Source: Dehalococcoidia bacterium (GTDB lineage: Bacteria; Chloroflexota; Dehalococcoidia; UBA2979). From it: 64,000 nt of DNA. The stretch lies in assembly GCA_009379925.1 (NCBI GenBank), contig WHSU01000001.1, forward strand, positions 186,001-250,000, written 5' to 3'. Below, piece after piece: positions 1 through 64,000 of this stretch. The position numbers and the translations under genes were made by a program. Below the pieces are notes generated by a model. That model saw only the letters and a list, made by a program, of their open reading frames with translations, had not been told where the DNA came from and did no database searches. The number at the start of each line of letters is the position of its first letter. The stretch's first letter is position 1.

Positions 1-1985
1 CGCTGCCCGACCACGTGCTGTTGCGTCAGACGATGCAGGACTGCCTCAATGAGGCGATGGACACCGAGGGCCTGGTGGAGGTCATGCGGCGCGTGGAGGC
101 GGGCGAGATCCGCTATCACGCCATCGACACCGTCGAGCCCTCGCCCATGGCGCACGAGATCATCACCGGCCGCCCCTACACCTACCTCGACGACGCACCG
201 ATCGAGGAGCGCCGCACGCGCGCCGTCACCCTGCGCCGGGCGCTGCCCGAAGACGCGCGCGACCTCGCCACGCTCGACCCGGACGCGATCGCCCGCGTCG
301 CCGACGAAGCATGGCCGGACCCTCGCAACGCCGAGGAAACGCACGACGCCCTGCTCAGCCTCGTCGCCGTCGCCGAGCCGCTGGTCGAGGAATGGAGCGA
401 GTTCCTCGAGGAGCTGCGGGCAGCCGGCCGCGCCTTCGCGTTCGAGGGGACCAACGGCGCCACCCTCTGGGCCCCCGCCGAGCACATCGATGTCGTGCGC
501 GCGGTGTATCCGGACGCGGTGCTCCCCCACCTCGACCTGCCGCCGGGCGCCGCCACGCCGGTCGAGCACCGCGAGGCGGCGCGCTCCCTCCTGCTGCGCG
601 GCCACGCCGAGGCCCTCGGTGTGGCGACGGCGGCAGAGTTCGCGGCGCGTACCGGACTCGCTGATGCGGACGCGCGACGCGGCCTCGAGATGCTGGAGGC
701 GGGCGGGTTCGTGCTCCGCGGGCAGTTCACGAAACACTCGACGAACGGGACCGACGCGGACGAGTTCTGCGACCGACGACTGCTGGCGCGTATCCACCGC
801 TACACCCTGGAGCGCCTGCGGCGCGAGATCGACCCGGTAGGCGGGCAGGACTACATGCGCTTCCTGCTGCGCTGGCAGCACCTTGCGCCGGGGACACAAC
901 TCGAGGGCCGGGGCGGCGTGCGACACGCCCTCGGCCGCCTGCAGGGCTTCGAGGCGCCCGCGTCGGCGTGGGAGAGCGACCTGCTGCGCGCGCGCGTGCG
1001 CGACTACCAGCCCGGCTGGCTCGACGAGCTGTGCCTGGCCGGCGAGGCGGCGTGGGCGCGGCTCACGCCTCGACGAGAGCGCGGAGCGGCAGGGGATCCA
1101 CTCACCCTGAGCCCATCCAAGGGCGAGCGGACGCGCCTCCCCTCGAACCCCACGGCCACGCGTGCGACGCCCGTCACCATCGCCCAGCGCTCGGACCTCC
1201 CGGCGCTGCTCGCAGCCGTGCGCGGCTACGGCCCGCCCGCCGCCGCGCCGCCCGACGCCGGGGCGGCGGCCGAGGTGCTGGCGTTACTGCGGGAGCGCGG
1301 CGCGCTCTTCTTCGATGAGATCGTGCGTGGCACCCGGCGGCTGGTCACCGATGTCGAGCAGGGCATGCGCGAACTGATCGGGGGCGGCTTCGTCACCTCG
1401 GACGGGTTCCAGGGGCTGCGGGAGATCGCCGGCGGGCGCAAGCGTTCCGGCCGGCATGCCCGCCGCCCCTCGCCCTACCTGCGCGGCGGGCTGTTCGCCG
1501 GCGGCGGGCCGCCCGGACGGTGGTCGCTCGTCGAGGCGCCCGAGGTGGAGCCCGGCGAGGAAGAGACGCTGGCCGAGCACGCGGCGATGGTGCTGCTCCA
1601 GCGCTACGGCGTCGTCTTCCGCGACCTGGCCGTGCGCGAGAGCATCGCGGTGCCGTGGCGGCACCTGCTGCGCGCCCTGCGGCGCTTCGAGGACCGCGGC
1701 GTCGTCCGAGGCGGGCGCTTCGTCTCCGGCTTCGCCGGCGAGCAGTACGCGCTGCCGGAGGCCCTGACGCAGCTGCGCAAGGTGCGCAACGAGCCGCACG
1801 GCGGCGAGCGCGTGGTCGTGAGCGCCGTGGACCCTATGAACCTCACCGGCATCGTCTTCCCCGGCGTGCGCGTCCCTGCACAGCCGGGCCGCACCGTCGA
1901 GTACGTCGACGGCATCCCCTCGACGGGGACCACCGTGCGAGGGCGCTCGGACGCCGGTCTCCGCGAGGTGGCCGCCGGCGGCTAA
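1..1985 (+). CDS. lhr: Lhr-type DEAD/H helicase, C-terminal part (5' end outside window)
   Basis: The reading frame is already open at the left edge, so the motor domains lie outside the window. What remains (about 660 residues) is the C-terminal half typical of large Lhr (long helicase-related) proteins. It includes the winged-helix and beta-barrel region with the family-like stretch around RFLLRWQHL and a downstream WARL near residue 350. Lhr proteins are ATP-dependent 3'-5' nucleic-acid translocases linked to DNA repair. The gene has an odd low-complexity insertion at about 1080-1150 that encodes LTLSPSKGER, which matches a dispersed repeat found elsewhere in the window. The stop is followed 24 nt later by the next gene. 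The family call is strong; the exact subfamily cannot be judged without the N-terminal half. Confidence 0.85.
   Translation, partial: LPDHVLLRQTMQDCLNEAMDTEGLVEVMRRVEAGEIRYHAIDTVEPSPMAHEIITGRPYTYLDDAPIEERRTRAVTLRRALPEDARDLATLDPDAIARVADEAWPDPRNAEETHDALLSLVAVAEPLVEEWSEFLEELRAAGRAFAFEGTNGATLWAPAEHIDVVRAVYPDAVLPHLDLPPGAATPVEHREAARSLLLRGHAEALGVATAAEFAARTGLADADARRGLEMLEAGGFVLRGQFTKHSTNGTDADEFCDRRLLARIHRYTLERLRREIDPVGGQDYMRFLLRWQHLAPGTQLEGRGGVRHALGRLQGFEAPASAWESDLLRARVRDYQPGWLDELCLAGEAAWARLTPRRERGAAGDPLTLSPSKGERTRLPSNPTATRATPVTIAQRSDLPALLAAVRGYGPPAAAPPDAGAAAEVLALLRERGALFFDEIVRGTRRLVTDVEQGMRELIGGGFVTSDGFQGLREIAGGRKRSGRHARRPSPYLRGGLFAGGGPPGRWSLVEAPEVEPGEEETLAEHAAMVLLQRYGVVFRDLAVRESIAVPWRHLLRALRRFEDRGVVRGGRFVSGFAGEQYALPEALTQLRKVRNEPHGGERVVVSAVDPMNLTGIVFPGVRVPAQPGRTVEYVDGIPSTGTTVRGRSDAGLREVAAGG
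1101..1131 (+). repeat. Dispersed repeat family A, copy inside lhr
   Basis: The stretch CTCACCCTGAGCCC followed by AAGGGCGAGCGGA matches, with a few changes, copies at 19790-19826 and 26021-26055. Here it is translated in frame within the helicase gene. Confidence 0.7.
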
Positions 1986-2009
1986 CCCGGCGCTGGAAGG
2001 AGTCACCCG

Positions 2010-2444
2010 ATGTACGACCCGAAACGGGGGTATCCCAGCGTCGCGCCGTACCTCCTGTACGAGGACCGTGCCCGGGCGACGCAATGGCTCACCGAGGTCC
2101 TCGGCATGACCGAGGCGCTCCGGCACTCCATGCCGGACGCCGGCAACCCCGGCCACGTCGAGCTGCTCCATGGCGACCTCATCGTGATGCTTGGCGCGAA
2201 AGGGTCGCGGTTCGGCGAGGTGTCGAGCATCACGCTGGTCTTCGTAGACAACGTCGATGCGACGTGCGAACGGGCGGTCGTCCGGGGCGGCCGCGTCATC
2301 GAGGCACCCGTGGACCAACCGTGGGGTCTCCGGCAGGCCGTCGTCGCCGACCCCGAGGGTCAGCGCTGGGAGGTCACGGAGCACCTGCGAGACGCCCCGG
2401 CGGCCGAGTGGGGCGCGCAACAGCTCGGTGAGATGCCGGGCTAA
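2010..2444 (+). CDS. VOC-family (glyoxalase/PhnB-like) protein
   Basis: A 144-residue single-module protein of the vicinal oxygen chelate superfamily. The N-terminus (YPSVAPYLLYEDRARATQWL) and the ending around VVADPEGQRWEV are typical of PhnB/glyoxalase-like members, which fold as paired beta-alpha-beta-beta-beta units. The substrate cannot be predicted; relatives include lyases, dioxygenases and antibiotic-binding proteins. The ATG is preceded by a GGAAGG-type ribosome binding site (CTGGAAGGAGTC). It follows the helicase gene by 24 nt on the same strand, so co-transcription is possible, but nothing suggests a shared function. Confidence 0.8.
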   Translation: MYDPKRGYPSVAPYLLYEDRARATQWLTEVLGMTEALRHSMPDAGNPGHVELLHGDLIVMLGAKGSRFGEVSSITLVFVDNVDATCERAVVRGGRVIEAPVDQPWGLRQAVVADPEGQRWEVTEHLRDAPAAEWGAQQLGEMPG

Positions 2445-2464
2445 CCGCCGGTGTTGCCCCGCGG

Positions 2465-2926
2465 CTAGCCCGGCGCCTCGAGGTCCTTGACCAGCGCGAG
2501 CATCTCGCCGTGCCAGCGGTGGGGCCGCCCGTCCTTGCCGATGAACGAGCCGGCGATGTGGTCGTCCGCCGCGCCGACCTCGAGGTAGCCCAGCCGCTCG
2601 TAGAGCGCACGGGCGCGCAGGTTCGAGCGCTCGACGCGCAACTCCAGGCGCCGCCCGCCGAGGGCGCGAGCCAACTCCTCGGCCTCCGCGACCAGCCTCG
2701 AACCGACCCCCCGCGAGCGGTAGGCGGGCTCGACGAACAGGTCCTCGAGGAACGGCCCGTCGCCAGGGACTTCGGGCGAGACGCAGGCCCGGTACGCTCC
2801 GCGCCACCGCAGCCGCACGTGGCCCAGATGCTCGTCACCCTCGCGCGCAACGAGGTAGAGCCCCGCGGCACGGTCGCCGCGTGGCACACGGCCGCGGTCC
2901 GCCAGCGGTCCGACCTCGATCTCCAC
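2465..2926 (-). CDS. GNAT-family N-acetyltransferase
   Basis: A 153-residue GNAT acetyltransferase. The acetyl-CoA pyrophosphate-binding loop is seen as RSRGVGSRL after [10 protein letters not shown], and the C-terminal [13 protein letters not shown] motif is the usual beta-alpha unit ending the fold. GTG start at 2926. It converges with the preceding VOC gene and is divergent from the nitrilase gene. The acceptor (amine, aminoglycoside or protein N-terminus) is not predictable. The length is normal for a single-domain GNAT. Confidence 0.85.
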
Positions 2927-3000
2927 CTCGCCCCCGAGGGCCGCGCGGGCGCTTCGCCTACCATTGTGCGCGCACCATGCACGTCGTGAGGAGGCGCACG

Positions 3001-4007
3001 ATGACCGAGTTCTCCGAGTTCACGCTGGCGGCGGTGCAGGCATCGCCCGTGTTCTTCGACAAGCAGGCGTCGACGAACAAGGCGTGCCGGCTGATCGCCG
3101 AGGCGGGCGAGCGGGGTGCGGACCTCGCCGCGTTCGGTGAGACGTGGCTGCCCGGCTACCCGTACTGGGCCAGCCAGCCGTGGTCGGACGCCGTACATCG
3201 AGCTCGCGCGGAGTACCTCGCCAACGCCATCCTGGTACCCGGCCCCGAGACCGAGCAGCTGTGCGACGCCGCCCGCCGCGCGGGGATCGATGTCGCCATC
3301 GGCGTGGTCGAACTCGACCCGGACACGCGAGGCAGCGTGTACTGCACCCTGCTCTTCATCGGCCGCGACGGGCGAATCCTCGGACGTCATCGCAAGCTGA
3401 AGCCCACGGACTCCGAGCGTCGCATCTGGTCCGAGGGGGACGGCTCGAGCCTCGTGGTCTACGAGCGGGAGTACGCGCGGCTCTCCGGCCTCAACTGCTG
3501 GGAGCACCAGATGATGCTGCCGGGCTATGCGCTCGCGGCGCAGGGACGCAGGTGCACGTCGCCGCCTGGCCCAACACCCGAGGCTCCGAGCACGAGCTAC
3601 TCTCGCGCGCCTTCGCCTTCCAGGCCGGCTGCTATGTCATCGCGGCGGGCGCCACGGGCGGCAAGGACGACGTGAGCGAGGCGTTTCGCGAGCTACCGGG
3701 GCCCAACCTCGTCGGCAACAGCATGATCATCGACCCGATGGGCCGCGTGATCGCCGGCCCGGCCGGCGAGGAAGAAACGATCCTCACGGCCACCGTCTCC
3801 CTCGAGCGCGTGCTACGCCGCAAGTCGATGGGCGACATCGCCGGCCACTACTCGCGCCCGGACGTCCTCCAACTCCACGTCGACGCCCGCCCCCGCCAGC
3901 GCCTCGTGCGGCATGGTGCCGAGGAGGCTGCCACCGAGGCGCCCACGGCACCCTCGAGCAACGGGCACGCCGAGCACGCGAGTGCTCCGGCACCCCCCGC
4001 CCCGTAG
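3001..4007 (+). pseudogene. Nitrilase/cyanide-hydratase family enzyme, disrupted by one frameshift
   Basis: Begins at ATG 3001 behind a strong GAGGAGG site. The first frame carries [10 protein letters not shown] (catalytic Glu47), RKLKPT (Lys132) and GLNCWEH (nucleophile Cys166), the full nitrilase triad. Near 3544-3546 the frame breaks: the first frame reads ALAAQG and then nonsense, while the frame ending at 4007 resumes with [10 protein letters not shown], exactly what nitrilases have next. Restoring one missing base gives a protein of about 335 residues, normal for the family, with an Ala/Pro-rich tail. Nitrilases convert nitriles to carboxylic acid and ammonia. The frameshift is either a real recent mutation or an assembly indel; the catalytic residues are otherwise intact. 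Confidence 0.85.
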
Positions 4008-4024
4008 CCGGATCGAGACGGCTC

Positions 4025-4618
4025 CTACTTTCGGAACGAGCGCCACAACCACGGCCAGCGGGCGGTACGCGGGTCGCCGCTGACCGACATGCCGCCCATC
4101 GGACGGTCCGCGCGCTCCACGCTGACGAAGGCACGCGGCGCGACCTCCTCGATGAGGCGCGTCACGCTCTGCAGTGAGCGGCGGCGGATCACCGCGACCG
4201 CGATCTCCACGGGGCCGCTGAGTCCCATCCCCTCCAGGCGCGTCACGCGGTAGGCGTGGTCCCGCAGGTGCGTGGAGACGCTCACCATCGGGTCGTTGTT
4301 CATGATGTGCAGGACGCGGTAGCCGAGGGCGATGCGCTCCTCGAGCCAGATGCCGATCACCGTGCCCGCGGCGAATCCACCGGCGTAGGCGATGATCGCC
4401 AGCACGTTCGTCAGATTGTTGACCACGCCGCCCACGGCGAGCACCCAGATCACCAGCTCCACGAAGCCGAGCGTGGAGGCCCACCAGCGCATTCCGGCGA
4501 TCGTCATGATCATGCGGATCGTGCCCAGTGAGACGTCAGCGATGCGCCCCAGGAAGATCAGGGCCGGGATGTAGAGCGGCAGATCAGAGTCCAGTGCGAC
4601 GCCCTCCCCCGGCCGCAC
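4025..4618 (-). CDS. UPF0316/DUF2179-type membrane protein
   Basis: Three hydrophobic segments at the N-terminus (IPALIFLGRIADVSLGTIRM, then two more) are followed by a soluble C-terminal domain with GYRVLHIMNNDPM, the pattern of the UPF0316 (DUF5698 plus DUF2179) family. The function of the family is unknown. The start is uncertain: GTG at 4618 is chosen because an upstream ATG at 4738 would overlap the LysE gene by 65 nt and would add 40 residues rich in Pro and Arg. The gene lies just downstream of the LysE-type exporter on the same strand and may share its transcript. Confidence 0.7.
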   Translation of the reverse strand: MRPGEGVALDSDLPLYIPALIFLGRIADVSLGTIRMIMTIAGMRWWASTLGFVELVIWVLAVGGVVNNLTNVLAIIAYAGGFAAGTVIGIWLEERIALGYRVLHIMNNDPMVSVSTHLRDHAYRVTRLEGMGLSGPVEIAVAVIRRRSLQSVTRLIEEVAPRAFVSVERADRPMGGMSVSGDPRTARWPWLWRSFRK

Positions 4619-4673
4619 GTCGGCCCACCCCGCCAACGTACCACGCACCCTCGGAGGCGAAACCCGCCCCCCG

Positions 4674-5369
4674 TCAGGCGATCGAGGCCGCGGCGCTGCC
4701 CGCGAAGTAGAGCCCAATACCCACCAGGAACAGGGCACACACCACCAGCACCACTCGGTACCCCCGCCCCACCAGCCACCGGCTGCCGGAGCCTACGAGG
4801 AAGGCGACCGACGTTAGCCACACTAGGTCCGACAGGATGTGTCCCACGAAGACCGCGCCGGGCCCCGCCCACCCCGCATCGAGGGAGTCGACGGTCAACT
4901 TCGTGCCGACGGTCGCCCACCACAACATCCAGTACGGGTTCACCACGCTCACCAGCGCGCCCAACGGCGCCACCGTCAGCAGGGCGCGCAGGTCCGGCCT
5001 CGGGTGTGTGCCAACCGAGGTCGCGGCCGCCCCGCGGCGCTCGACGCCGGCCGCCGCCATCTCGTCGTCGAGCGAAGCACCGGACGCCGAACGCGCGAGC
5101 GCGACGCCCATCCATACGAGAGTCGCGCCGCCCACCAGGCCGATCACGGCCGTCCCCACACCCTCCTCGACGTAGGCGGCGAGCCCGAGGGCCAGCGCGA
5201 CGACGAGCGCCAGCTCCACAACGCCGTGGCCGAGGGTGGCCAGCGGCCCCGCCCACCAGCCTCGACGCGGGGCCTCGCGGATCGCGAGCACGGTCAGCGG
5301 GCCGGGACTGAGCGCTCCGCTCAACCCCACCCCGAAGGCGACGGCGCCGATGCCGAGGAGTTCCAGCAC
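4674..5369 (-). CDS. LysE-family amino-acid/metabolite exporter
   Basis: A multi-pass membrane protein with the LysE signature at its N-terminus (GVGLSGALSPGPLTVLAIREA) and the later VVNPYWMLWWATVG segment; about six hydrophobic helices are visible. LysE/RhtB proteins export amino acids or related small metabolites. GTG at 5369 is preferred: it places the start right before the first helix, and TATGCT lies exactly 6 nt upstream, an arrangement also seen at 8047, 42800 and 43505. ATG 5405 and 5525 are longer alternatives. Confidence 0.8.
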   Translation of the reverse strand: MLELLGIGAVAFGVGLSGALSPGPLTVLAIREAPRRGWWAGPLATLGHGVVELALVVALALGLAAYVEEGVGTAVIGLVGGATLVWMGVALARSASGASLDDEMAAAGVERRGAAATSVGTHPRPDLRALLTVAPLGALVSVVNPYWMLWWATVGTKLTVDSLDAGWAGPGAVFVGHILSDLVWLTSVAFLVGSGSRWLVGRGYRVVLVVCALFLVGIGLYFAGSAAASIA

Positions 5370-5375
5370 GCGCGG

Positions 5376-5381
5376 AGCATA
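5376..5381 (-). promoter_or_regulatory. Putative -10 hexamer for a leaderless lysE-like mRNA
   Basis: TATGCT on the minus strand, followed by 6 nt and the GTG start. No ribosome binding site is present. No good -35 was identified. Confidence 0.4.
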
Positions 5382-5484
5382 TGGGGCGCCTCGAGCGGGC
5401 GACATACAACTTGATCGCGGCTCGGCTAGAATCGCGCCGAACGTGCCGCGTCGGTCAAGCCGGGCGGCTGGAAGGGATGTCCGA

Positions 5485-6003
5485 ATGGCCGTCGAGAAGT
5501 TCCCCGTCGAGGCGGGGCACATCATGCTCTTCGCCCGCGCCGTGGGCGACCAGAATCAGATCTACTACGACGAAGACTACGCGAAGGGCACCGAGCCCGG
5601 TGGGACCATCGCTCCGCCGACGTTTGTGCAGGCGAGCGCCCAGTTCGACCCGGACTACGGACTGCGGCCGAAGATCGGGCAGAAGTGGTTCGGCTCCGGC
5701 AAGAACCCCAGCGGCTCGAACGCCCCCGAGGAGCCGGCGGCCGAGGGCGAGGGCGGCGGTCGAGGTGGCGGCGGCACCGGCCTCCACGCGGAGCAGCACT
5801 ACGAGTACCACCGCCACCTGCGGCCCGGCGACGTGTTGCACGCCGTCAGCAAGCCCGGCCGCACGTGGGAAGCCGAAGGCCGGCGCGCCGGCAAGCTGCA
5901 CTTCAGCGAGGGCATCACGGAGTACTACGACCAGAACAACGAGCTCGTGATCACCGCCCGCTCCGTCGGCGTGCGCACCGAGCGCCCGGTCACACAGGGC
6001 TAG
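5485..6003 (+). CDS. MaoC-type dehydratase, N-terminal-like subunit
   Basis: A 172-residue hot-dog-fold protein of the MaoC N-terminal (FAS1-type hydratase) class, starting MAVEKFPVEAGHIMLFARAV, with the typical substrate-tunnel segment GGTIAPPTFVQA. It has a Gly/Glu-rich insertion in the middle (EGEGGGRGGGG). It is followed 11 nt later by a second MaoC gene, which carries the hydratase motif; such pairs form a heteromeric enoyl-CoA hydratase. ATG start with GGAAGG about 10 nt upstream and a TAGAAT hexamer at 5427-5432. A role in beta-oxidation-like or side-chain degradation is an inference. Confidence 0.85.
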   Translation: MAVEKFPVEAGHIMLFARAVGDQNQIYYDEDYAKGTEPGGTIAPPTFVQASAQFDPDYGLRPKIGQKWFGSGKNPSGSNAPEEPAAEGEGGGRGGGGTGLHAEQHYEYHRHLRPGDVLHAVSKPGRTWEAEGRRAGKLHFSEGITEYYDQNNELVITARSVGVRTERPVTQG

Positions 6004-6014
6004 GGGAGGCTTCG

Positions 6015-6434
6015 GTGGTACTCAAGGCGAGCGACCTGCAGGCCGGCCAGACGCACGAGGAGGTGGTGGTCCACGACCTCAGCCGCACCCAGATCGTGCA
6101 GTACGCCGGCGCCTCCGGCGACTACAATCCGCTGCACACGGACGAAGTGTTCACCACGAAGGTGGCCGGCTACCCCACCGCCTTCGCCCACGGCATGCTG
6201 ACCATGGGCCTCACGGGCACCATGCTCACCAACTGGGTCGGCGACGGCCGCCTCACGAAGTTCGGCGTCCGCTTCGTCTCCCAGGTCTTCCCCGGCGACA
6301 CCCTGACGGCGAAGGCCACGGTCAAGGAACTCCGCGAGGAAGACGGCCAGCATCTAGTCGACCTCGACCTGGAGACGGTCAACCAGGACGGCAAGGCCGT
6401 TGTCACCGGCAGCGCCACGGCGCGCGTGGACTGA
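6015..6434 (+). CDS. MaoC-type (R)-enoyl-CoA hydratase, catalytic subunit
   Basis: A 139-residue hot-dog protein with the hydratase-2 motif (YAGASGDYNPLHTDEVFTTKVAGYPTAFAHG split over residues 35-65), including the Asp (GDYNPLH) and His expected to activate water. GTG start at 6015, five bases after GGGGAGG. It pairs with the upstream N-terminal-like subunit. It hydrates trans-2-enoyl-CoA to 3-hydroxyacyl-CoA; chain-length preference is unknown. Confidence 0.88.
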   Translation: MVLKASDLQAGQTHEEVVVHDLSRTQIVQYAGASGDYNPLHTDEVFTTKVAGYPTAFAHGMLTMGLTGTMLTNWVGDGRLTKFGVRFVSQVFPGDTLTAKATVKELREEDGQHLVDLDLETVNQDGKAVVTGSATARVD

Positions 6435-6487
6435 CTCGAGGCAAGCCGCGCATCGATGCGAGGGGCGTCCGAGCGGGCGCCCTTCTG

Positions 6488-7976
6488 CTACGGCGTGTAT
6501 CGCTCGGCCAGGAGCGCATCGGTCGAGACGATGCCGGTCACCAGCACCGAGCCATCCGGCAGCAGGGTGAGGTCATGGCCGAAGCGGTACTGCAGCATCG
6601 ACCCGGTCGCAACGAAGGAACGCGTTGCCGGATCGTAGATCTCCGCTGACTCCACGAGCGGCAGGTCGTGGTGCACGTCCTGTGCACCACCCGTGACAAG
6701 GACACGCCCATCCGCGAGGCGTACCGCCGCGTGGTCCTGGCGCGCATCGACGATGTCGCCGGCGAAGCTAAGTTCCTCTGTCACTGGGTCGAAGATGACC
6801 GCTTCGCGGGTCGCAGGCCCTCCTCCGTGACTGCTCGGGCCCGGTGCGGGCACCAGTGCGTCACGGTCAGAGCCGCCGACAATCAGGACGCGGCCATCCT
6901 GCAGGAGCGTTGCTGTTGGCCTGATTCCCGATGGCTAGACGTTCAGCGTCCGAAAGTCGCTGGACGCCGGCTCGAACATCGTCAGCGGACCGTCGCCGAC
7001 GACCAGCACGCGCCCGTCTTGAAGCAGTACGAGGGCTGGCGTCGTCTGCAGCGCGGGGCTCTCGCCCGCCGGCTCGAACAGGCCTGTCTCGGGGTCGTAG
7101 ATCTCCGCGGAAGCAAGCGCTTCGAGGCTGAACTCCGGGTTCCGCGACTCACGGAACCCACCCGCTACCAGCACGCGCCCGTCGCTCAATCGAATGGCAG
7201 CGTGTCCTGTCCGTGCCTCAATCAAGTCTCCAGTGGGAGAGAGCGCACCCGTCGAGGGATCGATGATCTCCGCCGACGCGAGCGGCGCGTTGCCACCACC
7301 CGCCACGAGCACCCGGCCGTCCTGAAGGAGGGTCGCGGTGTGGCGCCAGCGAGGCACGCCCAGCCGCGGTCCGGAAGCAAACACACCGGTCGAGGGGTCG
7401 AAGAACTGCGTGGATTGCAGGATGTCAGTCCGGGGCTGGATGTACTGGCTGCCGCCGGCGATCAGGACCCGCCCGTCATCAAGCACCGTCACGGTGTGCC
7501 CGCGCTCCGACGCTGGCCCGCCCGCTACGGCGGCGAAGGTCCCCGGTACCGCCGCGGCGACGGTGGGCTCCTCGTTCGGCGTGGCCGTCGGCGTGTCACT
7601 GGGCGGCGCTGACGTCGCGGCGCCGCTGTCCTCGTTGAGCACCGCCATGAGCAGCACGATTCCGGCCACCGCAGCCGCAGCCGCCCCGCCGGCCGTCAAC
7701 CACCCGAGCCACGAGACGATGACCGGCCGACGACGGAGAGTCCGGAGCCGGCCGGCCTCTCCGCGATACCACTCGCCGATCTCCTCCCGGCGGGAGACGC
7801 CGAGGCGGCCCAGCAGTTCGGAGACGTGGTACTTCGCGCCGGCCAGGCTGATGCCCAGCGTCTCGGCGATGCGTTCGTTCGTAGCCGGCGGCGACCAGGC
7901 GTGCCACCTCGCGCTGGCGCTCGGTGACTTCGGGTGCGTCGGCTGGCGGGCGGCCGTCCATGGGGGAATCCTGCAC
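6488..7976 (-). pseudogene. Decayed LuxR-HTH/transmembrane/Kelch-like sensor gene
   Basis: Reconstructed order: LuxR-type HTH ([15 protein letters not shown] then NERIAETLGI and KYHVSELLGRLGVSRREEI), one transmembrane helix (WLTAGGAAAAAVAGIVLLMA), a Ser/Thr/Pro linker and at least six Kelch-like repeats with the core LLQDGRVLVAGG. Two lesions break it. Near 7890 the HTH is split between frames; loss of two bases from TACACG best fits the intact paralog at 36847. At 6935-6937 an in-frame TAG interrupts the propeller, after which the same frame continues with another Kelch repeat (ATLLQDGRVLIVGG) to the stop at 6488. The intact form would be a membrane-tethered regulator of about 500 residues. 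Sequencing error cannot be excluded. Confidence 0.8.
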
Positions 7977-8034
7977 CGCCCAGCCGAGGTTTGCACTAGC
8001 CGATCATCCGTTCGACCGGCGCCGCTCGCCTCGC

Positions 8035-8040
8035 TACGCT
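8035..8040 (+). promoter_or_regulatory. Putative -10 hexamer of a leaderless mRNA
   Basis: TACGCT ends 6 nt before the ATG at 8047. A weak TTCGAC lies 18 nt upstream. No ribosome binding site precedes the ATG. Confidence 0.45.
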
Positions 8041-8046
8041 CCCCAC

Positions 8047-9114
8047 ATGTCCGACCCCACCCCCGAGCCGCCCCTCACCGCCCTCGAGCAGCGGTGGCAC
8101 GAGGTGGCCCCACCCGTCTCGCTCGATTCCGCGCGGGCGATGTACGAATGGATGCCTAAGCAACGCGGCGGACAACTGCCGTGGGTGGACGTGCCGTACG
8201 ACCCTCAGCGGGAGCAGCACTGGTCCGATGCCGCGCGTGTCGCGGATTATGTCGCTCACATACCTGTTGGGGCGCGGTGGGTGCTCGATGTCGGTCCCGG
8301 CGACGGCTGGCCGGCGCTGCCCGTCGCGTACGCGCGGCCCGAGGTGGTTGTGGTTGGGCTGGACTCGCCTCGCCGGGTGGCGACCTGCGAGGCGAACGCG
8401 CGTCGCTTAGGCATTCCGAATGCGCGCTTCGTCGCGGGGGACGCGGATGCGCTGCCCTTTGGCGATGCGGCCTTCGATGCGGTGCTCGCATCGTACTCGC
8501 TGGAGGAGGCCGCCGAGCCAGAGGCCGTGCTGCGCGAACTCGCCCGCGTCCTGCGCCCCGGCGGCGCCCTCCGCGCCGCCTACCAGGACTGGCGCCTGCC
8601 CGCGCCCGAGGTGGAGACGGTGCTGCTCCCGGACGGCGAGCGTCGAGGCGAGCGCGTGCTGCTCTACTCCTACGTCCGGCGCATCGCCGACCCCGCGCTG
8701 GAGCGCCGCTACATCCTCGCGTTGCCCTCTGAGGGTCCGGCCGCGTCCCTACACACCGATGGGCTGGTCGCGGCATCAGCGGCCCCACGCGCCTTCGGCG
8801 AGACGTTGCTGGAGGCTGGCTCGCCCCTCGGCGCGCCGCTACTGGAGCGCCTGGCGCCACACGCGCTCGCCTCGATGTGCGTGGAAATGCGCCGCTGGAC
8901 CACGGCGTGGCTCGTCGAGGCGCTGCACGAGGCCGGCTTCCGCGAGGCGCGCGGGACGGTGCACCCGGGCGACCTTGCCCGGCGCGCCGGCCGCGAGTTG
9001 ATCGCCGGCGCGACGGCGGAACATCTCGGCGGCTCGTTCGAGGCGGTGGCGGGCGCCCTTGGACGGGCTACGGGACGCCTCGATGGCGACGCAATGGTCG
9101 AGGCGGTGCGGTAG
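8047..9114 (+). CDS. SAM-dependent class I methyltransferase
   Basis: A 355-residue protein with a class I methyltransferase core: motif [17 protein letters not shown], the acidic residue after VVVGLDS, motif II-like [13 protein letters not shown] and [17 protein letters not shown] helical C-terminal extension of about 170 residues follows; it is unrelated to families I can name and may be a substrate-binding cap. The substrate is unknown. Leaderless start likely: a -10-like hexamer sits 6 nt before the ATG. Divergent from the decayed HTH-Kelch gene. Confidence 0.8.
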
Positions 9115-9187
9115 AGGTGGCTCGCCGGGATGAGAACTCCCGGTCGAGGGCATAACATGCACCGGCTTTCAGGAGGAGGAACGCCCC

Positions 9188-11716
9188 GTGGCCAACGCAT
9201 CCCGCCCCGCGGAGGGCCCGCTCAGCGATCTCCGCGTGCTCGACCTGTCCAACGGTCCCGTCGGCGGCATCACGACGATGGTGCTGTCGGACTTCGGCGC
9301 GGACGTGGTGAAGGTGGAGCGCCCGGGCGGCGACCCCTTCCGCTTCATGCCGAACGCGCCCATGTGGCTGCGCGGCAAACGCAGCATCGAGCTGGACCTG
9401 AAGCGCGAGGTGGAACGCCATCGCCTGTATGAGCTGGTGAAGACCGTCGACGTGGTCGTCTCCAGCTTCCGAGGCCACGCCGCGGTCGACCTCGGCTGCG
9501 ACTACGACGTGCTGGCGTACCGCAACCCCGGCATCGTCTACTGCAACATCTCCGGCTTCGGGCCGTACGGACCGTACGTCGGCTACCCCGGCTACGAGGG
9601 CGTGGTGGCGGCGAAGTCCGGGCGCATGCAGCTCTTCAGCGGACTGGCCCAGCGCGAGGGTCCGGGGTTCGCGGCGCTACAGGCCGGGTCGCACGCCGCC
9701 TCGCAGGCGGCCATCTCGGGCATCCTCGCGGCGCTGATCGCTCGCGACCGCCTCGGCTTCGGGCAGTACCTGGAGACCAGCATCCTGCAGGGCATGCTCC
9801 CGTACGACCTGGGTGGACTGCTCCGCAACCAGCTGGCGCAGCGTGACCCGGTCGCCTTCGGACCGGACCCGCTGACGGCGGCCGAGCGGATGCCGACGCT
9901 CAACTATCACCCGGTGCAGGCGAAGGACGGCCGCTGGATCCAGCTCGGCAACCTGCTCCAGCACCTCTTCGACAACTTCCTGACCGCCGCCGACCTGCTC
10001 GATGTCTACGCCGACGAGCGCCACCAGGGCGCGCCCGCCACGTGGGCGCCCGAGGACCGCGAGGCGTTCCGTGACCGCATCCTGGAGCGCATGCGCGAGA
10101 AGACCGCCGATGAGTGGATGGCGATCTTCCAGGAGAACGGCGGCGTAGCGGCCCACACGTTCCAGAGCACGCAGGACGCCCTGCAGGACCCGGACCTGGT
10201 CGTCAACGGGCACGTGATCGAGGTGGACGACCCGACCCGTCACATGAAGATGGGCGCCAGCGTCATGGAGACCGTGCTCGGCCTGGTGGGGCGGAAGGAC
10301 GAGATCCCGACGAAGATGCAGCAACTGGGACCGCTCGCGCGACTGACGGAGACGCCCGCGCAGCCAGGCGAGCAGGCCCCGGCCGTCGGCCAGCACACCT
10401 TCGAGGTGCTGGAGGACGAGCGCCAGGGGTTCGAGGTGAGCGTGCGCGAGACCGGCACGCCCCGCGCGGCGCTGGAGGGCGTGACGGTGCTGGAGTTCGC
10501 CACGATCATCGCGACCCCGCTGGGCGCCTCGGTGCTCGCCGATCTCGGTGCGCGGGTGATCAAGGTCGAGCCGATCGGCGGCGACCCGTATCGCGGGATG
10601 GGCGGCGGCATCGGCGCGACGAAGACGAACGCCGGCAAGGAGAGCATCGCGGTCGACCTGAAGTCCGAGGAGGGCCAGGCGGTCGTACGCCGTCTCATCG
10701 AGCGTGCGGACGCGATCATCCACAACTACCGGCCCGGCGTGCCCGAGCGCCTGGGCATCGGCTACGAACAGGCGAAGGCCATCAAGCCGGACATCATCTA
10801 CGTCTCGGCCAACGGCTACGGGCCGGACGGCCCCAGCGCACACCGCCCGGCGACGCACCCGATCCCGGGCGCGGCCCTGGGGGGCGCCGGCTGGCAGGCC
10901 GGCGAGGGCTTCCCCCCGCCCGAGATTGGCACGATCGAGGAGACGCGGGAGGCCGCCCGCCGCCTCTCGCGCGCGAACGAGGTGAACCCGGATCCGAACA
11001 CCGCGATGGTGATCGCCGCCTCGACGATGCTCGCGCTGTACGCGCGGCACCGGCACGGGATCGGCCAGCAGGTGTTCGTGGACATGCTGGGCGCCAACGC
11101 GTACGCGAACGCGGACGACTTCATCGGCTACGAGGACAAGGAGGAGCGCCCGGGTGTGGACGCGGACCTCTACGGCACCGGACCGCTCTACCGGCTCTAC
11201 CGTTGCTCGGAGGGCTGGGTCTTCCTCGGGGTCGTGCTGGACAAGGAGTGGACGCAGCTGTGCCTGCGCATCGGTAGCCCCGAACTGGCGATGGACCCGC
11301 GCTTCGACACGCGCGAGGGGCGCCGCGAGAACGGTGAGCAGCTGGCGAAGCTGCTGGCGGACCTGTTCGAGACCGAGACGGCCGACTACTGGGAGCGTCA
11401 CCTGGGCATCGCGGGCCTCGGCTGCGTGCGCGCCGATGGGCCGTGGCCGGGCAATTTCTGGCTGGAGGACCCCCACGCGAAGGTCGCGGAGCTGGTGACG
11501 CGCGTCGACCACGCGCGCTGGGGCGACTACCTGCGGTGGGGGCCGGTGGTGAAGCTGCACCGAACGCCGGCGCCGCTCAAGGGCGCCGCCCTAGGGGGCG
11601 AGCACACCGATGCCATCCTGGCCGAACTGGGCTTCGACGACGCGGACGTGGCCCGGCTCCGCGAGTCTGGCGTGGTGTGGTCAGAGGTGGTGGAGGGCGC
11701 CGGGCGGGACAACTGA
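9188..11716 (+). CDS. Tandem (two-domain) class III CoA-transferase, CaiB/BaiF family
   Basis: An 842-residue fusion of two CaiB/BaiF-like units (about 1-400 and 425-842). Each has the opening LRVLDLSNGPVGG or VTVLEFATIIATPLGA segment, the ADVVKVERPGGDPFR or ARVIKVEPIGGDPYR motif and an ending near GALGGEHT(D). The catalytic Asp of the family, which forms the acyl-aspartyl anhydride, aligns with Ser168 in the first unit and Asp602 in the second (NPDPNTAM). So probably only the C-terminal half is active and the other is structural. GTG start behind AGGAGGAGG. It moves CoA between carboxylic acids; partners are unknown. The surrounding MaoC and acyl-CoA dehydrogenase genes fit acyl-CoA catabolism. 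Confidence 0.9.
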   Translation: MANASRPAEGPLSDLRVLDLSNGPVGGITTMVLSDFGADVVKVERPGGDPFRFMPNAPMWLRGKRSIELDLKREVERHRLYELVKTVDVVVSSFRGHAAVDLGCDYDVLAYRNPGIVYCNISGFGPYGPYVGYPGYEGVVAAKSGRMQLFSGLAQREGPGFAALQAGSHAASQAAISGILAALIARDRLGFGQYLETSILQGMLPYDLGGLLRNQLAQRDPVAFGPDPLTAAERMPTLNYHPVQAKDGRWIQLGNLLQHLFDNFLTAADLLDVYADERHQGAPATWAPEDREAFRDRILERMREKTADEWMAIFQENGGVAAHTFQSTQDALQDPDLVVNGHVIEVDDPTRHMKMGASVMETVLGLVGRKDEIPTKMQQLGPLARLTETPAQPGEQAPAVGQHTFEVLEDERQGFEVSVRETGTPRAALEGVTVLEFATIIATPLGASVLADLGARVIKVEPIGGDPYRGMGGGIGATKTNAGKESIAVDLKSEEGQAVVRRLIERADAIIHNYRPGVPERLGIGYEQAKAIKPDIIYVSANGYGPDGPSAHRPATHPIPGAALGGAGWQAGEGFPPPEIGTIEETREAARRLSRANEVNPDPNTAMVIAASTMLALYARHRHGIGQQVFVDMLGANAYANADDFIGYEDKEERPGVDADLYGTGPLYRLYRCSEGWVFLGVVLDKEWTQLCLRIGSPELAMDPRFDTREGRRENGEQLAKLLADLFETETADYWERHLGIAGLGCVRADGPWPGNFWLEDPHAKVAELVTRVDHARWGDYLRWGPVVKLHRTPAPLKGAALGGEHTDAILAELGFDDADVARLRESGVVWSEVVEGAGRDN

Positions 11717-11773
11717 CCGCCCGGCCCGACACCCTCCGAGCGGTCACGGCGTGCTGTCCGCCTCTCGAGGCTT

Positions 11774-13066
11774 CTACACAGCAGCGGGCCGTCCCTCCTG
11801 CCCGTGGGCGCGCAGGTAAAGCGGCAGCGCGGAGCCGAAGACGCCGCCTGCCACCATCAGCGCCATGCGCACGGACCGCACGCTCGCGAGCAGGCCAAAG
11901 CCCGGCCCGGCGACCACCTGTCCCAACGCATCGGCCTGCCCGAGCATCGAGAGCACGGTCGCCCTCGATCGCGACTCCAGGCCGCGGTTGATCCACGCCA
12001 GCATGAGCGGCGCCTGTGCCGCTCGCGCCCACGTCGTGACCCAGTACGCGAAGAGCGCGAGCCAGAACGCACCCGCGACCGCGAACCCGAGCACGGCGGC
12101 CACCAGTACGACGGTCAGCACGATCAGCGAACGCGCGATCGCCGCGGCGTCCTCGAGCCGCGTCAGCCGGCCCGCCAGCCACGTGGCGCCGATGCCGCCG
12201 ACGAGCATGCCGACCGAGAGCAGGCCGAACCAGCCCTCTTCGCCCAGACCCAGCAGCGGCGGGAACGAGAACTGGTCCACCAGGTGCAGCGGCCAGAGCC
12301 GGTCCAGCGCCTCGGACGCCCCGCCGGCCAGCAGGGTGATCGCGAGCACACCGATCAGCACCGGGCGCCCACGGACCGCCCGCACGCCACCGAGGGCGGT
12401 CGACCCCATCGAGGCACACGTGCCCCGGTCCGCACCGCGGGCGGGCGTGAAGCCGCGCTCGGTCATCGTGAGGGCGAGTCCGACGCCGACCAGCAGGCTC
12501 AGGACGCCGGCGGCGAGCAGCGTCGCCTGCAGGTCGACGATGCCGAGACCGACGCCGGCGGGAATCCCCGCGAGGCGGCCCGCCTGCCCGATCTGCGCCG
12601 CTCGGACGTAGACCGGCGCCGCGGCCACCTCACCAACCTCGTCTGCGAGCCAGGCTTGCCGGGCGCCGCTGCCCAGCGTGACGCCGATGCCCCAGACGAT
12701 GTGCCCTATCAACACGAACGCGAAGACCGGCACCGCGCCCATGAGCACGAACCCGACGGCGTTCACCACCTGCCCGAGGATCATGGAGAGGCGGCGGCTG
12801 TAGAGGTCCGCCACGACGCCCGTCGGGACCTCACCGAAGAACACGGCCGCTTCGACGCCGGTACCCACGAGGATCAGCCCCAACGGGCTGAGCGTCGCCT
12901 CCCGCACCACGTAGAGGCCGTACGTCGTGAAGGCGACGGCCGAGATGACACCGCAAGTGAAAGCGGTGACCAGGTAGAGCCCGACCGGGTCAACCGGCCG
13001 GCCCGGCAGCAACGTCGGCTGCCGGTGGATGCGCCACGGCGGCGCATCCGATGAAGACGAGTCCAC
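11774..13066 (-). CDS. MFS transporter (drug-efflux-like)
   Basis: A 430-residue major facilitator with about 12 hydrophobic helices. The loop 2-3 motif is seen as GEVPTGVVADLYSRR, close to the consensus of drug:H+ antiporters, and the central loop is basic. GTG start at 13066 with GGGAG 7 nt upstream. The 5' region holds a 19-codon leader ORF and a CACGTG cluster, suggesting regulated expression. The substrate is unknown. Confidence 0.85.
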   Translation of the reverse strand: MDSSSSDAPPWRIHRQPTLLPGRPVDPVGLYLVTAFTCGVISAVAFTTYGLYVVREATLSPLGLILVGTGVEAAVFFGEVPTGVVADLYSRRLSMILGQVVNAVGFVLMGAVPVFAFVLIGHIVWGIGVTLGSGARQAWLADEVGEVAAAPVYVRAAQIGQAGRLAGIPAGVGLGIVDLQATLLAAGVLSLLVGVGLALTMTERGFTPARGADRGTCASMGSTALGGVRAVRGRPVLIGVLAITLLAGGASEALDRLWPLHLVDQFSFPPLLGLGEEGWFGLLSVGMLVGGIGATWLAGRLTRLEDAAAIARSLIVLTVVLVAAVLGFAVAGAFWLALFAYWVTTWARAAQAPLMLAWINRGLESRSRATVLSMLGQADALGQVVAGPGFGLLASVRSVRMALMVAGGVFGSALPLYLRAHGQEGRPAAV

Positions 13067-13155
13067 AGGACACTCCCTCGATCAGGACGGGGGCGCGCAG
13101 GACCGCGCCACCGCCACAGCGGAGGCCCCGGCGGAGCCGCCTCGAGGGTTCGGTG

Positions 13156-13215
13156 CTACGAGGAGCGGACGCGCGCCGGGGAACCGGTGGTGGTCACGAG
13201 GAGCAGTGCCTTCAT
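13156..13215 (-). CDS. Putative 19-residue leader peptide upstream of the MFS gene
   Basis: ATG at 13215 follows AAGGGGG at good spacing and encodes MKALLLVTTTGSPARVRSS, then TAG. It ends about 90 nt before the MFS start on the same strand. The stretch between contains GC-rich inverted repeats (for example GGCGGCTCCGCC). The order leader, stem-loops, transporter resembles translational or transcriptional attenuation of efflux genes. This is an inference; it might be a chance ORF. Confidence 0.35.
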   Translation of the reverse strand: MKALLLVTTTGSPARVRSS

Positions 13216-13237
13216 CGGATCCCCCTTCGGCCGCCCG

Positions 13238-13266
13238 CACGTGGAGGGCGAACACGTCATCACGTG
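13238..13266. promoter_or_regulatory. CACGTG cluster in a divergent intergenic region
   Basis: Two perfect CACGTG palindromes (13238-13243 and 13261-13266) flank a CACGTC (13253-13258), so that CACGT-4 nt-ACGTG also forms a dyad. It lies between the divergent MFS and serine hydrolase genes and could be an operator for either. Confidence 0.35.
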
Positions 13267-13360
13267 CGCGAAGTGTCCGGCACCCTGTCGCGCCGCGTCA
13301 ACCGTGGGCCGCCCGCAAACCAACGGTCTGCTACCGTCCGAACCAACGAAGGGACGGGCA

Positions 13361-14518
13361 ATGACTTCCACCGCGCTGGAGATCTACGGGCATTGCGATG
13401 GGCGATTCGAGGCGGTGCGCGACGTGTTCGCGTCGCACTTCGAACAGGGGCTGGAGGTGGGCGCCAGCGTCGCCGTGATGCTCGAAGGGCGCCTCGTCGT
13501 CGACCTGTGGGCGGGCCACGCCGATACCGCCGGCGAGCGCCCCTGGGCGCGCGACACCATCGTGCGCGTCTTCTCGACGACGAAGGGCGTGGTGGCGCTC
13601 TGCATGCACATGCTGGCCGACCGAGGGCTGGTCGACCTCGATGCGCCGGTCGCTCGCTACTGGCCGGAGTTCGCGCAGGCCGGCAAGGAGCGCATCACGG
13701 TCGCGCAACTACTCGACCACTCCGCCGGGCTGCCGGCGGTCTCGACGCGCCTGCCCGACGACGCCCTGAACGACTGGGCGCGGATGGTGGCCACCCTGGA
13801 GGCCCAGGCGCCGTGGTGGGAGCCGGGCGCCGACCACGGCTACCACGCCGTCACCTGGGGCTGGCTGAACGGCGAGGTCCTGCGCCGCGTCACCGGGCGC
13901 ACGCCCGGCGCCTTCATCCGGGAGCAGATCTGCGCCCCGCTGGGTATCGACTTCTACCTCGGCTTTGGCCCGGAACTCGACGAGCGGGTCGCCGACATGG
14001 TCCCGGCGCCCGGCGACCCCGGCGCCGCGGTGGGCGCGGCCTCGGCCGGGACCGACCGCACCTCGATGAGCTGGAACGTGTGGAACAACCCGCCCCGCGT
14101 CTTCGCGGAGGCGAACACGCGCGCGTCGAGGGCCGCTGAGATTCCCGCGGGCAACGGTCACGGCAACGCGCGCGGCCTCGCGAGGTTGTACGGCGCGCTG
14201 GCGCTCGGAGGCGAACTCGACGGCGTGCGGTTGATCTCGGAGGCGGCGTTGGAGCGCGCCATACGTCCCGCGCGCGAGGGCCGCGACGCGGTCCTCGGCG
14301 TCCCCATGCGGCGCTCGCTGGGCTTCATGCTGCACAACCCCGAGCGCGCACCGGACCCGCGCAGCCCGCGCGCCTTCGGGCACCCCGGCGCGGGCGGATC
14401 GAGCGCCTTCGCGGACCCCGAGCACCGCCTCGGCTTCGCCTACACGATGAATCGCGTGGGCACGCCCCCCGACACGCGCAGCGCGTCCCTGGTGGGCGCG
14501 CTGTACGGCGCGCTCTAG
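13361..14518 (+). CDS. Serine hydrolase, beta-lactamase class C/esterase family
   Basis: A 385-residue member of the beta-lactamase-related serine hydrolases (EstB/penicillin-binding-protein-like). The SxxK motif is S72-T-T-K75 (VFSTTKGV), the Tyr motif is GYHAVTWG, and the third motif is FGHPGAGGS near the end. No signal peptide, so probably a cytoplasmic esterase or peptidase rather than a secreted beta-lactamase. ATG start with GAAGGGA upstream. It is homologous in architecture to the gene at 43864-44967. Confidence 0.85.
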   Translation: MTSTALEIYGHCDGRFEAVRDVFASHFEQGLEVGASVAVMLEGRLVVDLWAGHADTAGERPWARDTIVRVFSTTKGVVALCMHMLADRGLVDLDAPVARYWPEFAQAGKERITVAQLLDHSAGLPAVSTRLPDDALNDWARMVATLEAQAPWWEPGADHGYHAVTWGWLNGEVLRRVTGRTPGAFIREQICAPLGIDFYLGFGPELDERVADMVPAPGDPGAAVGAASAGTDRTSMSWNVWNNPPRVFAEANTRASRAAEIPAGNGHGNARGLARLYGALALGGELDGVRLISEAALERAIRPAREGRDAVLGVPMRRSLGFMLHNPERAPDPRSPRAFGHPGAGGSSAFADPEHRLGFAYTMNRVGTPPDTRSASLVGALYGAL

Positions 14519-14537
14519 TGCGGCGCGTCCGCTCGGG

Positions 14538-14930
14538 CTAGCGCTCGACGAGCTGGGTGAGCACGCCGCCGGTCACGGACGGGTGGATGAAGACCTGCCC
14601 CTTCACCGGATTGCCCTCGCCAGGGTCGCCGACGAGGCGGATGCCCTTGCCACGGAGGTCGGCCACGGCCTGCTCCAGGTTGTCGACCTTCATCGCCACC
14701 AGGTGGACGCCTTCGCCCTGGTCGGTCAGACGCTTCGCGATCGGACCCTCGTCGCCCAGGTTGGAGACCAGCTCCAGGTACGAGTCACCGAAGCGGAAGA
14801 ACGCCATCGTCACGCCAGCGCCCGGTGACTCGCTGCGGTCGCTCACGTCGCCGTAGATCGACTCGTAGCGGCCGACCGCCGCCTCGATGTCCTTCACGGC
14901 GATCACAACGTGGTCCACGCCCTTGAACAT
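14538..14930 (-). CDS. VOC protein resembling methylmalonyl-CoA epimerase
   Basis: A 130-residue VOC protein. FKGVDHVVIAVKDIEAAVGRY at the start, SYLELVSNLGDEGPIAKRL in the middle and GVHLVAMKVDNLEQAVADL then KGQVFIHP later match methylmalonyl-CoA epimerases, with the metal-binding His (DHV), His (GVHLV) and Glu in place. Such enzymes interconvert (2R)- and (2S)-methylmalonyl-CoA. No mutase gene is in the window. It lies downstream of the acyl-CoA dehydrogenase gene on the same strand (62 nt gap), so it is probably in the same operon; a related acyl-CoA epimerase or lyase is possible. Confidence 0.75.
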   Translation of the reverse strand: MFKGVDHVVIAVKDIEAAVGRYESIYGDVSDRSESPGAGVTMAFFRFGDSYLELVSNLGDEGPIAKRLTDQGEGVHLVAMKVDNLEQAVADLRGKGIRLVGDPGEGNPVKGQVFIHPSVTGGVLTQLVER

Positions 14931-14992
14931 GCGGATTCCTCTCCCCGTGCCGCCCCGAGGGCGACCGACGCTCGCTCGGCGCTCCTCAGCGG

Positions 14993-16156
14993 CTAGCCCC
15001 TCGGCAGGCCGAGGCCGCGCGTGGCGATGATGTTGCGCTGTATCTCGCTGGTGCCGGCGGCAATCGTGAGCGAGACGCTGGACATGTAGTAGCTGGCGAA
15101 CTCCCCGCCCAGGGGCGCCCGCTCGTTGCCGGGCCGCAGCTGGCCGGCCAGTCCCAGCATGTTCACGCCTCGACGCGCGAGGCGCTGCTGGGTCTCCGAG
15201 CCGAACATCTTGGACATGGAGGACTCCATGTTCGGCACCAGCCCGCGCGACTGCATCCAGGTGACGCGGTAGCCCAGCAGCTCGCCGATCGCCACCTCCG
15301 TGGCGGTGTCCCCCAGGGACAGGCGGTGCACCGGGTTGTCGACGACGCGGCGGCCCTCCCCGGCGCTGTCGGGCTGCTGCGCGTGCCGCAGCAGCCGCTG
15401 GTACGGCGGATTCGCCGCCGCAATGCGGTGGATGCCGGAGCGCTCGAAGTCCAGCGTGGTCGTCGAGACGTACCAGCCCCTGTTCTCCTCGCCGATCATG
15501 TTCTTCGCCGGCACCCGCACGTCCTCGAAGAACGTCTCGTTGAAGCCGGCGGCGTCGTGGAGCTGGACGATCGGCCGCAGCGAGATGCCGGGGGTGTCCA
15601 TGCGCAGCATGAAGTACGAGATGCCTCGGTGCTTTGGGGCGTCCGGGTCCGTGCGCGTGAGCACGTGGATCCAGTCCGCGTTCTGCGCGCCGGAGGTCCA
15701 GATCTTTTGCCCGTTGATCACGAAGTCGTCGCCATCCCGGACCGCGCGCGTCTGCAGCGACGCAAGATCCGATCCGGAACCTGGCTCCGAGTAGCCCTGG
15801 CACCAGTTCACCTCGGCGTTGGCGATCTTCGGCAGGTGCTCCTGCTTCTGCTCCTCGGTGCCGTGGATGATCAGCGTGGGGCCGACGCGGTCCGCGCCCT
15901 GTCCGCCGGTGGGGGCGCTGGCGTGCGCGGACTCCTCCGCGAAGATGAGCTGCTCGAAGTGCGTGGCGCCGCGGCCGCCGTAGGCGGGCGGCCAGGCCAT
16001 GGTCAACCAGCCGTGCTCCGCCAGGCGCTTCTGGTATGCCTGGACGCGCTCGTAGCGGCTCTCCGCCTCGGAGGCGCCGCCGCGCCAGTGCTCGTCGATG
16101 AAGGACCGGACCTGCGACCGGAAGTCGCGCTGCTCGTCGGTCCAGCTGAAGTCCAT
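14993..16156 (-). CDS. Acyl-CoA dehydrogenase
   Basis: A 387-residue flavoprotein with the full acyl-CoA dehydrogenase layout: N-terminal helical domain (MDFSWTDEQRDFRSQVR), signature 1 WCQGYSEPGSGSDLASLQTRA, FVINGQKIWTSGAQNADW, and a C-terminal helical domain ending SLTIAAGTSEIQRNIIATRGLGLPRG. It oxidises an acyl-CoA to the enoyl-CoA with FAD. ATG 16156 is chosen over an upstream ATG because GGAGGG lies just before it. The C-terminal catalytic base was not assigned with confidence. Divergent from the MaoC gene that follows, whose product would hydrate the enoyl-CoA. Confidence 0.9.
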   Translation of the reverse strand: MDFSWTDEQRDFRSQVRSFIDEHWRGGASEAESRYERVQAYQKRLAEHGWLTMAWPPAYGGRGATHFEQLIFAEESAHASAPTGGQGADRVGPTLIIHGTEEQKQEHLPKIANAEVNWCQGYSEPGSGSDLASLQTRAVRDGDDFVINGQKIWTSGAQNADWIHVLTRTDPDAPKHRGISYFMLRMDTPGISLRPIVQLHDAAGFNETFFEDVRVPAKNMIGEENRGWYVSTTTLDFERSGIHRIAAANPPYQRLLRHAQQPDSAGEGRRVVDNPVHRLSLGDTATEVAIGELLGYRVTWMQSRGLVPNMESSMSKMFGSETQQRLARRGVNMLGLAGQLRPGNERAPLGGEFASYYMSSVSLTIAAGTSEIQRNIIATRGLGLPRG

Positions 16157-16224
16157 GTGGCGATCCCTCCGCTCTTGCCGCATGGTACGACGAGGCACGC
16201 GCAGATGTCCGGGGAGGGCTGCTG

Positions 16225-16647
16225 ATGGATATGCGTTGCGAGGTGGACCAGGCGGCCCGGCGGAGCCTGACCGTCACCACCGCCATGGTGCACGCCTACG
16301 CCGGCATCACCGGCGACGAGAACCCGCTGCACTTCGACGAGTCGTTCGCGAGCCGGACGCGCTTCGGGCGGCTGATGGCGCAGGGCGGCATCACAACCGG
16401 CATCCTGCACGCCCTCGTGGCCATGGACCTGCCGGGGCCGGGCTCGGTCTTCGCGCGGCAGTCCTGGACGTTCCCGCGCCCGGTCTACATCGGCGACACG
16501 ATCCACGCCGAAGGCCGGGTGACTCGAGTGGACCGGAGGCGGCGCTTAGCCGAGATGGCGTTTACGGTGGTGAACCAGGATCACGAGACAGTCCTGGAGG
16601 GGACCGCCACCATCTACCAGGCGATCCCGGAGGGGCCGGCGCCGTAA
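16225..16647 (+). CDS. MaoC-family hydratase
   Basis: A 140-residue single hot-dog protein with the hydratase-2 motif (YAGITGDENPLHFDESFASRTRFGR), retaining Asp and His of the catalytic loop, and the following LMAQGGITTGIL helix. It would hydrate 2-enoyl-CoA esters. Transcribed divergently from the acyl-CoA dehydrogenase gene with starts only 68 nt apart, which suggests shared control and consecutive steps. A TTGACA-containing promoter for the next gene begins just after its stop. Confidence 0.87.
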   Translation: MDMRCEVDQAARRSLTVTTAMVHAYAGITGDENPLHFDESFASRTRFGRLMAQGGITTGILHALVAMDLPGPGSVFARQSWTFPRPVYIGDTIHAEGRVTRVDRRRRLAEMAFTVVNQDHETVLEGTATIYQAIPEGPAP

Positions 16648-16662
16648 CCGATGCGGGCGGGT

Positions 16663-16690
16663 TTGACACCGCTCCGATCCGTAGTAGCGT
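16663..16690 (+). promoter_or_regulatory. Sigma-70-type promoter for the REC gene
   Basis: A perfect TTGACA (16663-16668), a 16-nt spacer and TAGCGT (16685-16690), about 55 nt before the ATG at 16747. Confidence 0.55.
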
Positions 16691-16746
16691 TCCCCACCGG
16701 CCCTCCCCAGCCAGCCACTTCCCGCGCGCTTCTGGAGGATTCGCCC

Positions 16747-17151
16747 ATGCCCCAGAACGAGCCATCCGTGCTGATCGTGGAGGACGATCTACCCCTCCTA
16801 CGGAGCCTCACCATGCTCTTTCGTAGCGAGGGATACGAAGTCGCCACAGCGGCAAACGGCGCTGAAGCACTGGAGGTGCTGGACAGCGAACATGCGGATG
16901 TCGTCATCCTGGACCTGGAAATGCCCGTCATGGACGGTCGGGAATGTTTTCGCGCAATGAGGGAGCGCGGACTTCAGACCCCCGTCCTGTTGCTCTCCGC
17001 CTACGGTGCACAACGTGCCCGGCGCGAGCTCGGAGCTGACGACTCGCTGGAGAAACCGTTCGATGTCGACCAGCTGCTCGAACGGGTGGCGTCGCTTCGG
17101 GCGATGGTCAGGCAACCCGTCGGCGCGTCCGCCCCGCGGGCGAGCGCCTGA
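16747..17151 (+). CDS. Stand-alone response regulator receiver protein
   Basis: A 134-residue REC domain with no output domain. The acidic pair is ED-D12-14, the phospho-acceptor is Asp56 (VILDLEMPVMDG), the switch Ser is in LLLSAYG and Lys103 is in EKPFD. It closely resembles the REC protein at 48179 (shared NGAEALE, LEMPVMDG and RG-QTPV-LSA-GA-R-RR motifs), so the two are paralogs. No kinase gene is adjacent; the nearest histidine kinase is at 48508-50313. Probably a CheY/Spo0F-like intermediate. Confidence 0.88.
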   Translation: MPQNEPSVLIVEDDLPLLRSLTMLFRSEGYEVATAANGAEALEVLDSEHADVVILDLEMPVMDGRECFRAMRERGLQTPVLLLSAYGAQRARRELGADDSLEKPFDVDQLLERVASLRAMVRQPVGASAPRASA

Positions 17152-17240
17152 CCGAGGCCCCCGCGCCTCACTCCTCCCGCCCGGCCCAATCGCCTTCGGC
17201 ACCCCTCTCTTGGAGGGTGCTCTCGCGCGCCCGGGCGCCG

Positions 17241-19610
<2,370 letters not shown>

Positions 19611-19655
19611 CGGTCATCCCCATTTGGAGCGGCGACAATTGGCCGCTCGCGCTCA

Positions 19656-19763
19656 CCGCTCGTCCTGCCCCGCCTTGCCGCTCTCTCTGACCCGGCTCGC
19701 CGCCCGTCTGACCCGTTTGCCGCTCGTCTGACCAGATTGCCGCTCGTCCTGAGCCGCCGAAGG
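19656..19763. repeat. Degenerate ~20-22 nt tandem repeat between csoR and copA
   Basis: Five head-to-tail units starting at 19656, 19678, 19700, 19720 and 19740, each opening with CCGCTCG/CCGCCCG-TCTGACC-like sequence. The units differ by a few bases and vary between 20 and 22 nt. Confidence 0.7.
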
Positions 19764-19789
19764 ATGAGCGGCCTCGGGGCCTCTCGAAT

Positions 19790-19826
19790 GTCCGCTCGCC
19801 CTTCGACGGGCTCAGGGTGAGCGGAC
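19790..19826 (-). repeat. Dispersed repeat family A, best-preserved copy
   Basis: A 37-nt element bounded by perfect 8-bp inverted ends, GTCCGCTC and GAGCGGAC, with a core containing CCTTCGACGGGCTCAGGG. It can fold as a hairpin between csoR and copA. Confidence 0.75.
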
Positions 19827-19837
19827 CGCATCCCTCG

Positions 19838-20104
19838 CTAGCGGTTGGCCAGCTCGTACAGCTCGACCAGCTCCTGCACCACGGGCTCCGTGCGGCCCTC
19901 GTTGATCGCGTCCACCACGCAATGGCGGAGGTGCCCATCGAGCATCTTCGACTCCATCTTGTCGATGGCGCGCCGGACGGCGTAGGTCTGCTTCAGCACG
20001 TCGACGCAGTAGGTGTCGGACTCCACCATGCGGCGGACGCCCGCCAGGTGGCCCTCGATGTAGGCGAGGCGCTTCAGCACGTCGCTGCGGGTGTCCTGGT
20101 CCAT
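19838..20104 (-). CDS. csoR: CsoR-family copper-sensing repressor
   Basis: An 88-residue all-helical DUF156 protein. Copper ligands are seen as Cys in DTYCVDVLKQ, then His and Cys in GHLRHCV, the Cys-His-Cys set of true copper sensors. It contains the RLAYIEGHLAGVRRMVE helix. CsoR proteins bind operators without a classical HTH and release DNA on binding Cu(I). Sits between the HMA protein and copA on the same strand, with a matching operator at 20707-20727. Confidence 0.93.
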   Translation of the reverse strand: MDQDTRSDVLKRLAYIEGHLAGVRRMVESDTYCVDVLKQTYAVRRAIDKMESKMLDGHLRHCVVDAINEGRTEPVVQELVELYELANR

Positions 20105-20119
20105 GGCCTGTCCTCTTCC

Positions 20120-20656
20120 CTAGTCCCTCGGAATCGCCAGTGCGGCCTGTATCGGCTGCCCCCAGGGCATCGTCACCGTCTGCAGGTCGATTCGGTGGCC
20201 GTCACCAACGGCCCCGCGCAACCGCGCATCAGCGTCGCGCCCGACGAGCATCTGCTTGCCGCAGCAGCAGTCCTCGAGTGGCTGTTCCGCGACGGAGCGG
20301 TCGAGGGCGAAGCCGGCATCGCAGCCGCAGTCACAGTCGTAGTTCACGTCGGCGCCCCGGGGCGTCGCCGTCACCCGATAGGCGGGCGTCCAGGTGTCCG
20401 GCGTGCGCCCGTCATGCTGGCCCGGCACGCTGGCGGCGTCCGTCGACTCAGCGGCGTCGCCCAGCGGGTAGCCCTCGGCGGCCAGCCCCTCGCTGACACG
20501 GTCGAGCGTGGCCCCCGAGGCCACCTCCACGACGAAGCTCTTCGACGCCGGGTCGCCGGAGATGAACCGGGCGCCCTCGATGCCGTCGACGACACGCTGG
20601 ATGGTGGCCACGCAGTGGTCGCAGGTGATGTCGGGGGCTGAGAGGCTGGCCTGCAC
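20120..20656 (-). CDS. HMA copper chaperone fused to a Cys-rich C-terminal module
   Basis: Residues 1-65 form a heavy-metal-associated domain with TCDHC as the metal-binding CxxC. Unlike ordinary CopZ (about 70 residues), it continues for about 110 residues with two extra cysteine clusters, DCDCGCD and DCCCGKQM, which look like further Cu(I) or iron-sulfur ligands. I do not recognise the C-terminal module. GTG 20656 is chosen because the longer ATG 20704 would run into the operator. First gene of the copper operon; likely hands copper to CopA or stores it. Confidence 0.75.
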   Translation of the reverse strand: MQASLSAPDITCDHCVATIQRVVDGIEGARFISGDPASKSFVVEVASGATLDRVSEGLAAEGYPLGDAAESTDAASVPGQHDGRTPDTWTPAYRVTATPRGADVNYDCDCGCDAGFALDRSVAEQPLEDCCCGKQMLVGRDADARLRGAVGDGHRIDLQTVTMPWGQPIQAALAIPRD

Positions 20657-20706
20657 GGGATGACCCTTTCGTTCGGGGAGGCTTGTTCGCCATCCAGTGT
20701 ACACCC

Positions 20707-20727
20707 ATACCCCCCCGGTAGGGGTGG
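20707..20727. promoter_or_regulatory. csoR: Putative CsoR operator of the copper operon
   Basis: ATACCCC and GGGGTGG border a GC-rich centre; the dyad ACCCC-7 nt-GGGGT (20709-20725) fits the G-tract palindromes bound by CsoR. It lies 50-70 nt before the first gene of the operon. Confidence 0.6.
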
Positions 20728-20926
20728 CACCAAGTTATTCGATGTCCCTGACAGTCCGCTCAGCCGGTCATCACATCTCTATTGCGCAAGCCTGTTCGGC
20801 CCGATACTGGCTCATCGACCGTTGGCGGGCGAAACGGGACCGTTCTTGCGGGTCTCCTGGCGATCCGGCTCCGGGCAGCGTCACATCGCGTGGCGCTTCC
20901 GAAACCACGCACCGACGAACCACCCC

Positions 20927-22212
20927 CTGACGTCGTTCGAGACGCGCGTCCTCGGCACACGTTCCCTGCGCGCGTTCTTTGTCGACGGACTCTTTTCGAG
21001 CGCCTCCGACGTGATCGTGGTGCGATTCCTCTCCGTCTACGCGATCGCCCTCGGCGCCTCGAACGCCGAGATCGGCCTCATCGCCATCGCCAACGGACTG
21101 GCAGGCATCGCCGCGCTGGCGCCGGGCGCCTGGATCGCCGAGCGCGCGCGCTCGAGGAAACTCGTCGTGCTCCTCTCCGGCGGCGGGCTGGGGCGCCTGT
21201 GCGTGCTCGCGATGGCGCTCGTACCCGTGATGCTCGCCGACCATCGAGCGGTGCTGCCGCTGATCGTGCTCAGCGGCCTGCGCTGGTTTGCCGGCAGCGT
21301 GGGGCACCCGGCGTGGGTGTCGCTGCTGACGGACATCGTGCCGGTGGACTTGCGGCGTCTGTACGTCTCACGCCGCATGCTCGGCATCGCCGTCGTGGCC
21401 GCCATCGGTGCGCCGCTCGTGGGCTTCCTGATCCGCGCCCTGGGCGGCGTGAGCAGCGTGGAGGCGTTCCAGTGGGCGTTTCTGCTCGCCGCCGCGCTCG
21501 GCTTCGTCAGTACCTTCTGGTACGCGCGCATCGAGGAGCCGCCCCGGCCCGCCGAGGGCCGCGCCGCCGGCTCGACCCGCGCGATGCTGCGCGACCGGCC
21601 GTTCGTGCAGTACCTGGCCGGGACGCTGCTGCTGCACACCACCCGATGATCGCGGGGCCGTTCTTCGCCGCCTACCTGGTGCGCGACCTGGGCGCCTCCG
21701 CGACCGAGGTGGGCATCCTGGGCACCGTGGACGCCGTGTCCGCCGTCGTCGGGCAGTTCATCGCGGGCTGGGTCGCCGTGCGCTACGGCTCGGCGCGGCT
21801 GCTGCGCTGGAGCATGGTGCTGCTCCCGGCCCTGCCGCTGCTGTGGGCGATCTCGACGAGCCCGGAACAGGCCGCGCTCCCGAACGCCCTCGGTGGGGCC
21901 GCGTGGGCGGCCTTCAACCTCGCGGCGTTCAACCTCCTGCTGGACTTCGCGCCGCAGGAGAACATTCCGCGCTACGCGGCGACCCACCAGACGATGGTGC
22001 TGGCCGCCTCCTTCTTCGGCCCGGTGATCGGCACGGCGATCGTGGCAGGCTACGGCCTGCGCGCCGCCATGCTCGTCTCCGCCGCCGGGCGCGTCGTCGC
22101 CCTCGGCGTCATGGCCTGGCCGGCCCAGCCCCGCTCCGCCCCGCGCGACGAGGGCACCCAGGGTGTCGGGGACCTCGCCACCGCGCCAGTGACCGAGGCC
22201 ATCGAGGCGTAG
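20927..22212 (+). pseudogene. MFS transporter broken by one frameshift
   Basis: The first frame encodes six to seven helices (SFETRVLGTRSLRAFFVDGL to LAGTLLLHTT) and hits a stop at 21649. The next frame resumes at MIAGPFFAAYLVRDLGASATEVG and runs to 22212 through the remaining helices. The overlap around 21640-21645 (CACACCACCCGATG) needs a single extra base to restore one MFS protein of about 425 residues. The true start is unclear; no ATG/GTG lies close before the first helix, and CTG 20927 is a guess. It could be a real null allele or an indel in the assembly. The substrate is unknown. Confidence 0.75.
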
Positions 22213-22264
22213 CACTGGCCGCCCTGGCAATCACGTCCGAAGATGGCTGGTCAGAGGAGACGCC

Positions 22265-23596
22265 GTGAACGCTCCCGAGACTTCCGAGACTGACAGCCTC
22301 CGGGACGCGAGCACCTCGGACGGGGCGCTGCCCTCGGTGGCCGCGACCGCACAGCCGGTGGTCGTGGCGGCGCCGGGCGTACCCGGTTCCGCGCTACCCC
22401 GCACCTTCGTCTCGCTTGGCGAGCGGGACTTCCGGCTGCTCACCATCAGTACGGTCGCCATCGGCTTTGGCCAGTGGGGCCAGATGATCGGCATGAACTG
22501 GCTCGTGTTCGTGCTCACCGGCTCGGCGGTGCAGCTAGGCGCGGTCTCCTTCATCGGCGGCATCGTCGCGCTCATCCTGACGCCCTTCGGCGGCCTGATG
22601 GCGGACCGCTATCCGAGGCGGACCGTCCTCATCGTGGCTACGGCAGCCAACGCCGTGCAGGCGGTCGTGCTCGCGGTCCTGGTGGTCACGGGGGTCGTCG
22701 AGGTGTGGCACGTCTACGTCTTCGCGCTCATCGCCAGCGTCATGATGGCGCTCAACCAGCCCGCGAGGCAGGCGTTCGTCTTCGATGTCTCGACCGATGA
22801 GACGCTGCCGAACGCCATCGCGATGAATTCGATCGCGCAGAACGTCTCTCGCATCGCGGGGCCGCCCTTCGCGGGGGCGCTGGCAGGGTTCTCGACGGCG
22901 GCGCCCTTCGTCTTCGTGGCCACCATGGGCGGCTTTGCGAGCGCGGTCACGGGCCGCATCAGCCGCACGGCCCGCGAGGCCGACACCGGGCCGCGCCGCA
23001 ACCCGTTCGCCGAAGTCGCGGAAGGCTTCCGCTACCTAGGGAGCGACTCGCGGCTGCTCGGACTGCTCGTCGTGAACGCGCTGCCGGCGATGCTCGTGTA
23101 CCCGTACATCTCATTCATGCCGGTGGTCGCCGAAGAGGTGCTGGGCGGCGGCGCCTTCGAGTACTCGGTGCTGGTCGCGATGATCGGAGTAGGTTCCGTA
23201 ATCGGCCTCGTGCTGCTCGCCTTCCTCGGCGACCTGCGGCACCGGGGCGCCTGGATGCTGGCCGGCTTCTTCGCCTACATGCTGATGGTGCTCGCCTTCA
23301 CCCGCTCCGAGGCGCTCCTGCTCTCGGTGGGCATCCTGATTGGCGCCGGGGTCGTCCACGGCTTCGCGCTGGCGCTCAACACCACGCTCTTCCAGCTCGT
23401 CGTGCGCCCCGACATGCGCGGCCGCGGCATGGCGGTCTGGCAGATGTCGTTCGGCCTCATGCCGCTGGGCGCCCTGCCGATGGGCTTCCTCATCGCGCAG
23501 GTGGGCGTGCAGGACGGGATCGGGCTTTTCACGCTCGGGTGCCTCGCCAGCTTCGTCCTGATCACGCTGTTCTGGCGCGCGGTGCGACGGCTGTAG
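22265..23596 (+). CDS. MFS transporter (EntS/MFS_3-like)
   Basis: A 443-residue major facilitator with about 12 helices. It has an N-terminal soluble tail of about 50 residues, the loop 2-3 motif GGLMADRYPRR and the helix-4/5 region NQPARQAFVFDVSTDETLPNAIAMNS, typical of the MFS_3/enterobactin-exporter-like group. GTG start at 22265 with GAGGAG upstream. It directly follows the broken MFS gene, so the two may share a transcript. Export of a hydrophobic metabolite is likely but unproven. Confidence 0.85.
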   Translation: MNAPETSETDSLRDASTSDGALPSVAATAQPVVVAAPGVPGSALPRTFVSLGERDFRLLTISTVAIGFGQWGQMIGMNWLVFVLTGSAVQLGAVSFIGGIVALILTPFGGLMADRYPRRTVLIVATAANAVQAVVLAVLVVTGVVEVWHVYVFALIASVMMALNQPARQAFVFDVSTDETLPNAIAMNSIAQNVSRIAGPPFAGALAGFSTAAPFVFVATMGGFASAVTGRISRTAREADTGPRRNPFAEVAEGFRYLGSDSRLLGLLVVNALPAMLVYPYISFMPVVAEEVLGGGAFEYSVLVAMIGVGSVIGLVLLAFLGDLRHRGAWMLAGFFAYMLMVLAFTRSEALLLSVGILIGAGVVHGFALALNTTLFQLVVRPDMRGRGMAVWQMSFGLMPLGALPMGFLIAQVGVQDGIGLFTLGCLASFVLITLFWRAVRRL

Positions 23597-23665
23597 CACC
23601 GTCCCCGCCCGACTGGCGCCCGAGGCGGTCCCTCGTATAGTCGCGGGGCGACGAGAGGCGGTTCC

Positions 23666-24349
23666 GTGGTCCCAGAGCAGTCCCAGCAGCCGGTGCACGC
23701 CCTCTGGCGGCCGCGCGCGGGTCCCGAGGCGGTGCCGACGCTCTTCGCCATCCACGGACACGGCGCGCACGCCATGGACCTCATGGGGCTCGCTCCCTAC
23801 CTCGCCGGCGGCCGCGTGCAGGTGATCTGCCCGGAGGCGGAGTTCGTGCTGCAGCCGGGGATGCCCTCGTACACCTGGTTCCATCGAGACGCAGAGGGCA
23901 ACCGCCCGCCCGAGGAGTTTGAGCGGGTGGCGGCATCGCTCTCCGGCTTCATCGAGGACGCCACGGAACGCTACCGCGCCGACCGGGAGCGCACCGCCGT
24001 GCTCGGCTTCAGCCAGGGCGGCTCGCTCGCCTACCGCCTCGGCCTTGCCGAGCCCTCGCGGTTCGCCGGCATCGCGGCGCTCTCCACCTGGCTGCCGGAC
24101 GAGGCGGTCGAGGCTGCCTCGGAAGACCGCGAGGCGCTGGCCGCTCTCCCGGTCCTAGTGCAGCACGGCACCGAGGACCCCATGGTGCGCATCGACCGCG
24201 GGCGCGACTCGAAGGCGCGGCTGGAGGCGCTGGGGGTGCGCCTCGAGTACCACGAGTACCCGATGCAGCACCAGATTGCCGCGGAGAGCCTGCAGGACCT
24301 CTCGGCCTGGCTGGAGCGGGTGCTGCGTATCGATCCCGCGGAGGCGTAG
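23666..24349 (+). CDS. Phospholipase/carboxylesterase-like alpha/beta hydrolase
   Basis: A 227-residue alpha/beta hydrolase of the carboxylesterase type. The oxyanion-hole HGHG occurs at 30-33, the nucleophile is Ser116 (GFSQGG), the acid is in GTEDPMV and the His is in YPMQHQIA. GFSQGG is characteristic of this family, which includes acyl-protein thioesterases. TATAGT at 23636-23641 and a GAGAGG site precede the GTG start. Confidence 0.85.
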   Translation: MVPEQSQQPVHALWRPRAGPEAVPTLFAIHGHGAHAMDLMGLAPYLAGGRVQVICPEAEFVLQPGMPSYTWFHRDAEGNRPPEEFERVAASLSGFIEDATERYRADRERTAVLGFSQGGSLAYRLGLAEPSRFAGIAALSTWLPDEAVEAASEDREALAALPVLVQHGTEDPMVRIDRGRDSKARLEALGVRLEYHEYPMQHQIAAESLQDLSAWLERVLRIDPAEA

Positions 24350-24434
24350 GGCCGCGACAGCCGCCACACGCCTCGCCCGCACGCGTTATGCTGCCCGCGG
24401 CGAACGACAAAGGGCGCGCAGCGGGAGGTAGCAC

Positions 24435-25382
24435 GTGACCCAGCAGATGACCGACTACCGCCAGGAGATGCGCGAGTGCGCCGAGGCGATCGGCCTCGAG
24501 CCGCCGGCAATCGTCCAGCCCGAAGACCGGTACGTCGACCTCAACGGCATCCGCTTCCACTACCTGGACTGGGGCAACGAGCACCTGCCCCACCTCGTGC
24601 TGCTGCACGGCGGCAGCCTGACCGCGCACACGTGGGACATGGCCTCGCTGGTGCTGCGCGAGCGCTACCACGTCGTGGCCCCGGACCAGCGAGGGCACGG
24701 CGACACGGGGTGGACGCCGGACGGCCAGATCGGCCGCGACAACGGCGACCTGATGCTGGAGGACACGAAGGCGTTCATCGACCACCTGGGCTACGACCAC
24801 CTGGTGCTCTGCGGCATGTCGATGGGTGGCATGAACTCGATCCGCTACGCCTCGCGGTACCCGGAACGCCTCGACGCGCTGGTCATCGTGGACATCGCCC
24901 CGGTCACGATGCAGCAGGGGCTGATCGAGATGGAGCAGTTCCGTCGCGAGACGGAGACGATGCGTCGCTTCGAGGACTTCCTGGAGCGTGCGGTCAACTT
25001 CAACCCTCAGCGCAAGCCGGCGCACCTGAAGTACAGCCTGCTCCACAGCCTGAAACAGGTCGACGACGGCTGGACCTGGAAGCAGGACCATCGCCGCCGC
25101 CCGGCGATGGAGGGCATGTCCGAGGATGAGATGAAGGCGGCCCGCCAGCAGCGCGCCGAGGCGATGTGGGCGGACGTGAAGCGCATCGAGGTCCCGACGC
25201 TCCTCATGCGCGGCGAGATCAGCAAGATCCTCTCGCCGGAGGCCGCGGCCGACACGGTCGCGGCCATGTCCGACTGCGAGCAGGTGGTGATCCCCCGCGC
25301 GGGGCACTCGGTGCAGGGTGACAACCCTCGAGGCTTCGCCACGGAACTGGACGCATTCGTGTCGAAGCGGGTGCCGCGGTAG
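24435..25382 (+). CDS. Alpha/beta hydrolase
   Basis: A 315-residue hydrolase with an LLHGGSLTAHTW oxyanion loop, nucleophile Ser129 (GMSMGG) and a terminal His in PRAGHSV. The cap region between about 155 and 235 is rich in charged residues. GTG start behind GGGAGG; TATGCT at 24387-24392 is a possible -10. Substrate unknown; esterase, lactonase or C-C hydrolase activity are all possible. Confidence 0.85.
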   Translation: MTQQMTDYRQEMRECAEAIGLEPPAIVQPEDRYVDLNGIRFHYLDWGNEHLPHLVLLHGGSLTAHTWDMASLVLRERYHVVAPDQRGHGDTGWTPDGQIGRDNGDLMLEDTKAFIDHLGYDHLVLCGMSMGGMNSIRYASRYPERLDALVIVDIAPVTMQQGLIEMEQFRRETETMRRFEDFLERAVNFNPQRKPAHLKYSLLHSLKQVDDGWTWKQDHRRRPAMEGMSEDEMKAARQQRAEAMWADVKRIEVPTLLMRGEISKILSPEAAADTVAAMSDCEQVVIPRAGHSVQGDNPRGFATELDAFVSKRVPR

Positions 25383-25411
25383 GACCCGGGCCCGGCCGGC
25401 CGCATCGACCC

Positions 25412-25984
25412 ATGGCGCCTCGACCGCTCCTCGTCGCGATCACGGGACCGCCGGGCTCTGGGAAGACCGCGCTCGCGCAGCGGCTGACAGAGGAGGGCGC
25501 GCTGGCTCTGCCCCGCCTCTCCCGCGACCTGCTGAAGGCTGGCCTGGTATGGACCGAGGAGGCCGAGACAGAGGCAGTGCGTCTACGTGCTTTCGACCTC
25601 TTCTTCGACACTGCGGAGAACTGGCTGCGCGCGAATGTCAGCCTGATCGCGGACCAGACCTTCCGTCGCGTCCCCAGTGAGGAACGATTCAGTCGCCTGC
25701 TCGATGTCGCAGATGCGGTTGCTATCGAGTGCCAGACCTCGCGGGAGGTGGCACATCGCCGGTTCAAAGAGCGAGAGCGCGCTAACGGGAACATCCCGGC
25801 GGATCGCCTGGCCGAAATCCTCCGACGCATGGAGGACGGCACCTACCAGTGGGACACGTTCCGGCTTTCGGGGCTCGGGGTGCCCGAACTATGCGTCGAC
25901 ACCACCGAAGGATATGCACCGGGCCTGGAGGCGATCATCGAGTTCTGCCGCAGCCGTGGTGTGAAGCCACAGGCGGCCTTGTGA
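25412..25984 (+). CDS. P-loop ATP-binding (zeta-toxin/kinase-like) protein
   Basis: A 190-residue P-loop protein with Walker A GPPGSGKT at residues 12-19 and a Walker-B-like LIADQTF. The layout (P-loop at the extreme N-terminus, a helical lid with RFKERERANGN) resembles small AAA_33/gluconate-kinase or polynucleotide-kinase-like proteins. The acceptor is not predictable. It ends just before a repeat cluster that separates it from the convergent Eis-like gene. Confidence 0.75.
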   Translation: MAPRPLLVAITGPPGSGKTALAQRLTEEGALALPRLSRDLLKAGLVWTEEAETEAVRLRAFDLFFDTAENWLRANVSLIADQTFRRVPSEERFSRLLDVADAVAIECQTSREVAHRRFKERERANGNIPADRLAEILRRMEDGTYQWDTFRLSGLGVPELCVDTTEGYAPGLEAIIEFCRSRGVKPQAAL

Positions 25985-26020
25985 GGCGTGGTGTCACCAA
26001 ATCGCGAGCATGCTCAGCAT

Positions 26021-26055
26021 TCCGCTCACCCTGAGCCCGTCGAAGGGTGGGCGGA
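26021..26055 (+). repeat. Dispersed repeat family A copy
   Basis: TCCGCTCACCCTGAGCCC ... GGGTGGGCGGA; same element as at 19790-19826 in the opposite orientation, with one mismatch in the inverted ends. Confidence 0.7.
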
Positions 26056-26084
26056 CACCTCGGTAGCGCGGAGGTCCTGTCCGG

Positions 26085-26125
26085 CTCCCCACTCCCGCAG
26101 CGCGGGAGGGGGCTGGGGGTGAGGG
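26085..26125. terminator. Repeat family B hairpin between convergent genes
   Basis: CTCCCGC-AGC-GCGGGAG (26092-26108) is a perfect 7-bp stem, embedded in a sequence resembling the 40338-40378 repeat. Placed between two converging genes, it may end both transcripts; there is no T-run. Confidence 0.45.
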
Positions 26126-27340
26126 TCAGAACCCGTCCGGACACCAGGGCGCGTACCGCGTCGCGAAGAGCCGGTCCGCGGTCCCAAGCGCCGAGGCGTC
26201 GCGCGCCTCGATGAGTCCGGCGTTGGCCAGGTGCGTGGCGGTGCGCAGCCCCGAAAAGAGGGGCGCCAGCGTGTTCACCGACATCGAGAGGTCGGGCGCC
26301 TCGCTGGTGGGCGTGACGATGGCCTCCTCGCCGCTCGTCTCGAGGCGGTACGTGGCGTCGTTCCAATCGCAGAGGTCGTCGCGGATACGGAGGGTAAGGG
26401 CGCCCTCGCCCGAGTAGGGCCGGAGCGGTAGCGCCTGCTCCACGTCCGTCAGGCGCATCCACATCGCGTCTCCCGTGCGTCGGCGTAGCGCGCGTGGCTC
26501 CAGCAGCAGGTCCGGCGCCGGGTCATCGGTGGGTGCGTTGTGCCAGAAGACGCGCCCGATGAGGTCGTGCGCCCGGACATGCGCCCAGAGACCTCGGTAG
26601 GCGTCGAGGTCGAGGTAGGCCAGGTCACGGATCCACATCGTGTCCTGCGGGTTCGGCTCCCCCATCGCCTCGCCCTCCTTCGTCCGATAGACCATGTAGC
26701 CGCGGGGCTCGGCGTCTACTCGGTAGACGCCGACGTGGTACCGCCCGCCCTTTGGCGGCGGCCGCAGCATCGCGTCCCACCCCACCTCGACCCGCTCGAT
26801 CAACAGGTTCCGGGGCTCGGCGAACGTCCGGTAGATGTCCTGCATCACCGGCCGCGCCTCGTCCATCGGGGTGATGCGCACGCTGCCCTTCGGCACCTCG
26901 TCGTGGAAGAAGGCGGTCTGCCGGGGGTCGAACTCGTATCCGGCCAGCGTCGAGGCGAGACCGTAGCCGAAGCGCTGATAGATGGCGCCCATGCTCGCCC
27001 AGAGCATCGCCACGTACTGGCCGCGCTCGCGCTGCTCCGCAAAGCCCTGCTGCTTGATGCGCCTCAGTAGCCCCTGCCGCCGGTACTCGGGGTACGTGCC
27101 GACCGCCGTGATCCCCGCAACCGAGGCACGCCGGCCGTTCAGCCGTACGCGGAAGGGGTACGCACCCATGGTCGCGGCCAGACGGCCATCGACGAACGCG
27201 CACGTCGTCCACTCCGGGCGCAACGTGCCGGCGAACTCGTCATCCGGCGACGGCTCGTCGGGGGACGAGAAGACGTACGCCGTCAGGCGGCGATAGTCCA
27301 GCATCTCCTCGGGCCGGGCGGCGCGGATCTCGATGGTCAC
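26126..27340 (-). CDS. Eis-like GNAT acetyltransferase
   Basis: A 404-residue protein with the three-part layout of the Eis family: N-terminal GNAT domain with acetyl-CoA loop VGTYPEYRRQGLLRRI, a second GNAT-like domain, and a C-terminal SCP2-like domain with LAPLFSGLRTATHLANAGLIE. Eis enzymes acetylate amines on aminoglycosides or polyamines and form hexamers. GTG 27340 is chosen because GGAG lies 6 nt before it and the protein starts directly at the fold (TIEIRAARPEE). Divergent from the ArsR-type regulator, whose promoter is about 110 nt away. Confidence 0.85.
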   Translation of the reverse strand: MTIEIRAARPEEMLDYRRLTAYVFSSPDEPSPDDEFAGTLRPEWTTCAFVDGRLAATMGAYPFRVRLNGRRASVAGITAVGTYPEYRRQGLLRRIKQQGFAEQRERGQYVAMLWASMGAIYQRFGYGLASTLAGYEFDPRQTAFFHDEVPKGSVRITPMDEARPVMQDIYRTFAEPRNLLIERVEVGWDAMLRPPPKGGRYHVGVYRVDAEPRGYMVYRTKEGEAMGEPNPQDTMWIRDLAYLDLDAYRGLWAHVRAHDLIGRVFWHNAPTDDPAPDLLLEPRALRRRTGDAMWMRLTDVEQALPLRPYSGEGALTLRIRDDLCDWNDATYRLETSGEEAIVTPTSEAPDLSMSVNTLAPLFSGLRTATHLANAGLIEARDASALGTADRLFATRYAPWCPDGF

Positions 27341-27451
27341 AGGGCACTCCATCGCCATCGGCGGCGAACACGTCGAGACGGCGGTCATCAGGTGTCGGTT
27401 GCGGCGACAGGTAGTAGCGCATGCGCGAAGGGAGGGCGTCAAGCGGAACCC

Positions 27452-27492
27452 TTGACGCTTGTGCCGTCATGTGTCAGTCTTTTCTTACACAT
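27452..27492 (+). promoter_or_regulatory. Promoter with dyad operator before the ArsR-type gene
   Basis: TTGACG (27452-27457) is followed 17 nt later by a weak -10 (CAGTCT, 27475-27480). A perfect dyad ATGTGT-12 nt-ACACAT (27469-27492) covers the -10 and start region, a good place for autorepression by the adjacent regulator. Confidence 0.5.
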
Positions 27493-27506
27493 GGAAGGCA
27501 CACGCC

Positions 27507-27887
27507 ATGGCCGGATCGACCGCAGATGCTCAGACGGAGGGGGACGCCATGCTCACCGCGCTCTCGGCCCTGGCCAATCCCCACCGCCTGCGCATCGTGG
27601 CGGCGCTGGCGGGCGGCCGTGACTACGTCAGCCAGCTCGCCCGCGAGCTGGCGATCAGCCGCCCGTTGCTGCATATGCACCTCCGCAAGCTGGAGGCTGC
27701 CGGGCTCGTGCGCGGCACGCTCGAACTCTCCGAGGAGGAAGGCAGAGCGATGAAGTACTACGAGGTGGAGCCGTTCGCGTTCCATCTCACACCGGACGAC
27801 ATCGCGCGGGCAGCGCGCACGCTGAGTGACGGACAGGCCGGCGGTAGCGGCGATGACACGAAGGATGACACGAAGGGGGACAACTAG
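27507..27887 (+). CDS. ArsR-type winged-helix transcriptional regulator
   Basis: A 126-residue regulator: ALSALANPHRLRIVAALAGG then YVSQLARELAISRPLLHMHLRKLEAAGLVRG is a clear ArsR-like winged helix. There are no metal-binding cysteines, so it probably senses something else or works with its neighbour. ATG 27507 follows GGAAGG. Its stop overlaps the GTG of the next gene by one base (TAGTG), so the two are translationally coupled. A dyad upstream suggests autoregulation. Confidence 0.85.
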   Translation: MAGSTADAQTEGDAMLTALSALANPHRLRIVAALAGGRDYVSQLARELAISRPLLHMHLRKLEAAGLVRGTLELSEEEGRAMKYYEVEPFAFHLTPDDIARAARTLSDGQAGGSGDDTKDDTKGDN

Positions 27888-28156
27888 TGGATGCCGAGCA
27901 GATGTGGGGGATGGCGTTCGGGATGGGCGTGCTGATCCTCGGGACGATCATCCTGACCGTCTTCATGTGGCAGATGTTCGTCACCTACCGAGCGCGCGCG
28001 GCGCTGACGCGCGAGACTGAGTACAAGAAGCTCGTCGGGCAGGCCACCATGGCCGAGAAGCGCTCGGTGGCCGAACAGGAGCGGACGGCCACCGAGCTGG
28101 GCGAGGTGAAGCAGCGGCTCGCGAACATCGAACGGCTGCTGAAAGAGGTCGAGTAG
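27887..28156 (+). CDS. Small single-helix membrane protein with coiled coil
   Basis: 89 residues: one transmembrane helix (GMAFGMGVLILGTIILTVFMW, broken here as residues 8-28) followed by a charged region with heptad-like spacing (EVKQRLANIERLLKEVE) that should form a coiled coil. The start overlaps the stop of the ArsR-type gene by one base, so the two are made together; a membrane sensor or anchor for the regulator is a reasonable inference. Not recognised as a named family. Confidence 0.7.
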   Translation: MDAEQMWGMAFGMGVLILGTIILTVFMWQMFVTYRARAALTRETEYKKLVGQATMAEKRSVAEQERTATELGEVKQRLANIERLLKEVE

Positions 28157-28163
28157 CGGCGCG

Positions 28164-29012
28164 ATGCCGGGTCGAGAGCAGCCGAGCGGGGAACTCGAGC
28201 GCCGGTGGGCCTCCCCGGCCGGTGTCTGGCAGCGCTACGGCGCGCAGCGGCTGGATGCCCTGGGCGCCACGCCGAGCCTCTATAGCTTTCGCGAGCCACC
28301 CCTCGACGCCGGCGACGCGGCCGCGCTGCTGGACTTCCCGCCGCGCGCCGTGGTGCTCGATGCCGGTTGCGGCACAGGGGCGTACCTCCCCCACCTCGCC
28401 GCACGCATACCAGCAGGAGGGCGCCTCGTGGGCCTCGACTTCTCGCCCGCGGCCCTGCGCCAGGCTTCGAGGCTGGACGCCGCCGCGCTCACACTCGGCG
28501 ACGTGCAGCGCCTCCCCCTCGACGACGCCGCGTTCGACCTCATCGTCTCGGCTCACATGCTCTACCACGTCCCGGACATCGAGGCGGCCATCCGCGAGTT
28601 CGCTCGCGTGCTCAAGCCGCGGGGCGTGCTCGCGATCATCGTGGGCACTGAACGCGACCAGGTGGCGCTAGCCGAGCTGTTTACGGCAGCAGGAGGCGAC
28701 TTCAGTCGCGGGCGCTACGCCGATACACGGTTCAACGCAGACATCGCCCCGCGCTACCTCGACGGCATCTTCGAGCACATCGAGCAGACCGTCGTCACGC
28801 CGGAGCTCGTCGTCCCCGACGCAGAGGTGCTGGTAGCGCACTTCGAGGGCGAGCGGGCCGTCGCGGAACCGGCGCTGCGCGACGGCGTGCGCTGGGAGGC
28901 GTTTATCGAAAACGTGCGCCGCATCGCCTCAGAGACAATCGCGCGCGAGGGAGCCTTCCGCATTCCGGAGGAGATCGCGCTACTGCGCTGCTGGAAAGCC
29001 GCACAACCTTGA
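28164..29012 (+). CDS. SAM-dependent methyltransferase (UbiE-like)
   Basis: A 282-residue class I methyltransferase: motif I VVLDAGCGTGAYLPHLA, motif II-like LVGLDFSPAALRQASRL, LTLGDVQRLPLDDAAFDLI and the post-motif SAHMLYHVPDIEAAIREFARVLKPRG, as in Methyltransf_11 proteins. Starts 7 nt after the small membrane protein gene and is probably in the same transcript. Substrate unknown; the C-terminal 90 residues are helical and specific to this subgroup. Confidence 0.85.
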   Translation: MPGREQPSGELERRWASPAGVWQRYGAQRLDALGATPSLYSFREPPLDAGDAAALLDFPPRAVVLDAGCGTGAYLPHLAARIPAGGRLVGLDFSPAALRQASRLDAAALTLGDVQRLPLDDAAFDLIVSAHMLYHVPDIEAAIREFARVLKPRGVLAIIVGTERDQVALAELFTAAGGDFSRGRYADTRFNADIAPRYLDGIFEHIEQTVVTPELVVPDAEVLVAHFEGERAVAEPALRDGVRWEAFIENVRRIASETIAREGAFRIPEEIALLRCWKAAQP

Positions 29013-29019
29013 GAGGCGG

Positions 29020-29952
29020 TCACGCCTCGCGGCCGTAGTCCTCGAGGACCGCGGTGATCGTGTGCCGGGCGGTCCGGACCATCGCGGGGTTGGTCTCCGT
29101 GTAGTACGGCAACGCGATCAGGGCGGGCGACAGCGCCCAGCCGCGGCCACGTGCCCACGTGGCGTCATCGACGGCCAGTGCTTCGCGGAACACACCGCGG
29201 ACCGTCGGCGACAGGAGCGTCCACGCGACGGCCACATCGCACGCCGGGTCGCCGACGCCCGAGCTGCCGAAGTCGATGATGGCGCTGAGGCGTCCCTGTT
29301 CGACGAGCATGTTCGAGGGCAACAGATCGCCGTGGATCCAGACCGGCGCGCCGTGCCACTCGGGTGCCTCGAGGGCCGCCTCCCACACGGCCGTCACCCT
29401 GTCGACGTCCACTACGCCCTCGAGGGAGGCAATCGCCGCACGGGTGGCGACGTCCCTCCTCTCCAGCGGCACGCCCCGCGAGTAGTTGTGCTTTCCGGGA
29501 GCGGGCCCTCCGGCGGTGTCGATTCGATGCAGGGCCGCGACGAACTCGGCCAGGGCGCTCGCTGTGTCGGGCGAGTCCCCGATCGCCTCGGTGGTCGCTG
29601 TCTCGCCCTCGAGCCACCGGTACACGGACCAGGGCCACGGGTAGCCCTCGCCGGGGACGCCTCTGGCGAGCGGGACCGGGATGGCGAGCGGCAGGTGCGG
29701 GCCCAGCTGGGGCAGCCAGCGGTGCTCCTTGTCGATCTCCGCGTCGGTCCCCGGCCGGCGAGGCAGGCGCACTGCCATGTCATCGCCCAGGCGGTACAGG
29801 GAGTTTGTGGTCCCGGCTGAATCGAACTGCCGGATCGGCAGCCCGGCCCACTGAGGGAACTGCGCCGCGATCAGGCGCCCGACCAACGACGCATCGGTCG
29901 GCACTTCGTCAGCGTGCATTCGGGCAGCTGGCATGCACAGCTCCTCGGACAT
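29020..29952 (-). CDS. Aminoglycoside-phosphotransferase-like kinase
   Basis: A 310-residue protein of the APH/choline kinase superfamily. The catalytic loop WIHGDLLPSNMLV supplies Asp and Asn, and the Mg-binding IIDFGSSG follows after 15 residues, as in APH enzymes. Genuine aminoglycoside resistance cannot be claimed; relatives phosphorylate sugars, amino acids or macrolides. ATG at 29952 with GGGAGACG upstream. Convergent with the methyltransferase gene, 7 nt apart. Confidence 0.85.
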   Translation of the reverse strand: MSEELCMPAARMHADEVPTDASLVGRLIAAQFPQWAGLPIRQFDSAGTTNSLYRLGDDMAVRLPRRPGTDAEIDKEHRWLPQLGPHLPLAIPVPLARGVPGEGYPWPWSVYRWLEGETATTEAIGDSPDTASALAEFVAALHRIDTAGGPAPGKHNYSRGVPLERRDVATRAAIASLEGVVDVDRVTAVWEAALEAPEWHGAPVWIHGDLLPSNMLVEQGRLSAIIDFGSSGVGDPACDVAVAWTLLSPTVRGVFREALAVDDATWARGRGWALSPALIALPYYTETNPAMVRTARHTITAVLEDYGREA

Positions 29953-30010
29953 CGTCTCCCGACGGTACCAGCGCCGATTGGCGGGGACACCAACCCCGCT
30001 GAACGCGAAG

Positions 30011-30034
30011 AGGCGCGGCCTCGGGGCCGCGCCT
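30011..30034 (-). terminator. Strong GC hairpin after the hydrolase gene
   Basis: AGGCGCGGCC-TCGG-GGCCGCGCCT: a perfect 10-bp stem with a 4-nt loop, 26 nt past the stop of the hydrolase at 30061. No T-run follows, so it may slow or trim rather than terminate transcription. Confidence 0.55.
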
Positions 30035-30060
30035 CACGGCTTTGAGCGCCTCGGACGCCG

Positions 30061-30849
30061 CTACACCGCGACCGGCAGCCTCGCGAGGAACGCCGAAAGC
30101 GCCGCGTTGTAGGGTTCCGCCGCCTCGTAGTAGACGTTGTGCGGTGCGCCCTCGATCTCCACGTACTGCGAGCCCTCGACGAGGCCGTTGAGGCGCTTTG
30201 CGGCCTCCACCGCCCGGTCCAGCCCACCCACGATGATGGTCATCGGCGACGTGATCGCACCCACGCGGTCCGCCATCGACGTGCGCTCGTCGACCGTCTT
30301 CTGCGAGGGGCGGCGCGGGTTCCGCATCGCCTCCAGGCGCGTGGCGGTGGAGCGGATGCGCAGGTACCGCTCGTACATCCGCGGCTGTGCCTGCTTGAAC
30401 CCGTCTGTGAGCGAGTCACCGATCGGTAGGAAGAGCGTGTCCGCGTCCAGCGGGTCGCGGCCCGGCGGCATGCCCTGGCCGGGCGCAGCCACGCCGCTGC
30501 CCGAGGGAATGAGCGCCAGCGCCTGGTCCGGGTGGCGCGTCGCCCATCGGATCAGCGTGTTGCCGCCCATCGAGTTCCCCGCGATGACCGGCCGCTCGAT
30601 GCCCAGGGCCGCCAGGAAGCCCTCCAGCTCGTCCGCGCGGTCCGGCTCCTCGGCGTCACGGGGCGAGTTCGAAGAGTGTCCGTGGTTCACGCTGTCGTAG
30701 GCGATGCAGCGATAGCGGTCCGAAAACGCGTCGAACTGCTGCCACCACGCCTCCGAGCAGGAGGAGTTGCCGTGGAGGAAGAGCAGCGGCTGCCCCTGTC
30801 CCCGCTCCACGTAGTAGATGTCGTTCCCGTGGACGTCGACCCAGGTCAT
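30061..30849 (-). CDS. Alpha/beta hydrolase
   Basis: A 262-residue hydrolase with FLHGNSSCSEAWW (oxyanion hole), nucleophile Ser93 (GNSMGG) and a terminal His in GAPHNVYY. ATG 30849 is preferred because GGAGG is right upstream; the longer ORF upstream is repeat-derived sequence. The function is not predictable beyond esterase-like hydrolysis. A strong hairpin lies downstream. Confidence 0.83.
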   Translation of the reverse strand: MTWVDVHGNDIYYVERGQGQPLLFLHGNSSCSEAWWQQFDAFSDRYRCIAYDSVNHGHSSNSPRDAEEPDRADELEGFLAALGIERPVIAGNSMGGNTLIRWATRHPDQALALIPSGSGVAAPGQGMPPGRDPLDADTLFLPIGDSLTDGFKQAQPRMYERYLRIRSTATRLEAMRNPRRPSQKTVDERTSMADRVGAITSPMTIIVGGLDRAVEAAKRLNGLVEGSQYVEIEGAPHNVYYEAAEPYNAALSAFLARLPVAV

Positions 30850-31015
30850 CTCGGTACCTCCAGAGCGGGCGTGATGCTGCGGCGCGCAGTCTAGCAGAGG
30901 GCAACGTCCACAGACACGACCGTGCACCCGCTCGCCCTGCGCCCATCGAAGGGTCACCCGAAGGGCCGAGGTGAGTGATGGTTCGGCTCGCCACGAGCGG
31001 AGTTGAGCCGACGCC

Positions 31016-32185
31016 CTACTCCTCCTGGTCGAGCGCGGCCGCCGCGATCGTCTCCAGCGCCCGCGCCTCGATCGGCGGGTTCACCAGGCCGCTGCGCACG
31101 TCGCGGAAGTAGCGTTCCAGGGGTTGCGAACGCTGGAGGGCGACGCCACCCACGAGGCGCATGGCGATCTCGACGACCTCGATGGCGGTGTTCGCGCCCA
31201 GGCGCTTGGCGGCGGCGACATGCGCGCCGAGGCGCGCTCGGACCTCCGGGTGCGCCTCCCAATCCTCGGCGGTGGCCAGGAGCAGCGTGCGCGCCGCGAG
31301 CAGCGAGGCGTCCATGCGGCCGACTTCCTCGCGGACGTGGGGGATCTTCGCGATCGGCGCGGGCGCACCCGTCGGGCGGCGGTGGCGCGCGAAGTCGACG
31401 GCGTAGTCACGGGCCGCCTCGGCGACCCCCAGGCTGGAGGCGGCGATCAGGAACGGGAACCATGCGTTGCTGCCCGGCATCCCGGCGCCCGGCCCCGGCG
31501 CGCGGCGGCTTACGATGTCCGCGTCCGTCACCGGGACATCCTCGAAGACCACATCGTGGGAGCCCGTCGCCCGCATCCCCAGGGCGTCCCAGGTCTCCTC
31601 GATGCGGATGCCGGGCAAGGACCGGCGCACCGCCGCCCGACCGACCTGCCCGCTGCCATCCTCGAACGAGGCGTAGGTGATGAACCAGGTGAGGAGGGGC
31701 GAGAGGGTGGAGAAGGTCTTGCGGCCGCTGAGACGCCAGCGTCCCGGGGCGTCCGGGGTCAGCGTCGTCGCCGGGCGGCCACCGCCCTGAGGCGACCCCA
31801 TCTCCGGCTCGGCGGCGATGTTGTTGACCAGCGCACCGTCCGCCACGACCTCCCGGAAGATGCGTTCGCGGATGGTCTCCGGCCACGCGCGCGTGTCGCC
31901 CTCTGTGCCGCACACCATCAGGTGCATGCCGACGGAGAGCGCCGTGGAGCCGTCACCCTTCGCCAGCGCCAGCTGCGCCAGCACGACGTCAGTCAGTCCG
32001 TGGCCGCGGCCGCCAAACTCAGCCGGTACGGATGCGGCCAGGTAGCCGGCTTCGCGCATTGCCTCGAAATGCTCGAAGGGGAAGGAGGCATCGCGGTCGT
32101 GCAGGGCCGCCGTGTCAGCGAACGAGGCCGCCAGCCGCTGCGCGGTCGCCAGCAGTTCTGCCTGTGCCTCGGTCTTCGGGTACAT
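31016..32185 (-). CDS. Acyl-CoA dehydrogenase-fold flavoprotein
   Basis: A 389-residue protein with the acyl-CoA dehydrogenase fold: N-terminal helices (AAELA-like AASFADTAALHDRD), FGGRGHGLTDVVLAQLALAKG, then IAAEPEMGSPQGGG and TFSTLSPLL in the middle beta domain. The C-terminus (ERYFRDVRSGLVNPPIEARALE) lacks an obvious Glu catalytic base and resembles the type-2 group (DszC/HpaB-like oxygenases), so monooxygenase or dehydrogenase activity on a non-CoA substrate is possible. GATACT lies 8 nt before the ATG. It is followed (on the other side of 32237) by a nitroreductase, another flavoprotein. Confidence 0.8.
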   Translation of the reverse strand: MYPKTEAQAELLATAQRLAASFADTAALHDRDASFPFEHFEAMREAGYLAASVPAEFGGRGHGLTDVVLAQLALAKGDGSTALSVGMHLMVCGTEGDTRAWPETIRERIFREVVADGALVNNIAAEPEMGSPQGGGRPATTLTPDAPGRWRLSGRKTFSTLSPLLTWFITYASFEDGSGQVGRAAVRRSLPGIRIEETWDALGMRATGSHDVVFEDVPVTDADIVSRRAPGPGAGMPGSNAWFPFLIAASSLGVAEAARDYAVDFARHRRPTGAPAPIAKIPHVREEVGRMDASLLAARTLLLATAEDWEAHPEVRARLGAHVAAAKRLGANTAIEVVEIAMRLVGGVALQRSQPLERYFRDVRSGLVNPPIEARALETIAAAALDQEE

Positions 32186-32236
32186 GCGCGCAGAGTATCA
32201 GCGGGCGGACGTGGGTATCGAGCAGATGCGGCGCCC

Positions 32237-32779
32237 CTAGAAGCCGCGCCAGTCCACGATTGCGTCGCCGCGGGCCGCCGTAGGCGCCGTGACGCCCTCG
32301 GCGGGGCGTCCGAGGTAGACGAAGGCGACGATGCGGTCATGCGCGTTCAGCCCCAGGTGCGCCTTCACCCCCGGACTCGTCGCCAGCGATCCCGTGCTCC
32401 ACTTCGCGGCCAGGCCCTCGCTGTGGGCTGCGAGCAGCAGGTTCTGCGTCGCGCAGGCCACCGCCGCGTAGTCCTCCAGGTCCCGCTCGGCGGCCGGGTC
32501 TGGCTCGCGATGCTGCGCGACGACGACCACCACAGGCGAGCGCACCAGTTTCGTGCGCACGGAGCGGGCCTCGCCGACCTCCATGCGGGCGACGGCAGCG
32601 TCGGCCAGCGCCTCGCGGGCGTCACCGGCCAGGACGTGGAAGCGCCAGGGCTCCGTGTGGTGGTGGTTGGGCGCCCAGCGGGCCGCCTCGAGCAAGCGCT
32701 CGATGACGGCCCGCGGCAGGGGTCCCGGGGCGAAGGCGCCGGCCGACCGCCGCTGGCGGATCGCCTCCTGTACGTCCAT
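32237..32779 (-). CDS. Nitroreductase-family flavoprotein
   Basis: A 180-residue nitroreductase. RQRRSAGAFAPGPLP, ARWAPNHHHTEPWRFHVL and the FMN-binding Arg/Ser pattern at the N-terminus, with DYAAVACATQNLLLAAHSEGLAAKWSTG in the middle and GRPAEG at the end, match the family. These are homodimeric FMN enzymes reducing nitro groups, quinones or enones with NAD(P)H. A second, longer member is at 62828-63490. Downstream of the flavoprotein gene at 31016 by position but upstream in transcription order, with 51 nt between them. Confidence 0.87.
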   Translation of the reverse strand: MDVQEAIRQRRSAGAFAPGPLPRAVIERLLEAARWAPNHHHTEPWRFHVLAGDAREALADAAVARMEVGEARSVRTKLVRSPVVVVVAQHREPDPAAERDLEDYAAVACATQNLLLAAHSEGLAAKWSTGSLATSPGVKAHLGLNAHDRIVAFVYLGRPAEGVTAPTAARGDAIVDWRGF

Positions 32780-32806
32780 GCGCCCGTCCCCCGTGGTGTC
32801 CGTCCC

Positions 32807-33970
32807 TTATGGCAGGATCCCGGTCTCCCGTAGCAGGTCGAGCGTGCCCTGCAGGTCATCGAGCTGGCCCAGGTCGAGTTCGACGGGCTGCAGCTCGCTC
32901 AGCGACTGCAGGTCGAGGTTCGCCTCGACGCTCTCGACGACCGGGTACTCGAACGTCTGCTCCGTGAAGTAGCTCTGCGCCTCGTCACCCAGCAGGAACT
33001 CGAGCAACTGCTGGGCCTCGTCCGGCGAGTCCGCCGCGCTCAGGATGCCCGCGCCGGCGACGTTGATCAGCGTCCCGGGGTCGCCCGGCCCGGTGTAGTG
33101 GTTGCGGGCGCCGAAGTCCTCGCCCTGCTCCGCCAGGAAGCGGTGCAGGTAGTAGTGGTTCACGAAGCCCGCGTCGATCTCCCCGTCCGCCGCCGCCTGC
33201 ACAATCGAGGTGTTGTTCGGGTATTCCGTGGGGTTGTTCGCCACGATGCCCTCGAGCCACTCACGGGCGCCGTCCTCGCCCTCCGTCAGGCGAAGCGCCG
33301 TGACGAAGGCCTGGAACGAGCCGTTGGTGGGCGCCCAGCCCAGGCGGCCGTCCCACTGCGGATCGGTGAAGTCGAGGATCGAGTCCGGCAGGTCCGCCTC
33401 TTCGAGTGCCTCCGTGTTGTAGGCCACCACGCGCGCGCGACCGGAGAGCCCGACCCACTGGCCGGCCGGCGAGCGGTACGCCTCCGGCACGAGGTCGAGC
33501 AGCGCCGGGTCGAGGTCCGCGAACAGCCCCGCCGACTCGACAGCACCGAGGGCGCCCGCGTCCTGCGCGATGTAGACATCCGCCGGGCCGCGGTCCCCCT
33601 CCTCCAGCAGCAACGCGGCCATCTCGGCCGTGTCGCCGTAGCGCACTTCGACCTCGATGGCGGTTTCCTGCTGGAAGGTGTCGAGGATGGGACCGATGAG
33701 GTCCTGCGAGCGGCCGGAGTAGACGGTCACGACGCCGGCGCCCCCTTCGACGGGCGTACCGCCCGAGGCCGTCGGGTCTACCGTGGCCGTGGCCGTGGCG
33801 TCACCCGCTGCTGTGGAGTCACCCGCTGCTGTTGGGTCTGTGGTGGGTGTTGCCGCGCCGTTGTCACCACCGTCCGCGTCATCGGTGCACGCGATCGCGA
33901 AGACGGCAGCGACAAGCGCGAACGCGATGAGGCCGGCGCGATGCCACCGCGCGGGTAGCTGTCCGATCAA
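32807..33970 (-). CDS. Iron(III) ABC transporter substrate-binding lipoprotein (FutA/IdiA-like)
   Basis: A 387-residue exported lipoprotein: signal peptide with lipobox Cys28 (FAIAC) and a Thr/Ala-rich linker to about residue 75, then VVTVYSGRSQDLIGPIL, WAPTNGSFQAFVTALRLTEG and NPTEYPNNTSIVQAAADGEIDAGFVNHYYLHRF, typical of the ferric-iron binding family (FbpA/FutA). TTG start behind GGGAGGGA. No permease or ATPase gene is adjacent, so it is an orphan or serves a transporter elsewhere. A TTAGCC-CA-GGCTAA dyad 80 nt upstream resembles DtxR/IdeR iron boxes, which would make it iron-repressed. Confidence 0.85.
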   Translation of the reverse strand: MIGQLPARWHRAGLIAFALVAAVFAIACTDDADGGDNGAATPTTDPTAAGDSTAAGDATATATVDPTASGGTPVEGGAGVVTVYSGRSQDLIGPILDTFQQETAIEVEVRYGDTAEMAALLLEEGDRGPADVYIAQDAGALGAVESAGLFADLDPALLDLVPEAYRSPAGQWVGLSGRARVVAYNTEALEEADLPDSILDFTDPQWDGRLGWAPTNGSFQAFVTALRLTEGEDGAREWLEGIVANNPTEYPNNTSIVQAAADGEIDAGFVNHYYLHRFLAEQGEDFGARNHYTGPGDPGTLINVAGAGILSAADSPDEAQQLLEFLLGDEAQSYFTEQTFEYPVVESVEANLDLQSLSELQPVELDLGQLDDLQGTLDLLRETGILP

Positions 33971-34049
33971 GAGTCAGTCCCTCCCTGTGCCGGCGGAGGA
34001 CTGCCGCCTGGCACCTCCGTCGGTTCTTTGTTCAAGGGCTATGATTTGA

Positions 34050-34063
34050 TTAGCCCAGGCTAA
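34050..34063 (-). promoter_or_regulatory. Putative DtxR/IdeR-like iron box
   Basis: TTAGCC-CA-GGCTAA, a perfect inverted repeat close to the half-site consensus TTAGG..CTAA of iron-dependent repressors, about 80 nt upstream of the TTG start of the iron-binding lipoprotein. The surrounding sequence is unusually AT-rich for this genome. Confidence 0.6.
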
Positions 34064-34209
34064 TGCACAAGAGCCGTTAGGACAGATTCGCGACAGGTGT
34101 ACGAAGGTTTGCGCGAATCATGTACGGAACGAATCGCCCTCGCCAGGCCGCAGTACCGCGGGATGCGCCCACTAAGGAGAGGCGTGAAAGGGACGGAGGG
34201 GACAGGAGG

Positions 34210-34323
34210 CTAGAAGAGCCCGCCCGTGCGCACGAACCGCTCGATGGCGTAGATCACGAGCAGGACAGCGGCGATGGCCAGCCACTTCCAGTAAAAGCGT
34301 CCGGGCTCCTCGAGGAGGTTCAC
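34210..34323 (-). CDS. 37-residue single-helix membrane protein
   Basis: GTG at 34323 to TAG at 34210 encodes MNLLEEPGRFYWKW then a hydrophobic helix LAIAAVLLVIYAIERF, and ends VRTGGLF. Third codon positions are almost all G or C, as in the neighbouring genes, which argues for a real gene. The N-terminus EEPGRFYWKWL and basic end suggest one inner-membrane helix with its N-terminus inside. No ribosome binding site is obvious. It lies between the iron-binding protein and lhgO on the same strand. Family unknown. Confidence 0.55.
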   Translation of the reverse strand: MNLLEEPGRFYWKWLAIAAVLLVIYAIERFVRTGGLF

Positions 34324-34403
34324 GCGAACAGACTACGGCGGGGCGGCCTCAGCCGCACCATGCCTCTCGCATTCCGGACCCCATCGGGTGAGCTCCCTTC
34401 CGT

Positions 34404-34482
34404 TCGTGGTGAGTGCCCTTTCCGTTCGTGGTGAGCCCGTCGAACCACGCCGGGTCACACCGAGGCGTCACAACCCCTTCGA
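34404..34482. repeat. Dispersed GTTCGTGGTGAG-type repeat cluster
   Basis: Two direct copies of TTCCGTTCGTGGTGAG within 40 nt, the second running into GCCCGTCGAACCACG, plus CCCTTCGACAGGCC at 34463-34482. The cores overlap the family A repeat (GAGCCCGTCGAA). Confidence 0.6.
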
Positions 34483-34514
34483 CAGGCCAGGGCGAATGGG
34501 GAGGGTACCGCCGG

Positions 34515-35681
34515 CTACCGCAGCCCCTCGGCTACCTCGCGGGCGAGCGGGATCGAGGCGGTGAGGCCGGGGGACTCGATGCCCCCGAGGTGGACGTAGC
34601 CGCGGTCGTGCCAGATCAGGAAGTCGACCAGCCCCTCATCCGGGCGCTGCAACTTCGGGCGGTAGCCCACCTGGCCCGGCGCGAGGTCGTCGGACGCCAG
34701 CGCCGGCAGGAACCGCCGACCCGCCTGCAGGAAGGCGTCCCGCCACGTGTCGTCGTTGCGGTAGTCGAGCGCGAACTCGCCCTCCACCCACTCCATCGAG
34801 GGGCCCAGGTGCGCGCCGCCCTCGGTGTCCACGGTCAGATGGAGCCCCAGCCCGCCCGCGCGGTGGTCCGGCAGCGGGTAGATCGGACGCGTCACGGAGC
34901 GGGCGACCGAGGTGTTCACGATGTCGTAGTAGCGCCCGACGTTGATGCGCTGGCGCAGCATCGGCACCTCGACGGTGTCCGCGCCCGCCTCGCAGGTCCC
35001 ACCGTCGAGGGGGTAGCCGAGCAGCGCCGCCACCTCGTGTGCCCGAAGGCCGGCCGCGTTCACGAGCGCCGCGCAGCGCAGCGTCGCCTCGGCCCCGTCG
35101 AGGTCAACGGCGTGCAGGACGAAGCCGCCCGGCATCCGCTCCACGCCGCGCAGCTCGTGACGGTAGGCAAACAGCGCCCCCTGGGCGTGCGCCTCCGCCT
35201 CGAACGAGCGCGCGTAGGCGAAGGCGTCCACCACCCCCGTCGAGGGCGACAGGATCGCCTCGACGATCGGGACGGCGGGCTCGAGTTCGCGGGCCGCCGC
35301 GCGGCTGATGCGCTCGATGCCCGGCACGTCGTTCGCCGTCGCCTGCCGGTAGACCGCGTCGAGGCCGTCCCGCTCCTCCTCGGCGAGCGCGACGATGAGC
35401 TTGCCCGTGCGGGCCAGCGGGACGCCTCGGTCGTCGCACCACGCCTTGAGCGCCGAGTTGCCCTCGAGGCAGAGGCGGTGCTTCAGCGAGCCGGTCTCGT
35501 AGTAGATGCCGGCGTGGACGACCCCGCTGTTATGTGAAGAGGTTTCCCGCGCGATGCCCTCGTGGCGTTCCAGCACGAGCACCGAGCGGTCACGCGCCAG
35601 CCGCGCCGCGACCGCAAGGCCGACCACACCCGCGCCGATGACCACGACCTCGGCATCGAAGTCGGTGCTGGTGGAGGTCAT
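34515..35681 (-). CDS. lhgO: L-2-hydroxyglutarate oxidase-like FAD enzyme
   Basis: A 388-residue DAO-type flavoprotein. The dinucleotide-binding motif is VVIGAGVVGLAVAARLA at the N-terminus, followed by ETSSHNSGVVHAGIYY, the signature of LhgO (L-2-hydroxyglutarate oxidase), and a C-terminal GGIESPGLTASIPLAREVAEGL. It should oxidise L-2-hydroxyglutarate to 2-oxoglutarate, removing a by-product of malate dehydrogenase. Immediately follows the nucleotidyltransferase gene (4 nt gap) and shares its operon. Confidence 0.9.
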   Translation of the reverse strand: MTSTSTDFDAEVVVIGAGVVGLAVAARLARDRSVLVLERHEGIARETSSHNSGVVHAGIYYETGSLKHRLCLEGNSALKAWCDDRGVPLARTGKLIVALAEEERDGLDAVYRQATANDVPGIERISRAAARELEPAVPIVEAILSPSTGVVDAFAYARSFEAEAHAQGALFAYRHELRGVERMPGGFVLHAVDLDGAEATLRCAALVNAAGLRAHEVAALLGYPLDGGTCEAGADTVEVPMLRQRINVGRYYDIVNTSVARSVTRPIYPLPDHRAGGLGLHLTVDTEGGAHLGPSMEWVEGEFALDYRNDDTWRDAFLQAGRRFLPALASDDLAPGQVGYRPKLQRPDEGLVDFLIWHDRGYVHLGGIESPGLTASIPLAREVAEGLR

Positions 35682-35685
35682 GAGG

Positions 35686-36765
35686 CTACGCCTGCCCGAT
35701 CTCGCCGGAGCGCGTCACGATCACCCGCTGGCCCTCGTAGCTCTCGAGGCGCGCACCGCCCTCCACGAGCGCGTCCCGCAGGGTCACGCCCTGCAGCACG
35801 GCCCCCGGCCCGACGACGACGTTTGGCCCGAGCGTGGAGCCCTCGACGCGGGCCGCGGGCGACACGAGGACCGGCGGCTCGATGACGCTGTCTTCCGTCT
35901 CCGTGCCGGTCTCGCCACCGTGCTCGTCGAGCAGCATGGCCTGCGTGTCGAGCAGCGCGCCGAGCGCACCGACGTCCAGCCACGCCCCGTCGAAGCTTCG
36001 TCCGCCGATGGAGGAACCCTCCCCGAGCATCTTCGCCAGCGTCGCGGAGAGGTCGGACTCGCCCTTCGCGTTGATCACCGGGTTCGTGCGCACACGCTCG
36101 ACCGCCTCCGGCGCCAGCATCCACACGCCGACCAGCGCCAGGTTCGACTTCGGACGCTCCGGCTTCTCCTCGAGGTCGACGACGCGGTCGTCCTCGACCA
36201 GCGCGATGCCCATCGACTGCGGGCGGTCCGTCTCGTGCAGCACCAGCCAGGCGGCGACCTCCGCGCGCATGAACGCCTCGACGTGCGGGCGCAGTTCGCC
36301 GCGTAGCAGGCAGTCGACCGCGAGCACCACCACCCGGCGGCCATCGAGGGCCGCGCCGGGCCGGATCGCCGCGTCGCCGGACCCCTTCGGCTCGGGCTGC
36401 ACGGCGGTCGTCACGCGCATACCGGGCGGGGCCGCCTCGACCGCCGCGGGCCCCGTGCGGTCGTCATTGCCGCCCACCACCACCACGACCTCGTCCATGC
36501 CGGCCTCCGCCAGCATCTCCAGGCCGTACGCGATGAGCGGCCGGTTGAGGACGGGGACGAGCGACTTCGGCAGCTGGTGGGTCAGCGGGTACAGCCGCGT
36601 GCCGAGCCCGCCCGTGAGGATGACGCCCAGCGGCTTCGCGTCCCGATTCGATGCGGTCAGAGGAGGCTCCAGTCGAGGTCGCGGGCGTACAGGGCTGCGG
36701 CCCCAGTGTGGCCGAGCCGAGTCCAGAGCGACAAGCCGAGCGCCTGCCTCGCCTGCATCGTACAT
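35686..36765 (-). CDS. Sugar-nucleotide pyrophosphorylase-like nucleotidyltransferase
   Basis: A NTP_transferase protein with the GGLGTRLYPLTHQLPKSLVPVLNRPLI signature (given here in two parts: GGLGTRLYPLT and PKSLVPVLNRP) for glucose-1-phosphate or mannose-1-phosphate nucleotidyltransferases, then DVGAL and a C-terminal left-handed helix-like segment (GPNVVVGPGAVLQGVTLRDA). It activates a sugar phosphate to a nucleotide sugar. The start is uncertain: ATG 36765 adds about 45 unconserved residues, and CTG at about 36660 may be the true one. Next in the operon is lhgO. Confidence 0.8.
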   Translation of the reverse strand: MYDAGEAGARLVALDSARPHWGRSPVRPRPRLEPPLTASNRDAKPLGVILTGGLGTRLYPLTHQLPKSLVPVLNRPLIAYGLEMLAEAGMDEVVVVVGGNDDRTGPAAVEAAPPGMRVTTAVQPEPKGSGDAAIRPGAALDGRRVVVLAVDCLLRGELRPHVEAFMRAEVAAWLVLHETDRPQSMGIALVEDDRVVDLEEKPERPKSNLALVGVWMLAPEAVERVRTNPVINAKGESDLSATLAKMLGEGSSIGGRSFDGAWLDVGALGALLDTQAMLLDEHGGETGTETEDSVIEPPVLVSPAARVEGSTLGPNVVVGPGAVLQGVTLRDALVEGGARLESYEGQRVIVTRSGEIGQA

Positions 36766-36846
36766 TCCACTCGTGATGAACGGGTAGTGCGCAGCCGGCC
36801 TACGATTCGCGACGATGCCTCCCGAGCATCACAACGAGGTAGAGCC

Positions 36847-38406
36847 ATGGTCGAGCGCCTGCCTTCCGGACCACCCGAGGTGACCCCGCGACAGCGCGAG
36901 GTGGCCCGGCTGGTGGCCGAAGGCAAGTCCAACGCCGAGATCGCCGAAGCCCTCGGCATCTCCCTCGACGGCGCGAAGTACCACGTCTCGGAACTCCTCG
37001 GCCGCCTCGGCCTACGCCGCCGCGAGCAGATCGCGGACTGGTATCGGGACGACCGCCGCGTTCCGTGGCGCCACCGCCTGCGCGCGCTCCTCGGACTGCC
37101 GCTCCTCGCGCTGGTCGGCGGCGGCGCCGCCATGGGCGCGGTGGCGGTCGTGGTGGCGGTGGCCTTGCTCTCGGGCGGCGAGGATGGGGGCGCGGCGAGG
37201 GGTCGTGGTGGGACGGTCGAGGCGAGCAGCACGGCGCCCGCCGTCACAACCACGCCCGCGGTACAGCTCGTAGACGGGCTACCGCGCGGGTCGGTCGGTC
37301 CGCTGCTCGTCTACGTGACCGAAGTCGGAAGGGCATCCGGCGGCGGCCGGAATTGGCCTCGCCTCAGCGTAGTGACGTACGACCTCGGCGCCGGGCGCGA
37401 GGTTGTGTCGTTCGAGGTAGGAGAGGTCGGCTCCTTCGCCGAATCGGTCGTGCTTGCCGACCATGAGGTCGTTGTGAACTTCGAACACACCCTGAGCGTG
37501 TTCGCCCTCAACGGCGACCATCTCCGCAACCTCCGTCAGACGCCGGTCGACCGAGAGACGGGCGGCTATGGCCGGCTGAGCGAAGTCGCGGTCTCCCACG
37601 ATGGCGATCTCCTAGCGGTCACTGAACGCACCGACCCGGAACCGCTACCATTTGTAGACAACTCCGTTGTGATCCTCGATGTGTCGACGGGCGACGAACT
37701 GCTCACCGTCCCCCTGAACGACCCCGGCTTCGAAGGATTGCGGGCGGAACTGAGGCCCCTCGTCTGGCGTGACGACAACGCGGCACTGGTGGTCTACGTC
37801 GTGACGAGCTACGAGGGTGGCGGGCGGCTGGCAACGGTCATGCTGGACGGCACGGTCCGGCTTCACGACACATCGGGCTTCACGTACGTCGCCCCCAATG
37901 GCCGCGTCGCGGCACACGGCACGGGCAGCCTGGGGTGCATGTTCATCAGCGGTCACTCAGTGACCGTCACCGACCTCGACACCGATCGCGTGCTCACCAC
38001 AGTCGAAGACGAATCACTCACGTTCGCCCCGCGCGAATGGTCTCCCGACAGCACCCAACTGCTGTACGCCACACGCCCGTTCCCCAGTGACCCGGAGGAG
38101 GTCGAGGATTGCGAGTGGCCCGCCGCCGAACCCGAGTGGCGCATCCTCTCCCTCGTAGGCGGCCGCGAGCCCGAACCAATCGACGATCCTCTCGCGGCAC
38201 ACGAGCTCTGGGGCGGGAGTCCGGCGGTCACGTTCACCTGCGACGGCGAACGCACAGCCGGCTGGTACGCCCGGTACGACCTGATGCTGCACGCGCCGAA
38301 CCGATGCATGGCTGAAAGTGACACCCCGACCGAGATCGTCTACGACGACGAGGTCATCGGTAGCGGCAACGCCGTCCGGGTGCTCGGTCAACTCGAGGTG
38401 GAATAG
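36847..38406 (+). CDS. Membrane-tethered LuxR-HTH regulator with extracellular beta-propeller-like sensor
   Basis: A 519-residue protein in an unusual order: cytoplasmic LuxR-type HTH at 10-70 ([18 protein letters not shown] and KYHVSELLGRLGLRRREQI), one transmembrane helix at about 81-108, then an outside domain of about 400 residues. That domain has repeated WD40/TolB-like units (LSEVAVSHDGDLLAV, WSPDSTQLLYAT). Like ToxR/CadC it would bind DNA while anchored in the membrane and sense an outside signal, but with a LuxR-type HTH. ATG 36847. It is the intact paralog of the decayed HTH-Kelch gene at 6488-7976. Target and signal unknown. Confidence 0.75.
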   Translation: MVERLPSGPPEVTPRQREVARLVAEGKSNAEIAEALGISLDGAKYHVSELLGRLGLRRREQIADWYRDDRRVPWRHRLRALLGLPLLALVGGGAAMGAVAVVVAVALLSGGEDGGAARGRGGTVEASSTAPAVTTTPAVQLVDGLPRGSVGPLLVYVTEVGRASGGGRNWPRLSVVTYDLGAGREVVSFEVGEVGSFAESVVLADHEVVVNFEHTLSVFALNGDHLRNLRQTPVDRETGGYGRLSEVAVSHDGDLLAVTERTDPEPLPFVDNSVVILDVSTGDELLTVPLNDPGFEGLRAELRPLVWRDDNAALVVYVVTSYEGGGRLATVMLDGTVRLHDTSGFTYVAPNGRVAAHGTGSLGCMFISGHSVTVTDLDTDRVLTTVEDESLTFAPREWSPDSTQLLYATRPFPSDPEEVEDCEWPAAEPEWRILSLVGGREPEPIDDPLAAHELWGGSPAVTFTCDGERTAGWYARYDLMLHAPNRCMAESDTPTEIVYDDEVIGSGNAVRVLGQLEVE

Positions 38407-38587
38407 GTCTGAGGCACCAACTCGCGGTTGCCTCTCCGGTCCCATCGCCGCGCCGACGGCAGTACCGACGCCGACCTCCCCCCAGGCCACCTGATCCGGA
38501 CGCCGCCCACGCGCCATCAGCCTGCTGATAGCGCCCGCACCTCGCGCGCTATACTCGGGCCGCGCGGCAGCAGAGGGGGTGTCAGCC

Positions 38588-40336
<1,749 letters not shown>

Positions 40337-40337
40337 C

Positions 40338-40378
40338 GCCCTCACCCCCGGCCCCTCTCCCACGCGGTGGGAGAGGGG
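40338..40378 (+). terminator. Repeat family B hairpin between synthetase and citrate synthase
   Basis: CCCCTCTCCCAC-GCG-GTGGGAGAGGGG is a perfect 12-bp stem with a 3-nt loop (40352-40378), preceded by CCCTCACCCCCGG. The same motif, shorter, is at 26085-26125. It may terminate the synthetase transcript or protect its 3' end. Confidence 0.55.
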
Positions 40379-40402
40379 AGTGAACCTGACGAACGGAGCG
40401 GC

Positions 40403-41557
40403 ATGGCTGACGGGAACGGCGACGAGCCGCAGGTCGAGATCCATCGAGGGCTGAACGGTGTCTACTTCGACCGCAGCCGCGTCTGCTACATCGACGGTCG
40501 CGAGGGCGTGCTGCAGTACCGCGGCTACTCGATCCACGACCTCGCCCCGCGCTCGACCTTCGAGGAGACGGCGTACCTCTTGCTCTACGGTGACCTGCCG
40601 GCGCGCGAGCAACTCAAGGCGTTCGATGCCGAGTTGAAGGCCGCGCGCACCCTCCCTGACCCGGTGATCGAGGTGATCCGCCTCGTCCAGGACGCGCACC
40701 CGATGGACGTGCTGCGGACGGCCGTCTCGGCGCTCTCCGCCTTCGACCCGGACGTCGGCGACAACTCGATGGAGGCGACGCAGCGGAAGGGCCTCCGCCT
40801 CACCTCGCAGGTGCCGATGGTCGTGGCCGCGCACCACCGCATCCGCAGCGGCGAGGCCCCGGTGGCGCCTCGGGAGGACCTGGGGCACGCGGCAAACTTC
40901 CTCTACATGCTCAAGGGGGAACCGCCGAGCGACGACGCCTCCCGGCTGATGGACATGGACTTCATCCTCCACGCCGAGCACGGCACGAACGCCTCGGCGT
41001 TCACCGCTCGCGTGGTGGCGGGCACCGATGCGAACCTCCACGCGGCCGTGGTCGCGGGCATCGCGGCGCTCTCCGGCCCGGCGCACGGCGGCGCCGCCGA
41101 GAACGTGATGCGCATGGCGCAGGAGATCGGCGAGCCGGAGCGCGCCGCCGACTATGTGAAGCGCCTGCGCTCGAACCGAGAGCCCGTCATGGGTTTCGGG
41201 CACCGCGTCTACCGCACAGAAGACCCGCGCGCCCGCCACATGCGCGAGGGCGTGCAGCGCCTGTCGCAGGAGATGGGCGAGCCCAGGTGGTACGCCATCC
41301 TCGAGGCCGTCGTCGAGGCGATGCGGCCGTATGCGCGCCTGGGCGTGAACGTGAACGTGGACTTCTACGCGGGCGTCGTCTACTACCTCCACGGCATCCC
41401 GGAGGACCTCTTCGTCCCCATCTTCGCCGTCGGCCGCACGCCCGGCTGGGCCGTGCAGGTGCTCGAGCAGTTCGAGCACAACATCCTGCTCCGCCCGCTC
41501 ACCCTCTACAGCGGCCCCCGCGACCGCGACTACGTCCCGCTCGCGGAGCGGGGATGA
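40403..41557 (+). CDS. Citrate synthase family enzyme
   Basis: A 384-residue citrate/2-methylcitrate synthase. The catalytic triad is visible: His228 (SGPAHGGAAE), His267 (GFGHRVYR) and Asp320 (NVDFYAG). Condenses oxaloacetate with acetyl-CoA or propionyl-CoA; the choice cannot be made by eye, though a methylcitrate role would fit the propionate-like acyl-CoA genes nearby. ATG 40403 follows CGGAGCGGC; upstream codons belong to a hairpin repeat. Its stop overlaps the remnant toxin ORF (ATGA). Confidence 0.9.
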   Translation: MADGNGDEPQVEIHRGLNGVYFDRSRVCYIDGREGVLQYRGYSIHDLAPRSTFEETAYLLLYGDLPAREQLKAFDAELKAARTLPDPVIEVIRLVQDAHPMDVLRTAVSALSAFDPDVGDNSMEATQRKGLRLTSQVPMVVAAHHRIRSGEAPVAPREDLGHAANFLYMLKGEPPSDDASRLMDMDFILHAEHGTNASAFTARVVAGTDANLHAAVVAGIAALSGPAHGGAAENVMRMAQEIGEPERAADYVKRLRSNREPVMGFGHRVYRTEDPRARHMREGVQRLSQEMGEPRWYAILEAVVEAMRPYARLGVNVNVDFYAGVVYYLHGIPEDLFVPIFAVGRTPGWAVQVLEQFEHNILLRPLTLYSGPRDRDYVPLAERG

Positions 41558-41667
41558 CGGTCGGGCGGCAAGTGGAATGCGCGGAGATCGAGTTCAGCGG
41601 GCATGCCGTTCTTCGGATGCGTCAGCGCCGAGGAGACACTCATGACGTGCGGGTTCTGCTGGGATGA
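41554..41667 (+). pseudogene. Truncated DUF4258-type toxin remnant
   Basis: 37 residues, with EIEFSGHAVLRMRQR matching the N-terminal motif of DUF4258/RelE-like toxins (FS.HA..RM..R). Complete members have about 90 residues. Here the frame runs out right after this motif, directly before the ribosome binding site of the antitoxin, so the rest has been deleted. It overlaps the citrate synthase stop by 4 nt. Confidence 0.5.
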
Positions 41668-41866
41668 CGAGACTCATCCGGGCACTGTGACCGTGACGTT
41701 CTCAGAAGGGGACGCGACGGTCATCATCAAGGACGTGCCCGCACAGATCTGTTCGAACTGCGAGGAGTACTTCCTGAGCGAGGAGGTCACGGAGGAAGTA
41801 CTCGAACGGGCGAATGGCGCATTCGGGCGAGGCACGGAAGTTGCGATCCTCCGCTACGCCGCCTGA
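41642..41866 (+). CDS. MqsA/YgiT-type zinc-finger antitoxin (orphan)
   Basis: 74 residues with the YgiT zinc-finger pattern: CGFC at the N-terminus and CSNC before EEYFLSEEV, separated by a short beta hairpin ending VIIKDVPAQI. In complete modules this protein neutralises and represses an upstream DUF4258/MqsR-like toxin, which here is only a fragment. ATG 41642 is preceded by GAGGAG, as is usual when it directly follows the toxin gene. MqsA proteins often have a C-terminal HTH; this one is short and lacks it. Confidence 0.8.
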   Translation: MTCGFCWDDETHPGTVTVTFSEGDATVIIKDVPAQICSNCEEYFLSEEVTEEVLERANGAFGRGTEVAILRYAA

Positions 41867-41881
41867 TCCATCGCGTCCCGC

Positions 41882-42217
41882 CTAGTTCTCCGCCGGTGGC
41901 CCTTCGAGGTGCTCGCGTAGCCGCGCAAGGCGGCGGTCCCAGGCAGCACCAGCGCGTTCGAGCCACTGCGACGCCTCGGCCAGGACCTCCGGGCGTACGC
42001 GGTAGATGACCGCGCGGCCTCGATGCTCAGCCGCCGCGACCAGGCCCGCTTCGCTCAGGACGGCGACGTGCTTCGCCACACCCTGTCGCGTGATCGGCAG
42101 GCGCTGGGAGAGGGCGGTGGCTGTCGCGCCATCGCCCTCCCCCAGTAGCTGCAGCAGTTCGAGGCGAGTCGGGTCGCCGAGGGCGCGGAAGACCGTGCTC
42201 GCCTCCGTGGCGTTCAA
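41882..42217 (-). CDS. ArsR-family transcriptional repressor
   Basis: A winged-helix regulator of about 111 residues: STVFRALGDPTRLELLQLLGEG then ATALSQRLPITRQGVAKHVAVLSEAGLV, followed by a C-terminal helix. The TTG start at 42217 overlaps the stop of the SRPBCC gene (TTGA), giving translational coupling; an upstream ATG at 42262 would overlap by 49 nt. Paired with an SRPBCC protein, as in many bacterial operons where ArsR controls a START-domain hydrolase homologue. Two identical dyads in front of the operon are the likely operators. Confidence 0.87.
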   Translation of the reverse strand: MNATEASTVFRALGDPTRLELLQLLGEGDGATATALSQRLPITRQGVAKHVAVLSEAGLVAAAEHRGRAVIYRVRPEVLAEASQWLERAGAAWDRRLARLREHLEGPPAEN

Positions 42218-42678
42218 GCCCAACGCGCCTTCTCGCCGGTGTTCAGGTAGTGACGCAGCCACGTCAGCACCATGTCCCAGCCGTACTCGTTCTCGCCGAT
42301 GGTCTTCGTGCCGAGCGCTGCGGGCAGCGCCGCAAAGCCACTCTCCCGCACTCGCAGCAGCGTGCCGTGCATGTGGTCCTCGAGGCGGAACTCGATCTGC
42401 GTGGTGAGGTCCGGTATTTCCTCGGCGCCCGGCTCGTCCTGGAACGGGCGCCAGTTGGTCACGAACCGCGACTCCGGCTCGACCGCCACGACCGTCGCGT
42501 GGTTGATCCCGTGCTCCGGCCCGAAGTCCAGGGTCAGCCGGCCGCCCGGCCGCAGGTCGATCTCCGCGCCGTCACACCACCAGCCGGCCAGTCCTTCTGC
42601 CGTTGTCAGCGCCGCCCAGAGCTCGGACCGCGTGGCCTTGAACACCACCTCACGCTCGATTGTGTCCTTGACGGTCAT
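42214..42678 (-). CDS. SRPBCC (AHSA1-like) protein
   Basis: 154 residues with the START/Bet v1-like pattern of AHSA1 family members: TIEREVVFKATRSELWAALTTAEGLAGWWCDGAEIDLRPGG (given as ATRSELWAALT and GLAGWW), a hydrophobic cavity, and a C-terminal helix (WDMVLTWLRHYLN). The family binds hydrophobic ligands; individual functions are usually unknown. ATG 42678 with GGGGAG upstream. First gene of a two-gene operon with the ArsR-type repressor. Confidence 0.85.
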   Translation of the reverse strand: MTVKDTIEREVVFKATRSELWAALTTAEGLAGWWCDGAEIDLRPGGRLTLDFGPEHGINHATVVAVEPESRFVTNWRPFQDEPGAEEIPDLTTQIEFRLEDHMHGTLLRVRESGFAALPAALGTKTIGENEYGWDMVLTWLRHYLNTGEKARWA

Positions 42679-42693
42679 GCATCTCCCCTTACC

Positions 42694-42742
42694 GCAACTG
42701 TTTGGTTGCGACAAATGTAGCAACCGAGTGGTTGCGATACAA
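42694..42742 (-). promoter_or_regulatory. Promoter with two GCAAC-6 nt-GTTGC operators (SRPBCC-ArsR operon)
   Basis: On the minus strand, TTGTAT (42737-42742) and TACATT (42714-42719) are 17 nt apart. A perfect 16-bp dyad GCAAC-6-GTTGC (42720-42735) fills the spacer, and a second (42694-42709) follows the -10, with centres 26 nt apart. Repression by the operon's own ArsR is the natural reading. Confidence 0.75.
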
Positions 42743-42799
42743 CCCCCCGTGTCCGGCCACGCCCTAACGTCGCGAGCCGCACCTCGCTACCATCGCCAC

Positions 42800-43414
42800 A
42801 TGCCGCTTGTGCCCGCCTTTCGCGCCGCCGCCGTCGCCCGAGGGCTGTTCCCGGACGACCAGCCGATGACACCCGAGGCGGCGTACGCCCTCGTGCGCGA
42901 CATGCCCTACCGGCGCGCCTCCTCGCGGACGCCCGAGACGACCATCGAGGAGTGGCGCGGGACGTGCTCCGGCAAGCACTACCTGCTGCGTGCGCTGCTG
43001 GAGGGACTGGGGATGGCGACGATGCTCATCGTCTGCACCCACGAGTTCACACGCGAGAACTCGCCCTGGCTGCCCGACGACATCCTCGGGGAGATCGAGC
43101 GCCACGGGCCGGTCCCGGATGTCCACAATTTCCTCCGCGTGCAGGCGGAGCCGGAGGATGACTGGACGACCGTCGACGCCACCTGGCCACTGGCCGCGCG
43201 CGACCTCGGGCTACCGGCCAACGAGGCGTTCGTGCGCGGCGTGGACCAGCGGCTGGCCGCCGACCCGATCGAGGTGTTCCACGTCCCGGACGACGCGGAC
43301 CCGCAGACCTTCAAGGAGCAACTCATCGAGGACCACGCGGGCGCGCAGGCGGAGCGCCGCGACCGGGTCATCGAGCGACTCACGCAGTGGCTCGGCGAGG
43401 TGCTGCCGGGCTGA
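42800..43414 (+). CDS. Transglutaminase-like cysteine hydrolase
   Basis: A 204-residue protein with a likely Cys-His-Asp triad in the transglutaminase/papain order: Cys56 (RGTCSGKHYLL), His109 (DVHNFLRVQ) and Asp126 (TTVDATWPL). No signal peptide. I do not recognise the specific family; bacterial members include peptidases and acyltransferase-like enzymes. Leaderless start likely: TACCAT ends 6 nt before the ATG and no ribosome binding site is seen. Divergent from the SRPBCC-ArsR operon. Confidence 0.75.
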   Translation: MPLVPAFRAAAVARGLFPDDQPMTPEAAYALVRDMPYRRASSRTPETTIEEWRGTCSGKHYLLRALLEGLGMATMLIVCTHEFTRENSPWLPDDILGEIERHGPVPDVHNFLRVQAEPEDDWTTVDATWPLAARDLGLPANEAFVRGVDQRLAADPIEVFHVPDDADPQTFKEQLIEDHAGAQAERRDRVIERLTQWLGEVLPG

Positions 43415-43504
43415 GCCGCGGGGCCCCCCACGCCCGACTCCCCGTGTGGCGGAGGGGATCGGGGAGACCTCTGGGGTGACACGGCGATGCGGTAGGATGT
43501 CGCC

Positions 43505-43858
43505 GTGCAGACACACTCGCTTGGCTACACCCTGGTGTGGGCGCTGGTGCTGACGGTCGCGTGGTTCGCGATTGCGGCGGTGCTCACCGACACGTACCAG
43601 GAGAGCGGCCCCGTCGAAATCGGGCTGACGGCACTCATCTTCTTCCTGATCATCTTCACCACGATGCGCCTGACGAACCGCGTCACCCTCTGGGTGGGCA
43701 AGCGCATGGGCATGGAGCCCCGCGGACCGGGCAACCGAGGGCGCCGCGCGGCGGCCACCCCCGCGGAGCCCGCCCCGTCGACGACCGAGCGCCCCGAGCA
43801 CGCACAGCGCCGCCGCCAGCGGAGGCGCCGCCGGGGCAGCCGCGCGCGTCACGACTAG
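43505..43858 (+). CDS. Small two-helix membrane protein with basic tail
   Basis: 117 residues: two transmembrane helices (LVWALVLTVAWFAIAAVL and IGLTALIFFLIIFTTMRL) and a tail rich in Arg and Pro ending RRRQRRRRRGSRARHD, probably cytoplasmic. TAGGAT ends 6 nt before the GTG, again a leaderless-like start. Not recognised as a named family. The arginine tail might bind nucleic acid or acidic lipids, but this is speculative. Confidence 0.65.
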   Translation: MQTHSLGYTLVWALVLTVAWFAIAAVLTDTYQESGPVEIGLTALIFFLIIFTTMRLTNRVTLWVGKRMGMEPRGPGNRGRRAAATPAEPAPSTTERPEHAQRRRQRRRRRGSRARHD

Positions 43859-43863
43859 CCGGT

Positions 43864-44967
43864 CTACGCGCAGGCCGCGACGACCGCGGCGGCCATCTCC
43901 TCGGTGCGGGTCTGCACCACGTAGGGGTCGTGGAGCCCATCGGTCAGGTAGGCCACGCCCAGACCGCGCGCCGGGTCGCCGTAGGCGACCGCGCATTGCT
44001 GACCGCTGTGGCCGAAGACGCCCGGCTGGTCGAAGGGCGGCGCCCACCCACCGACGAGGAACCCGAGGCCGTACGAGGACGGCAACCCGCTGGTCCGGTC
44101 CTCGTCCGCGGCCGCGTGGACGCGGGTCGCCTCCGCCACGCTCTCCGGCCGCAGCAGACGCACCCCGCCCAGTTCGCCGCCGCCCACCAGCATCGCGTAG
44201 AAGCGCGCCAGCGCCTCGGCGGTGCCGATGCCGTTGGCAGCGGGCAGCTGCGCGCGGAGCGTCGAGGGCTGCGTGAAGCGCCGGACGATGTCGCTCGTGC
44301 GGCCCTCCACGCCCTCCGGGTCCTGGAACGTCACCTCGGACATCGCACGCGGGAGCACGACGTCACCGACTTGCGCGTCGGGTACCCCCAGCGAGGCGTC
44401 CATCCCCAGCGGCGCGAACACCTCATCGCGCAGGAAGTCCCGGGGCATACGGCCGTCGATGCGGCGGATCACCTCCCCGAGGGCGAAGCCGTAGGTCACC
44501 GGGTGGTAGCCCACCTCCGCGCCGGGCGCCCACCGCACCGGCAGCGCCGCTGTCGCCTCGGTCACAGCCTCCCAGTCGTCGATGTGCGCCCAGTCGAACT
44601 CCGGCGGGAAGACCGGGAACCCGCCACGATGGGTCAGCACGTGCCGGACGGTGCATCGCTCCTTGCCGCCCTGCGCGAACTCCGCCCACACCGTGGCGAC
44701 CGGCGCGTCGAGGTCGAGCGCACCGCGATCGGCGAGCATCAGGATCGCTACCGCCGCCAGCGGCTTCGTGGCCGAGAAGTAGAGCATGCGGTCGCGCCCG
44801 CCCATCCGGCGGCCCGCCGCGCCCTCCCCCAGCCGCAGGTCAAGCCGCAACACGCCGTCCCGGTACACGGCGAGTTGCGCCGCCCGATGCCAGCCGCGCT
44901 CGAGGTGCGTCAGCGCCAGCGCCTCGATGTCCGCGCGGCCCTCCGGCGTCAGCGTGCGTGCGCTCAT
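43864..44967 (-). CDS. Serine hydrolase, beta-lactamase class C/esterase family
   Basis: A 367-residue member with Ser65-x-x-Lys68 (FSATKPLAA), Tyr in GYHPVTYG and FGHSGQQC near the C-terminus. No signal peptide. Same architecture as the gene at 13361 and clearly a paralog of it (both have a run like ADRGALDLDAPVA). Cytoplasmic esterase or peptidase is most likely. Converges with the preceding small membrane protein gene, 5 nt apart. Confidence 0.85.
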   Translation of the reverse strand: MSARTLTPEGRADIEALALTHLERGWHRAAQLAVYRDGVLRLDLRLGEGAAGRRMGGRDRMLYFSATKPLAAVAILMLADRGALDLDAPVATVWAEFAQGGKERCTVRHVLTHRGGFPVFPPEFDWAHIDDWEAVTEATAALPVRWAPGAEVGYHPVTYGFALGEVIRRIDGRMPRDFLRDEVFAPLGMDASLGVPDAQVGDVVLPRAMSEVTFQDPEGVEGRTSDIVRRFTQPSTLRAQLPAANGIGTAEALARFYAMLVGGGELGGVRLLRPESVAEATRVHAAADEDRTSGLPSSYGLGFLVGGWAPPFDQPGVFGHSGQQCAVAYGDPARGLGVAYLTDGLHDPYVVQTRTEEMAAAVVAACA

Positions 44968-45092
44968 GGCCGCAGGGTAGCGTGGCCGCCGGCAGGCGTG
45001 TTTCCGAGGGGAGCCGCCGAGGTCGGCGCGCTACACTCGCCAGCGTGAGCACAGTGCGGGCCGTGCCCCGCGCGGCAACGAGAGGCGGCGGC

Positions 45093-45263
45093 ATGTGCGA
45101 CCCGAGCGGCGACGGTCGCCCCTCGTTTGCGGCGCTGTGGTCGAACTGGAGCGAGTACGACGCGCCGGCACACACCAAGCTGCGGCTGCTGGTGCGCAAC
45201 CAGTGGTCCAAGTTGCGCCACGGCACCTCGTGTTGCGGCAACGGCGGCGAACCCGGCTGCTGA
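45093..45263 (+). CDS. Small Cys-rich protein ending CCGNGGEPGC
   Basis: 56 residues from ATG 45093: PSFAALWSNWSEYDAPAHTKLRLLVRNQWSKLRHGTS (given as WSNWSEYDAPA and RNQWSKLRHG) then SCCGNGGEPGC. The closing Cys-rich motif looks like a metal or iron-sulfur ligand set, and I have a vague memory of similar small proteins in GC-rich bacteria, which I cannot verify. AGAGGCGG precedes the ATG; an alternative GTG at 45045 would be leaderless, 7 nt after TACACT (45032-45037), giving 72 residues. Confidence 0.65.
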   Translation: MCDPSGDGRPSFAALWSNWSEYDAPAHTKLRLLVRNQWSKLRHGTSCCGNGGEPGC

Positions 45264-45493
45264 CGCCCGGCGCCGGCGTCCCGTGCGGACGCCTCCGCCG
45301 AATAGCCGCCCCCTGACCGCTTCCTGACCTGCCTCGCCCCCGCCCGGCGCCGCTTACGTTTCGATGCGGGGCAGGATGGCCGATCCACCGAGTACAGGCG
45401 AGATCGAGGGCGTACGGCGTACGTTATGAGTGGCCGCCCAGAATGTATGAGCGAGAGGCACAATTGTAAGAAGCCGGTATCATCGTCCGCGCG

Positions 45494-47464
45494 ATGTTGC
45501 CTCGTGAACGATCCCTACAAGTGTGGCGCCTCCTCTACGAGGCGGAACAGGCGGGCCAGCGGACCGACTGGGGCCTCGTGCGTTCGCTCGCCACCAGCGT
45601 CCACATCCTGGCACCCGACCACCCCGAGGCGCAGCGGCTGTTCCAACAGGCCTCTCGTTTCCTGGGCGGTTCCCCCTACGCGCTGAGCGACGTCGACCCG
45701 GACCGCTTCGAGCGGACCGCGGAGCACCTTGCGCTGGGCCAGTGGTACGAGATGGATGCGTCCGTGCGCCAGATGGTCGGCGCGGACGGCCACGACGCGG
45801 CCGCGCGCGGGCTGCTGCTGACCGCTGCCTGGATGGGTGGCTGGTCCGACCTGGGCCAACCGCCCGGACGGATCCCGTGGGCCGCCATCCGCCGAAGGCT
45901 CGCCGCCCTGCGCCTGCCCGCGCTCTCGCTGCCGGCCTTCTCGCTCCCCGCCTTCTCGATGCCGGCGATCCCGTCGGTGGCGCTACCGGGTGGTGGCGGC
46001 GGCGGACGACGCGCCCCCAGCATGCGCCCGCGCTACCAGCACCGCAGCGGCCCCCGGCCCGAGGCGATCGTGCTGGTCGCGGTGCTGCTGGTCGGCCTGG
46101 CCGTGGCGGCGCTGCTGCTGAACGGCGGCGGCGACGACGGGGGCGGCCTGCAACAGGCGGCCCGCCAGCCGGGAGGCGCCGCGCTCCCCGAGGGCAACCT
46201 TCCGCAGGCGCCGTTCATCGCCTCCCTCGGCTGTGTCACGACCGAGGGGAGCACCGAAATCCGCTGCTCCCCGCAGGTGGAGGGCAACGTCGACCGCTAC
46301 TCGTGGTCGGCGCCCGGCGGGTCGCCGCCGCAGGGCGACGGCGCGCTCTTCGTGACGCAGGGCGAAGATGGCGGGCGCTACTCCATCCTGCTCGAAGTGT
46401 GCAGCGGCGAACACTGCGCGCGCGAGCAGGTGACCGGCCTGATCGTCGGCACCCCGACGCCGATGGTGGCCGAGCCCACGCCTCCCGGGGCCATCGGTGT
46501 CACGCCGACGCCGGGCGGACCGCTGGCGGGCGCACCGCCGCCGACGTCCGCACCCACCACCGCGCCAACGCCTGCGCCGACGCAGACGCCATCGACCGTC
46601 GGGCCGTCGCCGACGCAGCCGCCGCCCGGGACACCCACGGGCGCGGCCGGCCTCCCGCCGGCGATCGCAGACCTGGGCTGCGGCACGACGGAGGCCGTCG
46701 TCGGCCAGCGCGTGACGTGCGCTCCGGTCATCGAGGGCACAGCGGACAGCTACACCTGGACGGTCAACGGCGTGGCCGCGGGCGGCGGGAGACTGCTCTC
46801 CAACCAGTACGCGACACCGGGCGCGAAGCTCATCACGCTGCGCGCCTGCAACGCGGCCGGCTGCGACGAGGCGTCGATCACCGTCAACGTCGCACCCGCG
46901 CCGGTCCCGGCCCTCGCCCTGAGCACCACCTCGCTCGACTTCGGCACGCAGGGGACCAGCCACGCGGTGATGGTGAGCAACGACGGTGGCGGCACCCTCA
47001 CCTGGACGGCCGCAGAGGACATCGGCTGGCTCTCCCTCGACGCGTCGTCCGGCTCCAGCACCGGCGAGGCGGACGCGATGGCCGTTTCGGTGAGCCGCAG
47101 CGGCCTCGACCCGGGCGAATACACCGGGACGATCGTGGTCACCTCGAACGGTGGTGACAGGATCGTCACGGTTCGCATGGCCGTGCCCGCGCCGCCGAGG
47201 CCGCCGCCGACCACCGGAGAGACACCGCCGACTGAGGAGACTCCTCCGACTGAGGAAACACCACCGACCGAAGAGACCCCTCCGACCGATGAGACACCGC
47301 CGACTGAGGAGACTCCTCCGACCGATGAGGCACCGCCGACTGAGGAGACTCCTCCGACTGAAGAGACTCCTCCGACTGAAGAGACTCCTCCGACGGAGGA
47401 GACGCCCCCGACAGGCGGTACCCAGCCGTTCACCTTCCTCGACTTCCTCAGGCTCGGCGGCTAG
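45494..47464 (+). CDS. Single-pass surface protein with PKD/BACON-like domains and TEETPP tail
   Basis: 656 residues. A cytoplasmic region (1-185) has a hydrophobic-repeat stretch LPALSLPAFSLPAFS at about 139-154 before a transmembrane helix at about 191-210. Outside are two immunoglobulin-like PKD-type segments (RYSWSAPGG and YTWTVNG), a Thr/Pro-rich linker, and a BACON-like domain (STTSLDFGTQGTSHAVMVSND; WLSLDASSGS) near 480-575. The end is an 11-copy six-residue repeat TEETPP that looks like a spacer or cell-wall stalk. TATCAT ends 10 nt before the ATG, without a Shine-Dalgarno site. A signal-anchored adhesin or sensor is likely. Confidence 0.75.
   Translation: MLPRERSLQVWRLLYEAEQAGQRTDWGLVRSLATSVHILAPDHPEAQRLFQQASRFLGGSPYALSDVDPDRFERTAEHLALGQWYEMDASVRQMVGADGHDAAARGLLLTAAWMGGWSDLGQPPGRIPWAAIRRRLAALRLPALSLPAFSLPAFSMPAIPSVALPGGGGGGRRAPSMRPRYQHRSGPRPEAIVLVAVLLVGLAVAALLLNGGGDDGGGLQQAARQPGGAALPEGNLPQAPFIASLGCVTTEGSTEIRCSPQVEGNVDRYSWSAPGGSPPQGDGALFVTQGEDGGRYSILLEVCSGEHCAREQVTGLIVGTPTPMVAEPTPPGAIGVTPTPGGPLAGAPPPTSAPTTAPTPAPTQTPSTVGPSPTQPPPGTPTGAAGLPPAIADLGCGTTEAVVGQRVTCAPVIEGTADSYTWTVNGVAAGGGRLLSNQYATPGAKLITLRACNAAGCDEASITVNVAPAPVPALALSTTSLDFGTQGTSHAVMVSNDGGGTLTWTAAEDIGWLSLDASSGSSTGEADAMAVSVSRSGLDPGEYTGTIVVTSNGGDRIVTVRMAVPAPPRPPPTTGETPPTEETPPTEETPPTEETPPTDETPPTEETPPTDEAPPTEETPPTEETPPTEETPPTEETPPTGGTQPFTFLDFLRLGG
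47213..47410 (+). repeat. 18-nt coding minisatellite, 11 units
   Basis: Eleven consecutive 18-nt units (consensus ACTGAGGAGACTCCTCCG) encoding TEETPP with variants TGETPP, TDETPP and TDEAPP. The length is likely to vary between strains. Confidence 0.9.
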
Positions 47465-47638
47465 CAACCACCGTCGACCGACCCGGCTCTCGATGGCTAA
47501 CAGGCGGCTCGCGAAAGGGTTGGGCCGCTGGTCACCCGTGTTACAACGACATATCGATGCAGGCGCACCCCTCGATCGCCACCGTGCTGGTCTGGCCGCC
47601 GCTCGTATCGTGAGCACACGCCCCGGCCCCCGCGCGGG

Positions 47639-47705
47639 GCGAGCGTGGAGGAGGCGAGGCCGGCCATTCCCGGCTCCTCGCCGGCACCGTCCCCCTCACG
47701 CTCGC
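47639..47705. other. Long two-tier inverted repeat in a 714-nt intergenic region
   Basis: Outer arms GCGAGCGTG (47639-47647) and CACGCTCGC (47697-47705) are perfect; inner arms GGCGAGG (47653-47659) and CCTCGCC (47676-47682) enclose a further CCGG/CCGG pairing. It can form a stable 67-nt structure, as an RNA or a cruciform. Could be the terminator of the surface-protein gene, an RNA gene or a protein site. The rest of 47465-48178 shows no clear gene apart from a weak ORF. Confidence 0.5.
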
Positions 47706-47745
47706 ACGCGGCCGGACGACTTCCACGACAGGGGGCCACACACAC

Positions 47746-47970
47746 GTGACAGCACGCAGCGCGGACCAGGGGCGTTGCCAGGAGTTGCGAGACGCGCGAC
47801 AGACCGCGACCGCACCACTGGCGCCGGCCGGCCGTGACACCGCAAACCCGGCATTCCACACGGTGCCCGGCACGACCGACGCCGGAGACACCACACCGGA
47901 CGCCCGCTTCGAGCTGGAGCACCAGATCCGGGAACTCGAGCGCGCACTCCGGGAAGCCGGCTGCGAGTGA
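47746..47970 (+). CDS. Doubtful small ORF
   Basis: GTG start, 74 residues, no ribosome binding site. Only the end (RFELEHQIRELERALREAG) looks protein-like, as a short coiled coil. No family recognised; it may be a chance ORF in GC-rich DNA. Confidence 0.25.
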   Translation: MTARSADQGRCQELRDARQTATAPLAPAGRDTANPAFHTVPGTTDAGDTTPDARFELEHQIRELERALREAGCE

Positions 47971-48178
47971 GCCGCTTGGGGGCCCGTGGGGTATTCCCCG
48001 ATGTCGCCCGGCTCCGACTCGACCATGCTCACCAGCACCGGATTGTATACGTCGTTTATGGGTACCGTCCGTCCGTAATGGACGCTGAGCAACTCGTCAG
48101 GCAAGGTGGAGTCGTCACCGGCCCGGTCGACGGTCATAGTCCTGCCCTGGCGTGCCGACGTGAGGAGTCATCGGCCCT

Positions 48179-48559
48179 ATGGCCGCAGAAATGAGTGACG
48201 TGAAAGTCCTCGTGGTCGACGATGATGCCGCTGTCCTCCGCCTCGTGCGCGCCACCCTGCGCGACGAAGGCTTCGAGGTCTTGACGGCCACGAACGGCGC
48301 GGAGGCGCTGGAACGGATCGACGACGACACGTCACCGGATGCGATCGTGCTTGACCTCGAGATGCCGGTGATGGACGGGGCGACGTTCTACCAGGCGATG
48401 CGCCAGCGCGGCATCCAGACGCCGGTGATCATCCTCTCGGCCCACGGGGCGCACCGCGTACGCCGCCTGCTGGGCGCCAACGCGGCGGTGGACAAGCCCT
48501 TCGACGCTCAGGTCCTGGTGGACCAGCTCAAGGAGCTGGCGGGCGCGCCGGACCGCTGA
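48179..48559 (+). CDS. Stand-alone response regulator receiver protein
   Basis: 126 residues, a REC domain only: Asp-rich DDD14-16, phospho-acceptor Asp59 (VLDLEMPVMDG), switch Ser in IILSAHG and Lys106 in DKPFD. Close paralog of the protein at 16747. Its 3' end overlaps the 3' end of the convergent kinase gene by 52 nt. The kinase next door is the obvious phosphate donor, making this a possible second output of that kinase. Confidence 0.88.
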   Translation: MAAEMSDVKVLVVDDDAAVLRLVRATLRDEGFEVLTATNGAEALERIDDDTSPDAIVLDLEMPVMDGATFYQAMRQRGIQTPVIILSAHGAHRVRRLLGANAAVDKPFDAQVLVDQLKELAGAPDR

Positions 48560-50313
48560 CCGCGGCGACTCACACCGGGGGCATGCTCCGGTAGCCAGAA
48601 GCGGAACTCCGAGCCCTCTCCGGCCTTGCTGGAAGCCTCCAGCCGCGCCCCCAGGTGCTCGGCCAGCCGTCGCGAAATGTAGAGGCCGAGCCCTAGCCCC
48701 TTGCGGCCGCTGGAGGTGGCGCGTCCTCGATAGAAGCGGTCGAAGACGCGGTCCAGGTCTTCCGGCGGAATACCGTCGCCATTGTCGTGCACCGTGATCG
48801 CGATGCCGCCCTCCCTGCGGGTCACGCTCACGCGCACGCGCGGGGGGACGCCTCCGTACTTGGCGGCGTTGTCCATCAGGTTGGACACGATCTGCCGCAT
48901 GCGCTGCTCGTCGGTCTCCACGATCGCCTCGTCGTCCTCGTACTCCTCCTCGAAGATGGCCGAGGGGTAGCGCTCGCGGAGCATTGCGATCTCGCGCCCG
49001 ACCAGGTGGCGCACCTCGATGGGCTCGGGCTCGACGGTGAGCACATTGGCGTCCAGGCGGGACATGTCCAGGAACAGTTCCACCATGCGCCGCATCCGCT
49101 CGGACTCCAGCAACAGCGTCTCCAGCTCGTCCGCCGCCTCCGCGTCCAGACCGGCGCCGTTGCGGGCGCGCCGCGCCAGCCGGCGGCTGAACCCGGTGAT
49201 CGAGGTGAGCGGGCTGCGCAGCTCGTGCGAGGCGAGCGCCAGGAACTCCTGCGCCTGCTGTTCGCGCTCGAGTTGTGGCGTGAGGTCCTCGAACACCACC
49301 ACGTCACCGGAGACGCCCTCCGCGCCACGCACGGGCGCGGAGCTGACCTGCGCCATCAGGGTGTCGCCGTCCGCCTTCACGAACGCCTCGTGGCCGTGGT
49401 AGCGGCGGCCGCCGCGCAAGGCGGCGGCCAGTCCGGCGCCCGGCGCCTCGATGCCCGCCAGCGCGCCGGCGGCCGTGGCGCCGGGCGCATCGTGGAAAAG
49501 GCGGTCGGCGCGCGCGTGTTCCAGGTCCTCCACGGCATAGCCCAGCATGCGCGCCCCGGCCGGGTTGACGTACTGCACGTGCCAGTCGCGTCCCAGCTGC
49601 AATACGCCGAACCCGGTGGCCTCCACCATGCCCAGGAACCGGCCCCGCTCCCGCTCGCTCGCCCGCAACAGCGCGCGCCGCGAGCGCTCGATGCCGAGCA
49701 GCGCGATCAGCGCCGCGCCGCCCAGCAGCGAGACGAAGACGGAGAGCGCCAGTCCGAAGTGCTGGAGGTTGGTATACCCCTCGCGGGTCTCCTGGATATC
49801 GACTTCCAGCTGCCGCTGGAGGTCACCGGCGGCGGTGGTGAACTCCGCCAGGATCGGACGCGCGGCCCACACCAGCTCGAACTGCACACGGTCCGGATCC
49901 TCGAAGCGCGCCTCGACGCCGCTGTCCACGGTCGACACCACGCTGTCCGACAGGGCGATCAGGCCCCGCACCTCGTCCTGGTACTCGGTGTCCCGCGTGC
50001 GGGCCTGCAGGCGCGCCACGTTGAGGTCGTAGCGGGAGCGGATCTGCTCGTAGGCGTCCAGCGAGGGCACGCCCTCCTGGAGGGCGTAGCGGGTGCCCTC
50101 GGCGACGGCGGCGAGCGTGTCGATGTAGACGCGGTCGACGGCTCGGGCGGCGGGGTCCAGCGTCTCCACCAGCTCGGTAGCGCCACGATCCGCCCGCTGG
50201 CCGACGCCCAGCGAAATCAGGGGGACGAGGACCAGCGCGGCCGCGACGAAGCCGAAGCCGGTGGTCAGCCAGAAGGCGCGCGAGGCACGCCATCGGGCGC
50301 GAAGCATGGTCAT
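48508..50313 (-). CDS. Membrane histidine kinase with PAS domain
   Basis: 601 residues: transmembrane helices at about 14-36 and 187-208 flanking a helical extracytoplasmic region of about 150 residues, a PAS domain at about 225-345 (VLQLGRDWHVQYVNPAGARMLGY), HisKA with phospho-acceptor His363 (ASHELRSPLTSI) and HATPase_c (VSNLMDNAAKYG, DNGDGIPPEDLDRVFDRFYRG, GLGLGLYISRRLAEHL). Starts divergently 152 nt from the OmpR-type regulator gene and converges on the REC gene. Its C-terminal tail runs into the REC gene's antisense strand. The ligand is unknown. Confidence 0.9.
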   Translation of the reverse strand: MTMLRARWRASRAFWLTTGFGFVAAALVLVPLISLGVGQRADRGATELVETLDPAARAVDRVYIDTLAAVAEGTRYALQEGVPSLDAYEQIRSRYDLNVARLQARTRDTEYQDEVRGLIALSDSVVSTVDSGVEARFEDPDRVQFELVWAARPILAEFTTAAGDLQRQLEVDIQETREGYTNLQHFGLALSVFVSLLGGAALIALLGIERSRRALLRASERERGRFLGMVEATGFGVLQLGRDWHVQYVNPAGARMLGYAVEDLEHARADRLFHDAPGATAAGALAGIEAPGAGLAAALRGGRRYHGHEAFVKADGDTLMAQVSSAPVRGAEGVSGDVVVFEDLTPQLEREQQAQEFLALASHELRSPLTSITGFSRRLARRARNGAGLDAEAADELETLLLESERMRRMVELFLDMSRLDANVLTVEPEPIEVRHLVGREIAMLRERYPSAIFEEEYEDDEAIVETDEQRMRQIVSNLMDNAAKYGGVPPRVRVSVTRREGGIAITVHDNGDGIPPEDLDRVFDRFYRGRATSSGRKGLGLGLYISRRLAEHLGARLEASSKAGEGSEFRFWLPEHAPGVSRRGQRSGAPASSLSWSTRT

Positions 50314-50465
50314 AACCCACCTGCCGCGGCTGATCCGGACTCGGGGCAGGAGCGCGTACCGAGATGGTATCGCAATGTCGGCCCGGCGTCGGTTGCAAGC
50401 ATCCGATGTATCATGGCGCCGGCCGTGGAGGAATCCCGACCACCGCCTCTATTGGAGCGTGCGTC

Positions 50466-51206
50466 TTGAATAATCAGTCCGTGGTCCTCGTTGCCGACGA
50501 CGACCCAAGCATCCTGAAGCTGGTCCGTCTGGAACTGTCGGAGCAGGGCTTTCGCGTCCTGACGGCCGAGACGGGTGAGCACGCGCTGCAGATGATCGAC
50601 GAACAACACCCGGACCTGCTGGTGCTGGACGTGATCCTGCCCGGCATCTCGGGCCTGGAAGTGATGCGCCGGGTCCAGCAGAAGACCGCGGTGCCCATCG
50701 TACTGCTGACGGCGCGGAACACGGACCGCGACAAGGTCCGGGGCCTGGAGATGGGTGCTGACGATTACCTGGCAAAGCCGTTCAACCCGGAGGAACTGAC
50801 CGCCCGCGTCCGTGCCGTGCTGCGCCGCGCTCGACGGCCCGCCGGGGCGACGAGCTCCGTGCTAAAGGTGCGCGACCTGGAGATCGATGCGGAACGGCGC
50901 GTCGTGAGCCGGGACGGCGAGATCATCCGCCTCACCCGGACCGAGTGGAACCTCCTGCAGAGCCTGGTCGAACACGCCGGCAAGGTCATGCTCACCGGCG
51001 AGATCCTGAGCAAGGTATGGGGCCCCGAATACCGCGACGATGTGCAGTATCTACGCGTCTGGGTGTCCCGCCTGCGACAGAAGCTGGAGCCGGACCGCCC
51101 GGAGGAGTCGCTGATCAAGACGTTCCCCGGGATGGGCTACATGCTGGAGGCGCCCGCCGAAGAGGACGCAGAGGTGGAACACGCCGGAGGCAGCGCCACC
51201 GCTTGA
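50466..51206 (+). CDS. OmpR/PhoB-family response regulator
   Basis: 246 residues: REC domain with Asp55 (VLDVILPGISG) and Lys104 (AKPFNPEE), then a winged-helix DNA-binding domain (SVLKVRDLEIDAERRVVSRDGE; LTRTEWNLLQSLVEHAG; DVQYLRVWVSRLRQKLEPD; TFPGMGYML). The TTG at 50466 is chosen because GGAG lies 8 nt upstream and the protein begins at the REC fold. TATCAT at 50409-50414 is a possible -10. Divergent from the histidine kinase, so the two form a pair. Confidence 0.9.
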   Translation: MNNQSVVLVADDDPSILKLVRLELSEQGFRVLTAETGEHALQMIDEQHPDLLVLDVILPGISGLEVMRRVQQKTAVPIVLLTARNTDRDKVRGLEMGADDYLAKPFNPEELTARVRAVLRRARRPAGATSSVLKVRDLEIDAERRVVSRDGEIIRLTRTEWNLLQSLVEHAGKVMLTGEILSKVWGPEYRDDVQYLRVWVSRLRQKLEPDRPEESLIKTFPGMGYMLEAPAEEDAEVEHAGGSATA

Positions 51207-51262
51207 TTCGCGGCCAGGACTCCTCTCGTCCGACTCGTCTATCGCCTCGACGGGGGCGGATC

Positions 51263-51484
51263 CTATAGGTCCCGGTCCGGGTAGGTGACATCCCCGTGCG
51301 TGTGGCGGCGCCGATAGGGCGCGAAGCTCGCCCAGAAGAGCAGTGAGAGCAGCAGGCCCAGACCACCCACAATCATCAGGATCACACCCACGGCCGTCAC
51401 GTCCACACCCTGGACCGTAGCCGTCACGGCGAACGCCAGGATCGCGCCGACCGCAATCAGAAACAGGCTCGAGCCAAGCGCCAC
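51263..51484 (-). CDS. DUF6458-type small membrane protein
   Basis: 73 residues with two transmembrane helices; ALGSSLFLIAVGAILAFAV and VGVILMIVGGLGLLLSLLF match the DUF6458 family found in GC-rich Gram-positive-type bacteria. The C-terminus is charged (RRRHTHGDVTYPDRDL). AGGAGG precedes the ATG. Function unknown; convergent with the OmpR-type regulator gene. Confidence 0.75.
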   Translation of the reverse strand: MALGSSLFLIAVGAILAFAVTATVQGVDVTAVGVILMIVGGLGLLLSLLFWASFAPYRRRHTHGDVTYPDRDL

Positions 51485-51735
51485 GGCGCACCTCCTCTCG
51501 TGGCAGCCGTCCGATGCGACGACTACCCCCTCACGAGGCTAGGCGCGGATCGGTTGCGCGACCCCCGTATCCGCGCCGGACTCGCTTGCATTTCCATCTC
51601 AATCGAGGGGTGCCTCAGAGTCCCGATTCCGTGCGCTATCCGCTCTGTCGACCTCGCGCACGCTCGCTCGTGGTGCACGCGCCGCGCAGCCGTCCGCCTG
51701 GCCTGCTATCGTCGCCATTGGACGGACGGAGCAGT

Positions 51736-52731
51736 GTGCCGGGACTCCTGACATCGCAGCGCTTCTTCGACGAGCACGCGGACGCGCTCGCGCGCATCGA
51801 GGCTGAGTGCGGCGTCGCGCTCGAGCGTATCGCCGTGCCGCCGGAGGGTCGCCTGGACGAGGCAACCCTCCAACGCGTGGAACTGGCGTTCTTCGCTAGT
51901 GACGTCCGGGACGACCGGGACCTACAGCGCCGCTTCTTCGGCAGCGCGCGGGTGGCGCCGGGGCTGCGCTGGATGCACGTCGCGCACGCCGGGACGGACG
52001 CCCCGATCTTCACGCAGCTCTTCGAGCGAGGCGTCCGGCTCAGCACCTCCTCCGGCGAGACCGCCGAGCCGATCGCCCACAGCGCGATCGCCGGGCTGCT
52101 CGCTCTCTCGCGGGGCCTCCCAGACTGGGCGGAGGCGCAGCGCCGACACGAGTGGGCCCCGCACCCGTCCGAGCGCGTCCCGGACGACCTACGCGGGCAG
52201 ACCCTGCTCGTCGTGGGTCTCGGCGCTATCGGCAACCACATCGCGCGGCTGGGGCAGGCGCTGGGGCTGCGCGTGGTCGGCGTGCGGCGTAGCCCGCGAC
52301 GCCCGGAGGACTGCGTGGACGAACTACACCCGCCCTCGGCGCTCCCGGCGCTGTGGGGACGCGCCGGCTGGCTGGCCATCGCCTGCCCGCTGACCGAGGA
52401 GACCCGCGGGCTGGTGGACGCCGCCGCGCTGCGGGCCCTGCCGCCGGGCGCGCGCATCGTGAACATCGCGCGTGGCGAAGTGGTGGACGAACCGGCGCTC
52501 ATCCAGGCGCTGCGGGACGGCCACCTGGGCGGCGCCTACCTCGATGTCTTCCACGAGGAGCCGTTGCCGCCCGACTCGCCGCTGTGGGACCTGCCACGCG
52601 TCATCGTCTCACCCCACAACGCCTCGGTATCCACGGGCAACCTCGGCCGCACGGACGCGCGCTTCCTGCGCAACCTCCCGCGCTGGCTCCGCGGCGAACC
52701 GCTGGAGGGTGAGGTCGCTGGCCCTTCTTAA
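51736..52731 (+). CDS. D-2-hydroxyacid dehydrogenase
   Basis: 331 residues with the NAD-binding motif VVGLGAIGNHIARLGQ at about 155-170, the second Rossmann part, and the catalytic Arg/Glu/His of the family in NIARGEVVDEPALIQAL, DVFHEEPLP and SPHNASVS. It should reduce or oxidise a 2-oxo/2-hydroxy acid such as glyoxylate or phenylpyruvate. GTG start with GGACGGAG upstream. Next to, but not overlapping, the MBL-fold hydrolase. Confidence 0.85.
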   Translation: MPGLLTSQRFFDEHADALARIEAECGVALERIAVPPEGRLDEATLQRVELAFFASDVRDDRDLQRRFFGSARVAPGLRWMHVAHAGTDAPIFTQLFERGVRLSTSSGETAEPIAHSAIAGLLALSRGLPDWAEAQRRHEWAPHPSERVPDDLRGQTLLVVGLGAIGNHIARLGQALGLRVVGVRRSPRRPEDCVDELHPPSALPALWGRAGWLAIACPLTEETRGLVDAAALRALPPGARIVNIARGEVVDEPALIQALRDGHLGGAYLDVFHEEPLPPDSPLWDLPRVIVSPHNASVSTGNLGRTDARFLRNLPRWLRGEPLEGEVAGPS

Positions 52732-52789
52732 CGTTTATGCCTCATGCTGGAGTCCCGGCCGCTTCGCGCCGCCTCGAAAGGACCGCCCC

Positions 52790-53824
52790 TTGGAGATCGT
52801 CCCCGGCTTACATCGACTGCGCACGCCGATGACCAGCAAGGCGCTGCCCTGGATCACTCCATACCTCTTCGAGGGCACAGACGGCGTGACGTTGTTCGAC
52901 TCCGGCTATGGCACCCCGGAGGCCACCGAGGCCCTCACGGACGAACTGCGTGAACGTGGCTACGCGCCTTCGGACGTGCAGCGGCTGATCGTCTCGCACG
53001 CGCACCCGGACCACATCGGAATGGCCAGCTGGCTCAAGCAGCGGTCACCGGACTACGAGCTGGTGCTGATGGGCCGCGAGGCGGAGTGGTACGGCAGCAT
53101 GCACCGCGGCGGCGAAGAGTGGATGGCGCGCTCCAACGAGTGGCTGCGCCAGCACGGAGTGGACGCCGACGAGATCGACCGCGAGGCGCGCGAGCACAGC
53201 GCGGGGCCGGGCCAGCGCGCCTCGGACGACGTCGCCGGTGAGACGGCGCGCCACGCGCACTCGATGCCGCGCGTGGCGCCGGACCGCATCGTGAGTGACG
53301 GCGAGGTGATCGCCTTCGACGGATGGGAACTGCACGCGGTCTGGACGCCGGGGCACACGCCCGGCCACCTTTCGGGATACTTGCCCGCACACGGCTTCGT
53401 GCTCACCGGCGACCACATCCTCAGCCGCATCACGCCGAATGTCTCCGTGGCGCCGGAGGACGAGGTCAGCGGACGCAGCCCGCTGGCGGAGTTTCTCGCC
53501 TCCCTGCAGAAGGTCGCGGACCTCGGCCAGACACGCGGGCTCCCGGCGCACGAGGACCTGATCGAGGACCTGCCGAAGCGCTGCGGCGAGCTGGCCGAGC
53601 ACCATGAGCACCGCATGACAGAGGTGCTGGCCGGCGTCGGTGACGGCCAGCCGACCGCCGCCGATGTCTCCTCGCGCGTGACGTGGAACAAGCCCTACGA
53701 CACCTTCAGCATCTTCAAGAAGCGCAGCGCTCTCGGCGAAACGCTCGCCCACCTGCAACTGCTGGTCGACGAGGGCCGCGTGCGCCGCGTCGAGGGCGAC
53801 GCGGTGCGCTGGGAGCGCGCGTAG
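52790..53824 (+). CDS. Metallo-beta-lactamase-fold hydrolase
   Basis: 344 residues: metal ligands in HAHPDH (His70, His72, Asp74, His75), a second site in TPGHTPGH and Asp in LTGDH. The C-terminus adds a helical domain of about 110 residues. The layout resembles a glyoxalase-II/Lactonase_III-like hydrolase. TTG 52790 is chosen because AAAGGA lies 8 nt upstream; the longer ORF upstream is a shadow. Substrate unknown. Confidence 0.83.
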   Translation: MEIVPGLHRLRTPMTSKALPWITPYLFEGTDGVTLFDSGYGTPEATEALTDELRERGYAPSDVQRLIVSHAHPDHIGMASWLKQRSPDYELVLMGREAEWYGSMHRGGEEWMARSNEWLRQHGVDADEIDREAREHSAGPGQRASDDVAGETARHAHSMPRVAPDRIVSDGEVIAFDGWELHAVWTPGHTPGHLSGYLPAHGFVLTGDHILSRITPNVSVAPEDEVSGRSPLAEFLASLQKVADLGQTRGLPAHEDLIEDLPKRCGELAEHHEHRMTEVLAGVGDGQPTAADVSSRVTWNKPYDTFSIFKKRSALGETLAHLQLLVDEGRVRRVEGDAVRWERA

Positions 53825-53857
53825 CACGATTCCGCTCGGCGGGCCTCGGCGCGCGCA

Positions 53858-54814
53858 CTAGTCCGCGAAGTTCTGCGTGAACATCTTGCCGCGCAGACCG
53901 GCGTCGATGACCCCGATGCCAACCCGCCCGAAGTCCGGGTCCAGGATGTTCCGCCGGTGGCCGGGCGAGTTCATCAACCCCTCGTGGGCGCGCTCGGTCG
54001 TCGGCGCCAGGGCGAGGTTCTCTCCCGCGGCCAGGAAGCTCACGCCGCCTGCGCGCATGCGGTCGAAGGGGTCGTCCCCGTCCGGGTTGAGGTGGGCGAA
54101 GTAGCCCCGCTCCCACATGTCGCGGGAATGCGCGCGGGCGACCGGCACGATCGTCGGGTCAAGCACCAGCGGCGCCAGCCCCCGGCTCGTCCGTTCCTCG
54201 TTCACCAGCGCCAGCATCCGCTCCTCGGCCTCCCGGTCGACCTGCAGCCCCTCCGTGCGGGCGGGGATCGAGACGCGCTCCCCGCTCTCGTTCTGCACGG
54301 TGAGGAACGTCAGCGTGTCCTGGATCGCCGCGCCGAAGACCGGCGCCAGCGCCCGCTCGATGCGCGCCGCCTGCTCGACCAGCGTGTGACCCGTCGGCGA
54401 CTCCTCGATGGCGTCCTTCACCGCCGGCGAGACCGGCAGGCCGACCAGCAGCAGCAGGACGAGCATCGCCAGCAATCCGCCGTGCACGGCCGCCGGGATG
54501 ACCGCCAGCCAGCGGTCGTAGGGGCTCCCACGCCAGCGCTCGGGCAGCCGCATGTGCAGCCGTGCCGCTGCGATGTCGAGGAGCACCTCCGCAAAGAGCA
54601 GCACACCGAGGAAACCCAGCGCGTTCGAGAACGAAGGGGCGAGGGCGGTGTGGTCGACGAGCCACGAGGCGACTGGGGCGTAGAAGCGCAGGGCGACGAG
54701 GAACGAGACCGTCAGGACCAGCAGGTCCGACAGCAGCGGCAACACGCCGCGACCCGAGACGGCGAGCGCGTACAGGGCGACGCCCGCGACCACCACCAGG
54801 TCGACTTCGTTCAT
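53858..54814 (-). CDS. CvpA-like membrane protein fused to a CAP/SCP domain
   Basis: 318 residues. The N-terminal half (about 1-150) has four to five helices like the colicin V production protein CvpA (VDLVVVAGVALYALAVSGRG; FLGVLLFAEVLLDIAAARL). The C-terminal half is a secreted-type CAP/SCP domain with EERTSRGLAPLVLDPTIVPVARAHSRDM, GENLA and GHRRNILDPDFGRVGIGV. The CAP domain should face outside. ATG 54814 with GGGAGCGG upstream. Fusions of the two are uncommon in my memory; the role is unknown. Confidence 0.83.
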   Translation of the reverse strand: MNEVDLVVVAGVALYALAVSGRGVLPLLSDLLVLTVSFLVALRFYAPVASWLVDHTALAPSFSNALGFLGVLLFAEVLLDIAAARLHMRLPERWRGSPYDRWLAVIPAAVHGGLLAMLVLLLLVGLPVSPAVKDAIEESPTGHTLVEQAARIERALAPVFGAAIQDTLTFLTVQNESGERVSIPARTEGLQVDREAEERMLALVNEERTSRGLAPLVLDPTIVPVARAHSRDMWERGYFAHLNPDGDDPFDRMRAGGVSFLAAGENLALAPTTERAHEGLMNSPGHRRNILDPDFGRVGIGVIDAGLRGKMFTQNFAD

Positions 54815-55209
54815 CCGCTCCCTGCCCAGGCACTCGCCAGCGGGGTCGGTCAACCGCAGATGAACAGCGTACGGAAACCTCGATCGGAGTGGCCATCACG
54901 ATTATCGGCTGCACGGTGGAGGTGCGAACCGCGTATCCCGCCCGCGCCCCCGAAGGGGCCGGGCGAGATACGGTCCGGGAAGCCGTCGGCGCCGGGTAGG
55001 CGATTGGGACCGGAACCTACCTGTCGCCGGGTTCGCGACGGCGTCCCCGGGATTGGAGAGGTCGGCGCGGGGACGCCGCGACATACACACGACGAGACGC
55101 CCGCAACCCGAGTGAAGGCGGCGCACGTCCGGGGAGGGCCGGGGCCCCGGACCATGCGCCGCCTGCCGCACGGGGACCCGAACTCGGTGCCCCGGCGGCG
55201 CCGGACGGC
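54815..55209. other. Intergenic stretch without a convincing gene
   Basis: About 395 nt of GC-rich sequence between a minus-strand gene start and a minus-strand gene end. It holds short palindromes, such as CCGGGGCCCCGG near 55140 and ACGGCCTAGGCCGT (55205-55218), which includes the stop codon of the next gene and may help terminate its mRNA. The longer ORFs here have no recognisable pattern. Confidence 0.5.
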
Positions 55210-55614
55210 CTAGGCCGTGACCGGCGAGTACCAGCTCGCGTGTCTGGTGGGCACGTGGCTCACAAACACGCGCACGCGGTCTTCTTCGGCGTCCACGGTG
55301 AAGCGGACACGCTTGTGGCGCGCGAACTCCAGCGGGCGCTCCGGCTTTACCGACAGCACCTCGAACGCCTTGCCCGCGGCGTCCGCCATCGCCCACGCCT
55401 CGATGATGGTGGCGACGGTGGTGGTGGGCAGTTCGGCGAACTCGATGCGCATCAGGTCGCCGATCTCGGGCGCGGCGTGGGCGGTGAGCAGCTCCACGAA
55501 CGCGTCCGGCGGGGCCTGCTCATCGCGCAGCCGATGCAGGGCACGCTTGGTGTCCTCCTGCGCGAACAACGTGGTCAGCGACCACACGACCTCGAAGCAG
55601 TCCACATTGCTCAT
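55210..55614 (-). CDS. Hypothetical protein
   Basis: 134 residues (MSNVDCFEVVWSLTTLFAQEDTKRALHRL...). It is soluble, acidic, with predicted helices followed by a strand-rich C-terminus (EDRVRVFVSHVPTRHASWYSP). No family recognised. ATG with a weak AAAGG about 10 nt upstream. It is divergent from the LuxR-type regulator, and the CGTCA-rich region between them could control both. Confidence 0.6.
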   Translation of the reverse strand: MSNVDCFEVVWSLTTLFAQEDTKRALHRLRDEQAPPDAFVELLTAHAAPEIGDLMRIEFAELPTTTVATIIEAWAMADAAGKAFEVLSVKPERPLEFARHKRVRFTVDAEEDRVRVFVSHVPTRHASWYSPVTA

Positions 55615-55671
55615 TCGAGCGCCTTTCTCCCCAGGAGCAGTGACCTCGACGATGCCATGTCAGGATCACCG

Positions 55672-55709
55672 CGTCAGGCGTCACTTGACGTACAAATTCA
55701 CGTACGTCA
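55672..55709. promoter_or_regulatory. CGTCA/TGACG cluster in the divergent promoter region
   Basis: Four copies of the CGTCA half-site: CGTCA at 55672 and 55679, TGACG at 55686 and CGTCA at 55705. The last two form a perfect dyad TGACGTAC-8 nt-GTACGTCA (55686-55709) before the LuxR-type regulator gene. Confidence 0.5.
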
Positions 55710-55766
55710 CGATGCCTATCGCGCCTGAGACTCAATAGCGGAGGCAGGGAGCGAAAGGAACCGCGC

Positions 55767-57338
55767 ATGGCTGCCACCGACGCGGAAGAAATATCCGATA
55801 TCCGCGCCTATGTCCTCGATGTCAGCCAGCAGCTGCGGCAACTCCAGGAGCTGGGTCCCGACCGCTGGCGCGAGCCGTTCGAGACAGGCCTCCGTGCCGC
55901 CTACCGGCGTGGCGATCTACCGGGCCTCGCAACGCTCGTGAACTTCGCTGTGGGCCACCTCGATGGCGCCGGGCGGACAGCAGAAGCGGTCCAGGAGATC
56001 GACCACGCCCTCGCCCTGTGCGACCAGGACCCCGACGTGCGGTCGATCCTCGCCGCGATGCGCGCCGGTCTCCAGATCAGCTGGGGTCACAAGGCGTCCG
56101 CGTGCGGATCGATGGCCGAGGCGGCGGAGGCGGCTGCCGAGGGCAGCGACCCCTACGCCGCGATGAAGTTTCGCGTCTACCAGCAGGTGCTCGCCTGCCG
56201 CCTGGCGACGGACGCCGACGACGAGGTGATCGAGACGCTCATCGCCCAGACCGGCCGGGACGGCTATGCGCCGGAGAGCCTGTTCCTCCTCAGCTGGTAC
56301 ATCCCCTACCTCTATGCCACGGGTCAGCGGCGCCGCGCGGTGCCGTGGATCCGCCAGCTGCGCATCCAGTCCGAACTGGCACGGCATCCGTGGCGCCAGA
56401 TCGACGCGGCGTCGTTCGAGGTGGCGGACGCGGCTGTCGAGGCGCCCGCCGCCGCGCTGGTCGAGCAGGACGTGGACCGGCCGAACTGGCTCGCCACCTG
56501 GCGGCGCGCTCTGCTGGAGTTCCGCGGCCACTTGCTTCGGCGCGACTGGGAAGCAGCCGGCACCTCGCTGCAACACATCGAGGCGCTGGCCGGGCAGACT
56601 GGCGCGCTGGAAGTTGGAGATGTGGGCGCATTCCGGGCCTGCCTGGAAGCGCACGCCTCGGATGGCACACAGCGTGTGACGCTGGAGCGCCCGGGTGCGG
56701 TCCACCTGGGGATGCTACCGGCGGCACTGGCGGGCGCGGAGGCGGTGGCGCTGGCCGGCACGCAGTCCCACGCCGCGCAGTGGCTGGACTGGGTCGCCAG
56801 GGAGGCACAGCCGCTGGTGGCGACGCTCCTCGAGTGGCCGGTCTCGCGCGCGCGCATCCAGGCGCTGCTGGCGATGCGGGCCGGGCATCGGCAGGCGGCG
56901 AAGTCGGCCTTCAAGCGGGCGCACGAGTGGGCGAAGGACGCCGGCTACGCCGCGGAGGCGGGACTCGCGCTGGTCCAGCACGCCGAGCTCCTGGCGCATG
57001 GCGAGCCTCGGTCGCGGCAGGCGGAGTGGACGGCCATGCGCCACCGTGGATGGGACGCGCTGGTCGCGCTTCAGATCGACCCGGCTGCGCACGCCTACGC
57101 GGCCACGCGCGCCATCGCCGCGACACGCAACCGTGAGCCGGCGGTGCCTCGCCTCACGCCTCGGGAACTGGAGGCGCTGACGGCGCTGGCGGACGGGCTC
57201 ACCTATCGCGAGGCCGGCGAACGGCTCCAGGTGAAGTGGCGCACCGTCCAGACGCTGGCGCGCCGCGCCTACGTAAAGCTCGACACGAACGGCCGCGGCC
57301 GCGCCGTGGCCCGCGCGCGCGAGCTGGGGCTACTCTGA
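55767..57338 (+). CDS. LuxR-type regulator with TPR-like N-terminal domain
   Basis: 523 residues. A mostly helical repeat region (about 1-450), resembling the MalT/TPR-like arm of large LuxR regulators, is followed by a C-terminal HTH (LTPRELEALTALADGLTYREAGERLQVKWRTVQTLARRAYVKL, given as LTPRELEALTALADG and VKWRTVQTLARR). There is no ATPase or receiver domain, so activation must come through the helical arm. ATG 55767. Ligand and targets are unknown. The region upstream contains the CGTCA dyad. Confidence 0.78.
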   Translation: MAATDAEEISDIRAYVLDVSQQLRQLQELGPDRWREPFETGLRAAYRRGDLPGLATLVNFAVGHLDGAGRTAEAVQEIDHALALCDQDPDVRSILAAMRAGLQISWGHKASACGSMAEAAEAAAEGSDPYAAMKFRVYQQVLACRLATDADDEVIETLIAQTGRDGYAPESLFLLSWYIPYLYATGQRRRAVPWIRQLRIQSELARHPWRQIDAASFEVADAAVEAPAAALVEQDVDRPNWLATWRRALLEFRGHLLRRDWEAAGTSLQHIEALAGQTGALEVGDVGAFRACLEAHASDGTQRVTLERPGAVHLGMLPAALAGAEAVALAGTQSHAAQWLDWVAREAQPLVATLLEWPVSRARIQALLAMRAGHRQAAKSAFKRAHEWAKDAGYAAEAGLALVQHAELLAHGEPRSRQAEWTAMRHRGWDALVALQIDPAAHAYAATRAIAATRNREPAVPRLTPRELEALTALADGLTYREAGERLQVKWRTVQTLARRAYVKLDTNGRGRAVARARELGLL

Positions 57339-57424
57339 GCCGAGCACCGAGGGGCGCCCCCGGCCTCGGTATCCGGACTTTCCCTGACCGCGCGCCAAAC
57401 TTGCCGTCGTAGACTGGTTCTCCC

Positions 57425-59047
57425 ATGTCCAGACACCATGCAGCCGCACCACCGGCACCCGCGCCGGCCTCCATGCGAGGCGCACCCCAGGAGATCGAGT
57501 GGCAACTCGACGCCACCGACCTGGAGGGCGTCGCCCGGTGGCTGCGCGACACGGCGCTCTCACACAGCCTGACGGTCACCCCGGCCGGCGAGGCGCTGAT
57601 GCGGGACCGCTACATCGACACCGCGGACCGCCGAGCCTGGCGCGCGGGATACACGATGCGGCTGCGCGAGACCGCCGACGATGCGGAAGCCACCCTCAAG
57701 GGAATGGCGTCCTCGCGGGAGGGCATCCGCCGCCGCACGGAGTGGAACGAGCGGCTGCTCCAGGCCAGTTGCGAGGCCCTGCTGGCCGCACCGGGGGCTG
57801 TCGGACGTCGTGCGCGCGCCCTGGCCGGGCGACAACCGCTCGTCGTGCTCTTCGCGATCAAGACCTTCCGCCGCCGCTTCCGCCTGGAGGACTGCGACGG
57901 CCGCTACGTGGGCGAGGTCGCGCTCGACGAGACATCGGTGCTCGCGGATGTCGCCGCCGAAAGCGGCGTCGAGGACATCCGACGCGTCGAGGTGGAGGCA
58001 GTCGACGAGGCCGCGGCCGCGACGCTCGCCCCGCTGGTCGAGGAGATGCGCCTCGCCTGCGAACTGGGCGACTCCCAACGCTCGAAGTTCGAGGCCGGAG
58101 CGCGGGCGGCCGGGCTCGAGCGGCCGTCCGTGGCGGTGCTGCCGCCTCTCAGCAATGCGGACCGCCGCCGCATCGGCATCGGTGCGCTCGCGCGACGCGT
58201 GATCGATGAACAGCGCGCCGCCGTACTCGCGCACGAGCCCGGCACGCGGCTCGGCGACGACCCGGAGGCGCTCCACGACATGCGAGTCGCCACCCGGCGC
58301 CTCCGGTCGGCCCTGCGCCTCTTCCGCGCGTGGCTACCCCCCGAGGCGCCGCCGCTGCGAGAGCAGCTGCGCTGGCTCGCCGGCGCCCTGGGCGAGGTGC
58401 GCGACCTCGACGTCCAGATCGAGCGCATCGAAGCTTTCGCGGAGGCTGAGCCAGACCTGGAGCCGCTCGCGGCGCTGCTGCGGATCCGGCGGGACGGCGC
58501 GCGTGAGCGCATGCTCGCCGCCCTGGACGACCCACGCTACGAGGCGCTGCTCGGTGCCCTCGAGTACCTCGCGGCGAGCGCGACGGAGGGCGACGCGCCC
58601 GCGCTGACGGAGGCGCCGGCGCTGCTGGCGCGGCAGTGGCGCCGCTTCAACCGCCTGGCGCGCCAGCTTGATGCGGACTCGCCGGACGAGGACTACCACG
58701 CCACGCGCGTCGTCGGGAAGCGACTGCGCTACGCGGTCGAGTTCGTTGCGCCGCTGTACGGCAAGCGGGCGGGGCGGATGCGCGCCGCAACGACCGGCGT
58801 ACAGGACCGGCTAGGCGCGCACCAGGACGCCGCGGTCGCCATCGAGCAGCTGCGCGCGCTGGCCGGCGACGCCGGCGGCCAGCTACCCGCCGCCACGCTC
58901 TTCGCCATGGGCGCGCTCGCCGAGCGCTACGCCGCCGGCATGGCCGCCGAGCGGGAGGCGTTCCCCGAGGTGTACCGGCGCGTGCGGCTTCGCTGGCGGG
59001 CGCTCGAACGGCGGGCGGCCCGGGGCAAGAAACGCGCCCGGCGGTGA
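57425..59047 (+). CDS. CYTH-CHAD domain protein
   Basis: 540 residues: an N-terminal CYTH domain (about 20-220) followed by a CHAD domain (about 240-530), rich in Arg, with the His of ALHDMRVATRRLRS and HATRVVGKRLRYAVEF-like helices. CYTH enzymes handle triphosphates, and CHAD helical bundles bind polyphosphate. The CYTH signature ExExK reads E23-I-E25-W-Q27: the Lys is replaced by Gln, so catalysis may be altered or lost. TAGACT ends 9 nt before the ATG. The stop overlaps the sixA-like start (GTGA). Confidence 0.88.
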   Translation: MSRHHAAAPPAPAPASMRGAPQEIEWQLDATDLEGVARWLRDTALSHSLTVTPAGEALMRDRYIDTADRRAWRAGYTMRLRETADDAEATLKGMASSREGIRRRTEWNERLLQASCEALLAAPGAVGRRARALAGRQPLVVLFAIKTFRRRFRLEDCDGRYVGEVALDETSVLADVAAESGVEDIRRVEVEAVDEAAAATLAPLVEEMRLACELGDSQRSKFEAGARAAGLERPSVAVLPPLSNADRRRIGIGALARRVIDEQRAAVLAHEPGTRLGDDPEALHDMRVATRRLRSALRLFRAWLPPEAPPLREQLRWLAGALGEVRDLDVQIERIEAFAEAEPDLEPLAALLRIRRDGARERMLAALDDPRYEALLGALEYLAASATEGDAPALTEAPALLARQWRRFNRLARQLDADSPDEDYHATRVVGKRLRYAVEFVAPLYGKRAGRMRAATTGVQDRLGAHQDAAVAIEQLRALAGDAGGQLPAATLFAMGALAERYAAGMAAEREAFPEVYRRVRLRWRALERRAARGKKRARR

Positions 59048-59553
59048 GGCTCTACCTCGTCCGCCACGCCATCGCACACGACCCTGACCCGAGCGTGTGG
59101 CCGGACGACCGCCTGCGCCCCCTGACCGACCGAGGCATCAAACGCTTCCGCCGGGCCGCGCGCGGCCTCGGACGCCTGGGTGTCGGCGTGGACTTCCTGC
59201 TCACGAGTCCCTACACGAGGGCGCGGGAGACGGCGCAGATCCTGCACGAGGAGGCCGGGTGGGTGTCGCCGACGCTGTTTGAGCCGCTGGGAACGTCCGG
59301 CCCGGTCACGCGCATCACGGAAGCGCTTGAGCCATTCCGGGCTGCGGACTCGATTGCCCTCGTGGGGCACGAGCCGGACATGCACGCACTCACCTCGTAC
59401 CTGCTGACCGGCAACGACGGGGGCCTGGCGTCCGAGTGGAAACGCGGCGCGGTTGCATGTCTGGAACTGCCGGGCGGATTCGTCCCGGAGGCGGCACGCC
59501 TGTTGTGGTTCCTCCCACCTCGCGCGCTCCGCGAGATGGCCCTCCGCAAGTAG
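59044..59553 (+). CDS. sixA: SixA-like histidine phosphatase
   Basis: 169 residues of the histidine phosphatase superfamily: the catalytic RHG variant VRHAIAHD (His8), TSPYTRARETAQIL and GHEPDMHALTSYLL with the second His. The short length fits SixA/phosphohistidine phosphatases. The GTG overlaps the CHAD gene's stop by 4 nt (GTGA), so the two are translationally coupled. It ends 5 nt before the stop of the converging kinase-like gene. A role with polyphosphate or phosphohistidine is inferred. Confidence 0.85.
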   Translation: MRLYLVRHAIAHDPDPSVWPDDRLRPLTDRGIKRFRRAARGLGRLGVGVDFLLTSPYTRARETAQILHEEAGWVSPTLFEPLGTSGPVTRITEALEPFRAADSIALVGHEPDMHALTSYLLTGNDGGLASEWKRGAVACLELPGGFVPEAARLLWFLPPRALREMALRK

Positions 59554-59558
59554 GCCGG

Positions 59559-60308
59559 CTACGCGCCGTGACGCAGGGGCGTGAGCGCGTCGTCCGGCTC
59601 GGGCGCCGGGCGGTCCAGCGCCATGCCCTCCACCACGCCTGCCACATGGTCTCGCAACTGCTCGAAGACATCGTCGATGCTGCCTCGGGCGTCCACCACG
59701 CTGAAGTCGTGCTTGGCCGCGAGGCGGCGGAACTCCTGGAGCAGGACGGTCTGGTACTCGACGAAGGTGTCGTAGAGGCCGGGACCGCGCAGGAAGTCCT
59801 GGCCCGACTCCCAGTAGTCCAGCCCGCGGCTGGCCAGCACCCGAGGCAGCAGCGAGTCCACATCGATGTCCAGGTAGATCACCTGGTCGGGCACCAGCGC
59901 GAAGCCGTAGACCGCCTCGATCCAGTCTGCTGGGACGCCCCGGACCACGGCGCGGGTCATCAGCGAGAAGACGTAGCGGTCCACGAGCGCGACCATGCCG
60001 GCGCGCAGCGCCGGCACGATGCGCCGCTCCAGGCGGTCCCAGAAGTCGGTGGCATACAGCAAGTTGAGGGTGATCGGGTCCAGCGTGTTCCCACGCTTCG
60101 CGCGCTCGATGCCTGGACCCGCCAGTTCCGAGCGCCGCAGGCCCGTGTCCACGACGGCGTATCCGCGATCCTCCAGCCACTCTTTCAGCAGGCCCACCTG
60201 CGTCGAGCGGCCCACACCGTCCGTGCCTTCCAGCACGATCAGGCGGCCCGGCAGGTCGTCGCCCTCGATGCCGGGTGGGCGGTCGCCGTAGAACTGGATG
60301 CGCGTCAC
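59559..60308 (-). CDS. Thymidylate-kinase-like protein B (atypical P-loop)
   Basis: 249 residues with the dTMP-kinase layout: Walker A GTDGVGRSTQ, in which the essential Lys is Arg34, then DRYVFS and a lid region. The normal substrate motif TREPGG is missing (here VVDTGLRRSELAGPG). GTG 60308 overlaps the preceding gene's stop (GTGA). A paralog of the gene at 60305-61090, which keeps the Lys. Either a regulatory pseudoenzyme or a kinase for another substrate; not assumed to be the housekeeping Tmk. Confidence 0.75.
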   Translation of the reverse strand: MTRIQFYGDRPPGIEGDDLPGRLIVLEGTDGVGRSTQVGLLKEWLEDRGYAVVDTGLRRSELAGPGIERAKRGNTLDPITLNLLYATDFWDRLERRIVPALRAGMVALVDRYVFSLMTRAVVRGVPADWIEAVYGFALVPDQVIYLDIDVDSLLPRVLASRGLDYWESGQDFLRGPGLYDTFVEYQTVLLQEFRRLAAKHDFSVVDARGSIDDVFEQLRDHVAGVVEGMALDRPAPEPDDALTPLRHGA

Positions 60309-61090
60309 TCGGACGCCTCCGCCCACACCGGCTGTTGCAGGTAGCGGCCGCGCAGCCCGGAGTGCCGCAGCACCTCGGCCAGGTCGCCGCCCTCCACGCG
60401 CTCGATGTCCGCGAGGTGCGGCTGCACGATCTCGCGCATCTGCTGCTGCTGTTTCACCAGCGTCTGGGTCGCGTCGATGGGGACGAGGCCGAACTCGTCT
60501 GTGAGGCGGTGGTACTCATCCAGGATGCGGCCCTGGAAGATCTGGAACGACTCCATGATGTCTTCGCTGAGCATCATGTCCATGCCGGCCTCGTAGTACT
60601 TGATCTCCGCGCGGCTCAGCGTGATGCGGCGGATCGCCTCGTCCAGGGGGACGTCGAAGTGGAACGCGATGTCCGGCGTCACCGCGAACGAGTACAGGTC
60701 GCGCAGCCACGACCGGCTGACGCCTCGTGCGGCGTCTCGCGCGAAGGCCGTGTACACGTAGCGGTCCGCCAGCACCACGGCGCCCGCCTTCAGCGCGGGG
60801 AGGATCTGCGTGTGCACTCGGCTGGCGAAGTCCGCCGCATGGATCAGACTGAACGACATGGGGGTCAACAGCCGTCGGTTCTTTCCCCGCTTCGTGGTCG
60901 AGCGCACGATGGGCGACGAGTTCCACTCCGTGAAGACCACCAGGTATCCCTGGCTGACCAGCCATTTGTGCAGCAGGTCCAGCTGCGTGCTCTTCCCAGA
61001 CCCGTCGATGCCTTCGACGATGATCAGTTTGCCCGGCAGCGACTCGGCTTCACTCTTCGGCCAGGCGCGGGCGGCGGGTGCCTCGATCAT
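60305..61090 (-). CDS. Thymidylate-kinase-like protein A
   Basis: 261 residues: Walker A GIDGSGKSTQLDLL (Lys33), DRYVYTAFARDAARGV in place of the DRYxxSxxAYQG motif, and a Gln-rich helix near the C-terminus. The nucleoside-binding TREPGG of dTMP kinases is replaced by FTEWNSSPIVRSTT, so the substrate is probably not dTMP. ATG 61090 overlaps the ppx stop (ATGA) and its own stop overlaps the next start (GTGA). Longer than canonical Tmk (about 210). Part of the ppx/CHAD locus. Confidence 0.78.
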   Translation of the reverse strand: MIEAPAARAWPKSEAESLPGKLIIVEGIDGSGKSTQLDLLHKWLVSQGYLVVFTEWNSSPIVRSTTKRGKNRRLLTPMSFSLIHAADFASRVHTQILPALKAGAVVLADRYVYTAFARDAARGVSRSWLRDLYSFAVTPDIAFHFDVPLDEAIRRITLSRAEIKYYEAGMDMMLSEDIMESFQIFQGRILDEYHRLTDEFGLVPIDATQTLVKQQQQMREIVQPHLADIERVEGGDLAEVLRHSGLRGRYLQQPVWAEASE

Positions 61091-62598
61091 GGGTGTCCAC
61101 CTTCCACGGACAGGGCGAGCCCAAAGGTCTTGCGCACGCGCTCGACGGCCTCGCCGGGCCGCCACTCGACAGTAGCGGGCAGCCCGAGGTGCAGCGCCCC
61201 GCCGTCCACGGAGACACGGACGCCAGGCGGCGTCCCGGGCGGCGTGCGGCGCTGGATCTCGTCTGCCAGCATCAGCACCACGCCGGCGCGGGCGAGCGCT
61301 TCCTGGTCGCCGGCGCGCAGCAACGGTCGGAACGACCGCACATCGAACGACGGCCGCTCCGCAAGGTGGATGACGGCGGCCATCTGGACCAGGTGACGAT
61401 GCGAGAACCCGGCGAGGTCCGTGCGCAGCACCAGCGCCGCCGACTCGCGATGCCGGTTGTAGAAGTCGATGGAAGCGCCCACATCGAGCAGCGTCGCGGC
61501 GTGCTCGATGGCCTCGCGCACCTCGCCATCGCCATCGGGCGCCAGGTGGTCCGCGAGGTCGAGCGCCAGCGCGGCCCGACGCCCGGCGCGCTCGTCGTCC
61601 CAGCCGCTGAGCCGCTCGGTGAACGCGCGGACGGAGGTGCGCCGCACGCTCTCCGGCGAGGGCAGGCCGCCCTCCAGCACGCCTCTGACCACCCCCTCGC
61701 GCAGGCCCTGGCCGGAGATGCTCAGCTCAGGCGCTCGAAGGTGCTCGCTCACGGCGCGGAGCACGTAGGCGCCCGCAACGATCGAGTCGGCTCGGGCGGG
61801 ATTGAGGCCCGGGACGGATGCACGCTGCTCCTGCGTCATCGAGGCGAGCTTCGCGCTCACCCTGCGGAGCCGAGCGGCGGTCGCGACGTAGCCGTGGAGC
61901 CGCGTCAGCGGGTACTGGCGTTGACGGATGTCCACCTTCGCCAGGTTGCGGATGGTGCCGCCGGTACCCACCAGGTGCTCGCCACGCTTGAGCCTGGGCA
62001 CCCCCGAATTCTTCAGTGCGTCGACCACGTGTGCTTCCAGCGCGGCCAGGTGCTCTGCCTTCGGAGGGTCTCGGGGTAGGAACCGGTCGGTCACGTTCAG
62101 CGCGCCCAGCGGGAACGACCACGCCTGCTCCATCCGTCGGTTGCGGAACCGCACCATCTCCAGGCTGCCGCCACCGATGTCCACCAGCACGCCATCCTCC
62201 ACCGGCAGCCCGTAGGCCGCGCCGATGAACGCCAGCCGCGCCTCGGTATCGCCCGCGATCACCTCCACGGAGACGCCAAACCGGCGGTCGATCTCGTCGA
62301 GTAGCTCGGCGGCGTTGGTGGCGGCGCGCAGCGCGGCTGTGCCTACGGCGACGACGCGACGTGCCCCCGCACCGCGCGCGACCGCGACAAAGTCGGCGAC
62401 GGCATCCAGCGTCCGTGCGCGGCCGCGCTCGCTCAGGCGCCCGTCCTCATCGATCTCGCGCGTGAGTTGGAGGCGCGCCCGCACCTCGTCCACGATCTCC
62501 AGGTGCCCGGCCGCGTGCGGCTCCACGATCACCGCACGCCCGGAGTTCGACCCGAGGTCGATCACGCCGATGCGCCGCGAAGAGACGGGCTCGGTCAC
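61087..62598 (-). CDS. Ppx/GppA phosphatase (exopolyphosphatase family)
   Basis: 503 residues of the actin-like ASKHA superfamily: phosphate-1 motif GVIDLGSNSGRAVIVE, AVGTAALRAATNA, phosphate-2 VLVDIGGGSLEMV and LVGTGGTIRNLA, then a helical C-terminal HD-like domain (LLDVGASIDFYNRHRESA). Hydrolyses polyphosphate or pppGpp. GTG 62598 is chosen because it sits just before the fold (longer GTG at 62712). First of three overlapping genes (ppx, kinase A, kinase B). CATAAT at 62745-62750 is a possible -10. Confidence 0.87.
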   Translation of the reverse strand: MTEPVSSRRIGVIDLGSNSGRAVIVEPHAAGHLEIVDEVRARLQLTREIDEDGRLSERGRARTLDAVADFVAVARGAGARRVVAVGTAALRAATNAAELLDEIDRRFGVSVEVIAGDTEARLAFIGAAYGLPVEDGVLVDIGGGSLEMVRFRNRRMEQAWSFPLGALNVTDRFLPRDPPKAEHLAALEAHVVDALKNSGVPRLKRGEHLVGTGGTIRNLAKVDIRQRQYPLTRLHGYVATAARLRRVSAKLASMTQEQRASVPGLNPARADSIVAGAYVLRAVSEHLRAPELSISGQGLREGVVRGVLEGGLPSPESVRRTSVRAFTERLSGWDDERAGRRAALALDLADHLAPDGDGEVREAIEHAATLLDVGASIDFYNRHRESAALVLRTDLAGFSHRHLVQMAAVIHLAERPSFDVRSFRPLLRAGDQEALARAGVVLMLADEIQRRTPPGTPPGVRVSVDGGALHLGLPATVEWRPGEAVERVRKTFGLALSVEGGHP

Positions 62599-62827
62599 AC
62601 GCGCCTCGTGGACCAGCGGGCGAACGGGCACGCCGTCCGCGAATCGCTGCCGTGTACGGACGGCAGACGCGGGTCCGAGTATTGACGCTGCAGCGTGCGC
62701 TCCACGGTTCACGATCCGATCGTACGCCTCACTGTTAACGGCGGATTATGACCGTTGGTGGCGTGTGGAAACGCGAGCACGGCGCCACGCCTGCGGGCAT
62801 CGGGCCGGCGCGCGCGGCCCGGAACGG

Positions 62828-63490
62828 TCAGCCAAGGGCTGGCCCGTCCCATCGGTCCAGCGCGGCGACCTGGACCAGCGGCTTGCGCTGCGCGGGGCCG
62901 AACCGCCCGCGTGGGTATCCCAGCGGCACGCAGTACACCACCTGTGCCGAGTCGGGAATCCCAAGGAGCGCGTGTACCCGCTCCTCGACGCTCGGGTGCA
63001 GCGTGGTGATGGTGCCACCGACGCCGAGCGCCCGCCCGGCAAGCAAGAGGTTCTGCGCGGCCGGGATCACGGAGGTCATCGCGCCCTCGCCTCGGGCGGT
63101 GGCGCAGATCAGGACGATCGCGGGGGCGTCGCCGATCTCGTCAGCGAGCCGCATCGCGGACTGCATCGAGTAGCGGCCGGCCTCCGGAAAGTCCTCCGGG
63201 CCGTGGATGCCGGCGTCGTGCCGCTTCGCCCACCACGCCTCGCGGTAGAGTTCCGCGAACGGGCGTCGCACGCCCTCGTCCAGCAACACGATGAAGCGCC
63301 ACGGCTGTGCGTTGCCGCCGCTGGGCGCACGCGTCGCTGCCACGAGCATGTCGCGCAGGTCGTCGGCGGGGATGGGGTCAGGCCGGACCCGCCGGATCGC
63401 GCGCTGCGTGAACATCGCCTCGCCGAGCGGCATCGATAGCCGGGCCGCCACCCGTCCGTGCGCGGGGTCCGTCGTCTGCTCGGTCGTCAT
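62828..63490 (-). CDS. Nitroreductase-family flavoprotein
   Basis: 220 residues: FTQRAIRRVRPDPIPADDL, APSGGNAQPWRFIVLLDEG, SVIPAAQNLLLAGRALGVGGTITTLH and the C-terminal GYPRGRFGPAQRKPLVQVA fit the nitroreductase/FMN reductase group. ATG 63490 with a GAGGGGG site upstream. Upstream of, and on the same strand as, the ppx gene, but 229 nt apart. It probably reduces quinones or nitroaromatics; natural substrate unknown. Confidence 0.86.
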   Translation of the reverse strand: MTTEQTTDPAHGRVAARLSMPLGEAMFTQRAIRRVRPDPIPADDLRDMLVAATRAPSGGNAQPWRFIVLLDEGVRRPFAELYREAWWAKRHDAGIHGPEDFPEAGRYSMQSAMRLADEIGDAPAIVLICATARGEGAMTSVIPAAQNLLLAGRALGVGGTITTLHPSVEERVHALLGIPDSAQVVYCVPLGYPRGRFGPAQRKPLVQVAALDRWDGPALG

Positions 63491-63556
63491 CCCTGCCCCC
63501 TCGCGTGCCGTCTTCGGCGAGGCGCTATAGTCGCCGGGTCCGAGAGGAGTTGTCCA

Positions 63557-64000
63557 TTGGCCCGTCTGCCGTACCTGAACAAAGAAGACCTGCCGGAGGA
63601 GCACCAGCGCCTGCTGGAGCGGCCCGCCAACCTGTTCCGGGCGCTGGTGAACAGTCCGGACGCGTTCCGCAACTTCTCCCGCCTGGGCGGGTGGATCCGC
63701 AACGGCAGCACCCTGGACCCCAGGCTGCGTGAAATGGCGATCCTCCAGGTGGGCTACCTCACCCGCAACGCGTATGAGTACACCCACCACATCAAGATCG
63801 GCCACGACTTCGGTGTGAGTAACGAGGACGTCCGCGCCATCGCGCGCGAGACCGCCGGCGAGACCACCGACCTGGCCGACCTCGACCGCGCGGTGCTGCG
63901 CCTGGCGCGCGAGATGACCACCCACATGGAGGGCTCGGCGGAGGCGTTCGAGGCGGTCCACGACGAGCTCGGAGACGAGCACATGGTGGACGTGATCATG
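63557..64000 (+). CDS. Carboxymuconolactone decarboxylase (AhpD-like) family protein, 3' end outside window
   Basis: At least 148 residues, running off the right edge. The N-terminus (LPYLNKEDLPEEHQRLLERPANLFRAL) and LREMAILQVGYLTRNAYEYTHHIKIGHDFGVSNEDVRAI match the CMD family. The AhpD Cys-x-x-Cys is not present; the segment NAYEYTHH takes its place, as in decarboxylase-like members. TTG start with GAGAGGAG and TATAGT (63526-63531) upstream. Either a decarboxylase or a peroxidase-like protein of unknown role. Confidence 0.8.
   Translation, partial: MARLPYLNKEDLPEEHQRLLERPANLFRALVNSPDAFRNFSRLGGWIRNGSTLDPRLREMAILQVGYLTRNAYEYTHHIKIGHDFGVSNEDVRAIARETAGETTDLADLDRAVLRLAREMTTHMEGSAEAFEAVHDELGDEHMVDVIM

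Follow-up and report, generated by a model that had tools for sequence, protein, structure and literature searches.

A sensor-swapping family of putative transmembrane LuxR-type regulators with a shared promoter box in Dehalococcoidia

The way in which transcription factors tethered to a membrane locate and select their DNA is still an open question, and most work on it has concerned ToxR and CadC. Together with TcpP and VtrA, these proteins belong to the known wider class of transmembrane transcription regulators (TTRs), defined by a predicted DNA-binding domain and at least one transmembrane (TM) region in one protein (PMC10269533); that paper describes Y_Y_Y domains as common in TTRs, and its main text makes no mention of LuxR or GerE domains. 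ToxR and CadC carry an OmpR-type winged helix. Sensor regulators of Bacteroidota have an outer propeller, Y_Y_Y and a C-terminal LuxR-type helix-turn-helix (HTH).

We analyzed a 64-kb stretch of Dehalococcoidia DNA, called the window throughout, which encodes a protein with both elements of the TTR definition of PMC10269533. As in ToxR, TcpP, CadC and VtrA (PMC10269533), its family joins a predicted cytoplasmic DNA-binding domain, one TM helix and an outer sensor in a single protein, and action from the membrane is predicted for it. Unlike these four, the family consists of many paralogues that have exchanged ectodomains and share a promoter box, and it differs from ToxR and CadC in having a GerE/NarL-type HTH and no Trans_reg_C, which places it outside the ToxR family proper. 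The Bacteroidota regulators likewise have a propeller outside and an HTH inside in one polypeptide, although they place the sensor first, the opposite order, and use other ectodomain families. The best reading is a new family within a known kind. An existing name, which the initial annotation had listed as a ground for rejection, did not turn up in Pfam, in NCBIfam or in the papers searched (subscription literature covered only in part). With a probability of roughly 0.7, we propose that the window protein is a self-regulating, one-component transmembrane transcription regulator that binds the box and arose by sensor grafting. New in this analysis is the shared promoter box of the family genes.

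Architecture of the window protein

The gene comprises the following features.

36847..38406, + strand: HTH-TM-ectodomain regulator gene (L001), 519 aa, ATG at 36847, stop at 38404-38406
36883..37041, + strand: LuxR/GerE HTH, residues 13-65 (Pfam PF00196; structure matches to NarL, VraR and GerE)
37081..37170, + strand: single membrane helix, residues ~79-108 (sole hydrophobic stretch, Kyte-Doolittle peak 2.3)
37171..37260, + strand: low-complexity linker, G-rich then T/P/A-rich (from the sequence)
37261..38403, + strand: ectodomain with WD40/TolB-like repeats and conserved cysteines, residues 139-519 (homologue profile)

The ATG was picked from the family alignment, the Shine-Dalgarno-like GAGG before it and the upstream box; an alternative, longer ORF has a GTG start and runs from 36577. 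The GerE match (E=1.5e-11, 44.2 bits against a Pfam cut-off of 23.5) identifies a LuxR/GerE HTH protein, with the recognition helix around S39-LDGAKYHVSELL, while Trans_reg_C and Response_reg gave no Pfam match at E<=1. The proposal that the HTH next to the inner end of the single membrane helix is LuxR-type rather than OmpR-type was borne out. Pfam revealed no receiver domain, the HTH beginning at residue 13, and no N-terminal autoinducer-binding domain, so the protein is neither a two-component response regulator nor an autoinducer-type LuxR; a RodZ-type HTH and DUF4115 were likewise absent from the Pfam matches. NarL/FixJ-type response regulators such as NarL, VraR and DevR have the same HTH as the family, but the family lacks their receiver domain, carries the HTH at the N-terminus and is membrane anchored.

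The ectodomain spans about 380 residues after the membrane helix and linker, and its propeller-like character emerged from a profile of 19 ectodomain homologues (A2), which matched the WD40 protein 2ymu (9.9e-28, summed repeats) and TolB 4r40 (1.7e-7) in the PDB. The single-sequence match to propellers was weak, and single-sequence AF2 models, both full-length and ectodomain-only, had a pLDDT of about 40, too poor for a blade count or fold search. The profile matches TolB/PD40 and WD40 propellers, but in this family a TM helix links the propeller-like part to a regulator. Other genomes from the same taxonomic family gave no full-length homologues at 1e-20. Homologues of the ectodomain occur fused to the HTH-TM module (L204, L216, L218, L219, L221) and, without an HTH, as predicted lipoproteins with a signal peptide and lipobox (such as L205-L209, L211-L213, L215 and L222).

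Across the family, one TM helix was predicted in 68/71 members, and 65/71 followed the positive-inside rule (mean K+R 3.8 before the helix versus 0.8 after); threonine and proline are roughly doubled after the helix, and several arginines precede it in the window protein. Because the HTH-free homologues are lipoproteins and the charge statistics agree, the topology very probably has the ectodomain outside and the HTH inside.

Ectodomains swapped on a constant HTH-TM module

The genome holds about ten HTH-TM genes, with no constant gene neighbors seen among them, and at E<=1e-14 the module is present in 29 of the 294 class genomes, with 16 family genes in one of them (G295). Both figures go beyond what chance would give. 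Among 400 genomes sampled across the phylum, members of the class included, one genome outside the class matched, through a short HTH-only stretch; matches in Actinobacteria and other groups were short proteins or frames with no TM helix adjoining the HTH. The family is therefore restricted to Chloroflexota at the sensitivity used. GerE was present in 73/73 members scanned. Conservation of the HTH, on which the initial annotation had made its reading depend, was high: N29, L36 and R59 are invariant, K44 and H46 near-invariant, and HTH residues, among them the lysine and histidine of the recognition helix, are at least 90% conserved.

The outer parts are far more varied. In the same genome they include PD40 (L004), LysM with an M23 peptidase (L005), Kelch repeats (L006 and also the broken copy described below), propeller-like domains (L001, L009, L012) and parts of no assigned type (L003, L008). 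Among the 73 members we identified PD40 in 13, DPPIV_N in 8 and SH3_3 in 3, with PQQ, WD40, RCC1, YCF48/BNR and M23 in one or two each, and comparing 71 ectodomains by BLAST gave 37 clusters, of which 31 have one member. In the adjacent genes L006 and L004, the HTH-TM module (104 aa) is shared at 95% identity (about 93% in DNA), and the similarity in both protein and DNA stops just past the membrane helix, their ectodomains being unrelated. The reverse case is L001 and L012, in which the module is 38% identical and the ectodomain 37% over 364 aa. At the level of sequence, then, sensor domains have been swapped on a constant HTH-TM module within a paralogous family, as first proposed. New receptors would arise from the grafting of new ectodomains onto duplicated modules.

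The Kelch copy had been described as a second family member; it is a real one, but it is not intact.

6488..7976, - strand: second family copy with Kelch ectodomain, not intact (reading frame changes within the HTH; in-frame TAG at 6935-6937)

The start of its HTH lies in one frame (ORF 7976-7596), the remaining HTH, TM helix and Kelch repeats lie in another (ORF 7996-6935), and the last repeats (6853-6488) are cut off by the TAG. This copy is either a decaying paralogue or reflects errors of the draft genome (71 contigs, 87% complete) at this place. Another copy in the same genome, L002 (G000:C55:161292-161606), ends after the TM helix, its ectodomain seeming to continue in another frame, so that decay of copies may be common.

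A promoter box at a fixed place before family genes

A dyad search of the upstream regions in this genome found no significant palindrome and led instead to CGGSTAGTG, common to the upstreams of five members. The absence of a dyad counts against our preferred reading, since a NarL-type protein that binds as a dimer would be expected to have one. The longer form TCGGSTAGTG has 10 sites in the 3.5-Mb genome (26 for the reversed control), four of them directly before family genes, and occurs before the window gene with one mismatch; none of the six other sites formed a convincing promoter-gene pair or a regulon comparable to the candidate one of G147 (below), a further point against that reading. 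The family-wide consensus is ATCGRGTAGKG; in most cases TANNNT and then the ATG come after it at a constant distance. In the window we found:

36779..36789, + strand: family promoter box (AACGGGTAGTG), second-best site of the window
36811..36816, + strand: -10-like GACGAT, at +29 relative to the box core (+28 is usual in the family), a weak hexamer inferred by position
7994..8002, - strand: box before the broken copy (CGGCTAGTG), the highest-scoring site in the window, with -10-like CAGGAT and ATG at the family spacing

The two best sites in the window scan scored 21.0 and 17.6, sit exactly before the two family genes, and are followed by a next-best site at 12.5. The window gene departs slightly from the family in that 65 bases separate the box core from its ATG, which is preceded by the Shine-Dalgarno-like GAGG.

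Exact boxes were present in 22 of 84 family upstreams and boxes with one mismatch in a further 22, compared to 0.1 and 5.3 in shuffles, while 83 upstreams of soluble LuxR genes gave 0 and 4, respectively. An EM model seeded with the box placed it in 74/79 non-redundant family upstreams, and aligning these on the box revealed two elements from outside the seed, a -10 (T28 A29 T33) and an ATG start (A40 T41 G42). From the positions of the -10 and ATG, most family mRNAs should be leaderless, with the box at about -43 to -30, and the conserved part of the box reaches upstream of -35. A strict box plus -10 pattern matched 14 times in 7 genomes versus 0 times for the reversed control. The box travels with the HTH-TM module rather than the ectodomain, being absent before the lipoprotein homologues of the latter. 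Five short relatives (L044, L049, L057, L058 and L059; 109-130 aa) consist of the HTH without a TM helix and have the same box upstream. The complement of the family box, CACTACCCGAT, agrees with the NarL heptamer TACYYMT (PMC4886647) at 5/7 positions.

Recognition helix, rival readings and candidate targets

The box varies with the recognition helix of the protein encoded behind it. Where helix residue 42 is G, A or S (DGAK, DAVK), 56/62 boxes contain TAG, versus 4/34 where it is T or V (xTVK), the others reading GGGTGAGG, GGGGAGGT, GGACGGGG and similar; this split at position 42 was chosen after inspecting the table of the same genomes. Within genomes having both helix kinds, TAG was found in 19/23 and 3/25 boxes, respectively. 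The raw p-value of 9e-15 is inflated by shared descent. The best tree, which is weakly supported, gave 10.7 independent pairs, of which about 8.4 were concordant and practically none opposite, while well-supported branches held only 3 independent pairs, which is not significant, so the covariation may partly reflect shared descent. We nevertheless consider it quite likely, given this pattern, that the box is read by direct, self-directed binding of the HTH. Two members (L313, L319) have arginine for lysine at helix position 44 (PDAVRF, PDAIRF) and boxes reading GGGGAGGG.

Under our main reading, the outer propeller-like domain would bind or sense something at the cell surface, and sensing would alter the pairing of the single-pass receptors and hence, by a signal-driven dimerization, of their NarL-type HTH domains at the inner face. 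The HTH pair would then bind ATCGRGTAGKG, overlapping the -35 of a promoter with a TANNNT -10. In this way an outside signal probably switches genes directly from the membrane through the box found before nearly every family gene, the first target of each regulator being its own gene (autoregulation). Placement of the box at -35 would fit a class II activator but also a repressor; activation is tentatively preferred in this reading. The presence of propellers and of LysM, M23 and SH3 domains suggests that the ligands may lie in the cell wall or at the surface.

At least one relative may also hold a neighboring gene set, mostly of exported proteins, under the same box. In genome G147, all 7 matches to the strict box plus -10 pattern lie on a single contig, and there a position weight matrix located ten boxes, mostly before predicted lipoproteins or membrane proteins, in a 28-kb stretch that also encodes one family regulator (at 144901, helix TLDGAKWHISE). 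This regulator has no box of its own, which weighs against the main reading, and sits after a boxed gene whose product is 44% identical over 208 aa to the regulator's own ectodomain. The stretch (G147:C23:131700-159200; L253, L254), with low GC3, pilus/Tad-like genes, an NlpC-like gene nearby and its ten box promoters, looks like a mobile or acquired region.

The island boxes before exported proteins would also fit the regulon of a dedicated ECF-like sigma factor that expresses the whole family, with the box as its core-promoter element and the HTH acting elsewhere, and the position of the box at -35, at a fixed distance from the -10, agrees with this. We regard such a factor as unlikely, because a single sigma factor would impose one sequence, whereas different helices go with different boxes inside single genomes; moreover, the -10 is an ordinary TANNNT and conservation extends upstream of -35. 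A distinctly doubtful alternative is that regulated proteolysis frees the HTH, which then acts in soluble form rather than from the membrane: the HTH-only relatives with the same box indicate that the domain may work off the membrane, but no protease gene is constantly linked to the family in its own genome. Since upstream regions pass down with related genes, the box could in principle be an inherited flank, or a common promoter type with no specific reader, yet this is very improbable given the lack of exact boxes before soluble LuxR genes, the strict-pattern matches against none in the reversed control, and the persistence of the box across genera even though the flank of L004 and L006 has diverged more quickly than their module. 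RodZ is an HTH-TM-ectodomain protein that need not be a regulator, but a similar role here, with the HTH binding protein rather than DNA in a structural membrane anchor, is scarcely credible, as the HTH is GerE-type, unlike that of RodZ, its recognition helix is conserved and covaries with the upstream DNA box, and many paralogues carry unrelated ectodomains.

If family members are indeed box-binding transmembrane regulators, they offer many natural receptors in which one DNA-reading module is combined with dozens of exchangeable sensors and a predicted site for each, making specificity, cross-talk and sensor grafting directly testable. They could also serve as a modular chassis for outside-sensing switches and give clues to the surface signals perceived by uncultured Chloroflexota. 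A more tentative idea, less likely than not, is that receptors of one cell that differ in ectodomain but have near-identical recognition helices all bind one box; separate surface signals would then converge on and cross-regulate a common pool of box promoters, the repertoire being renewed by grafting onto the constant module.

Two further variants of the module were observed. One relative (L189, G227:C5:207355-210443) has a family-type HTH without a TM helix in frame with SAICAR synthetase (PurC), which is either a real fusion or a wrong start, and a family box upstream. L149, L178, L184, L194 and about 20 others form a subfamily with an AT-hook-like arm, RGRPxHPD, ahead of the HTH.

Follow-up and report, generated by a model that had tools for sequence, protein, structure and literature searches.

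A small cysteine-tailed protein family of bacteria and its linkage to leucine and TCA-cycle genes

The locus and its small gene

The window, i.e., the whole stretch of DNA that was analyzed (64,000 nucleotides of a Dehalococcoidia bacterium; contig WHSU01000001.1, positions 186,001 to 250,000), contains a small gene on the forward strand with a possible ribosome-binding site ahead of its start codon (Table 1). The frame given in the initial annotation holds exactly, with a 56-residue translation that ends in CCGNGGEPGC. In this genome the gene stands alone, flanked by unrelated genes, namely that of a divergent serine hydrolase and that of a BACON-domain protein, the latter protein finishing in successive ETPPT-type repeats with GTQPFTFLDFLRLGG as its terminus. 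The sole leucine- or TCA-pathway marker found in the window is a citrate synthase-like gene, which is separated from the small gene by several others and whose tabulated identity is to an actinobacterial marker; the leuD gene of this genome lies on a different contig. The genome, which is 87% complete, contains one clear copy of the small gene, the next matches having E-values of 0.3 and 0.4. Rfam, promoter and terminator scans in the vicinity of the small gene, made for this locus, found no element.

Table 1. Features of the small gene and its surroundings in the window
Feature	Coordinates	Strand	Basis
Small gene, 56 aa plus stop	45093..45263	+	Translation; homologs and purifying selection
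Possible ribosome-binding site GAGAGG, 7 nt 5' of the ATG	45080..45085	+	Reading of the sequence; putative
Predicted helix 1, residues 12-21, with near-invariant N18	45126..45155	+	AlphaFold2
Predicted helix 2, residues 26-43, with K29 and near-invariant N36	45168..45221	+	AlphaFold2
C-terminal tail CCGNGGEPGC, residues 47-56, family hallmark	45231..45260	+	Column counts over 132 members
Divergent neighbor, beta-lactamase-fold serine hydrolase (PF00144)	43864..44967	-	Pfam E 1.8e-59; context only
Downstream neighbor with BACON-type domain	45494..47464	+	Pfam BACON_2 E 8.8e-10; context only
Citrate synthase-like gene (tblastn extent), 3.5 kb upstream	40445..41554	+	tblastn 48% identity over 375 aa, E 4e-105; context only

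A conserved family with a cysteine tail

Chance ORFs are common in GC-rich DNA, and 59 ORFs of at least 40 aa overlap the region 42000-49000 of the window; a spurious reading frame would be the trivial explanation for the small gene. It is refuted by the existence of hundreds of relatives across several phyla and by the purifying selection acting upon them (pooled pN/pS 0.11, range 0.00-0.35, for the last 47 codons of 14 hand-picked close pairs), which leave it next to no probability. Conservation beyond the genome of origin, on which the initial annotation had made its own proposal depend, is pronounced: matches were recovered in 32 of 99 genomes at E ≤ 1e-4 and in 46 of the 99 at a looser E ≤ 0.1 (own genome included). 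Further, the search for the tail motif suggested there, when conducted over a collection of GTDB genomes with a first profile, yielded 514 stretches matching CCG[NH]xG[EQ]PG, 386 of which tblastn confirmed as relatives; the best 80 of these were retained. It is virtually certain that the small protein represents a real, conserved bacterial family.

By the titles of their records, the relatives belong to Chloroflexota, Actinobacteria (Acidimicrobiia, Thermoleophilia and others) and Deltaproteobacteria, with single records labeled Pelotomaculum, Armatimonadetes and Acidobacteria. Phylum-wide surveys with a profile of 91 sequences (A2, thresholded at E ≤ 1e-3) found carriers in 31 of 251 genomes of the window's own phylum (own genome included), in 42 of 296 from the phylum of an actinobacterial seed, G349 (six of the 42 already known here), and in 18 of 148 from that of a deltaproteobacterial seed, G367 (two already known), a repeat draw of nearly the same set as the last giving 17 of 148. 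In the phylum of the Pelotomaculum-labeled record (G343) the sole carrier among 149 genomes was the seed itself, and for this reason that record may reflect a misplaced contig or a transfer. By eye, the loci with the three isolated labels (L044, L085 and L109; Pelotomaculum, Armatimonadetes and Acidobacteria, respectively) resemble chloroflexotal or acidimicrobial members, and their contigs may be misbinned. The tentative impression given in the initial annotation, that small proteins from GC-rich bacteria can end similarly, proves right in substance: GC content falls below 50% in 21 of the 174 loci examined, i.e., GC-rich genomes are the rule for carriers and not a limit. The gene is mostly single-copy; two or three tandem copies occur at four loci (L083, L095, L210 and L306), in the latter two of which they are located between leuD and leuB.

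The family is without a name in the protein-family libraries that were searched. Pfam returned no family for the window protein at E ≤ 1 or for 132 members at E ≤ 0.01, and NCBIfam none for the window protein or for 32 members. When the same number of members was compared with Pfam at E ≤ 0.1, one of them matched one family (E 0.04), and a sequence search of the PDB gave four calponin-type matches (E 0.25-0.8); both results were taken as chance. A Foldseek comparison with the PDB found no similar solved fold (best E 7.7), and neither plasmids searched with the window protein nor phages searched with the L045 protein gave a match. Six common full tail strings were absent from the literature text searched, the matches to GEPGC or GQPGC in the literature were judged, from their titles and the beginnings of their abstracts, to be unrelated, and no earlier description of the family was found in this limited literature.

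The hallmark of the family is its tail, with the consensus CC-G-[NH]-x-G-[EQ]-P-G-C; the chain ends exactly with it in 129 of the 132 main-set members and in 33 of 36 held-out members. The final cysteine is present in all 132, the first glycine in 128 and the second in 131, while the remaining positions divide into N or H (78/54) and E, Q or D (97/33/2); the CC pair, the proline and the last glycine also read 132/132, in a set picked by a pattern that demanded CC, P or V, and G. The exceptions include members with extra residues, often again cysteine, after the tail (L075, L203, L204 and L297) and altered versions (L304 and L327). One further copy (L192), outside the 132, is without the tail on account of an in-frame stop. 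At the same place, listed also as L175, a reading of the in-frame TGA as selenocysteine was rejected: the stop falls two residues before the CC pair, at a position where relatives have another residue. This copy, from a genome of the deltaproteobacterial draw, additionally has an arginine in place of a tail glycine and looks decayed or misread.

Besides the tail, N18, P25, K29 and N36 (window numbering) are fixed or nearly fixed. The aromatic-rich body described at the outset is conserved only in part: the column of W19 contains tryptophan in 61 of 132 members (counted back from the tail, ungapped). AlphaFold2 predicts two helices followed by an unstructured tail for the window protein (mean pLDDT 68.5), and the same two helices with a loose tail for another member, whose alignment was deeper (mean pLDDT 65.4); the two-helix model is thus a prediction of modest confidence, in which the tail is left unstructured. 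The last 49 residues carry a median net charge of +5 with a pI of 9.9 (168 members), the window protein itself being near neutral with a pI of 7.7. The short N-terminus is variable: with starts picked by a simple rule, at least three histidines, and up to 15, precede the body in 10 of 133 members; Met-Cys opens the chain in 25 of the 133. Very histidine-rich N-termini (up to 15 His) were seen in the actinobacterial members L222, L226, L227, L217 and L062.

The three tail cysteines, together with the fourth position occupied by N or H, form a cluster of conserved candidate ligands as seen in small metal-binding proteins, the CC pair among them having belonged to the pattern by which tails were picked. 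Metal-binding by the tail, as proposed in the initial annotation, is plausible on these grounds and in view of the N-termini with three or more histidines in 10 of 133 members; a disulfide or redox role would be equally compatible.

Recurrent linkage to leucine and TCA-cycle genes in two phyla

Neighbor clustering across 138 loci (duplicates included), with cluster identities taken from Pfam and NCBIfam and genes called by a simple purpose-made ORF picker, reveals no universal partner. Within 1.5 kb, LeuD is the commonest cluster, at 13 loci, followed by LeuC at 12, isocitrate/isopropylmalate dehydrogenase at 10 and malate dehydrogenase at 7; each of the remaining clusters listed has 6 loci or fewer. 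A large ABC exporter family makes up the most widespread cluster overall, at 21 loci of which 3 have it within 1.5 kb, and was not taken as a partner. At two loci (L183 and L192) the small gene and a gene whose product has a radical-SAM motif (TDRCNLRC[KR]HCY) diverge from each other at a distance of 150-230 bp.

These clusters were followed with a set of markers, i.e., LeuA, LeuB, LeuC, LeuD, Idh, Mdh, citrate synthase, SdhA and SdhB, whose representatives were checked by NCBIfam. With the first marker set, which was chosen after the neighbors had been viewed, 31 of 137 gene windows (L046, a near copy of L045, having been dropped beforehand) have a marker within ±3 kb as against 1 of 99 control windows, the controls being stretches from gene-carrying genomes, mostly contig starts, with L273, which shares its contig with L051, and stretches of less than 2500 bases dropped. 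Removal of the duplicates L179, L189, L218 and L221 leaves 29 linked loci of 133 (Fisher p 5e-7 vs the controls, with related loci not independent of each other) and 104 that are unlinked within 3 kb. With the interval widened to ±6 kb and the window itself added, the linked loci number 30 of 134, and the control stretches with a marker 1 of 55. In a further set of 36 held-out loci, for which the markers had already been fixed, 10 are linked within 3 kb (Fisher p 6e-6 vs the same 99 controls); these loci are distant or unexamined members from the same phyla and hence not a fully independent sample. By group, each label coming from the title of a record or from membership of the phylum drawn for a titled seed and not from per-genome taxonomy, the linked non-redundant loci number 15 of 61 in Chloroflexota, 13 of 49 in Actinobacteria, none of 19 in deltaproteobacteria and 1 of 4 elsewhere. 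A study of the neighborhood had been recommended at the outset; the recurrent linkage to leucine and TCA-cycle isomerase and dehydrogenase genes in two phyla that it uncovered was unforeseen there and is new here.

The linkage takes more than one form. In Chloroflexota records, many of them titled Dehalococcoidia, leuC, leuD and the small gene follow each other on one strand. A base-by-base check of seven such junctions shows that the start of the small gene overlaps the stop of leuD, through TGATG in L043 and L045, ATGA in L034, L037, L057 and L089, and GTGA in L054, an arrangement suggestive of translational coupling; in L034, leuD is the only one of these genes directly upstream. Other loci show leuA-leuC-leuD-gene-leuB (L063), leuD-gene-leuB with short gaps (L298), leuA-leuC-leuD followed by a gap and then gene-leuB (L303), leuD and leuB with two or three copies of the gene in between (L210 and L306), or leuC-leuD-gene (L078 and L090). 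The best LeuD marker is of the shorter type in four of these seven loci (L063, L078, L090 and L298). LeuD of both size types takes part in the linkage. In three acidimicrobial loci (L050, L080 and L097) leuD-leuC is located downstream on the opposite strand. A distinct arrangement prevails at eleven actinobacterial loci (L073, L098, L101, L108, L219, L230, L233, L236, L320, L321 and L328), where the row reads citrate synthase (-), idh (+), mdh (+), the small gene (+), idh (-) and sdhB/sdhA (-); in some of them the row is interrupted by additional genes or gaps or meets the end of the contig.

On a tree of 169 rows and 53 columns, which is poorly resolved, the leucine link requires 10 changes and that to the TCA genes 4, of which well-supported branches alone force 3 and 2, respectively. 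The nearest rows to the window protein are leucine-linked in four cases (L033, L039, L037 and L089) and unlinked in one (L041).

Possible roles and known systems

These features might be accommodated by a thiol or metal accessory protein of the leucine- and TCA-pathway isomerases and dehydrogenases, a tentative reading which we favor although we would place it short of probable, the link to the enzymes being one of gene order. The tail would constitute a thiol site that either binds metal (Fe, Zn or Fe-S species) or switches via disulfide formation, and the predicted helices would dock the protein onto LeuCD, LeuB, Idh and Mdh, i.e., the enzymes of the citrate/isopropylmalate isomerase and isocitrate/isopropylmalate/malate dehydrogenase steps. 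Once docked, it would adjust their activity or the state of their metal centers. In some lineages its gene stands in an operon-like row with the genes of these enzymes, while in others, the window's genome included, it is on its own. The conserved tail, the purifying selection, the two-helix predictions, the varied linked gene orders and the histidine-rich N-termini of some members all count in its favor; the large unlinked fraction of the loci, the complete absence of linkage in the deltaproteobacterial ones and the isolation of the window gene count against it. Mdh, LeuB and Idh contain no Fe-S clusters, and since not all the linked enzymes hold such clusters, a pure Fe-S helper would fit only part of the cases.

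Alternatively, the small protein could be a stand-alone peptide for binding or delivering a metal such as Zn, Ni, Cu or Fe, with the leucine and TCA neighbors merely marking well-expressed housekeeping sites. The three conserved cysteines, the N-termini with at least three histidines, the additional cysteines beyond the tail in the four members noted above and the want of a constant neighbor all agree with this, as does the presence of a ferritin-like upstream neighbor in L106 and a hemerythrin one in L104, both from proteobacterial records. However, the overlap with the leuD stop and the repeated placement between leuD and leuB are more specific than a general housekeeping context, and no metal transporter or regulator is among the recurrent neighbor families identified (25 of 63 and 25 of 107 Pfam families listed). 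Such a peptide is possible while being on the unlikely side. The basic character of most members, along with the near-invariant asparagine in each predicted helix, could instead point to a small RNA- or ribosome-binding protein in which the cysteine tail is structural. Against this stand the near-neutral window member, the want of a Pfam match among the 132 members and the absence of any ribosomal family from the same 25 of 63 and 25 of 107 neighbor families listed, and we regard it as improbable.

The small size, the near-invariant C-terminus and the tandem copies also recall the precursors of ribosomally made, modified peptides, with the tail as the core. Yet this would-be core hardly varies, unlike the variable cores looked for in such precursors, and a radical-SAM-type CxxxCxxC motif occurs in only 4 of 617 ORFs of more than 180 aa within 3 kb: those of L065 (a HemW-type protein), L183 and L192 are on the opposite strand and that of L202 is 2.1 kb off. 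Within 3 kb no ORF of the radical-SAM type, the one class of modifying enzyme scanned for, adjoins the small gene on its own strand. A precursor role appears very unlikely.

Returning to the accessory-protein reading, small helical helpers in the assembly of TCA-cycle enzymes are represented by SdhE and the LYR-motif proteins. We know of no conserved C-terminal cysteine tail in these, and the Pfam comparison of the 132 members (E ≤ 0.01) recovered neither of their profiles.

AcnSP of Synechocystis, with only 44 aa, is a regulator of aconitase and thereby an example of a very small protein acting on an enzyme of that family; it is reported to resemble the N-terminus of the aconitase AcnB (PMC7336809). 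In contrast, the family described here has a cysteine tail, spans phyla and matches no aconitase model of Pfam (132 members, E ≤ 0.01); its profile likewise gave no match at E ≤ 10 among the neighboring ORFs, LeuC included.

The other instructive case is CP12, described in the cited papers as a small, conditionally disordered, redox-sensitive and cysteine-bearing regulator of central-carbon enzymes (PMC3906501, PMC9406205, PMC8151241). The small protein differs from it in that the same Pfam search detected no CP12 domain, in that the phyla where it occurs are not among the photosynthetic groups named for CP12, and in that its gene is linked to leucine and TCA-cycle genes and not to those of GAPDH and phosphoribulokinase. 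By the tests made at the level of sequence, it is a member of neither the CP12 nor the AcnSP family. If the thiol-switch reading holds, it would nonetheless work in a similar way to CP12, the part of this likeness seen here being only the three conserved cysteines. In a bolder form, which we consider doubtful, it could be a thiol-based partner of the leucine and TCA isomerase-dehydrogenase pairs, reading redox or metal status via its tail to set the flux that passes LeuCD/LeuB and Idh/Mdh, and as such a counterpart of CP12 in function and not by descent. Few parts of bacterial genomes are as poorly annotated as their small proteins, and gene order in some lineages suggests particular enzymes, making the function of this one directly testable; were a thiol- or metal-based regulator of leucine and TCA enzymes borne out, Chloroflexota and Actinobacteria would prove to have a control element of central metabolism that has been overlooked.
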